From: Vicinamibacteria bacterium
GTDB taxonomy: Bacteria > Acidobacteriota > Vicinamibacteria > Fen-336
NCBI GenBank assembly: GCA_016934575.1
Contig: JAFGSN010000013.1
Span: 1 to 32,344 of the forward strand
Length of the DNA stretch: 32,344 nucleotides
Direction of reading: 5' to 3'
Below, in pieces: positions 1 to 32,344 of the stretch. Positions within the stretch are counted from its first letter, which is position 1. Every line of letters starts with the position of its first letter. Below the pieces are notes generated by a model. That model made no database searches and was not told the DNA's origin. It was given only the letters and a program-made list of their open reading frames with translations. The translations under genes and the position numbers were made by a program.

Positions 1-13
1 GATGACACCGATC

Positions 14-1855
14 TCACTCCACCGTTACGGATTTGGCAAGATTTCGCGGCTGGTCGACGTCGCGTCCAGCGCGCAACGCCACGTGATAGGCCAGAAGCTG
101 TTGCGGAACGACGAAAAGCAGCGGCGACAGGAGCTCTTCCGAGGGCGGAATTTCTATGATGGCGTCATCCGTCCCGTCGAGCACGGACGCCAGCGTACTG
201 TCGCCCGCGGTCACCAAGGCGATCACGCGGCCGCCGCGGGCTTTCACTTCCTGAACATTGGACACCATCTTTTCGAAAACCCGACCGGCTGGGCATAACG
301 CTACGACCGGAACGCTTTCGTCGATGAGCGCGATTGGGCCGTGCTTCATCTCCCCGGCGGGATATCCTTCGGCATGCGCGTAAGAGATCTCCTTGAGCTT
401 CAGAGCGCCTTCGAGCGCGATGGGATAATGGATGCCCCGGCCGATAAACAGGAAGTCCTTGGCGTGCGCGAGAGTGCGCGAAAGCGCGTCGATTCTGTTG
501 TCAAGACCGAGCGTTTGGTCCATGAGGCTCGGTATACGCGTCAGTCCTGCGAGCAAAGCGCGGAGCGTGTTTCGCTCGAGCGTCCCGCGCAGTCGAGCGG
601 CATGCAGGGCGATGAGCAGCATTGCGATGATTTGTGACGTAAAAGCCTTGGTTGACGCAACGCCGATCTCGGGACCCGCGTGCGTGAGCAGGGTTCCGGC
701 CGCTTCTCGAGTCAGCATCGACCCTCGAACGTTACAGACGGCGACGGGCAACGCGCCGCGCGCCTTCGCTTCTCGGAATGCGGCCAGCGTGTCCGCAGTC
801 TCGCCGCTCTGGCTGATGGCGATGGCGAGCGTCGAGGGACCAACCAGCGGCTCGCGATAACGGAACTCGCTTCCGTAGTCGGTTTCGGTGGGGATCTTCG
901 CCAGTCGTTCCAGAAGGAACTTGCCGACAAGCGCCGCATGCCAGCTCGTGCCGCAGGCGACGATCACGACACGCTCCGCCGTGCGCAGCCCCTCGATCGC
1001 CGGTCCGAGCTCTTCGAGATTCACGTCGCCCGCCTCGAGATCGATTCTTCCGACGAGCGTGTCGCGCGCAGCCTGGGGTTGCTCGTGGATTTCCTTAAGC
1101 ATGAAATGCCGGTAGCCGCCCTTCTCGACCTGAATCGGATCCCATGCGATTCTCTGCGGCGTCCGCGTCGTTTCATGTCCGTGGCGATCGAAAAGACGCG
1201 CCGAATCCGGAGTGATCTCAGCCAACTCGCCGTCGTCGAGAAAGATGAAATCCTTCGTGTATGGAAGCAAGGCTGGAATATCGGAAGCCAAGAAATTCTC
1301 GTGATCGCCCAAGCCGACGACCATCGGCGGACCCATGCGCGCGGCGATGAGCCGCTGTGGCTCTCCGACGTGAAGCAAGGCCAAGGCATAGACGCCTTTA
1401 AGCTTGGGAAGGGTGTTTCGGACGGATTCGAGGAGCGATCCCTGGTATTGTTCTTCGACGAGGTGCGCGATCACCTCGGTGTCGGTCTGTGTTTCGATTC
1501 GGTGGTTGCGTTCCAGGAGCAGGCGTTTAAGGTCGAGGTAGTTTTCGATGATTCCGTTATGGACGACAACGATCCGCCCCGTGCAGTCTTGATGCGGATG
1601 GGCGTTTTCTTCGCTTGGGCGTCCATGCGTGGCCCAGCGCGTGTGTCCGATGCCGAAGACGCCTTCGATCGGATCGACGCGCAGGCTATCCTCGAGATGT
1701 CGTAGCTTGCCGGCCGTGCGACGTCGCATGAGGCGTCCGTCGCGGACGACGGCGATGCCGGCCGAGTCATACCCGCGGTATTCGAGACGTTTCAGACCGC
1801 CGATAATGACGCTGACCGCGTTGCGCGGCCCGACATATCCGACGATTCCACACAT
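14..1855 (-). CDS. glmS: Glutamine--fructose-6-phosphate aminotransferase (isomerizing)
   Basis: GlmS makes glucosamine-6-phosphate from fructose-6-phosphate and glutamine, the entry step of UDP-GlcNAc synthesis in the cytoplasm. The 613-aa product has the usual family length. It begins MCGIVGYVG, so Cys2 becomes the N-terminal nucleophile of the class II glutamine amidotransferase domain. The amidase motifs HTRWATHG and HNGIIENY follow. Two SIS sugar-isomerase domains come next, with CGTSWHAA, SQSGETADT and STKAFTSQ, and the conserved C-terminus ends LAKSVTVE. The ATG directly abuts the TAG of the upstream glmU-like gene, so the two are probably translationally coupled. No glmS ribozyme is possible in the zero-length gap. 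The gene is complete; its stop lies 13 bases from the window edge. Function is very secure. Confidence 0.98.
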   Translation of the reverse strand: MCGIVGYVGPRNAVSVIIGGLKRLEYRGYDSAGIAVVRDGRLMRRRTAGKLRHLEDSLRVDPIEGVFGIGHTRWATHGRPSEENAHPHQDCTGRIVVVHNGIIENYLDLKRLLLERNHRIETQTDTEVIAHLVEEQYQGSLLESVRNTLPKLKGVYALALLHVGEPQRLIAARMGPPMVVGLGDHENFLASDIPALLPYTKDFIFLDDGELAEITPDSARLFDRHGHETTRTPQRIAWDPIQVEKGGYRHFMLKEIHEQPQAARDTLVGRIDLEAGDVNLEELGPAIEGLRTAERVVIVACGTSWHAALVGKFLLERLAKIPTETDYGSEFRYREPLVGPSTLAIAISQSGETADTLAAFREAKARGALPVAVCNVRGSMLTREAAGTLLTHAGPEIGVASTKAFTSQIIAMLLIALHAARLRGTLERNTLRALLAGLTRIPSLMDQTLGLDNRIDALSRTLAHAKDFLFIGRGIHYPIALEGALKLKEISYAHAEGYPAGEMKHGPIALIDESVPVVALCPAGRVFEKMVSNVQEVKARGGRVIALVTAGDSTLASVLDGTDDAIIEIPPSEELLSPLLFVVPQQLLAYHVALRAGRDVDQPRNLAKSVTVE

Positions 1856-2992
1856 CTATCGTCGCTCTCTCTCTTTGTGATCGGATCGTTGCGCGTTGTT
1901 CTCGACGCCGCTCGCCTCGCGCTCCCGTCGGCGTTCCGCCCGGCCGGGTTTCCCGACATTCGCCGTCATTCCGACATAACGGCCGTGTTGAAGATGGACG
2001 AAGGGTCCAACACACTCCCCCGTTTGCACGAAGGATTCTCGTATCAGGCAGTGATCGAGAATTTCGGCGTCTTCTCCGATTTCGGCATCCGCCAGCCGCG
2101 CGAACGGGCCGATGCGCGCGCGCGCGCGGACGAGGGTGCGGCCCTCGATGATTGTGAACGGACGTAGAATCGCGTCTGTTTCAAGGATCGCTTCCGATCC
2201 AACCCACGTTGTGTCGGGATCCTCGACGATCACGCCTTCAAGCATCAGGGCGTCGAGTTTCCTCGCCAATAGTCTATTCGTGGCTTCCGCCAGGTCTTGC
2301 AGCGTGTTCACTCCAAGCGTTTCACTTGCGTCGGACGCCGCCATCGACTGGACATTACGCCCGGCCGTGGCGAGCAAGCCGATCACGTCCGTGAGATAGA
2401 TCTCACCCTGTGCATTAGCGCGGCCTAATAGATCAAGGACGGAAAACAACTCCCGTACCGAGAAAACGTAAACGCCAACGTTGACTTCGGCGATCTCTTT
2501 TTCTTCTTCGGAGGCGTCCCGCGCCTCGATGATTTTTAGAATACCGCCGCTCGCATTGCGCTTGATGCGGCCGTAGGCCCCGGGCTCCGCGATTCGGCAG
2601 GTGAGAAGCGTCGCTGCGCAATCAGAAGAGACATGTGCTTCAATCAGCGCTGCGATCGTTTCGTGTCGAAGAAGCGGCGTATCTCCGCTTATAACCAGCA
2701 AGGGCCGATCCGCAAACTCACCGACCTCTTGCCGCGCCACCTGTACGGCGTGGCCCGTTCCCAGTTGAGGCTCCTGCCTGACAAAACGACAACCCCGACC
2801 CGCGTATGCCGCCTCCACGTTTTCGGCGTCATGACCGGTGACGACCGTGACCGGATCGAGCGCCAGCGGCTTGAGCGAAAGCAGGACATGTTGCAGCAAC
2901 TGTCGATCGAGGGCACGATGAAGAACCTTGGCGACGCCGCTCTTCATGCGTGTCCCTTTGCCCGCAGCGAGGATTAGAGCCTGACATTTCAC
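1856..2992 (-). CDS. glmU: GlmU-like N-acetylglucosamine-1-phosphate uridylyltransferase, acetyltransferase domain truncated
   Basis: The N-terminal domain is a GlmU-type nucleotidyltransferase that forms UDP-GlcNAc from GlcNAc-1-P and UTP. It has LAAGKGTRMKS, QLGTGHAV, SGDTPLL, AYGRI, EVNVGVYVF and GVNTLQDL, all family signatures. The usual PKVLH reads AKVLH. Left-handed beta-helix hexapeptides start near residue 250 but stop after about four coils. The region that normally reads GPFARLRPG is GPFVHLQHG. The protein then runs into a charged Arg/Glu-rich tail and ends at 378 aa, against about 450-460 aa for bifunctional GlmU. The lysine, histidine and asparagine residues of the acetyltransferase site are therefore absent. 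I see no matching continuation in other frames. The start is GTG. The stop touches the glmS start codon. Uridylyltransferase activity is likely; acetyltransferase activity is not. Confidence 0.9.
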   Translation of the reverse strand: MKCQALILAAGKGTRMKSGVAKVLHRALDRQLLQHVLLSLKPLALDPVTVVTGHDAENVEAAYAGRGCRFVRQEPQLGTGHAVQVARQEVGEFADRPLLVISGDTPLLRHETIAALIEAHVSSDCAATLLTCRIAEPGAYGRIKRNASGGILKIIEARDASEEEKEIAEVNVGVYVFSVRELFSVLDLLGRANAQGEIYLTDVIGLLATAGRNVQSMAASDASETLGVNTLQDLAEATNRLLARKLDALMLEGVIVEDPDTTWVGSEAILETDAILRPFTIIEGRTLVRARARIGPFARLADAEIGEDAEILDHCLIRESFVQTGECVGPFVHLQHGRYVGMTANVGKPGRAERRREREASGVENNAQRSDHKERERR

Positions 2993-3138
2993 GGTATCTG
3001 ATCTTTGATTCTTATGCCGGCAGTGAAGTCGGCGAAGTGTGGTTCACGCTCATCCAACTACGGGCCGTTGGCCGCGCCTGGGGATCCGGACGCGTGTTCG
3101 ATAGGCAATAGGCGTCGATAAGCGTGGATGAACGAGAG

Positions 3139-3975
3139 TCATTCCAGGGAGATGTCTTTGATCCGCCACGTTCCGCTCTCCTTCACGAGAAAAACTGCGA
3201 TCGGCGCCTGACGGCCGGACGCCGACGTCAGTTTTCCTTGCAGCTTGACCTCGTCGTTTTGTCGTGAACGACCGGAGAATGATATCGATGCGTATTCAGA
3301 AAGGATAGAATGCGATTCGACATAGAACTCGAATTCTTCCGGGCCCAACCGGGACTTGTAGTCGGCGCTCAGACGATCGTAAACGGACGCCAGCTTTCCG
3401 TTACGAATGTCCGTGAGCTGTGTTTCGACGGCATGTATGGCGTCACGAGTTCCAATAAACGCGAAACCGAAAGGGATCGCCACGATCGCTACCAAGAGCA
3501 AAGCAACGATTGTCAGGCAACCGCAGCCGCCCGTCGTGATCCAGAATAGGGGGCTTTTCGACTTCCGTGGCGTGAGCGGCTTCACGGGCGGGGTCGTACT
3601 CGGAGAACGCATCACGCCGGCATGCACTGGAGGAGGAGGCGGCGGCGCCGGTCGCGTTGAAGGCGCGGGGTGTAAGATCGTGGCCTCCGACGACTCCGCC
3701 GCGATTTCGACGCGGTATTCAAGCGCTCCGAATCGCAGGTGCTGTCCTTGTCGTATGACGGCTTCGGAGGTTCGCTGTCCGTCGATGAACGTGCCGTTGG
3801 CGCTGCCTTGATCGATGACGGCCCAATCGGAATCGCGCCTCTCGATCCGCGCATGGCGGCGAGAGACCGAGCCGTCGGTGAGGACGACGTCACACGAGGG
3901 ATCACGACCGACGAGCACGTCCTGGGAGATCTCGATCGGTAATCCCGAGGGCGACAGCAATCGAATGGCCGTCAT
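3139..3975 (-). CDS. FHA-domain membrane protein
   Basis: The 278-aa product begins with a forkhead-associated domain (residues about 1-92) carrying the phosphothreonine-binding signature: Gly23-Arg24, Ser38-x-x-His41 and Asn60-Gly-Thr. A proline-rich linker with a run of seven prolines (about 103-133) leads to a single hydrophobic helix (about 144-174). A C-terminal region of about 100 residues resembles small extracytoplasmic alpha/beta domains, but I cannot name its family. The expected layout is a cytoplasmic phosphopeptide reader anchored in the inner membrane with a periplasmic tail. A strong AGGAGG Shine-Dalgarno lies a few bases before the ATG, which fixes the start. It sits between the GT9 gene and glmU. 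A link to Ser/Thr kinase signalling is an inference from the domain only. Confidence 0.88.
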   Translation of the reverse strand: MTAIRLLSPSGLPIEISQDVLVGRDPSCDVVLTDGSVSRRHARIERRDSDWAVIDQGSANGTFIDGQRTSEAVIRQGQHLRFGALEYRVEIAAESSEATILHPAPSTRPAPPPPPPVHAGVMRSPSTTPPVKPLTPRKSKSPLFWITTGGCGCLTIVALLLVAIVAIPFGFAFIGTRDAIHAVETQLTDIRNGKLASVYDRLSADYKSRLGPEEFEFYVESHSILSEYASISFSGRSRQNDEVKLQGKLTSASGRQAPIAVFLVKESGTWRIKDISLE

Positions 3976-4003
3976 GAACGCCTCCTATGATGGGATTCTA
4001 GGA

Positions 4004-5287
4004 TCATGAATCCAGTCTCGTCAACGTGAGAGACGCGCTTTTGCGCAGAAGATGAGCCGCTTCTGCGTAGACTTGATCGACGCTGATCATTCGCAGGCAT
4101 TCCGGAGGGCTCGGATGACGACACTCGCGTGGCGGCCGGCGAATGAGATTGCAGGGGGAGCACCAGAGGTCGGGACAAACGACGACGTGGCGCTCGGGAT
4201 TCCTTGCTCCCGAGAAGTAGCGGGCCGGATCTGAGGGGCCGAAGAGACTGACGGACGGCGTTCCGACCGCGCAAGCCATGTGCATTGGACCCGTGTCCGA
4301 CGAAAGAAAAAGATCGAGCTCGGCGATGACAGCGAGCGTCTCGCGCACAGCTAGACGTCCGGCGAGGTTGACCGCCGGCGAAGAAAGACCTTGGCCGACC
4401 ATCCGCGCAAGAGGCTCGTCCTGAACCGAGCCCGTTATGATGATCGTTGCGTGATGTTCGCGCTGGAGTCGACGAGCCAGATCGTTCCATCGACTCGTGT
4501 CCCACTGCTTGATGGCGCGCCCGCCGCTCGGATGGATGCCCACAAGAGGCCGCTTTTCCGTCAACCCGAGATACGAGCGCAGCCGTTTTGCGAAATCAAG
4601 CTCGTGTTGCTCGAGAATCGCGGGCGGCGCCTGTTCCGGGACGAATCCGACGGCTCTTTGAACGGCCAGGCGATTCTGCTCGACCCACGAGATGGTTTCG
4701 TCGAGCGCGACGATATCAGTGAGGAACTGAACGCCTCCCGTGTTAGCGTAACCGACTCGGATCTTCGCCCGGGCGAGGAACATGAGGATCGCCGCTCGCA
4801 GGTCACCCTGAAGATCAATGGCGAGGTCCGGCCGGTGCCGGCGCAGCGACCAGGCGCGACTTGCGAGCGATCGTACGCGTAGCGCGCCGTCGTCGGCGCG
4901 ACCGATCCAGGGCGCGCTCCAAACGAGCAGCTCGTCGATCGGAGCGCTGCGGGCGATATCGGCGCTCCATGCGCCGACCGCCAGACTGATATGTGCATTG
5001 GGCAGGGCCGCGCGAAGGTCCGCAAGGGCGGGCAGGGACATGAGAACGTCGCCGATCCGGTCGAGGCGGAGCACGAGGACGCGTTTCACCGCGAGGCGAT
5101 TCGGACACGCCACGCCGGCGGTGCGTGATCCCCGGCCAGCGCACAGAGAGAGCAATCGCGAGGGCAGATCGAGGCATGAAACGAGCGCTCGTTCCCATGG
5201 CTGGTAGATGCGGCTGGCCGTGCCTTTAATGGGACGCCAGCGTCTTCGCTTGGACAAAGCAGTCCTCAAGCCTTTTAGCCGTTGCAT
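4004..5287 (-). CDS. Glycosyltransferase family 9 (heptosyltransferase-like)
   Basis: This is a GT-B fold enzyme of the GT9/lipopolysaccharide heptosyltransferase family, expected to add a heptose or related sugar to a lipid-linked glycan at the cytoplasmic face. The N-terminal core motif RVLVLRLDRIGDVLMSLPAL starts near residue 69. The C-terminal domain has GIHPSGG followed by KQW, then SSDTGPMHMACAVGTPSVSLFGPSDP, the nucleotide-sugar-binding signature. Four cysteines cluster near the C-terminus. The chosen ATG gives 427 aa and overlaps the upstream GT4 gene by 62 bases. TTG codons further in would shorten the overlap. About 70 residues precede the core, including a basic and hydrophobic stretch that may be a membrane-association helix. 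The exact acceptor cannot be told from sequence. Confidence 0.9.
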   Translation of the reverse strand: MQRLKGLRTALSKRRRWRPIKGTASRIYQPWERALVSCLDLPSRLLSLCAGRGSRTAGVACPNRLAVKRVLVLRLDRIGDVLMSLPALADLRAALPNAHISLAVGAWSADIARSAPIDELLVWSAPWIGRADDGALRVRSLASRAWSLRRHRPDLAIDLQGDLRAAILMFLARAKIRVGYANTGGVQFLTDIVALDETISWVEQNRLAVQRAVGFVPEQAPPAILEQHELDFAKRLRSYLGLTEKRPLVGIHPSGGRAIKQWDTSRWNDLARRLQREHHATIIITGSVQDEPLARMVGQGLSSPAVNLAGRLAVRETLAVIAELDLFLSSDTGPMHMACAVGTPSVSLFGPSDPARYFSGARNPERHVVVCPDLWCSPCNLIRRPPRECRHPSPPECLRMISVDQVYAEAAHLLRKSASLTLTRLDS

Positions 5288-6437
5288 CCCATCCCAGATT
5301 CTCGACAGCCAAACGACGCGCTTCGCGTCCGAGGCGTTCTCGCGCCACAGAATCCTTTCGCAGCTCGTTGATGCGCAGCGCAAGCTCCCGGATATCCGCC
5401 GGTTGGAACAAGCGACCGTTGACACCGTCTTCTATGACGTCAGGGATGCCCGCAACTCGTGACGCCACGATCGCGGATCCGCTGGACAACGCTTCGAGCA
5501 GCGCGTTTGGCAGGCCGTCGACGTTTCCTGACGAGTCAATGACGGATGGAATCACGGAGATGTCAGCGTCGGCGAGAGCTTCGGCTGTATTCTCGCGATC
5601 CAAGGCGCCCGCGAAAACGACAGAGGCGCACAGTCCTCGTGTTTGCTCCTCCAAGGATTGGCGCAAATCGCCCGAACCGACGAGCAATAGCCGTGTTCCC
5701 GGGCACTGGGCGATCGCCTCGATCAAGCAATCAAAGCCTTTTTTCTTCACTAATCGGCCGACGGCCACGACAAGCGTATCGCCCGCCGGAATCCGGTATC
5801 TATCGCGAGTCCGGCCGCTCCTCTTCCCGGGAGAGAAGAGATCGATATCGACGCCATATGGTACCGTATGCGTTCGGTCGACGGCGGCCCCGAGCCTTAT
5901 CGCCCGGCGCGTGAGATCGGCGCTGCAAGCAGAAACCGCGCCAGCACGGACAAAGGTAAAACGACAGGCGAGTCTTAGGATAGAGCTGCGTTCGGCGAGA
6001 AACACGTCGCTGCCATGCAAGCTCACGATGAACGGCAGGCGTCTTCTTCTGAAAAGGTCGACCAACGGCACAGCGTTCGGAACGATCCAGTGAATGTGAG
6101 CGATGTCATAAGAACGAGCTGCGAGTCGCGCGCTCACCATGCGTCGTAACGCGAGCGTGGCCAGGGGGGCCAGAAGCAACGATCCACGACGAATGCGGAC
6201 GTCCGCCTCGAGGCTTTGTGCGTAGCCCCAACGACACCACCGATCTTGGGTCGTGTACCGATAGGGGTGAAACCGAAACGGATCGCTTGCCGGACGGTTC
6301 AGCTCGGGGTGCGCGGGCAGAACCACATCAATCTCATGGCCGCGTGCGGAGAGCGCGCGCGCGATGGATTCGATAAAGGGCGCCGTGATGTCGCCCGGAT
6401 ACTTCGGATAGGACGATGTCACCGTGAGAATGCGCAT
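5226..6437 (-). CDS. Glycosyltransferase family 4
   Basis: The 403-aa protein is a retaining GT-B glycosyltransferase of the GT4 family. The N-terminal acceptor domain opens MRILTVTSSYPKYPGD and carries LHGSDVFLAERSS. The C-terminal donor domain shows AVGRLVKKKGFDCLIEA, then DGLPNALLEALSSGSAIVAS and GIPDVIEDGVNG. In many relatives the position written here as Asp (DGLPN) is Glu, so the EX7E-type pair is conservatively altered. It follows the GT-C-like gene with only 4 bases between them and overlaps the GT9 gene, so it is part of the same glycan-building run. Donor and acceptor sugars are unknown. Confidence 0.93.
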   Translation of the reverse strand: MRILTVTSSYPKYPGDITAPFIESIARALSARGHEIDVVLPAHPELNRPASDPFRFHPYRYTTQDRWCRWGYAQSLEADVRIRRGSLLLAPLATLALRRMVSARLAARSYDIAHIHWIVPNAVPLVDLFRRRRLPFIVSLHGSDVFLAERSSILRLACRFTFVRAGAVSACSADLTRRAIRLGAAVDRTHTVPYGVDIDLFSPGKRSGRTRDRYRIPAGDTLVVAVGRLVKKKGFDCLIEAIAQCPGTRLLLVGSGDLRQSLEEQTRGLCASVVFAGALDRENTAEALADADISVIPSVIDSSGNVDGLPNALLEALSSGSAIVASRVAGIPDVIEDGVNGRLFQPADIRELALRINELRKDSVARERLGREARRLAVENLGWDATAKRLEDCFVQAKTLASH

Positions 6438-6441
6438 GAAA

Positions 6442-9216
6442 TCAGTCTTTTTTCAGTGGTTGGCCGCGTTTGATCTTCACACGATCCACCATGATGCCAA
6501 GGTCTCGAATATCGCTTGAATCCGCCAGCACATCGGCCGGCCGCCATGTCGGCACGCGCAAACGCAGAAGTCGAGGGCCATCAGGAAGGCTTTTGGGCAA
6601 GAGAATCTCGTAAGACGTCCAGTCCGCGCCGATCAGGCGATGCCCGAGCGTTTTCCCGGACAGGTTCATTTCCACATGCGCCGGATTCGAGGCCGGACGA
6701 TACCCGACGCTTGCCGTGAGGATGAGCGTGTCGCCGCCGTTCACCGCCGGAAGATAGACCGCTCCGCAGGACCCTGTCCAGCGGTACGTATGTTCACCGC
6801 CGCCTTCCTTCTCGAAGAATCCCGAGACCTGGAAGTCGTCGGATCCTCCGATGTCGACCTCCATCAGCGCCGGCACGGCGAGCTGCTCCGGAGAGACGAC
6901 CCTCGCGACGCTGAAGCGAAAAGAGCGTCCTTCCGCCCGTCGCGGCGGCCTGAGGTAACTCCGCTCCCATTCGAGCGTCGGAAAGAACTCGTCGAGCACC
7001 TTTTGCAGAAAAACGCCGCACAAGCCCTGCTCGGCGCGATATGTGTAGGCGAAGTAGACGTTTCGATAGGTCTGACGCCAATGCGAGATCAGATGGGCCA
7101 AACGATCAGGGTCCGGATTCCAGCGCGCCAGCTCGAGAACGTGGATGCCGTGAATCGACCAGAGCGGAAGTGAGAGAAGATGTATGCTCGAGCGTTGTTC
7201 GAAGACGACGATGTCGTCCGGGCCGAACAAACGCGACAGGTTTTCGACGAATCGGACGCTTCCGCGCCAATCAACATGTTTGGCGACGAGGCGTGTTTCC
7301 CGAACGAAGACAAGCGCCAGGCAAAGAGTCAGCAGGGCCGCGGCGACTCGCCACATGCCGCGTCTCGATCCGATCTTGAACAACGCGATGGCCATGAAGG
7401 CGAAGCTGCATGGCAGAATGACCGGCACGAAGCGTCGTGCGGCGAAGAAATAATCGTTCCAAACGCGCATCTTGTAGAAGTAGAAAAATGAAAAACTCAA
7501 CGCCGAGAGCACGAGGAACAACGACTGTCGCTCTCTGCCGTGAAGAACGGAAGAGAAACCCATGAGAGCGAGCACGAGCCCGAAAGGCGTCACGAACCAT
7601 CCGAACCGCCGCAGCGCCTGGGCGTCGTGGCCGGCCAGGTGTTGAAATCGCGCGCGCAGGAGCGTCCGGACCAGCCATGCCGGAGGCAAACCGTCCGGGC
7701 AACTCTCCACTTCAGAAGTCTTGACGTACCCCCAGCTCTTGCCATCCGGCCGCAAGACCAGACAGTATCCGTCACGAGCTTTGGCCAGTGCGCGAATCGG
7801 GCTTCGCTTATCGATCACGAAAAGCACAGGCGCTTCGGCGTTCGGTTGTTCCCTGACCGCCGTTCCATCGCCGCGCGATCGAGTCTCCGCTGTTTCGTTG
7901 CCGTCCGCGCCAGCCCACGCGGAGAGAAGCGGTCTTGCGAGATAAGCGTAAAGCGCGAGGCCGGCAAGCGCGACGACGGCGATTCTGCGCAGTTCGTGGT
8001 CGTATCTCTGTCGTTGCGTTCGCAGCCAGTGTCCAAGTCGGTGTATGGATAGCAGCGCGATGACCGAGATCAAGATCGTCACGATCCAGACCCAGCCCGG
8101 TTGTCTCCAGTATGGTCTGGCGAAGACTCCCATAGTGTATTTCCGCGACCAGACCAAGGCATGGATGACCGCATGAGTTGCGAGCAGAAGAAAGGGCGCA
8201 AGCACGGCCAGCGCTCTTTTCCATGGAAGCGTTCCTTGCGACCTGCGGATCGCGATATAGACGCCAAGCGGGATCAAGATCAAGACGCTGTCGATACGAA
8301 CGAGCAGCGAAAGTCCGAAGGCGATTCCCGCAAGAGCGCCAAAGAAAGGCGATGCGCTTTCTTCCCAGAGAGCGATGGCGAACAGGCCCGTGAAGAACAG
8401 GAACAGCGACATGGGCTCGGAAACGGGAAATCGCGAGAACCAGACCTGAATGACGTTCAGGCAGAGAAGAATCGCGGCGAGCAAGCCTGGCCCCGGTCCG
8501 ATCACGCGCCGCAAAGCAAAGAAGCACGCCATCGCGCCCAAAATGCCGAAAACACAGGGAGCTGCCAGAGCGCCCTTGACGCCCATGGATTGAAAAAGAT
8601 AGGCGCCAAAGGCGGGAAAAAGGTGGAAGAACTCAGGGAAGACCCGACCCGTCTCGGGTCGCTCCAGCGGGAATCCCATGAATCGACCCCATGAGAAGTC
8701 TGGATTGTCGGGATGACGATAGAATAATGTGACGTCTTCACGCGGTATCGAGAGCACCGCCGGATCTGTATAGACGATGTCACCATGACGAGCGATGAGC
8801 GCCATGGCGGCAATGTACGTTCCCGGATCCCGGCCGCCGAGAATGTATTCGCTAGGTCGCGCTTGCAGGGTGAACGCGAGCGCGAGGACGCCAATGCCGG
8901 CGGCCAGCGTCAGGCCGTCCCGGCGATAAGCAAAGGGCGATCGCGCGCGCCGCCATCCAATCCCCAGAGCGAGGGCCGAGGCGCCGAAGATGATCGACGC
9001 CGCGGTCAAGAGCGAAAATACGCCGGCCTCCGCAAGCGCTAGAGCGAGCCATGCGCTGGCCATGACGCTGCCGGCGATCGCCACGAAGACAGCCTCGGCG
9101 ATGGAGAGCCGTTCTCGTTCTCGATGCGCGAGCAGCGCCAGCAGAGCGATCCCGGGCGCGACGAATAAGCCCAGAGCCGAGATCACGGCGATCATCGACT
9201 CGACGGGGTATGTCAC
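6442..9216 (-). CDS. Large polytopic GT-C-like membrane glycosyltransferase with C-terminal beta domain
   Basis: The 924-aa protein has about a dozen hydrophobic helices in its first 650 residues. A luminal loop after the early helices reads GGRDPGTYIAAM (Asp130), in the position of the catalytic acidic residue of GT-C/ArnT/PMT-type enzymes that use polyprenyl-phosphate sugars. RFPVSEPMSLF (about 262-272) also resembles that superfamily. A hydrophilic insert (about 435-510), containing two cysteines and a short stretch reminiscent of bacterial SH3 domains, interrupts the membrane region. The last 200 residues look like a beta-sandwich with a terminal VDRVKIKRG strand, perhaps carbohydrate binding. 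The start is GTG; an ATG lies seven codons in. It would transfer a sugar on the periplasmic face. That activity is inferred from topology and one motif. Confidence 0.75.
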   Translation of the reverse strand: MTYPVESMIAVISALGLFVAPGIALLALLAHRERERLSIAEAVFVAIAGSVMASAWLALALAEAGVFSLLTAASIIFGASALALGIGWRRARSPFAYRRDGLTLAAGIGVLALAFTLQARPSEYILGGRDPGTYIAAMALIARHGDIVYTDPAVLSIPREDVTLFYRHPDNPDFSWGRFMGFPLERPETGRVFPEFFHLFPAFGAYLFQSMGVKGALAAPCVFGILGAMACFFALRRVIGPGPGLLAAILLCLNVIQVWFSRFPVSEPMSLFLFFTGLFAIALWEESASPFFGALAGIAFGLSLLVRIDSVLILIPLGVYIAIRRSQGTLPWKRALAVLAPFLLLATHAVIHALVWSRKYTMGVFARPYWRQPGWVWIVTILISVIALLSIHRLGHWLRTQRQRYDHELRRIAVVALAGLALYAYLARPLLSAWAGADGNETAETRSRGDGTAVREQPNAEAPVLFVIDKRSPIRALAKARDGYCLVLRPDGKSWGYVKTSEVESCPDGLPPAWLVRTLLRARFQHLAGHDAQALRRFGWFVTPFGLVLALMGFSSVLHGRERQSLFLVLSALSFSFFYFYKMRVWNDYFFAARRFVPVILPCSFAFMAIALFKIGSRRGMWRVAAALLTLCLALVFVRETRLVAKHVDWRGSVRFVENLSRLFGPDDIVVFEQRSSIHLLSLPLWSIHGIHVLELARWNPDPDRLAHLISHWRQTYRNVYFAYTYRAEQGLCGVFLQKVLDEFFPTLEWERSYLRPPRRAEGRSFRFSVARVVSPEQLAVPALMEVDIGGSDDFQVSGFFEKEGGGEHTYRWTGSCGAVYLPAVNGGDTLILTASVGYRPASNPAHVEMNLSGKTLGHRLIGADWTSYEILLPKSLPDGPRLLRLRVPTWRPADVLADSSDIRDLGIMVDRVKIKRGQPLKKD

Positions 9217-9270
9217 AAGGGCCTCGCGCGCCGTAGCCGGATTCGCCGTTGCGACATCGACACGACCATC

Positions 9271-10380
9271 TCAGCAGTTGCGCGAGAAGTCGCGAACCGC
9301 GTCAGCGACCTGTCGCGCCTGTTCGTCCGTCAGCTCGGGAAAAAGAGGAAGCGAAAGCACCTCTCGTGCCGCCTTTTCCGCGATGGGCAGCTCGCCGGCT
9401 TGTATTCCGAGAAAAGCAAATGCCGGTTGCAGGTGGAGCGGGACGGGATAGTGCACGAGAGTCTCTATGCCGCATCGACTGAGGGCCGCCGCCAACCTGT
9501 CACGACAAGGATGGCGCACGACGAACAGGTGATGAACGGCGCGGGCGTAGGGTTGCTCCTCGATCAGATCGACACCGGCGCCGTCGAGAAGGCGTCGATA
9601 AAGAGAGGCGAGCTCTCGTCGCCGTTCTGTCCAAGCGTCGAGGCGCCCGAGCTTGACGCGGAGAACGGCGGCCTGAAGCTCGTCCAAGCGACTGTTGATG
9701 CCCGCGAGCAGGTGCTGGTAGCGGCGTTCCTGTCCTCCATTGCGGAGTCGGCGTATGCGGCGTCCCACTTCCGGATCGCTGACGAGCACGGCGCCGCCGT
9801 CGCCTAGAGCGCCGAGATTCTTCGTCGGATAGAAGCTCAATGTCGCCGCGTCCGAACGCGTGCCCACGGGCGCGCCTTTATAGAGGGCGCCGTGCGCTTG
9901 ACAGGCGTCCTCGACGATGTGTAGGTTGTGTTTCCGCGCCATCCGCCAAATGGGCTCCATGTCGCACGGGTGACCATAAAGGTGAACGGGCACGAGGGCT
10001 CGCGTTCTGCTCGAAAGCGCTCGTTCCAGCGCTTCCGGCGACACGTTGAGGGTCGCCGGATCGAGATCGGCGAAAACCGGTCGTGCGCCCGCCCTTACGA
10101 TGGCCAGCGCCGTGAAAGCCGCCGTAAACGGCGACGTCACGACCTCGTCGCCGTGCTCGACACCCAACGCTTCGAGCGCCAACTGGATCGCCTCGGTGCC
10201 ATTGGCGACGGCGACGGCTTCTCTGGCGCCGAGCTGGGCGGCAAGCTCGCGTTCGAAGGTCTCGACCTCCGGTCCGAGGATATACCAGCCGGAGTCGAGG
10301 ACTCGTCGGATCGCCGAATCGATCTCCTCGCGGATCGGAGCGAGATGCGCTGCAAAGTCGTTGAAGGGGATTCTGATCAC
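9271..10380 (-). CDS. DegT/DnrJ/EryC1/StrS-family PLP-dependent sugar aminotransferase
   Basis: This 369-aa cytoplasmic enzyme belongs to the family that transaminates keto-sugars on nucleotide carriers. It has the entry motif SGWYILGPEVETFE, ANGTEAIQLAL for cofactor phosphate binding, VEDACQAHGA (Asp158, contacting the PLP ring nitrogen) and SFYPTKNLGALGDGGAV with Lys187 as the Schiff-base lysine. The active-site tail GIETLVHYPVPLHLQPAF is also typical. All key residues are intact. Its GTG start overlaps the TGA of the upstream epimerase-like gene, giving tight translational coupling. The two probably act on the same nucleotide sugar to give an amino sugar for the surrounding glycosyltransferases. 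The specific product cannot be named. Confidence 0.95.
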   Translation of the reverse strand: MIRIPFNDFAAHLAPIREEIDSAIRRVLDSGWYILGPEVETFERELAAQLGAREAVAVANGTEAIQLALEALGVEHGDEVVTSPFTAAFTALAIVRAGARPVFADLDPATLNVSPEALERALSSRTRALVPVHLYGHPCDMEPIWRMARKHNLHIVEDACQAHGALYKGAPVGTRSDAATLSFYPTKNLGALGDGGAVLVSDPEVGRRIRRLRNGGQERRYQHLLAGINSRLDELQAAVLRVKLGRLDAWTERRRELASLYRRLLDGAGVDLIEEQPYARAVHHLFVVRHPCRDRLAAALSRCGIETLVHYPVPLHLQPAFAFLGIQAGELPIAEKAAREVLSLPLFPELTDEQARQVADAVRDFSRNC

Positions 10381-11369
10381 AGATAGTTCGCCCGGTGCCG
10401 TCGATAGTAGCGAATCGTCCGATCAATACCCTGTTCGAGCGGAACGAGCGGTTCCCAACCGAGCACATGTCTTGCCTTCGTGATGTCGGCGTAGAAATCG
10501 CCGATGTCGATTCGCTTGCGTTCGTCCGGAAACGGGATGATGGAATAGGAGCCCCCGCCGGCGATACGAACCATTGTCTTCACGAGATCGAGCAACGATA
10601 TCGGTGAATCGCTTCCGAGATTGATGATCTGTCCGTCGGCCGTCTCGAGAGCGCCGGCGCGCAGAAACGCTTCGACGACGTCGTCGACATGGTTGAAATC
10701 TCTCCGTTGTCTTCCGTCTCCATAGATCTGGATCTCCTCGCCGAGCACGATCTGGCGCATGAACCAACCGATGAATCCCTGACGGTTGTGGCGGATGAGC
10801 TGCCGCGGACCGTATGTGTTCGTCAGTCGCAGGGACGAGGCGCGAATGCCATACGCGGCATGATAGACGAGATGATAGAGCTCGCCGGAGATCTTGTTGA
10901 TGCCGTTCACGTCGGTGGGATTGAGCGGGTGCGTCTCGTCGACCGGGAGACGGGTCGGCTTACCGTAGACTTGGCGGGTTCCCGCATAGACGATCTTGAT
11001 GTCGGGATTCATCTTGCGAACGGCTTCCAGGATCCAGAGCTGGCTGCGGCAGTTGATCTCAAGGTCGGTGAACGGATCACGCATGGAATCGAGATGACTC
11101 ACCTGTCCCGCAAGGTTGAAGAGAACTTCCTGGCCTTGGACGAGGAACTCCATGGCGCGGCCCTGAACGTCCGCGATGTTCACTTCAATGCGATTCTCGT
11201 ATCCGTCGAGGTTGAAGCGGTTGCCGCCGTAGTCGGGCAGCAGGCTATCTACGGCCAGGACATGCGCCTGTAGGTCCGCCAATCTGCGACACAAGTTCGA
11301 GCCGATGAAGCCCAGGCCGCCGGTGACGATCACGCGACGCCCTTGATAGAAATCCCTGTAATCGCTCAC
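10377..11369 (-). CDS. NAD-dependent epimerase/dehydratase-family protein (extended SDR) with altered active site
   Basis: The 330-aa protein has the Rossmann nucleotide signature GGLGFIG (residues 17-23), NLAGQVSH, and SLRLTNTYGPRQ followed by GDGRQRRDFNHVDDVVEA, all marks of nucleotide-sugar epimerases and dehydratases. Where the family normally has YxxxK, this one reads NGINK (Asn155 to Lys159), so the catalytic tyrosine is replaced. From memory, a subgroup of annotated relatives shares this DVNGINK variant. If so, it is a family feature and not damage. I chose the GTG at 11369, directly before the fold, over upstream codons that extend into the GT2 gene. It overlaps the aminotransferase start. 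Epimerase, dehydratase or a non-catalytic role are all possible. Confidence 0.88.
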   Translation of the reverse strand: MSDYRDFYQGRRVIVTGGLGFIGSNLCRRLADLQAHVLAVDSLLPDYGGNRFNLDGYENRIEVNIADVQGRAMEFLVQGQEVLFNLAGQVSHLDSMRDPFTDLEINCRSQLWILEAVRKMNPDIKIVYAGTRQVYGKPTRLPVDETHPLNPTDVNGINKISGELYHLVYHAAYGIRASSLRLTNTYGPRQLIRHNRQGFIGWFMRQIVLGEEIQIYGDGRQRRDFNHVDDVVEAFLRAGALETADGQIINLGSDSPISLLDLVKTMVRIAGGGSYSIIPFPDERKRIDIGDFYADITKARHVLGWEPLVPLEQGIDRTIRYYRRHRANYL

Positions 11370-11421
11370 TCTTGCACCGATGCGCTTTCGCCGTGACGTC
11401 GCCGCCGTGAATCCCGAGATT

Positions 11422-12168
11422 TCATGGACGGATCTCGGCGCTCTTGACGTGTTCCTTACGCGCAACAAGCTCGAACCATAGACGGACCAAGTCGATTAGC
11501 GTGCGACTGACGCGCGGCAGGTTGAAAAACTGACTCTTGCCGCAGGTCCGATGGTAGTGATGAACCGGGACTTGTCGGATTCGAAAACCGAGGTCTTGCA
11601 CTTTCTTCATCAGCTCGACGCAAATCACGCCGGAAGAGCGGGAGAGCCGGACCTTGTCGAACACTCGCCGCCGCATTAGACGAAAATCGCAGTCGACGTC
11701 CTTGAGACGGAGGCCGAAGACGAGACGCACGAACCAGTGATAGACGCGGCCGATGACGATTCGATGCAACGGGTCCGAGCGTCCGATCTTGTAACCGTTG
11801 ACGAAGTCGACTTCCGGAGCGAGCGCCTCATACAGCAGAGACATCTCGCGCGGGTCGTACTGCGCATCGCCATCGGTGTAGAAAACAAGCTCTTTCGAGG
11901 CCGCAGCGAAACCGGTCTTGAGCGCGCCGCCGTAGCCGCGATTTCGAGGATGATGGATCACTCGTAACCAGGGGAAATGACGCGCCATTTCGTCCAGAAG
12001 CGCGCCGGTATGGTCCGGGCTGCCGTCATTGACGACGATGATCTCATGATCGTCGGTCAGCTCGCGAGCGGTCATGTGCGCCAGGAGCACCAGGCTGGCG
12101 ATCGTTCCCGCGTCGTTATAGGCGGGAAAAAAGACCGAAAGTCCCGGTTTATGAAGGTTCGCGATCAT
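11422..12168 (-). CDS. Glycosyltransferase family 2, soluble (polyprenyl-phosphate mannosyltransferase-like)
   Basis: The 248-aa protein is a GT-A fold GT2 enzyme. It has SVFFPAYNDAGTI at the N-terminus, VVNDGSPDHT for nucleotide contact, NRGYGGALKTGF, and the metal-binding YTDGDAQYDP motif (Asp99 and Asp101). DVDCDFRLMRR lies further on. No membrane helices follow the catalytic domain, in contrast to the two GT2 enzymes encoded upstream. It resembles dolichyl-phosphate-mannose synthase-like enzymes that charge a polyprenyl phosphate carrier. The chosen ATG is followed directly by the fold. The gene is separated from the YfhO gene by about 120 bases with no clear terminator and no strong ribosome-binding site. 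Confidence 0.93.
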   Translation of the reverse strand: MIANLHKPGLSVFFPAYNDAGTIASLVLLAHMTARELTDDHEIIVVNDGSPDHTGALLDEMARHFPWLRVIHHPRNRGYGGALKTGFAAASKELVFYTDGDAQYDPREMSLLYEALAPEVDFVNGYKIGRSDPLHRIVIGRVYHWFVRLVFGLRLKDVDCDFRLMRRRVFDKVRLSRSSGVICVELMKKVQDLGFRIRQVPVHHYHRTCGKSQFFNLPRVSRTLIDLVRLWFELVARKEHVKSAEIRP

Positions 12169-12288
12169 TGAATGAGAACTTTGCGCCGGCGCTTTCCCGT
12201 CACGAGAACGATTCGGCTTTTGATCCCGCCCGCTCGATCCGGGCGCGACATACGCGACCCGGACGCTAACATGCCCTCTCGCGACCGG

Positions 12289-14934
12289 TCAAATCCCAAC
12301 CTCGGAATCGTGTCGCCGCCAGGCACGAAAGTAGATCCATAGCAGTCCGATCAGGCTTAATGTCGCAATCGCGCAACCCAGCGTCAATCCATGTACGTGA
12401 TACAGCAGTGAAACCTGGTGCATGCCGGGCGGCAAGACACAGCCGATCTGAGCGTGATTGACGCGAAACAACGCGACGGCCTGTCCGTCCATCCGGGCGC
12501 TCCATCCGTTGCCCCAACCCTCGGCCAAGACGAGGATGCCGGGGCCTTCCGCTCTCAAATCGATGCGAGGACCCTCGGCCTTCTGGATCATGGCGCGCGA
12601 GGCGCGGCTATTCCGAGGAACAGTCACATGACGCACATCGCTCTCGTTCGCGAGCGCCTCGCGGCGCAAATTCACACCCAGAGTGCGCGGAAAAAGAAGG
12701 CCCCGCCGGACGTTCTCATCGGCCGGCAATGCCTTGAGGCCGGTCACGACATACGCCTGTCCGCGAGATCCTGGAATCCGGTACAGACGTAGATCGGGAG
12801 TTGTCACGCGTTCGTCCAGTACCGACGTATCGCTGAGATATCCGCTGACGGACGAAATCCCGGTCGATGCGCCGCCGCGCGTGTCAAGAAGCGTCAGTCG
12901 CGAAATGAAGAGGCGGGCCGATCCCGGAGCGGCCTCGAAACGAACGGCGTTCAGGAAGTATCGGCCTGGAAGCCGCACGTTCGAGACGTATCGGTGACCT
13001 TCAAAGCCGCCTCCCAGGCCGGGCCAGCTTTCATGAACCGTGGCGCGCGCGTGGCGCACGCGATTCCGTACGTCGGCGCGGTCGTACGCCCACTCCGAAG
13101 TATCCTTGCCTGCTCGGAGCACGAGATCCACGTGACGGCCCGTGGCCAGAAGGGCCTGGATTCGGGCCACGACTTCGTTCTGCTCGATATCAACGGAGTT
13201 CGAGAGAGAGGAGACGATACGGATTTCGTTCGCCGCCACGATCGGCACGCCGAAGACTCGTGGACGATCCGGCTCGATCGTCATGTCGAGCGCTTCTCCA
13301 GGACCGGAGCCTGGCACGGCGAGCGCCGATGTCGGGACCTGGGCCCAGTTGATTCCCCAAATCTCGAGGAAAGCCGGATCCGAGCGGAGGAACTCTCTCG
13401 AGAGCAGCAAGCCGGCGACGTTCATCCCCCCCAATGCCTGCCGATTCCTCAAGGGAACCATGGGATCATACCCGTTGGCGCTTCGGCGTCCCGTCAAGAG
13501 TCCAAGATTGCCGAAGGCCAGACCAAACAATTCATGCGGCCATTCACGCACGAGAGTGAGCGTTCGATTATGAGAACCGCGACCGAGAACCCTGTCAACC
13601 GCTTCACGCGAAGGCGTGCCTGTCTCGATGTCGTGTCGTGAGGGGGCGCCATGCCATGCGTGTCGTCCGAGAGGTTGGAGAAGAAACGAGAACGTGAGCG
13701 GTAGCAGCCAGACTCGAGCGATGATGAAACGTTCGGAGCTCGCCAGCGTGAAGTACAGGATGAGCGCGAGCGCAAGGACGCCCACGCTGCCGGAAAGATC
13801 CGGCGAGAGCGGACCGATGACCGCCACGGAAAGCGGGAGCAGCGTCGTGAGCGCAAGCGTCGTCAAAAGAAAATACTGTCTTAGACGGACGCCTTTAGCG
13901 GAGCGACGCTGCCGCCACTGTTCGGAAAGCGACAGGCCGGCGAAAATGGCCAGGGCGAGATCGAAGATCAGGGCCCAGGGTCCCGGGGCGAGAAGCGGGC
14001 CACGACCCCACTGAAGGATGAGACACAAAATGAGCGCCATGCCCAGCACTCGCGCCGGGATTTGCACGAGAATGAGAGGAAGCGCAGCGATGGCTAGGGC
14101 GGGCGCGGGCGTGTGTGAGACGTAGCGAAGTATCAGGCCCGCGGCGCCCGAGACGGGCGCTTTATCCGTTACGGCCAGACCGACGACCTGTCGTCCCGCC
14201 TCGGGGACCGCTAGAAGGGTAGGAATAATCTGCGGCGCGGCCAAGAGAACGCCCAGGGACAGCGGAAGCAGACGGCGGCCGAGCGAGACTGTCCTATCTC
14301 GGGATTGGAGGAAATGTCCGAACACGATACGCCCCGTCACGAGGGCGGCGGCGGCCAATGTCGCTTCGGGAGAGCCGGCGAGAATAGTCATGGCGGCGCA
14401 GAGAGCGAGAAGAAGGCCGCGCTCACCCGAATGACGTTCCATATACAACTCAGCCGACAGCATGAGAAGCACGAGCCATGGCACGGCGACAATAGTCGCA
14501 GTGTCGCCGAGATGACCCACGAGGTATGGCCCGAGCGCGAAGCACAGGCCCGAGACGAAGCCGCCGACAGGCTCGGCTCCCAGGCGCCGTACGAAAACGT
14601 ACAAGAACGCGCCCGATAGGGAGAGAGAGAGAAGAACGAGAATCTGAAAGGCCGCGAATGGGGCGAGCGGCGCGAGTATGAGCATCAGAGGATGGAGCGC
14701 TCCCGGTCGGTATGAGGCGAGCAGCGGAGTCCCTGAAAAAATCCAAGGATTCCAGGCGGGGACCTCGCCTTGACGGAAGGATTGCCATACGGCGGCTCTC
14801 AACGGATAGTGAAGCGCGGCGCCGTCGCCGGGCCCCAGCAGGCGGCCATTCAACCAGGCCGGAGCGTGCGCGAGGAGCGGCAGGACGAAGAACAATCCGA
14901 CCGCGAAGACGTCACGGCGGCTCCAGTGTTTCAT
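12289..14934 (-). CDS. YfhO-family polytopic membrane protein
   Basis: This 881-aa protein has about a dozen transmembrane helices followed by a long periplasmic C-terminal region. The first periplasmic loop has an acidic residue (GPGDG, Asp37) and PAWNPWIFSGTPL (about 59-71), the recognisable YfhO signature. Near the end, LAEGWGNGWSARMDGQ and the LPPGMHQVSLLYH stretch match the beta domain that closes YfhO proteins, before a last helix. YfhO in Firmicutes takes part in glycosylating cell-envelope polymers using lipid-linked sugars; that role is known for few members. The ATG at 14934 was chosen over one 57 bases upstream because the latter runs into the preceding GT2 gene. It probably uses carrier-linked sugar made by the adjacent GT2 enzymes. 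Confidence 0.87.
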   Translation of the reverse strand: MKHWSRRDVFAVGLFFVLPLLAHAPAWLNGRLLGPGDGAALHYPLRAAVWQSFRQGEVPAWNPWIFSGTPLLASYRPGALHPLMLILAPLAPFAAFQILVLLSLSLSGAFLYVFVRRLGAEPVGGFVSGLCFALGPYLVGHLGDTATIVAVPWLVLLMLSAELYMERHSGERGLLLALCAAMTILAGSPEATLAAAALVTGRIVFGHFLQSRDRTVSLGRRLLPLSLGVLLAAPQIIPTLLAVPEAGRQVVGLAVTDKAPVSGAAGLILRYVSHTPAPALAIAALPLILVQIPARVLGMALILCLILQWGRGPLLAPGPWALIFDLALAIFAGLSLSEQWRQRRSAKGVRLRQYFLLTTLALTTLLPLSVAVIGPLSPDLSGSVGVLALALILYFTLASSERFIIARVWLLPLTFSFLLQPLGRHAWHGAPSRHDIETGTPSREAVDRVLGRGSHNRTLTLVREWPHELFGLAFGNLGLLTGRRSANGYDPMVPLRNRQALGGMNVAGLLLSREFLRSDPAFLEIWGINWAQVPTSALAVPGSGPGEALDMTIEPDRPRVFGVPIVAANEIRIVSSLSNSVDIEQNEVVARIQALLATGRHVDLVLRAGKDTSEWAYDRADVRNRVRHARATVHESWPGLGGGFEGHRYVSNVRLPGRYFLNAVRFEAAPGSARLFISRLTLLDTRGGASTGISSVSGYLSDTSVLDERVTTPDLRLYRIPGSRGQAYVVTGLKALPADENVRRGLLFPRTLGVNLRREALANESDVRHVTVPRNSRASRAMIQKAEGPRIDLRAEGPGILVLAEGWGNGWSARMDGQAVALFRVNHAQIGCVLPPGMHQVSLLYHVHGLTLGCAIATLSLIGLLWIYFRAWRRHDSEVGI

Positions 14935-14965
14935 CGGAGCGTCGTGAACGCGACTGAGAAGCGCC

Positions 14966-15817
14966 TCACCGGCGCTCCTGCCACGCGGCAATCTGCTCCG
15001 AGAGAAGGCCGATGAGAAAGACGATGACGGCCAATTGGATCAGCAACGCCGCGCCCATGGGGATTTTGTGATGGACGATGACGTTCCACAGACCGTAACC
15101 CGCTCCCGCGAGGAAGGAGAACGTCGCGATCGGAAAGAAGATCTTGAGTGGGCTGTAGATCGTGATGATTTTGAAGATGATCAGGAGAAACAGGACGCCG
15201 TCGCGTAACGGACGGATCTTGCTTGCGCCCACGCGCCGATGAGCCTTGATCGGCACGAAAGTGACGTTGTATCCGGCCTTGAGGAACGCCAGACAAGATG
15301 TCGTCGGGTACGAGAAGCCGTTGGGCAGGAGATTCAGGAGCGACAGCATCTTCTCGCGATCAACCGCCCGGAAGCCGGAGGTGAGATCGGGAATGGGCCG
15401 CCCCGTGAGCCAGGACGCCAGCGCGCGAAAGACGAAGTTGCCCAGCGCGCGCAGGGGCGGCTGATCGCAAGCCTTCCGTGAGCCGATGACCATGTCATGC
15501 GTTTCCATCTTGGCGAGAAGGGCGTCGATGTCGCGCGCGTCGTGCTGGCCGTCGGCGTCCATGAGGAGCACCACATCACCGCGAGCTTCCCGCACTCCCG
15601 TCTTGACCGCCGCGCCGTTTCCCTTGTTGTATGGATGGCGCACGACGCGCGCTCCGGCGCCGAGCGCCGCCGCGGCGGTTTGATCGGAGGAACCGTCATC
15701 GATGACGAGCACCTCGCGCCAGCCGCTTTCCGAACCGATGCGCGCGACGACATCGGCCACGCTTTTTTCCTCGTTGAAGGCCGGAACGACGACCGAAACC
15801 CGGGACCGATCACTCAT
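14966..15817 (-). CDS. Glycosyltransferase family 2 with C-terminal membrane anchor
   Basis: The 283-aa protein has a GT2 catalytic domain: VSVVVPAFNEEKSV, VIDDGSSDQT, HPYNKGNGAAVKTG and the metal-binding LMDADGQHDA (about 86-94), then DLTSGFRAVDREKM. Two C-terminal hydrophobic helices (from about residue 200) anchor it in the membrane. This is the layout of polyprenyl-phosphate sugar synthases. The ATG at 15817 overlaps the upstream gene's stop in ATGAGTGA, which supports this start over the GTG four codons earlier. It probably loads a hexose onto undecaprenyl phosphate for the GT-C or YfhO protein; the sugar is not deducible. Confidence 0.93.
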   Translation of the reverse strand: MSDRSRVSVVVPAFNEEKSVADVVARIGSESGWREVLVIDDGSSDQTAAAALGAGARVVRHPYNKGNGAAVKTGVREARGDVVLLMDADGQHDARDIDALLAKMETHDMVIGSRKACDQPPLRALGNFVFRALASWLTGRPIPDLTSGFRAVDREKMLSLLNLLPNGFSYPTTSCLAFLKAGYNVTFVPIKAHRRVGASKIRPLRDGVLFLLIIFKIITIYSPLKIFFPIATFSFLAGAGYGLWNVIVHHKIPMGAALLIQLAVIVFLIGLLSEQIAAWQERR

Positions 15818-16793
15818 CGCGGCTGTCACCCGAGCCCTTCATCTTTCTGGAGTCGCTTGCCTCGAGTTCCTGTCGTCGGACCCGATAAAGCAGGTCCTCC
15901 ACGAGCTTCCGATTGTTGGCGATCAGGTCGGCCATGACCCCCCATTGCATCGTCTGAAAACCCAGAATCAAGAGGAGCACCGAGAGGACCGCCGATTGCA
16001 CATGCCCGCGCACCTCTCCGATCCACCAGAAATAGGCGTAGCGCAGACCGAGAGACGCTCCGCCGAACAGCAGGAGACCGCCCAGGAACATGAAGACCTT
16101 GAGCGGTTCGTAGGTGGCGTAGATGCGCAGAATCGTCACGGCGTTGCGCTTGACGTACTCCCAGGTCGACGTAAACAGGCGCGAAGGCCGAGTTTGGCGT
16201 GCGCTGACGGCGACGTGGGCCACCGCCAGCCGTTTCTTGCCCGCCTGAATGATGGATTCGACCGTGTATGTGAATTCGCTGACGATGTTGATGCGCAAGG
16301 CGGCTTCACGATTCAAGGCTCGGAATCCGCTGGTCGTGTCGGGCAGGCGCGTTCCGGACACGCGGCGCACGACCCACGATCCGAGCGTCTGAAGCCGGCG
16401 CTTGGTCCAGGAGAAGTGCGCGACGTTCGCAACGCCGCGATCGCCGATGACCATGTCGGCCTCACCGGCGAGTATCGGAGCGACGAGCTTGGGAATGTCA
16501 GCGCCGGCGTATTGACAGTCGGCGTCGGTGTTCACGATGACGTCCGCATTGAGGCGCAGACAGGCGTCAATTCCCGCCATGAAACCCGAGGCCAGGCCTT
16601 TTCGGCGCGTGAAGCGCACGATATGATCCGCGCCGTTCTCGCGCGCAACGAAAGACGTCCTGTCCGTGGAACCGTCGTCGATGACGAGAATCTCGACTCG
16701 ATCGAAGCCGGAGACGGACCGGGGGACGTCTCTGACGGCCTTTGCGATAAAAGCCTCTTCATTCAAGCAGGGGATCTGGACAATGAGCTTCAT
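15810..16793 (-). CDS. Glycosyltransferase family 2 with two C-terminal membrane helices
   Basis: The 327-aa product has the GT2 fold: IVQIPCLNEEAF, VIDDGSTDRTS, RKGLASGFMAG, the NTDADCQY metal-binding motif (Asp90 and Asp92) and DTTSGFRALNREA. A linker, AVTILRIYATYEPLKVF, leads into two long hydrophobic helices near the C-terminus, separated by a short loop. Such membrane-anchored GT2 enzymes make polyprenyl-phosphate sugars or add the first sugar of a lipid-linked glycan. It overlaps the next GT2 gene by 8 bases, and the pair look like diverged paralogues that may load two different sugars. The final residues are hydrophilic and acidic. No strong ribosome-binding site is visible before the ATG. 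Confidence 0.93.
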   Translation of the reverse strand: MKLIVQIPCLNEEAFIAKAVRDVPRSVSGFDRVEILVIDDGSTDRTSFVARENGADHIVRFTRRKGLASGFMAGIDACLRLNADVIVNTDADCQYAGADIPKLVAPILAGEADMVIGDRGVANVAHFSWTKRRLQTLGSWVVRRVSGTRLPDTTSGFRALNREAALRINIVSEFTYTVESIIQAGKKRLAVAHVAVSARQTRPSRLFTSTWEYVKRNAVTILRIYATYEPLKVFMFLGGLLLFGGASLGLRYAYFWWIGEVRGHVQSAVLSVLLLILGFQTMQWGVMADLIANNRKLVEDLLYRVRRQELEASDSRKMKGSGDSRDE

Positions 16794-16851
16794 GGATTTG
16801 CCGCCCGAATTGACCTTCGCGGGAACGGTAACACAGCGTTGCTCCCGGCCG

Positions 16852-17784
16852 TTAATCGCTTTCCAGAACGTGCGCCAGGGCGCCTCTCCAGGCCGAGTAG
16901 AAACGGAACTGATTCAGATTGTGGAGCCGTTCCGGGGCGCGATCCCGCGGCTCCGGGAAGCGATCCTTCAAGGACTCCACGATGGCGAAAATGCCGACGT
17001 GCCGAGCTTGCATCGGCGTCATGACGGGCGTCTCGAAACGGAAAGAGTCGTCGATCGTTCGATGGTTCATGAGGGATTCAAGCCCTGAACGGATGCGAAG
17101 GAGCGAGGATTCCAAGGCGGTCTCTTGCTCGGCGAACTCAAACGCGCCTGGATCGATTTCCAGCGGTCTGACTTCGAGGCGACGATGCAGATGAATGCAA
17201 TGCTCCTCTTCGAGAGACGACGGGGACGGCCGATATCGCAAGCGCTCCGGCCCGGGCGGTTCGTGTCGTTCGCGACGAATACGGCCCCAGAGCGCGATCA
17301 GCAGATTCTCGCTCGCCACCTGTATCGGCGCCGAGTTTTCGGCAAGCACGAACCGTCCGGCGGCCACGTCGCCGCCGCGCACGATCACAGGATGACGGCC
17401 GGCCTCGATCCGGTCCGCGGATAGGCTCCAGGCGGCGACTCCGTTATGACGCAACCGCGCGACGCACGATTCGGACTCATCGAGCGACACGATTCGCTGA
17501 AGCTGGTAACCGCCGCGGCGTGTGCGCAGCGAAGCGTCGGCCAGGCCGAGATCGAGAGCCCGGGCGGCCTGCTCGGCGCTCACATTGGAGAGGTCGACGA
17601 TGATCAGCGCGCGGCGCGACACGACGGCGAGGGGCGCTTCGGCGACAAGGCTCTGCGGCAGGCATGGCGTCGTATCGCGAGGCGCGGGCTCGCCGCAGTA
17701 AATACATGCGAGGCGCGTGGCGAGAACGTTGCGGCCGCATCGCGGACACGTGTACCGTCCGTTGCCGTCCGTCTTTTCAGACAT
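16852..17784 (-). CDS. Zinc-ribbon protein of unknown function
   Basis: The 310-aa protein starts with a zinc ribbon: Cys13-x-x-Cys16 (YTCPRCGRN) and Cys27-x-x-Cys30 (ACIYCGEPA). A middle region (about 55-170) alternates strands and helices (RRALIIVDLSNVSAEQAARAL, ARLRHNGVAAWSLSADRI) and looks like a small alpha/beta sensory domain. The C-terminal 140 residues are mostly helical and charged, ending FYSAWRGALAHVLESD. There is no signal peptide or membrane helix, so it should be cytoplasmic. The ATG overlaps the ychF stop codon in ATGTCTGA, which fixes the start and couples the two. I do not recognise a family for the middle or C-terminal parts. Confidence 0.85.
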   Translation of the reverse strand: MSEKTDGNGRYTCPRCGRNVLATRLACIYCGEPAPRDTTPCLPQSLVAEAPLAVVSRRALIIVDLSNVSAEQAARALDLGLADASLRTRRGGYQLQRIVSLDESESCVARLRHNGVAAWSLSADRIEAGRHPVIVRGGDVAAGRFVLAENSAPIQVASENLLIALWGRIRRERHEPPGPERLRYRPSPSSLEEEHCIHLHRRLEVRPLEIDPGAFEFAEQETALESSLLRIRSGLESLMNHRTIDDSFRFETPVMTPMQARHVGIFAIVESLKDRFPEPRDRAPERLHNLNQFRFYSAWRGALAHVLESD

Positions 17785-18853
17785 GAAAGCGAAAGTGGAC
17801 GATGTCGCCGTCTTGAATGACGTACTCCTTGCCTTCGAGGCGCAGCCAGCCTTTCTCACGCGCGGCGGCCAAGGAGCCCGCCTGCTCGAGACGCTCGAAA
17901 GACACGACCTCGGCGCGAATAAATCCACGCTCTATGTCGGAGTGAATGATTCCCGCCGCCTCATGCGCGCGCGTTCCCCTGCGGATCGTCCAGGCCCGGC
18001 ATTCATCCGGGCCGACCGTGAGAAAAGAGATACGACCCATCAGCGCATATGATGAACGGATGATGCGGTGCAAGCACGGCTCTTCCAGGCCGAGATCCTT
18101 GATGAACGCAACGCCTTCCTCGGGTTTCAACCGCGCGATCTCCATCTCGATCGGCGCCGAGACGACGCACAGATCGACGCCGGACGCTCGGGCGGAATCC
18201 CGCAAGCTCGATTGATCGATCAACGTCTTCGCCTGGGCGAGGCGATCTTCGGCCAAGTTGGGGACGAGGAGCAGCGGCTTCAGGGAGAGGAGGGAGTAGC
18301 CGCGCAAACGCTGTTGATCTTCCACGCCCAATTCCAGAGAGCGCAAGGGGCGCTCGGCCTCGAGCGCCTCCCGCAGGCGGAGGAAGAGGTCTCGTTCTTG
18401 TTTATCCTCCGCGCGACGGGTCTTTTTAATGTTCACGTCAAGCCGTTCGATGCGTCGCTCGACCGTGCCGAGATCGGCCAGGAGAAGCTCGAGCGCAACG
18501 ATGCCGTCGTCTCGCTTCGGATCGATCGTTCCTTCGGGATGCGGCGCCTGCGCGTTCTCGAACATCCGGATCACGTGAAGGAACGCGTCCGTGTCCCGTA
18601 GCGCCGGCAGGTCCGCGAGATCGGCGCCGTGCCCGGCGCGGACCCCCGGGACATCGACGTACTCCACCGTGGCGGGCGTCGTCTTGCGCGGCATGAACAT
18701 CTGCGCGAGGCGTGTCAGGCGCGGATCGGGGACGCGAGCGACGCCCAGCCGCGGCTCCGGCCGTCCTCCGGGAGGAGGAGGGGCCATCCCCGTAAGAAGC
18801 TGGAAGAGCGTGCTCTTGCCCGATGCCGTCAGTCCGATGATGCCGACTTTCAT
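17777..18853 (-). CDS. ychF: Redox-regulated ATPase/GTPase YchF (Obg family)
   Basis: YchF/Ola1 is a universally conserved P-loop NTPase that binds ribosomes and affects stress responses in the cytoplasm. The 358-aa protein has the Walker A motif GLTASGKST near the N-terminus and a switch motif VEYVDVPGV. Its G4 equivalent is LLVPNLAED, the non-canonical form typical of YchF, which tends to prefer ATP. A helical domain interrupts the G domain. A C-terminal TGS-like domain ends GKEYVIQDGDIVHFRF. Length is close to family average. It heads the long minus-strand run and overlaps the zinc-ribbon gene. A TATAAT box sits 8 bases before the ATG and there is no Shine-Dalgarno sequence. Confidence 0.96.
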   Translation of the reverse strand: MKVGIIGLTASGKSTLFQLLTGMAPPPPGGRPEPRLGVARVPDPRLTRLAQMFMPRKTTPATVEYVDVPGVRAGHGADLADLPALRDTDAFLHVIRMFENAQAPHPEGTIDPKRDDGIVALELLLADLGTVERRIERLDVNIKKTRRAEDKQERDLFLRLREALEAERPLRSLELGVEDQQRLRGYSLLSLKPLLLVPNLAEDRLAQAKTLIDQSSLRDSARASGVDLCVVSAPIEMEIARLKPEEGVAFIKDLGLEEPCLHRIIRSSYALMGRISFLTVGPDECRAWTIRRGTRAHEAAGIIHSDIERGFIRAEVVSFERLEQAGSLAAAREKGWLRLEGKEYVIQDGDIVHFRFHV

Positions 18854-18861
18854 CGTGGAGG

Positions 18862-18867
18862 ATTATA
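18862..18867 (-). promoter_or_regulatory. -10 box for ychF, start-codon proximal
   Basis: A perfect TATAAT on the minus strand ends 8 bases before the ychF ATG. The intervening bases contain no Shine-Dalgarno sequence. A start point 6-7 bases after the box would fall almost on the ATG, so a leaderless transcript is expected. No good -35 hexamer is seen. Confidence 0.65.
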
Positions 18868-18900
18868 ACCGCGGAGGCTCACGCGGAGGGGACCCTGTAG

Positions 18901-18906
18901 TAAAAT
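18901..18906 (+). promoter_or_regulatory. -10 box for the VWA gene, start-codon proximal
   Basis: TAAAAT lies 9 bases before the ATG at 18916 with no Shine-Dalgarno sequence between. It sits in a 62-base divergent gap opposite the ychF -10 box. A leaderless or nearly leaderless transcript is likely. No clear -35 hexamer is visible. Confidence 0.55.
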
Positions 18907-18915
18907 AACTGGCAA

Positions 18916-20490
18916 ATGATGCGGACGCTCGTCGCGACGTTTCCCGTGTTGTTCGTCATCAGCATGGCGGGGGCGCGGCCCGTGACGGGGGCGCCCGCCG
19001 AGGGTCCGCCTGCGAACGAGCCGTCCGTCCCCAAACCGGGACCGATCATTCTTTTTCTGATCGACAACTCCGCTTCCTTGCCGCCGCTTGATCCGCAGGA
19101 GGGGCGGGTCGTCGCGCTTGAAAAGATGTTCACGTTCCTCGAAGGCCAGCCTTACCGCCTTGTTCTCTTCGGAGGGCGGAACGAAATCTCCGTCGACCAG
19201 CCAGCGCTCTATGACAACAAAGGCCAATGGACGGATTTTTACCACGCGTTTGTCAGAGCCCAGGAGCTCGTGAAGACCTATCCTCCGGGGACGGGTTTTC
19301 GGGTCGTGCTCCTGACGGATGGAATCCTCGATCCGAATCCACGCGACTGGCCGGAGGCGGGCGCGATCTCAAAGGAGGAACTGCGCGCACAAGTCGTGCT
19401 GAAGTTGATCGACCTGCTCGCGCAGATGGAGTTGCCGCTCTACGTCATCCTCGTCGGCGAGCCGACGTCCGACGGCGCGGCTCCCGGCGACCGCGAGCTG
19501 ACGCCGCAATTGATCTGGGACATGGTGCGTACCGCCAACGGCGTTCGAGCGTCCCCCATGGCCCAGAAGCTTTCCTCGTTCTTGAAGGACGACGGCTTGT
19601 TGTTGCGGAAGTTCATTTTTCGGATCGAGCCCGACCAGGGCTTGAATCAGGTGGAGCCCGTGGTGCGGCGCATCGTTGCGCCGCCAAGCGCTCAGGTCGA
19701 GTTGTTCTTGAGCGGTCTCGTGCTTCCGCTCGTGATGATCGCGTTGCTCCTGTTGGGCATCTCCGTGCGCTCGTTTCCCGGTCCGGGAGACGTGGAGATC
19801 GTGGAGCTGAAAACCGGTCATCCGGCGCACCTGTCCGTCGACCACATGCATCGCCTCGAGTCCGGAGGATGGGGCGTGCGCGGCCTGTTGCTCGTGGGCG
19901 ACGCGCGGAACGCCACCGCGAGCATTACCTATGTGCATCCGCCGCTTGACGTGACTGTCGCGGGCATCGACACGACCGGCCTTGATCCCCTGACGCTGAA
20001 GCTTCTTCCGATGGGCCTTGAACAACTGGAGCGCGCCCTCGAAGAATGCATGGAGCGAGGATCGAAGGACGAGAAGGTCTTCGCGCTCAACCTCGACTAC
20101 ATGGCCAAGAACTTCGATCCGGCTCTGGCGGAGCGGATCCTGACGAGCTCATCAACGGAACGCCGGCGGACGTCGCCTCTCGATTTCTTGCGCGCCAAGG
20201 CCCATCTTCTGTCGAATCCCGACTTACACAAGAGGCTTACCGAAGCGCGGTTGACGTTCAACGCATATGGGAGGGATGCCGGGCGGGCGGATCTCAAGGT
20301 TGGCGCGAAATTGCGCATCGGACCGTACGGTTTCGTCGTACGTGATATCGTCCGCGGCGGCCGAAAAGACCTGCGCGTCCACTTGCAGTATGACCGCGTG
20401 CCGTCGTTGTTTGGGCTGAAGGCGATCTTGCCGAAAGCGCTTCAACGCGTGATTCGCCTGCGCCGACGCAACGAGCGCGTTGTCAGCTAG
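18916..20490 (+). CDS. VWA-domain membrane protein
   Basis: The 524-aa protein opens with a signal-like hydrophobic segment (about 3-22). A von Willebrand factor A domain follows, with an intact metal-ion site: Asp50-x-Ser52-x-Ser54 (IDNSAS) and Thr134-Asp135 (LLTDGIL). A single transmembrane helix spans about 262-284 (VELFLSGLVLPLVMIALLLL). The remaining 240 residues are soluble, with a strand-rich part, then a helical segment rich in charged residues, and a basic C-terminus. The signal and helix place the VWA domain in the periplasm and the C-terminal half in the cytoplasm. It precedes the PilZ gene by 21 bases, so they are probably co-transcribed. Two ATG codons are adjacent; either may start. 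The ligand and role are unknown. Confidence 0.85.
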   Translation: MMRTLVATFPVLFVISMAGARPVTGAPAEGPPANEPSVPKPGPIILFLIDNSASLPPLDPQEGRVVALEKMFTFLEGQPYRLVLFGGRNEISVDQPALYDNKGQWTDFYHAFVRAQELVKTYPPGTGFRVVLLTDGILDPNPRDWPEAGAISKEELRAQVVLKLIDLLAQMELPLYVILVGEPTSDGAAPGDRELTPQLIWDMVRTANGVRASPMAQKLSSFLKDDGLLLRKFIFRIEPDQGLNQVEPVVRRIVAPPSAQVELFLSGLVLPLVMIALLLLGISVRSFPGPGDVEIVELKTGHPAHLSVDHMHRLESGGWGVRGLLLVGDARNATASITYVHPPLDVTVAGIDTTGLDPLTLKLLPMGLEQLERALEECMERGSKDEKVFALNLDYMAKNFDPALAERILTSSSTERRRTSPLDFLRAKAHLLSNPDLHKRLTEARLTFNAYGRDAGRADLKVGAKLRIGPYGFVVRDIVRGGRKDLRVHLQYDRVPSLFGLKAILPKALQRVIRLRRRNERVVS

Positions 20491-20511
20491 CAGCCTCATT
20501 CACGACCTGCC

Positions 20512-21447
20512 ATGTCCGCCACGATTCTGGTCACCGGTCTCGACGTTCGCGGATTGTTGCTCGACGCGCCGCTGCTGCGTCGCGAGGGCTATAGCGTCGA
20601 GGCGCACGACTCGGTCAACAGCCTTACCGAGCAGCTCCTCGGAGGGCAAGCCCGGCTGGTCGTATTGGGCACGTATCTGCCCGATCAATCACTGACGGCG
20701 CTTGTGCGCACGATCCGTTCCTTTCCCGCCATGCGCCGGACATCCATACTGTGCCTGATCCCGGCGGGAGAGACGCACGAGCTTGAACGGCAACTGCTCG
20801 ACGTGGGCGCCAACGCCGCTCTCAGGCGTCCGCTCGATCCCCTGGCGCTCGATTGCTGGTTGGCCAAGCTGCTCACGGTGGCTCATCGAGTGAACGTGCG
20901 CATACCCGTGGAAGGCCACGTCGTCGGATCGACGCGTTCGATGACGGCGGGCCATTTCTGCGCGACGACTCGAAATATCAGCGTTCATGGCGCCTTGCTC
21001 GCCAGCCCCGTGCGCCTGGACGTCGGAGTGGATCTTGAGCTCGATTTGCGGGTCTCGGCCGAACGCATGCCGCTTCACGCCCTCGGACGCATCGTGCGTG
21101 AAACCGGCGATCTTCGTTGGCCGTATCTCGGCTATGGCGTTGAGTTCCTGTTCATGTCGTCCTCCGATCGCTTGGTCGTCGAACGCCTGGTCGATCGTGG
21201 AATGCGACTCACGAGCGCTTCGTCCGGCAGGGTGACGAACGGAATTCATTCCACGCTGCGTCGCAATCGGTGGATTTATGAGGTCCGTGAACCCGCGCCT
21301 TCAGTCGACGGCTGGCAGGTTGAGATCCGTCGTTCTCCTCGGGACCTCTGGCGACCCGGACAGGCGGGTCCCTATTTCGTGGTCTCGGCGGCGACGCCCA
21401 TGGAGGCGCTGCTGGAAGCCCGGCGTTTTCTGCGCATGCGGACGTGA
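20512..21447 (+). CDS. Degenerate receiver plus PilZ-domain protein
   Basis: The 311-aa cytoplasmic protein has an N-terminal response-regulator-like fold (about 1-120). Where active receivers carry the phosphoacceptor aspartate it reads LVVLGTYLPDQS, with Gly53 in that position, so phosphorylation is unlikely. A PilZ domain (about 124-232) follows, with the c-di-GMP signature Arg126-xxx-Arg130 (RVNVR) and Asn155-x-Ser-xx-Gly160 (NISVHG), all intact. A tail of about 80 residues contains WQVEIRRSPRD and an alternating strand/helix pattern of unknown role. The gene lies 21 bases after the VWA gene, so c-di-GMP binding may control that membrane protein. This link is inferred from position only. 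Confidence 0.86.
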   Translation: MSATILVTGLDVRGLLLDAPLLRREGYSVEAHDSVNSLTEQLLGGQARLVVLGTYLPDQSLTALVRTIRSFPAMRRTSILCLIPAGETHELERQLLDVGANAALRRPLDPLALDCWLAKLLTVAHRVNVRIPVEGHVVGSTRSMTAGHFCATTRNISVHGALLASPVRLDVGVDLELDLRVSAERMPLHALGRIVRETGDLRWPYLGYGVEFLFMSSSDRLVVERLVDRGMRLTSASSGRVTNGIHSTLRRNRWIYEVREPAPSVDGWQVEIRRSPRDLWRPGQAGPYFVVSAATPMEALLEARRFLRMRT

Positions 21448-21450
21448 CGA

Positions 21451-21456
21451 TATAAT
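21451..21456 (+). promoter_or_regulatory. -10 box upstream of the HEAT/cyclophilin gene
   Basis: A perfect TATAAT directly follows the PilZ stop. The expected start near 21463 gives a leader of about 33 bases with a GGGAGG ribosome-binding site before the ATG at 21496. The -35 region is weak. The gene may thus be read separately from the VWA-PilZ pair. Confidence 0.5.
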
Positions 21457-21495
21457 TCGTCGCCGACGGACGTTTCGGGAGGTGAAACGCGATCC

Positions 21496-23505
21496 ATGAT
21501 GGTCCGGTTACCGTTTGCGCTGAGCGCCCTTCTCTTGTCTCTGTCTCCGGCGACGCGTTCGGAGAAACTGACGCGCATTCTGATCTTGGAGGAGAGCCGT
21601 GCGGATGATGCCGGCGAACTGGCGCGATATTTGACGGATTCCGACGCGGGCGTCCGCCGGCGAGCGGCATTGGCGGCGGGACGAGCCGGAAATTCCGGTC
21701 TCATGACGGCCCTGTTTGGAATGCTCAACGACCGAAAGGTGGAGATGCGGAGGATGGCGGTTTTCTCCCTCGGTCTTCTGGGTGAACGAGACGCCGAGCA
21801 GCGCTTGAGCATGGCGCTGAACGACGGCGATCCCATCGTGCGTGGGCGCGCCGCGGAAGCGTTGGCGCGTCTCGGTGCACGGTCGCAAGCGGTCGAGATC
21901 GCGAACATGGTTCTGAAAGCGTTGCCCGAAGGAGCGCCGAAGGTGACCGTGCGCGGAGATGATCCTGGAAATCCCGAAGATCCCTGGATCGAGCTCCGTC
22001 TCGGTCTTTTCGCTCTGGCGCACCTGGGCGATGTCAATGCCGCCGAAGGCGTTCTTCTGAAAGACGGGGAGCCGCGCTTCGATTGGTGGGCGGCGACATA
22101 TGCCGCGTCTCGGATCGCTTCCCCGTCCCTCAAACCGTTCTTGACGACGGCGGCCGGGTCTTCGGATCCCATGTCACGCTTTTATGCGGCGCGCGGTCTG
22201 GGAACGCTCGCTGATCCGTCCACGCTGGTTCAGATTGAATCTCTGATCGGGGATCGGAACGGGAGCGTTGTCGTGCAGGCCTTGCGAGCACTGTCGCGAT
22301 TTCCCGGCGAGCGCTCCGTCGCCGTAGCCGAAGAGGCGCTGGAGTCGTCCGATCCGGGGATCATCGAGGCAGCGCTCACCGCGCTCGCGCGGCTGCCGAC
22401 GCCTTCTGGAATGCTGGCGCGGATCGTTGCGCGGGTCGGCCATGCCGATCCGGGAATCCGCGCGGCCGCGCTCCGGGCGCTGGCCCATACGGATCGGGAA
22501 CGGTTGGCCCTGGTTCTCTCCGGACTCGACCCGGATCCTGCATGGAGCGTTCATGACGCGCTCGCGGAGGCTCTGGGCGATATAGGAGACGAGATGTCGC
22601 TCGGCATCCTGCATGCGATGCTGGCGGACTCGGAACCGTATGCGTTGCCCGCGATCCTCGGCGCGCTCGCGCGCGCCGAGGGACGCAACGCGAGCGTGAT
22701 TTTAAGACGATACGTCGATCATCCCGATTTCGCCGTGCGCGCGGCCGCGGTTCATGGCCTGGCTCGGGTCGGCGATTCGCGGGACAACGACGCCTTGCGC
22801 TCCTCCTATGAGCGCGCGCTGGGAGACGTTGAACCCGACGCGCGCCTGGCGGCGCTTTCCGCCATCGGTGAGCGATATGACGCGGCCGGAGAAGAAGTGT
22901 TGCGAAATGCTTTTCGGAGCGATCCGACCCAGGGCGTCCGACTGCACGCCGGACAAATCCTCGCGGAAAAGGGGCAAGGCGGACCACGAGTCGCTTTCTC
23001 CGGGAGCATTCATCCCCACCTTGATTATCGCATTTGGATGGCGCCTTACATGCCGCGGCCGGAGACGCCTCTTTATACGCCTCGTGCTCTGATTCACACG
23101 CGCAAGGGAGTGATCGAGATTCATCTCAATATTCTGGAGGCGCCGCTGGCGTGCGCGTCGTTCGTCCGTCTGGCGCGGCGCGGCTTTTACAACGATCTCG
23201 TGTTCGATACGGTCATTTCAGGCGAGATCGTTTTCTCTGGCTGCCCGCGGGGAGACGGACGCGGCGGCGCCGGCGTCGTGCTTCCATCCGAACCTGGGCT
23301 GCGTCCTTTCGGACGCGGCGCCATGGGACTCGCGGAAGCTCAACGCGACATGGGCGGCAGCCGTTTCTTTATCACGTTGACTCCCATGCCGGAAAGGGAC
23401 GGCCGGAACACGCTCATGGGTTGGGTGGCGGACGGCGTCGAGACCGTCGAAAAAATTCGTCCCGGCGACAAAATTAGTTGGATCGAAGTCTGGGACGGTC
23501 GATAG
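21496..23505 (+). CDS. HEAT-repeat protein fused to a cyclophilin-like domain
   Basis: The 669-aa protein starts with a probable signal peptide (MMVRLPFALSALLLSLSPATRS) and so is likely periplasmic. Residues about 35-500 are a solenoid of HEAT-like repeats, with recurring patterns such as VRRRAALAAGRAG, VRGRAAEALARLG and IRAAALRALAH. The last 145 residues (from about 525) form a cyclophilin-type peptidyl-prolyl isomerase domain: IHTRKGVIEIHL, FVRLARRGFYNDLVF, GAMGLAEAQRDMGGSRFFITL and LMGWVADGVETVEKI. The catalytic FHR motif is FDT here (Thr572), and the QGGD loop is altered to SGCPRGDG. It may therefore bind proline peptides or act as scaffold only. GGGAGG precedes the ATG. A strong hairpin follows the stop. 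Confidence 0.9.
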   Translation: MMVRLPFALSALLLSLSPATRSEKLTRILILEESRADDAGELARYLTDSDAGVRRRAALAAGRAGNSGLMTALFGMLNDRKVEMRRMAVFSLGLLGERDAEQRLSMALNDGDPIVRGRAAEALARLGARSQAVEIANMVLKALPEGAPKVTVRGDDPGNPEDPWIELRLGLFALAHLGDVNAAEGVLLKDGEPRFDWWAATYAASRIASPSLKPFLTTAAGSSDPMSRFYAARGLGTLADPSTLVQIESLIGDRNGSVVVQALRALSRFPGERSVAVAEEALESSDPGIIEAALTALARLPTPSGMLARIVARVGHADPGIRAAALRALAHTDRERLALVLSGLDPDPAWSVHDALAEALGDIGDEMSLGILHAMLADSEPYALPAILGALARAEGRNASVILRRYVDHPDFAVRAAAVHGLARVGDSRDNDALRSSYERALGDVEPDARLAALSAIGERYDAAGEEVLRNAFRSDPTQGVRLHAGQILAEKGQGGPRVAFSGSIHPHLDYRIWMAPYMPRPETPLYTPRALIHTRKGVIEIHLNILEAPLACASFVRLARRGFYNDLVFDTVISGEIVFSGCPRGDGRGGAGVVLPSEPGLRPFGRGAMGLAEAQRDMGGSRFFITLTPMPERDGRNTLMGWVADGVETVEKIRPGDKISWIEVWDGR

Positions 23506-23510
23506 AATAG

Positions 23511-23540
23511 GAAAAGGGGGCGATGTGTCACCCCCTTTTC
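23511..23540. terminator. Bidirectional intrinsic-terminator-like hairpin
   Basis: GAAAAGGGGG, ten loop bases and CCCCCTTTTC form a perfect 10-bp stem. The stem begins 5 bases after the HEAT/cyclophilin stop and lies 25 bases beyond the convergent 24-codon micro-ORF. Read in either direction the stem ends in TTTTC, so it can end both transcripts. Confidence 0.8.
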
Positions 23541-23565
23541 AAACAGCCGATCGGCAGTGCAACGA

Positions 23566-23640
23566 CTACTTTTTCTGGGCCTTCTTCTTCGGTGCGGCTT
23601 TCTTCGTCGCCTTCTTGGCTACTTTTTTCTTCGCTGGCAT
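23566..23640 (-). CDS. Lys/Ala-rich micro-ORF, 24 aa (histone H1 tail-like)
   Basis: The ORF starts MPAKKKVAKKATKK and ends PKKKAQKK. Twelve of its 24 residues are lysine and most others are Ala, Thr or Pro. The composition resembles the basic tails of histone H1-like bacterial proteins (HC1/AlgP type), but it lacks any folded part. A purine-rich AAAGGGGG lies 10 bases before the ATG, within an 18-base block also found before the neighbouring 17-codon ORF. In frame, an earlier ATG at the 23718-23752 hairpin would extend it to 57 aa. The shared leader sits in different frames in the two genes, which argues for the short start. A hairpin terminator follows the stop. Nucleic-acid binding is a guess from charge. 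Confidence 0.6.
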   Translation of the reverse strand: MPAKKKVAKKATKKAAPKKKAQKK

Positions 23641-23646
23641 TGTTTT

Positions 23647-23664
23647 CTGTCCCCCTTTCGGTCT
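23647..23664 (-). promoter_or_regulatory. Ribosome-binding-site block of the 24-aa micro-ORF
   Basis: Minus-strand agaccgaaagggggACAG matches the block before the 17-aa ORF at 17 of 18 bases. AAAGGGGG is a near-consensus Shine-Dalgarno with 10 bases to the ATG. Confidence 0.6.
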
Positions 23665-23717
23665 GGAAACGGATTGAATCTGTTGAATGCGATCTTGAGC
23701 CGCTATCCAGGGCCATG

Positions 23718-23752
23718 CCGGGAAGGAGGCGATACGCATTCCCCCTTCCCGG
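23718..23752 (-). terminator. Hairpin between the two micro-ORFs
   Basis: A 12-bp GC-rich inverted repeat with one mismatch and an 11-base loop follows the stop of the 17-aa ORF. There is no strong T-run, so it may attenuate or stabilise the transcript and not fully end it. I see no convincing separate promoter for the 24-aa ORF downstream. Confidence 0.45.
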
Positions 23753-23770
23753 TGGCTGCCGTGATCGCGA

Positions 23771-23824
23771 CTACTTCTTCTTCTTTTTCGCGGTCTTCTT
23801 GGCGGCCTTCTTCTTTGCGGGCAT
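23771..23824 (-). CDS. Lys/Ala-rich micro-ORF, 17 aa
   Basis: The product reads MPAKKKAAKKTAKKKKK: ten lysines in 17 residues and no acidic residue. It shares its first six residues, its composition and its 18-base leader with the 24-aa ORF downstream, so the two look like a tandem duplication that has diverged in length. AAAGGGGG lies 8 bases before the ATG. A consensus-like sigma-70 promoter and a leader hairpin lie just upstream, which supports real expression. An in-frame GTG 36 bases upstream is possible but would bury the ribosome-binding site in coding sequence. The function is unknown. The basic charge suggests binding to DNA, RNA or polyphosphate. A non-coding RNA that only happens to carry this frame is the alternative. 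Confidence 0.55.
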   Translation of the reverse strand: MPAKKKAAKKTAKKKKK

Positions 23825-23828
23825 CGTA

Positions 23829-23846
23829 CTGACCCCCTTTCGGTCT
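23829..23846 (-). promoter_or_regulatory. Ribosome-binding-site block of the 17-aa micro-ORF
   Basis: Minus-strand agaccgaaagggggTCAG repeats the block before the 24-aa ORF, differing at one base. Here GGGGG is 8 bases from the ATG, against 10 in the other copy. Confidence 0.6.
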
Positions 23847-23849
23847 ATA

Positions 23850-23889
23850 CCACTTGTCACCCTGAATCAACATCTCGGGGCACAAGTGG
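23850..23889 (-). promoter_or_regulatory. Leader inverted repeat upstream of the micro-ORFs
   Basis: CCACTTGT and ACAAGTGG form a perfect 8-bp inverted repeat with a 24-base spacer. It lies inside the predicted 5' leader (start near 23900), just before the ribosome-binding block, so it may shape leader RNA or bind a regulator. Confidence 0.45.
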
Positions 23890-23904
23890 TTTCGCATACT
23901 ATGG

Positions 23905-23971
23905 GTAGGGTATGGATCAGCGATCGGGTTGTCAAGGATTTTCTTGACGACGGAGTTCCTCCATACCCTAC
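23905..23971. repeat. Nested palindrome overlapping the micro-ORF promoter
   Basis: Outer arms GTAGGGTATGG (23905-23915) and CCATACCCTAC (23961-23971) are a perfect 11-bp inverted repeat. Inner arms GTCAAG (23931-23936) and CTTGAC (23943-23948) are a perfect 6-bp pair with almost the same centre. The arms contain both promoter hexamers, so this may be an operator or a structured RNA. Confidence 0.7.
23907..23935 (-). promoter_or_regulatory. Sigma-70-type promoter for the micro-ORFs
   Basis: On the minus strand a perfect TTGACA (23935-23930) is followed after 17 bases by TACCCT (23912-23907). Transcription would begin near 23900 and give a leader of about 75 bases before the 17-aa ORF. Both hexamers lie in the arms of the nested palindrome. 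Confidence 0.65.
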
Positions 23972-23983
23972 TGAGTCGGGGAG

Positions 23984-24121
23984 TTAGCTTGTGGAAGATG
24001 CGCCGGAATTCGTTGAAAGACGCTCCAGGAGCCAGTTCCAGAGAACTTGTCGCTCCAACCGACTGAAGTTTTTAGGCTTCCGTGAATCGATGCGCCGTCG
24101 TTGCTGAAAAGTCGCCGGCAT
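23984..24121 (-). CDS. Candidate small protein, 45 aa, unknown
   Basis: An ATG-started frame of 45 codons fills the gap between the TPR gene and the micro-ORF promoter. The product has a strongly basic N-terminus (QQRRRIDSRKPKN), a likely amphipathic helix (FSRLERQVLWNWLLERLS) and a Ser/Thr-rich end. There is no Shine-Dalgarno. A TATTCT hexamer (24136-24131) sits 9 bases before the ATG, matching the spacing seen at ychF, the VWA gene, tgt and yajC. No coding homologue is recognised, and it could equally be a decayed gene end or chance. The rest of the 325-base gap holds only the promoter and repeats listed separately, plus a 6-bp inverted repeat (24126-24131 with 24150-24155) across the TPR stop. 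Confidence 0.35.
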   Translation of the reverse strand: MPATFQQRRRIDSRKPKNFSRLERQVLWNWLLERLSTNSGASSTS

Positions 24122-24149
24122 TCATGATTAAGAATACTATTTGGAATGG

Positions 24150-25715
24150 TTAATCGGAGTTGATATGGTTTGTTGATGGGTTGTGATCGATTGCTTGCGG
24201 CCGGTCGAGTCCGAAGGGTTGGCGTATGGCGGCAGCGGCCCGCTCATGGTAGTCGCTTCGTCCGAGCGGCTTATTGATAACGCGTTCGTAAGCGTGAATC
24301 GCGTCCTGTCGTTTGCCGGCAAGATCGTACGCATGACCGGAGAGAAGATGCGCCCATGGGCGAAGCCATGGAGGATCCAAAAGCTTCTTTCCGATCACCC
24401 GATCAATGAAGACGCGGGCTGTATTCGCGTTACGCGCCAGCAAGTCTTCCTCCGCGAGAGACAGGAGCGCTTCATCCTGTTCGGGATCGAGGGCATGGAC
24501 GCGTCGATAGAGCGCCATGCATTCCTGAAGCCGGCCGGCCTCCGCGAGCCGGCGCGCGTCTCCGATGAGATGCGCCACCTCGGTCTCGGACGAAGACAGC
24601 GGCTGGGACGACGCTTTCCGCGCCGCATCGCGGATGTTCGGATCCGGCGAAGAAGCGGCCTGTTGATAGAGCGCCATGGCCGCCTCTCGATCGCCTTCGA
24701 TTTCAAGGCAACGGCCCAACAGAAGCTGCGATCTCGAGCGCAGGACCGGCCGGTCCGCGAATGACGTCCGCAGCTCTTCCAGGGACTGTCTGGCCTCTCC
24801 GAAGCGATGATCACGCAGAAACGCTTCGCTCATCGAAAGACGGGCCATCTCGGCGACGATGGGCGCGTAATTGACATGGCCGCCGACGACGGACGCGATG
24901 ATTTCTCGGGAAACGCTCACGCTGTCGGCATAGCGGCCGAGCTGATCGCGAAGAAGCGCTGCCAGTTTGAGCCCCCATAAAGGCGCGCCGGGGTAACGAC
25001 GACGCAGAGCGAGAAGCTCGACGTGCGCGCGATCGAGCGCGTCCTCGTACTCGGCATAGATCTCGTAAAGCTGCACCTGCGCTTCGGTGCGATGGAAGTC
25101 GGATTCCTGGCGTGCGCGCTTGATCAACAGCAGCCCGCGTTCTCTGTCGCCTCCCGGCATGCCCGCAAGAAATCGGAGGAGCTTGAGGATCCGAGGGAGC
25201 ACGTCGGCATAGTAGTCATAGAGCCCTAGGCCGAAGCAGGCTTCGCTATTTTCGGGATCAAGCGCGCGCACGCGCATGAGCTCAGCGCGCATCTGTATCG
25301 CGTCGCGCCTGGCGTCGCCGTTATTGAAACGAAAGAGATGGAAACGACTGCGGACGCCGAAAGCGCCGGCGCGTCCGAGGTGAGCGCGCGCGTCGGCCGG
25401 ATCGGCGCGCAGGAGACGTTCCGTCAATTCGAGGCCGCGATCGACTTGAGCGAGCAGGCGTGAGTCGAGGCGCGTGCTGCGCGGGTTCTGTTCGATCTTC
25501 CAGCAGAGCGCCAGGCTTTCGAAGTATGGTCCCGCGGGGTCGTCGGGGTGCTCGGCGGAAAGCCGCGCCAGCCGCGCGATCGCCGTGTTCGTGCTGCCGT
25601 CATACAGAGATTCCAGCGCCCGCACGTATTCCGAATCATGAGGCTGCCTGTAACTGGAAACGGGTTCCAAGGCGATGAGGCCGGCCAGCAGCGCGCTTGT
25701 TAAGGATGATGACAT
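24150..25715 (-). CDS. TPR-repeat protein, probably exported
   Basis: The 521-aa protein begins MSSSLTSALLAGLIALEPVSS, a weak signal peptide lacking basic residues at the start. The rest is helical with tetratricopeptide-like repeats, for example around 34-63, 95-125 and in the last 150 residues (CMALYRRVHALDPEQDEALL, AIHAYERVINKPLG). A distinctive segment at 162-195 (GLGLYDYYADVLPR, then LKLLRFLAGMPGGDRERGL) looks like the core of a conserved family that resembles eukaryotic Iml2/DUF3808. That match is from memory. The ATG at 25715 overlaps the end of ddl by 16 bases, so it is translationally coupled to D-Ala-D-Ala ligase. A longer frame reaching into ddl reads low-complexity Arg-rich sequence and was not used. 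The partner is unknown. Confidence 0.85.
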   Translation of the reverse strand: MSSSLTSALLAGLIALEPVSSYRQPHDSEYVRALESLYDGSTNTAIARLARLSAEHPDDPAGPYFESLALCWKIEQNPRSTRLDSRLLAQVDRGLELTERLLRADPADARAHLGRAGAFGVRSRFHLFRFNNGDARRDAIQMRAELMRVRALDPENSEACFGLGLYDYYADVLPRILKLLRFLAGMPGGDRERGLLLIKRARQESDFHRTEAQVQLYEIYAEYEDALDRAHVELLALRRRYPGAPLWGLKLAALLRDQLGRYADSVSVSREIIASVVGGHVNYAPIVAEMARLSMSEAFLRDHRFGEARQSLEELRTSFADRPVLRSRSQLLLGRCLEIEGDREAAMALYQQAASSPDPNIRDAARKASSQPLSSSETEVAHLIGDARRLAEAGRLQECMALYRRVHALDPEQDEALLSLAEEDLLARNANTARVFIDRVIGKKLLDPPWLRPWAHLLSGHAYDLAGKRQDAIHAYERVINKPLGRSDYHERAAAAIRQPFGLDRPQAIDHNPSTNHINSD

Positions 25716-26764
25716 GAGAGACGGCGTCTTTGATCGTCGTGCCGGTTCCGTCCAAGATCGATCAGGCGGTCGAGCAGGTCGACATAGGCCAAGCCGGCGG
25801 CTTCCCACAATTTCGGAAACATGCTGATCGACGTGAAGCCCGGGATGGTGTTGATCTCGTTGACGAGGAGACGGCCGCTTCCGCGATCGAGAAATAGGTC
25901 CACGCGCGCGTATCCCGCCGCGTCGACGGCGCGGAAGGCGCGAACGGCCAGCGCGCGCGCCTCTTCGGCGTGCCGAGAGCACAAAGCGGCCGGAATCAGG
26001 AGCTGGGTTCGACTGTCGTCCGAATACTTCGATTCATAATCGTAGAACTCGCGATCCGGCACGACCTCGCCGGGAAGAGCCGCCGCGGGCTCTTCGTCGC
26101 CCAAGACCGAGACTTCGATCTCTCGGGCGTTGATCGCCGCTTCCACGACGACCTTCTTGTCATACTTGAAGGCGATATCGAGAGCGGCCGCGAACGCGTC
26201 AGGCGTCTTGACCTTGGAGATTCCCACGCTTGATCCGAGATTCGCCGGTTTTACGAAAAGAGGCAATCCCAGGGCATCGAGAATGACCGCCTCCTCCTCG
26301 GGGTCGTGCCACCGTAATGCGCGATAAGGTCCAAGCGGCAGTCCGGCCTGGGCGAAGACCGATTTCGACAGTTGCTTGTCCATGCCCAAGGCCGAAGCCG
26401 TCACACCCGAACCGACATAGGGCACGTCGGCCAGTTCGAGCAGTCCTTGAATCGTCCCGTCTTCGCCAAACGTGCCATGGAACAGCGGGAAATAAACGTC
26501 GGGTCTGCAGACTACGGACGCGTCGTCCATGGCTCGTAATCTACCGCCGTCAGGTCCAGGGACGAGATAGACCGCTTGGCCGCCGGAGGATGGAGCGCCG
26601 GGGCTGTCCTGAAGCGACCAGCGACCCTGACGGTCGACGTACACGAGCACGACGTCGTATCGCGCGGCCAGCGCAGCGCTCACGGAATCGGCGGAGCGGA
26701 GACTGACCGCGTGCTCGCTTGAGCGGCCGCCGTAGAGAAGCGCGACTTTGAGACGTTGAGCCAC
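25700..26764 (-). CDS. ddl: D-alanine--D-alanine ligase
   Basis: Ddl joins two D-alanines with ATP for peptidoglycan precursors in the cytoplasm. The 354-aa protein has the N-terminal GGRSSEHAVSL motif with the conserved Glu, the ATP-grasp core LGLPLFVKPANLGSSVGISK, and VNEINTIPGFTSISMFPKLWEAAG at the C-terminus. The Tyr of FYDYESKYSDD is kept, as in true D-Ala-D-Ala ligases; D-Ala-D-Lac enzymes differ there. The last 20 residues are basic and run past the usual end. The start is GTG. Upstream, TAGACT lies 10 bases before it, a marginal case of the start-proximal promoter pattern. The 107-base gap to the divergent tgt gene holds both promoters. Confidence 0.96.
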   Translation of the reverse strand: MAQRLKVALLYGGRSSEHAVSLRSADSVSAALAARYDVVLVYVDRQGRWSLQDSPGAPSSGGQAVYLVPGPDGGRLRAMDDASVVCRPDVYFPLFHGTFGEDGTIQGLLELADVPYVGSGVTASALGMDKQLSKSVFAQAGLPLGPYRALRWHDPEEEAVILDALGLPLFVKPANLGSSVGISKVKTPDAFAAALDIAFKYDKKVVVEAAINAREIEVSVLGDEEPAAALPGEVVPDREFYDYESKYSDDSRTQLLIPAALCSRHAEEARALAVRAFRAVDAAGYARVDLFLDRGSGRLLVNEINTIPGFTSISMFPKLWEAAGLAYVDLLDRLIDLGRNRHDDQRRRLSCHHP

Positions 26765-26856
26765 GATGTTCTTGAGTCTATCTGAAAAGCCGGCCGTGAG
26801 ACCAGCGAGGCCTTGGGATGCGAAGGCCCTTCGAGCCGCCTTGTGAGGTCAGTTGA

Positions 26857-28008
<1,152 letters not shown>

Positions 28009-28071
28009 AACACGTTTTCGGCCCAGGACTGATTGAGGCGCAGGGACAGCGTTCTCCGCCGGCCGCGTCCC

Positions 28072-28077
28072 TATCCT
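28072..28077 (+). promoter_or_regulatory. -10 box for yajC, start-codon proximal
   Basis: TATCCT ends 8 bases before the ATG at 28086 with gtaaaacc between and no Shine-Dalgarno. This matches the spacing at ychF and tgt. The yajC-secDF pair may therefore have its own start within the tgt-secDF run. Confidence 0.5.
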
Positions 28078-28085
28078 GTAAAACC

Positions 28086-28427
28086 ATGGTTGATCCGATG
28101 ATACTACTGGCGCTCGCGAATCCTCCCGCTTCACAACCGCCGGGATCGCAGTTTTCGTACGTCCCGCTGCTGCTCATGATCGTCGCGATTTTCTACTTCA
28201 TCGTGATTCTGCCCACGAGGAAGCAGAAGCAGCAAGAATCAATGCTCAACGCCCTGAAGCCGGGCGAGAAGATCATCATCAACCCGGGAATCTTCGCGAC
28301 CGTCGTGGGCGTCGATAAGGATTCCGTCGTCGTACGCGTCGACGATCACACCAAGATCCGAGTCCTGAAATCGGCCGTGGCCGGACCGCAACAATCGCCC
28401 GCCGAATCCACTAAGGAGAAGCGCTGA
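28086..28427 (+). CDS. yajC: Preprotein translocase auxiliary subunit YajC
   Basis: YajC joins SecDF in the inner-membrane protein-export complex. The product of 113 aa has a single N-terminal membrane helix (VPLLLMIVAIFYFIVILP) followed by the signature PTRKQKQQESMLNALKPGEK and a small cytoplasmic domain (NPGIFATVVGVDKDSVVVRV), the usual size and layout. A second ATG four codons in is also possible. An in-frame extension reaching back to tgt is not conserved-looking and was dropped. The stop TGA is one base from the secDF start, so the two are coupled. Confidence 0.94.
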   Translation: MVDPMILLALANPPASQPPGSQFSYVPLLLMIVAIFYFIVILPTRKQKQQESMLNALKPGEKIIINPGIFATVVGVDKDSVVVRVDDHTKIRVLKSAVAGPQQSPAESTKEKR

Positions 28428-28428
28428 G

Positions 28429-31035
28429 ATGCCGACCGCTTTCGAACAGCCTTTCGTCCAGTGGCTCATCGCATCGGCCGCCCTGGCCGGCCTGGCCTAT
28501 GCATTCATTCGTAAAGAGCTGCGAGTGCGAGCGATTTTCTATGGCGCCTTTCTCGTCGCTTGCATTGTCGCGCTCTGGCCGCCGTTTGAAATGAAAGGCC
28601 GGCCGGGCAAGATCAACCTCGGTCTCGATCTTCGGGGAGGCGTCCATCTCGTCCTGAAAGTCAAGACCGACGACGCACTGAACGCGACGGTGGATGACCG
28701 CATTCAGGACGTCCGCGAAGAGCTGAACAAAAAGAGCATCGCCTTCGAGGCGGTGATTCGCCGGACCTCGTCAAGCTATGAAGTGAGCGGCGTCGAGCCG
28801 TCGCGCGTGAAGGACGTGCGAGAGGTCCTGCGGGATTTCTCGCGTTCCACGGCCGCGGAGCCGGGCGGTTGGAAAATCGACGAGCGCGGCGGCAGGTTCG
28901 CCGTCGTCATGAGCGACGTGCTCATGCGAAACCTCAACGAGCGGACGATCGCCGAAGCGCAACGCACGCTCGAGCGGCGCGTGAACCAGCTCGGGGTCGC
29001 CGAACCCGTCATCGCCCGCCACGGCTCGAGCGGAGATCAGATTCTCGTGCAGCTCCCGGGCGTGGCGGACGTCGAGCAGGCCAAGCGCGTCATACAAACC
29101 ACCGCTCAACTCCTGCTTAAGCTTGTCGAGGATTCGGCCGGCTCACAAGAAGCCTTGCTGGACAACTACCAGGGCCAGTTACCCGCCCATCTTGAGATCG
29201 TCAGGGGCGCCGGCGACCGGCCCGGCGAAAGTGTCTTCTATCTGGTCCAGAAGACATCGGTCATTACCGGTCGAGATCTCAAGAACGCTCGCGCCAGCGT
29301 CGATCAGATGAACCAGCCTGCGGTGAGTTTCTCTCTCAATCCGCAGGGCGCGCGGCGCTTCGGCGAGGCCACGGGCAAGAATATCGGTCGCCGTCTGGCC
29401 ATCGTTCTCGACGGATACGTCGAATCGGCGCCGACGATCGAGGGCAAGATCCGGTCTGACGGCCAGATTACAGGTCGGTTCACGACCCAGGAGGCGGACG
29501 AGCTGGCCAAGGTGCTTCGCGCCGGCGCATTGCCCGCGACTCTCGAGTATCTCCAGGAGATGAGCGTCGGCGCGTCGCTCGGCCGCGATTCGATCCGCTC
29601 GGGTGTTCTCGCCTCGATCGCGGGCATGTCCTTCATCGCTCTGTTCATGCTTTTCTATTACCGCCTCTCGGGAGTGAACGCCGTCGTTGCTCTGATCGCC
29701 AACCTCGTCATTCTGCTCGGCACGATGGCCTATCTCGGCGCGACCCTGACGCTTCCGGGCATTGCCGGCGTGATTCTGACCATCGGCGTGGGCGTGGATA
29801 CGAACGTGCTCGTCTTCGAGCGCATCCGCGAGGAACTGCGTCACGGCAAGACGGTCAAGGCCGCCATCGCCAATGGCTTCGAGCGCGTATGGATCATCAT
29901 CCTTGACACGCATGCGACGGCCTTGATCGCCGCGACCTTTCTGTTCACGTTCGGCACCGGACCGATCAAGGGATTCGCCGTGACGCTCGTCATCGGCCTC
30001 ATCGCCAACGTCTTCGCTTCGTATTTCGTCAGCCAGTTCATCTTCGAATGGATTCTCGGCAAACGTCCTGTCGAGAGGTTGAGCATCGGGACCTTTGACG
30101 TCGTGAAGAGCCCGAAATTCGACTTTCTCGGCAAGCGGAAGATATTTATCACCTTGAGCCTCTTGCTCATCGTTGGCGGGATCGCCTGGACCGTTCGGCA
30201 GGGCGGCATGAACTACGGCGTGGAGTTTTCGGGCGGAACGCAGCTTATCGTCGGGTTCGAGGCCAGGCCCGCGATCGAGCGCATCCGCGCCGCAGTCGAG
30301 AAGGTCTCGCCCGGCGCCGTCATCCAGACCTACGACGCGCTTCATAAGAACCAAGTGTTGATCCGAATCACTGAAATCGAGACGCCCGGCGATTCGCGGC
30401 CCGGAGAAAAGAAGCAGTCGTCCGTTGCTCGTATTCTCAAGGCGCTCGATGAATCGTACGGCGGGAATCCGGTTCAAGCGTCCTCATACGAGACCGTCGG
30501 TCCGATCGCCGGCGCCGAGTTGCGAAGAAAGGCGATTTATCTCGTGTGCCTGGGCCTTCTTTTCCAGTTGATCTACATCGGGATCCGTTTCAAGGGCGCC
30601 ATCTGGGGCACGGCGGCGACGGTGGCGGTCTTGCATGACGTGCTCGTCACGTTGGGTCTGCTCGTAGTCCTGGATTTCGAGATCAGCCTCAACATCATTG
30701 CCGCGCTGTTGACTCTCGTTGGCTACAGCGTGAACGACACGATCGTCATCTTCGACCGCGCGCGAGAGAATCTGCGACATCAAAGAAAAGAACCGCTCTA
30801 CAAGATCCTCCAGGACGCCCTCAATCAGACGCTGTCTCGAACCTTGATCTCCAACGGAACGACCTTCTTGGCCGTGCTCGGCCTCTATCTTTTCGGAGGC
30901 CAGGCGCTTAAGGGTTTCAGCTTCGCGATGGTCGTGGGCATCCTCATCGGAACGTACTCGACGATTTATATCGCCGGCCCGGTTGTCTTGGCATGGGAGC
31001 GTTTGTCGCGAGGCGCCGCCGCCCGTCAAGCTTGA
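28429..31035 (+). CDS. secDF: Fused protein-export membrane protein SecDF
   Basis: SecDF uses the proton-motive force to pull preproteins through SecYEG. The 868-aa chain carries both halves. SecD has GLDLRGGVHLVLK (about 65-77), a large periplasmic domain, ILTIGVGVDTNVLVFERIREE and its membrane helices. SecF begins near residue 545 and has NYGVEFSGGTQLIVGF, the P2-like domain with VGPIAGAELRRKAI, and LVGYSVNDTIVIFDRARENLR. Fusion occurs in several phyla. An extra hydrophobic segment (about 9-27) precedes the usual first helix (about 36-53), which is odd for topology. A clear AAGGAG lies 10 bases before the ATG and supports this start. Confidence 0.96.
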   Translation: MPTAFEQPFVQWLIASAALAGLAYAFIRKELRVRAIFYGAFLVACIVALWPPFEMKGRPGKINLGLDLRGGVHLVLKVKTDDALNATVDDRIQDVREELNKKSIAFEAVIRRTSSSYEVSGVEPSRVKDVREVLRDFSRSTAAEPGGWKIDERGGRFAVVMSDVLMRNLNERTIAEAQRTLERRVNQLGVAEPVIARHGSSGDQILVQLPGVADVEQAKRVIQTTAQLLLKLVEDSAGSQEALLDNYQGQLPAHLEIVRGAGDRPGESVFYLVQKTSVITGRDLKNARASVDQMNQPAVSFSLNPQGARRFGEATGKNIGRRLAIVLDGYVESAPTIEGKIRSDGQITGRFTTQEADELAKVLRAGALPATLEYLQEMSVGASLGRDSIRSGVLASIAGMSFIALFMLFYYRLSGVNAVVALIANLVILLGTMAYLGATLTLPGIAGVILTIGVGVDTNVLVFERIREELRHGKTVKAAIANGFERVWIIILDTHATALIAATFLFTFGTGPIKGFAVTLVIGLIANVFASYFVSQFIFEWILGKRPVERLSIGTFDVVKSPKFDFLGKRKIFITLSLLLIVGGIAWTVRQGGMNYGVEFSGGTQLIVGFEARPAIERIRAAVEKVSPGAVIQTYDALHKNQVLIRITEIETPGDSRPGEKKQSSVARILKALDESYGGNPVQASSYETVGPIAGAELRRKAIYLVCLGLLFQLIYIGIRFKGAIWGTAATVAVLHDVLVTLGLLVVLDFEISLNIIAALLTLVGYSVNDTIVIFDRARENLRHQRKEPLYKILQDALNQTLSRTLISNGTTFLAVLGLYLFGGQALKGFSFAMVVGILIGTYSTIYIAGPVVLAWERLSRGAAARQA

Positions 31036-31183
31036 TCGAGGCGGCTTCTTGGAATGGCTTTGAGCGGCACGGTCGGCCGCGGGCGTTCAAAATGTCACGG
31101 CCTTGCGCGTTTCCCTGCGTCACAAAGATGAGGTTGATGGTACGATTGATTGACGCGGTGTCGCCACGAACGGCGGAGCGCTG

Positions 31184-31957
31184 ATGATGTCGCCGACAGC
31201 GGAACGTTCCGAGTTGCTGAACAGCCTGGTCCCTCATGAGGGCGGTTCTCGATCGTGGTACACGACGTTTCTTTCCCTGTTCATCCATTGCCTGGTTTTG
31301 GCGGTAATCGTCCTCGTTCCTATTCTATGGCCCGAGGAGCCTCCTGGACGCCCCGACTTGGTGAGAGTCCTCCTCTACAATCCGCCCCCGCCCCCGCCCC
31401 CGCCGCTGCCTCTGGGGCGGCCGGAAGGATCGCGAGAGAATCATCAGCCGGAATCGGTTCCGGTGGCGGTGAACGAAGCCGCGTTCACGCTTTCCGCTGA
31501 AATCCTCACGACGCAGTCCGTCTCGAAGGAGCTGGGGGCCGAGCTGGACCAGTTCGGCAGTTTCATGGGAAGCGAGTTCGGTCATCCCGACGGCATGGAG
31601 GAAGGCGTGGTCGGCGGCGTGGTCGGCGGCGTGCCGGGAGGAGTTGTCGGCGGCGTTATCGGGGGAACGGGCGACGGCGTCGTTCAGGATTACGATCGTG
31701 GGCCACGCCTGATCCGGCAGACCAAGCCTGCCTACCCCACAGAGGCCTTCGTTAAAAAAATCGAAGGAGAGGTTCTCCTCGAGGTCGTCATCGATTCTCG
31801 CGGTCGTGTGTCGAACGTCCGAGTCGTCCACTCGATCCCGGCCCTGAATGCCGCCGCAATCGAATGCGTCAAGCAGTGGGTTTTCTCTCCCGCGATCAAG
31901 AACGGTCGGCCCGTGGCCACCCAGGCGAGCATTCCGGTCACTTTTAAGATCTATTGA
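31184..31957 (+). CDS. Energy transducer TonB, Gly-rich linker variant
   Basis: TonB-type proteins carry proton-motive energy from ExbBD to outer-membrane receptors. The 257-aa protein has one N-terminal membrane helix holding the Ser31-xxx-His35 pair (SLFIHCLVLA) that is essential in TonB. A polyproline stretch, PPPPPPPPLPLG, comes next, and a GVVGG repeat (about 141-163) follows. The C-terminal domain begins LIRQTKPAYPTEAFVKKIEG and ends WVFSPAIKNGRPVATQASIPVTFKIY. GGAG lies just before the start; two ATG codons are adjacent. The Gly-Val repeat within the linker is unusual. No ExbB or ExbD gene is visible in the window. The 148 bases after secDF hold no gene that I can support. Confidence 0.93.
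   Translation: MMSPTAERSELLNSLVPHEGGSRSWYTTFLSLFIHCLVLAVIVLVPILWPEEPPGRPDLVRVLLYNPPPPPPPPLPLGRPEGSRENHQPESVPVAVNEAAFTLSAEILTTQSVSKELGAELDQFGSFMGSEFGHPDGMEEGVVGGVVGGVPGGVVGGVIGGTGDGVVQDYDRGPRLIRQTKPAYPTEAFVKKIEGEVLLEVVIDSRGRVSNVRVVHSIPALNAAAIECVKQWVFSPAIKNGRPVATQASIPVTFKIY
31604..31672 (+). repeat. In-gene Gly/Val tandem repeat
   Basis: Units encoding GVVGG and variants (GVPGG, GVIGG) repeat about five times in the linker of the first TonB. The codons are mostly ggc and gtg/gtc in near-identical 12-base units, which suggests slippage-prone expansion. Confidence 0.7.
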
Positions 31958-32061
31958 AATCCTCTTGGCATTTTTATGTTGTTGAAATGGGAACCGTCGC
32001 TTCTCGGTTGGTGTCAAAGAAAACAGGTATACCCTGGCGTCGAGATCGCGGCGACAAGGTC

Positions 32062-32091
32062 TTGACAGGATTCCTGCTGGGGTTTTAAAAT
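32062..32091 (+). promoter_or_regulatory. Sigma-70-type promoter for the second tonB
   Basis: TTGACA (32062-32067) is followed by TTAAAA after 17 bases or TAAAAT after 18. The leader would be about 40 bases with GAGG six bases before the ATG at 32139. The rest of the 181-base gap holds only a weak 5-bp inverted repeat (AACCG/CGGTT). Confidence 0.65.
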
Positions 32092-32138
32092 CAAGCCCCT
32101 TCCTGAGGTCATTAACCCCGGGGAAAGCGAGGCCATTG

Positions 32139-32344
32139 ATGGAACGCAGGCTGTTCGAGGATCTTGTTGACTCGGATGTGAGCGCTCACCGAACCCGACA
32201 AGGCGTGACGATGCCGATTTCGCTCATCGTGCACGCTGCGCTTCTTCTATTCATCGTGGTGGTCCCGCTTCTGACATCCGAAGAACTTCCGGATCCGACG
32301 ACCGTTGTTCGGACGTTTTTCGTCGAGCCCGCCGCCCCGCCGCC
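32139..32344 (+). CDS. Energy transducer TonB, second copy (partial, cut by window end)
   Basis: Sixty-eight codons are present before the sequence ends. They encode a charged N-terminus (MERRLFEDLVDSDVSAHRTR), then one membrane helix with the Ser28-xxx-His32 pair (SLIVHAALLLFIVVVPLL) and the start of a proline-rich linker (EPAAPPP). This is the layout of a TonB protein and closely parallels the first copy, including the VVPLL-x-x-EELP stretch after the helix. It is therefore a tandem paralogue. GAGG precedes the ATG, and its own promoter lies upstream. The C-terminal domain is outside the window, so assignment rests on the N-terminal part. Confidence 0.82.
   Translation, partial: MERRLFEDLVDSDVSAHRTRQGVTMPISLIVHAALLLFIVVVPLLTSEELPDPTTVVRTFFVEPAAPP

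Follow-up and report, generated by a model that had tools for sequence, protein, structure and literature searches.

The 32,344-nucleotide stretch of DNA analysed here (the window) is from Vicinamibacteria (Acidobacteriota), and carries on its minus strand a tandem pair of very short, lysine-rich open reading frames. Comparison with related genomes establishes that these micro-ORFs are real genes, kept under selection across the class. The reading proposed, which we consider evenly balanced between right and wrong, is of an undescribed microprotein family, with its own strong promoter, unusually strong Shine-Dalgarno sites, and hairpin terminators, whose products would serve as free polycations. 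Conservation, coding, the anatomy of the transcription unit, selection on the peptide, and duplication can all be read from the sequence.

Micro-ORF 1 (MPAKKKAAKKTAKKKKK; 23771..23824, minus strand) has 17 codons, 10 of them for lysine, and orthologues lie at the same position family-wide. Micro-ORF 2 (MPAKKKVAKKATKKAAPKKKAQKK; 23566..23640, minus strand) has 24 codons, 12 of them for lysine. Read on the minus strand both start MPAKKK, as the original prediction had it, and each has AGACCGAAAGGGGGNCAG upstream and a hairpin downstream. The peptides carry a charge of about +10 to +12 and no hydrophobic signal. The convergent neighbour, a gene for HEAT repeats plus a cyclophilin-type peptidyl-prolyl isomerase (21496..23505, plus strand), provides a syntenic landmark. 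Upstream are genes for a TPR protein (24150..25982, minus strand; the true start may fall inside the listed ORF), D-Ala-D-Ala ligase, and tgt. The source genome comprises 3.98 Mb in 247 contigs. A tRNA and tmRNA search found none. Elsewhere in the window, a 524-residue ORF (18916-20490, plus strand) has no Pfam match at E values up to 1.

Each micro-ORF follows an 18-base block, AGACCGAAAGGGGG[T/A]CAG, and the two copies differ at one base: block 1, AGACCGAAAGGGGGTCAG (23829..23846, minus strand), and block 2, AGACCGAAAGGGGGACAG (23647..23664, minus strand). From the end of AAAGGGGG to the ATG there are 8 bases for micro-ORF 1 and 10 for micro-ORF 2. The element CCGAAAGGGGG occurs three times genome-wide, two of them at this locus. 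The blocks had been taken for a ribosome-binding site and not for coding sequence, and this is what they are, as judged from pairing and frame. The leader GAAAGGGGGGAT complements the 3′ end of 16S rRNA, the duplex containing a single G-U pair and a single bulge, and its spacing from the start codon suits a Shine-Dalgarno site. Duplex energies are −15.9 kcal/mol for block 1 and −14.7 kcal/mol for block 2; the window and its relatives together span 9-12 paired bases and −14.7 to −16.7 kcal/mol, with a leader value of about −16.5 kcal/mol to set against −9.2 for AGGAGG. Moreover, across 88 loci the block occupies all three frames relative to the ATG. (The assembly of the window's genome contains no 16S gene of its own, and most of the genomes examined have none that is readable; the sequence GGATCACCTCCTTTCT was read in G014 and G016, of the same order, and also in the class genome G097 and two Verrucomicrobia.) An altered anti-Shine-Dalgarno sequence in the class, matching the G run, was considered and rejected: G014, G016, and G097 all have the canonical sequence at the 3′ end of 16S rRNA.

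Duplication of the leader holds in the window, and fails as a general rule. Outside the window's family, copy 1 usually sits behind plain AGGAGG, and the G-run block precedes only copy 2; loci lacking the G run have GAAAGGAGGG or AAGGAGG in its place. Nor does the 12-mer mark a wider regulon, a candidate rejected on finding 0-5 sites per genome, often just at the micro-ORF locus. The sole other exact site in the source genome lies within another reading frame, one resembling groES.

Upstream of the first ORF is a promoter of strict design. The −35 hexamer TTGACA (23930..23935, minus strand) is identical in 17/17 loci from the window's family and its sister family, as is the 17-bp spacing, and the −10-like hexamer TACCCT (23907..23912, minus strand) reads TACCCT or TACGCT in all 17, giving TTGACA-N17-TACSCT throughout. 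An A tract lies further upstream in most of these loci. Because TACCCT departs from TATAAT, a generic promoter scan misses it. The family conserves another block some 50 bases 5′ of the −35 hexamer, TCCACAGGCTAAG (in the window TCCACAAGCTAA, ~23982-23998, minus strand), which in some species has a partner TGTGG further on; the block may be a regulator site.

Near the inferred transcript start, the 5′ UTR forms a hairpin (23849..23890, minus strand; z −3.35) whose loop includes a conserved ATGTT. Its arms covary: arms from the same species pair at a mean of −15.3 kcal/mol, versus −12.2 for arms combined between species (p 5e-5). A second, small hairpin directly 5′ of the leader, GTCCA/TGGAC (GCCCA/TGGGC in one genus), is present in most of the window's family and absent from the window. 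An RNAalifold model, in which a 5′ arm CCCCTT sequesters the leader, was rejected since its own pairing (−9.34) is no better than cross-species pairing (−9.48; p 0.74); the local 5′ hairpin is preferred.

The hairpins noted earlier after each stop codon are both present. That following micro-ORF 1 (23718..23752, minus strand) has a 12-bp stem, CCGGGAAGGGGG/CCUCCUUCCCGG, in a stretch that folds at −43 kcal/mol (z −4.1); the terminator-like hairpin following micro-ORF 2 (23511..23540, minus strand) lies in a stretch that folds at −28.6 kcal/mol (z −3.3). Within the window only the latter passes a terminator scan, and its T run is poor. Across the sample, a terminator-like hairpin stands 3′ of 80/88 ORFs, compared with 8.6% of shuffles.

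A short ORF rich in one residue and followed by a terminator hairpin is also the layout of an amino-acid leader peptide, and the pair might accordingly be read as a lysine attenuator, in which lysine codons and terminator control a downstream gene. Attenuators, however, need a downstream gene on the same strand, and there is none in the window or in the class relatives: the next gene is convergent, leaving nothing to control. In addition, the second ORF is simply another copy with its own ribosome-binding site. Gene order thus contradicts this explanation, which we regard as very improbable.

The locus is widespread. The HEAT/cyclophilin match was found in 60/60 genomes in the search of relatives, a set that contains the window's own genome, and in most of these the lysine-rich micro-ORFs are convergent with that gene. 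Among 58 class genomes with a micro-ORF, a pair is present in 33 and a lone copy in 25, counts that come from loci spanning 1-2 kb, include several genomes selected by pattern, and may take some missed pairs for singles. In one genus (g4; G003 and G010) the second ORF has been lost and its terminator kept. No such ORF was seen near the HEAT gene in family f3 and in one genome of family f8, so the gene is not needed everywhere.

A strict pattern for leader plus ORF (GAARGGGGGGAT, 2-10 bases, ATG, then codons of the Ala/Pro, Lys/Ala, and Lys types) matched 90 of 193 class genomes, once in each, and a reversed control pattern gave 0 matches in the same 193. The figure of 90 is an undercount, as the window itself, with G5 and not G6, escapes the pattern. 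A wider sample of the phylum added one matching genome from outside the class, carrying MAAKKKAAKKKATKKKK. Scanning named genomes for GGGGGGAT ahead of a start of this type then extended the range, yielding at least 55 short lysine-rich ORFs (a few of them duplicates). Among the matches listed, GARR lies directly 5′ of the G run for 53/55 lysine-rich ORFs versus 3/65 other matches. Besides Acidobacteria, the matches listed include Chthoniobacterales/Spartobacteria and metagenome-assembled genomes titled Elusimicrobia and Spirochaetia, these names being record titles, some of them plainly wrong. The locus also occurs in records titled Cyanobacteria, Woeseiaceae, Acidimicrobiia, and Bifidobacterium breve (L094, L095, L127, and L149); the first three titles look wrong, and those records match contigs of class genomes. 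In the Chthoniobacterales/Spartobacteria the gene has a coaBC-like gene on its upstream side and an inositol-monophosphatase-like gene on its downstream side, as read off translations. An even sample of 288 genomes from the phylum of one Verrucomicrobia match yielded just 2 matches; either few lineages there carry the gene, or its leader differs.

Evidence for coding comes from the pattern of change. The original prediction set out beforehand which signs would speak against real ORFs, and these were not seen in the relatives: reading frames are uninterrupted, length changes come in whole codons, and most substitutions are synonymous. Comparing ORFs that match in length and differ little gives 114, 169, and 914 changes at codon positions 1, 2, and 3; the same comparisons, whose pairs are not independent, give 782 synonymous and 232 non-synonymous codon differences. 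Short low-complexity ORFs frequently arise by chance, which is the case for dismissing the pair as random ORFs or a simple-repeat artefact. This explanation is refuted by the 90/193 conservation, the 17/17 promoter, the codon evidence, and the 80/88 hairpins together, and its probability is close to nil.

The tandem copies are the most telling. In 23 class genomes, from families other than the window's, the two peptides of a genome share 91% amino acid identity, versus 69% for copy 1 against copy 2 across genomes (0/20000 permutations reach this value). Fourteen equal-length tandem pairs differ at 82 synonymous and 21 non-synonymous codons, 14 of the 21 from one genome. Nine pairs (G039, G044, G053, G058, G059, G060, G061, G069, and G070) encode identical peptides despite 4-8 synonymous differences. 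Because the copies diverge synonymously while the peptide is kept, the peptide is the selected product. In the 23 genomes, the peptides are near-identical and the leaders distinct (AGGAGG before copy 1, GAAGGGGGGGAT before copy 2). On this comparative evidence, the copies undergo concerted evolution that is confined to about 50 bases of coding sequence.

The same pattern bears on the idea that the locus specifies a small regulatory RNA, with the ORF secondary (a dual-function RNA). The unit is short, its 5′ end is structured and conserved, and it has a G-rich block and a terminator, all of which would suit such an RNA. The ORF differences, however, are mostly synonymous, and tandem DNA that diverges around a constant peptide is the reverse of RNA-only selection; moreover, Rfam searches (of the window, of the locus at a permissive threshold, and of eight relatives) found nothing relevant. 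A regulatory RNA is therefore distinctly improbable.

What does the peptide do? Across 136 distinct ORF-plus-leader records its composition is 54% lysine and 29% alanine, and its length is mostly 14-27 residues, with outliers of 65 residues (G026) and no fewer than 57 (G012). No family in Pfam or NCBIfam reached its cut-off for members of at least 20 residues, such models being weak for peptides so short. For a 45-residue Chthoniobacter member the best model was hist_H1_lk_Burk (E 0.37; 11 bits against a cut-off of 80). Neither phmmer nor a profile matched any PDB chain, ribosomal proteins included, up to E 10, and literature searches for this microprotein family returned nothing. Hence no family or structure match in Pfam, NCBIfam, PDB, or Rfam backs any function. 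A 127-residue protein encoded in the same genome (G000:C208, ~9721-10104) joins an acidic amino-terminal part to a Lys/Ala/Val histone-H1-like tail; ordinary H1-like proteins thus coexist with the micro-ORFs.

The product is probably abundant. Made in large amounts, this polycation would stay unattached and disordered in the cytoplasm, and might bind through its charge to polyphosphate or to nucleic acid, whether nucleoid DNA or rRNA, much as the lysine-rich tail of histone H1 or AlgP does when it forms part of a larger protein; a second, tandem copy would increase the dose. That the peptide is a polycation acting on nucleic acid or polyphosphate has a probability of about one half. Peptides of KPAA repeats bind DNA in vitro (PMC9239181). 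Tolerance of lengths from 14 to over 60 residues is expected if charge, not fold, matters. Counting against this reading is the retention of the exact sequence in both copies, a degree of specificity that charge alone would not demand.

Polyphosphate, in granules or coacervates, might be the main ligand in place of nucleic acid. It is the obvious polyanion for a lysine-rich peptide, and AlgP localises to polyphosphate granules, whose spacing needs its KPAA tail (PMC9239181). However, the neighbourhood of the micro-ORFs shows no link to polyphosphate genes, and composition cannot separate polyphosphate binding from that of DNA or RNA. Mainly polyphosphate binding appears improbable.

The chief rival to the free polycation would make the peptide a small protein of the ribosome, or a factor bound to it, not described before. 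It had been thought that no comparable free peptide was known, a view that does not hold: PDB chains of comparable size and charge class include eL41 (25 residues) and mycobacterial bL37 (24 residues), and Borrelia bS22, missed by annotation, is 61% Lys/Arg (PMC10618245). Very strong expression signals, class-wide presence, and the exact peptide retained in both copies would all fit a ribosomal component. Against this are the lack of any single-sequence or profile match to PDB chains, ribosomal proteins among them; the length range, 14-27 within the class and 65 in one genome; the sequence itself, a simple K/A/G repeat and so unlike that of a ribosomal protein seated in a pocket; and neighbouring genes that are not ribosomal. 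A ribosomal role is a possibility to be taken seriously, albeit an unlikely one.

Taken more broadly, it is somewhat more probable than otherwise that this is a new gene family encoding nothing but a free-standing peptide of about 15-25 residues that resembles a histone tail, found in Vicinamibacteria and shared, together with its leader, by Chthoniobacterales and scattered phyla, and acting either as a micro-histone that compacts the nucleoid or as a new ribosomal protein. Such genes fall below the usual length limits of gene calling, BLAST masks them as low complexity, and trypsin shreds the peptides, so a probably well-expressed, class-conserved protein could have escaped notice. If it coats DNA, it would be among the smallest free histone-like proteins; if it resides in the ribosome, it would be a missing ribosomal protein of whole lineages.

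Two known groups of proteins come close to the family. The ribosomal proteins bS22, bL37, and eL41 are likewise free, about 24-30 residues long, very rich in Lys/Arg, and easily overlooked by annotation. Those proteins, however, are Arg-rich, with a specific sequence and ribosome position, whereas the micro-ORF peptides have no detectable similarity to them. With the histone H1-like tails of bacteria (AlgP, PhaF, and the Hc1/Hc2 type) the peptides share Lys/Ala-rich low complexity, expected disorder, and polycationic character. As H1-like DNA-binding proteins they would qualify by a Lys/Ala(/Pro)-rich polycationic composition, though not by a match to a curated family model. The chief difference is one of architecture: in AlgP the tail is carried on a larger protein with a structured amino-terminal domain, whereas the micro-ORFs encode the tail alone, with its own promoter and terminator.
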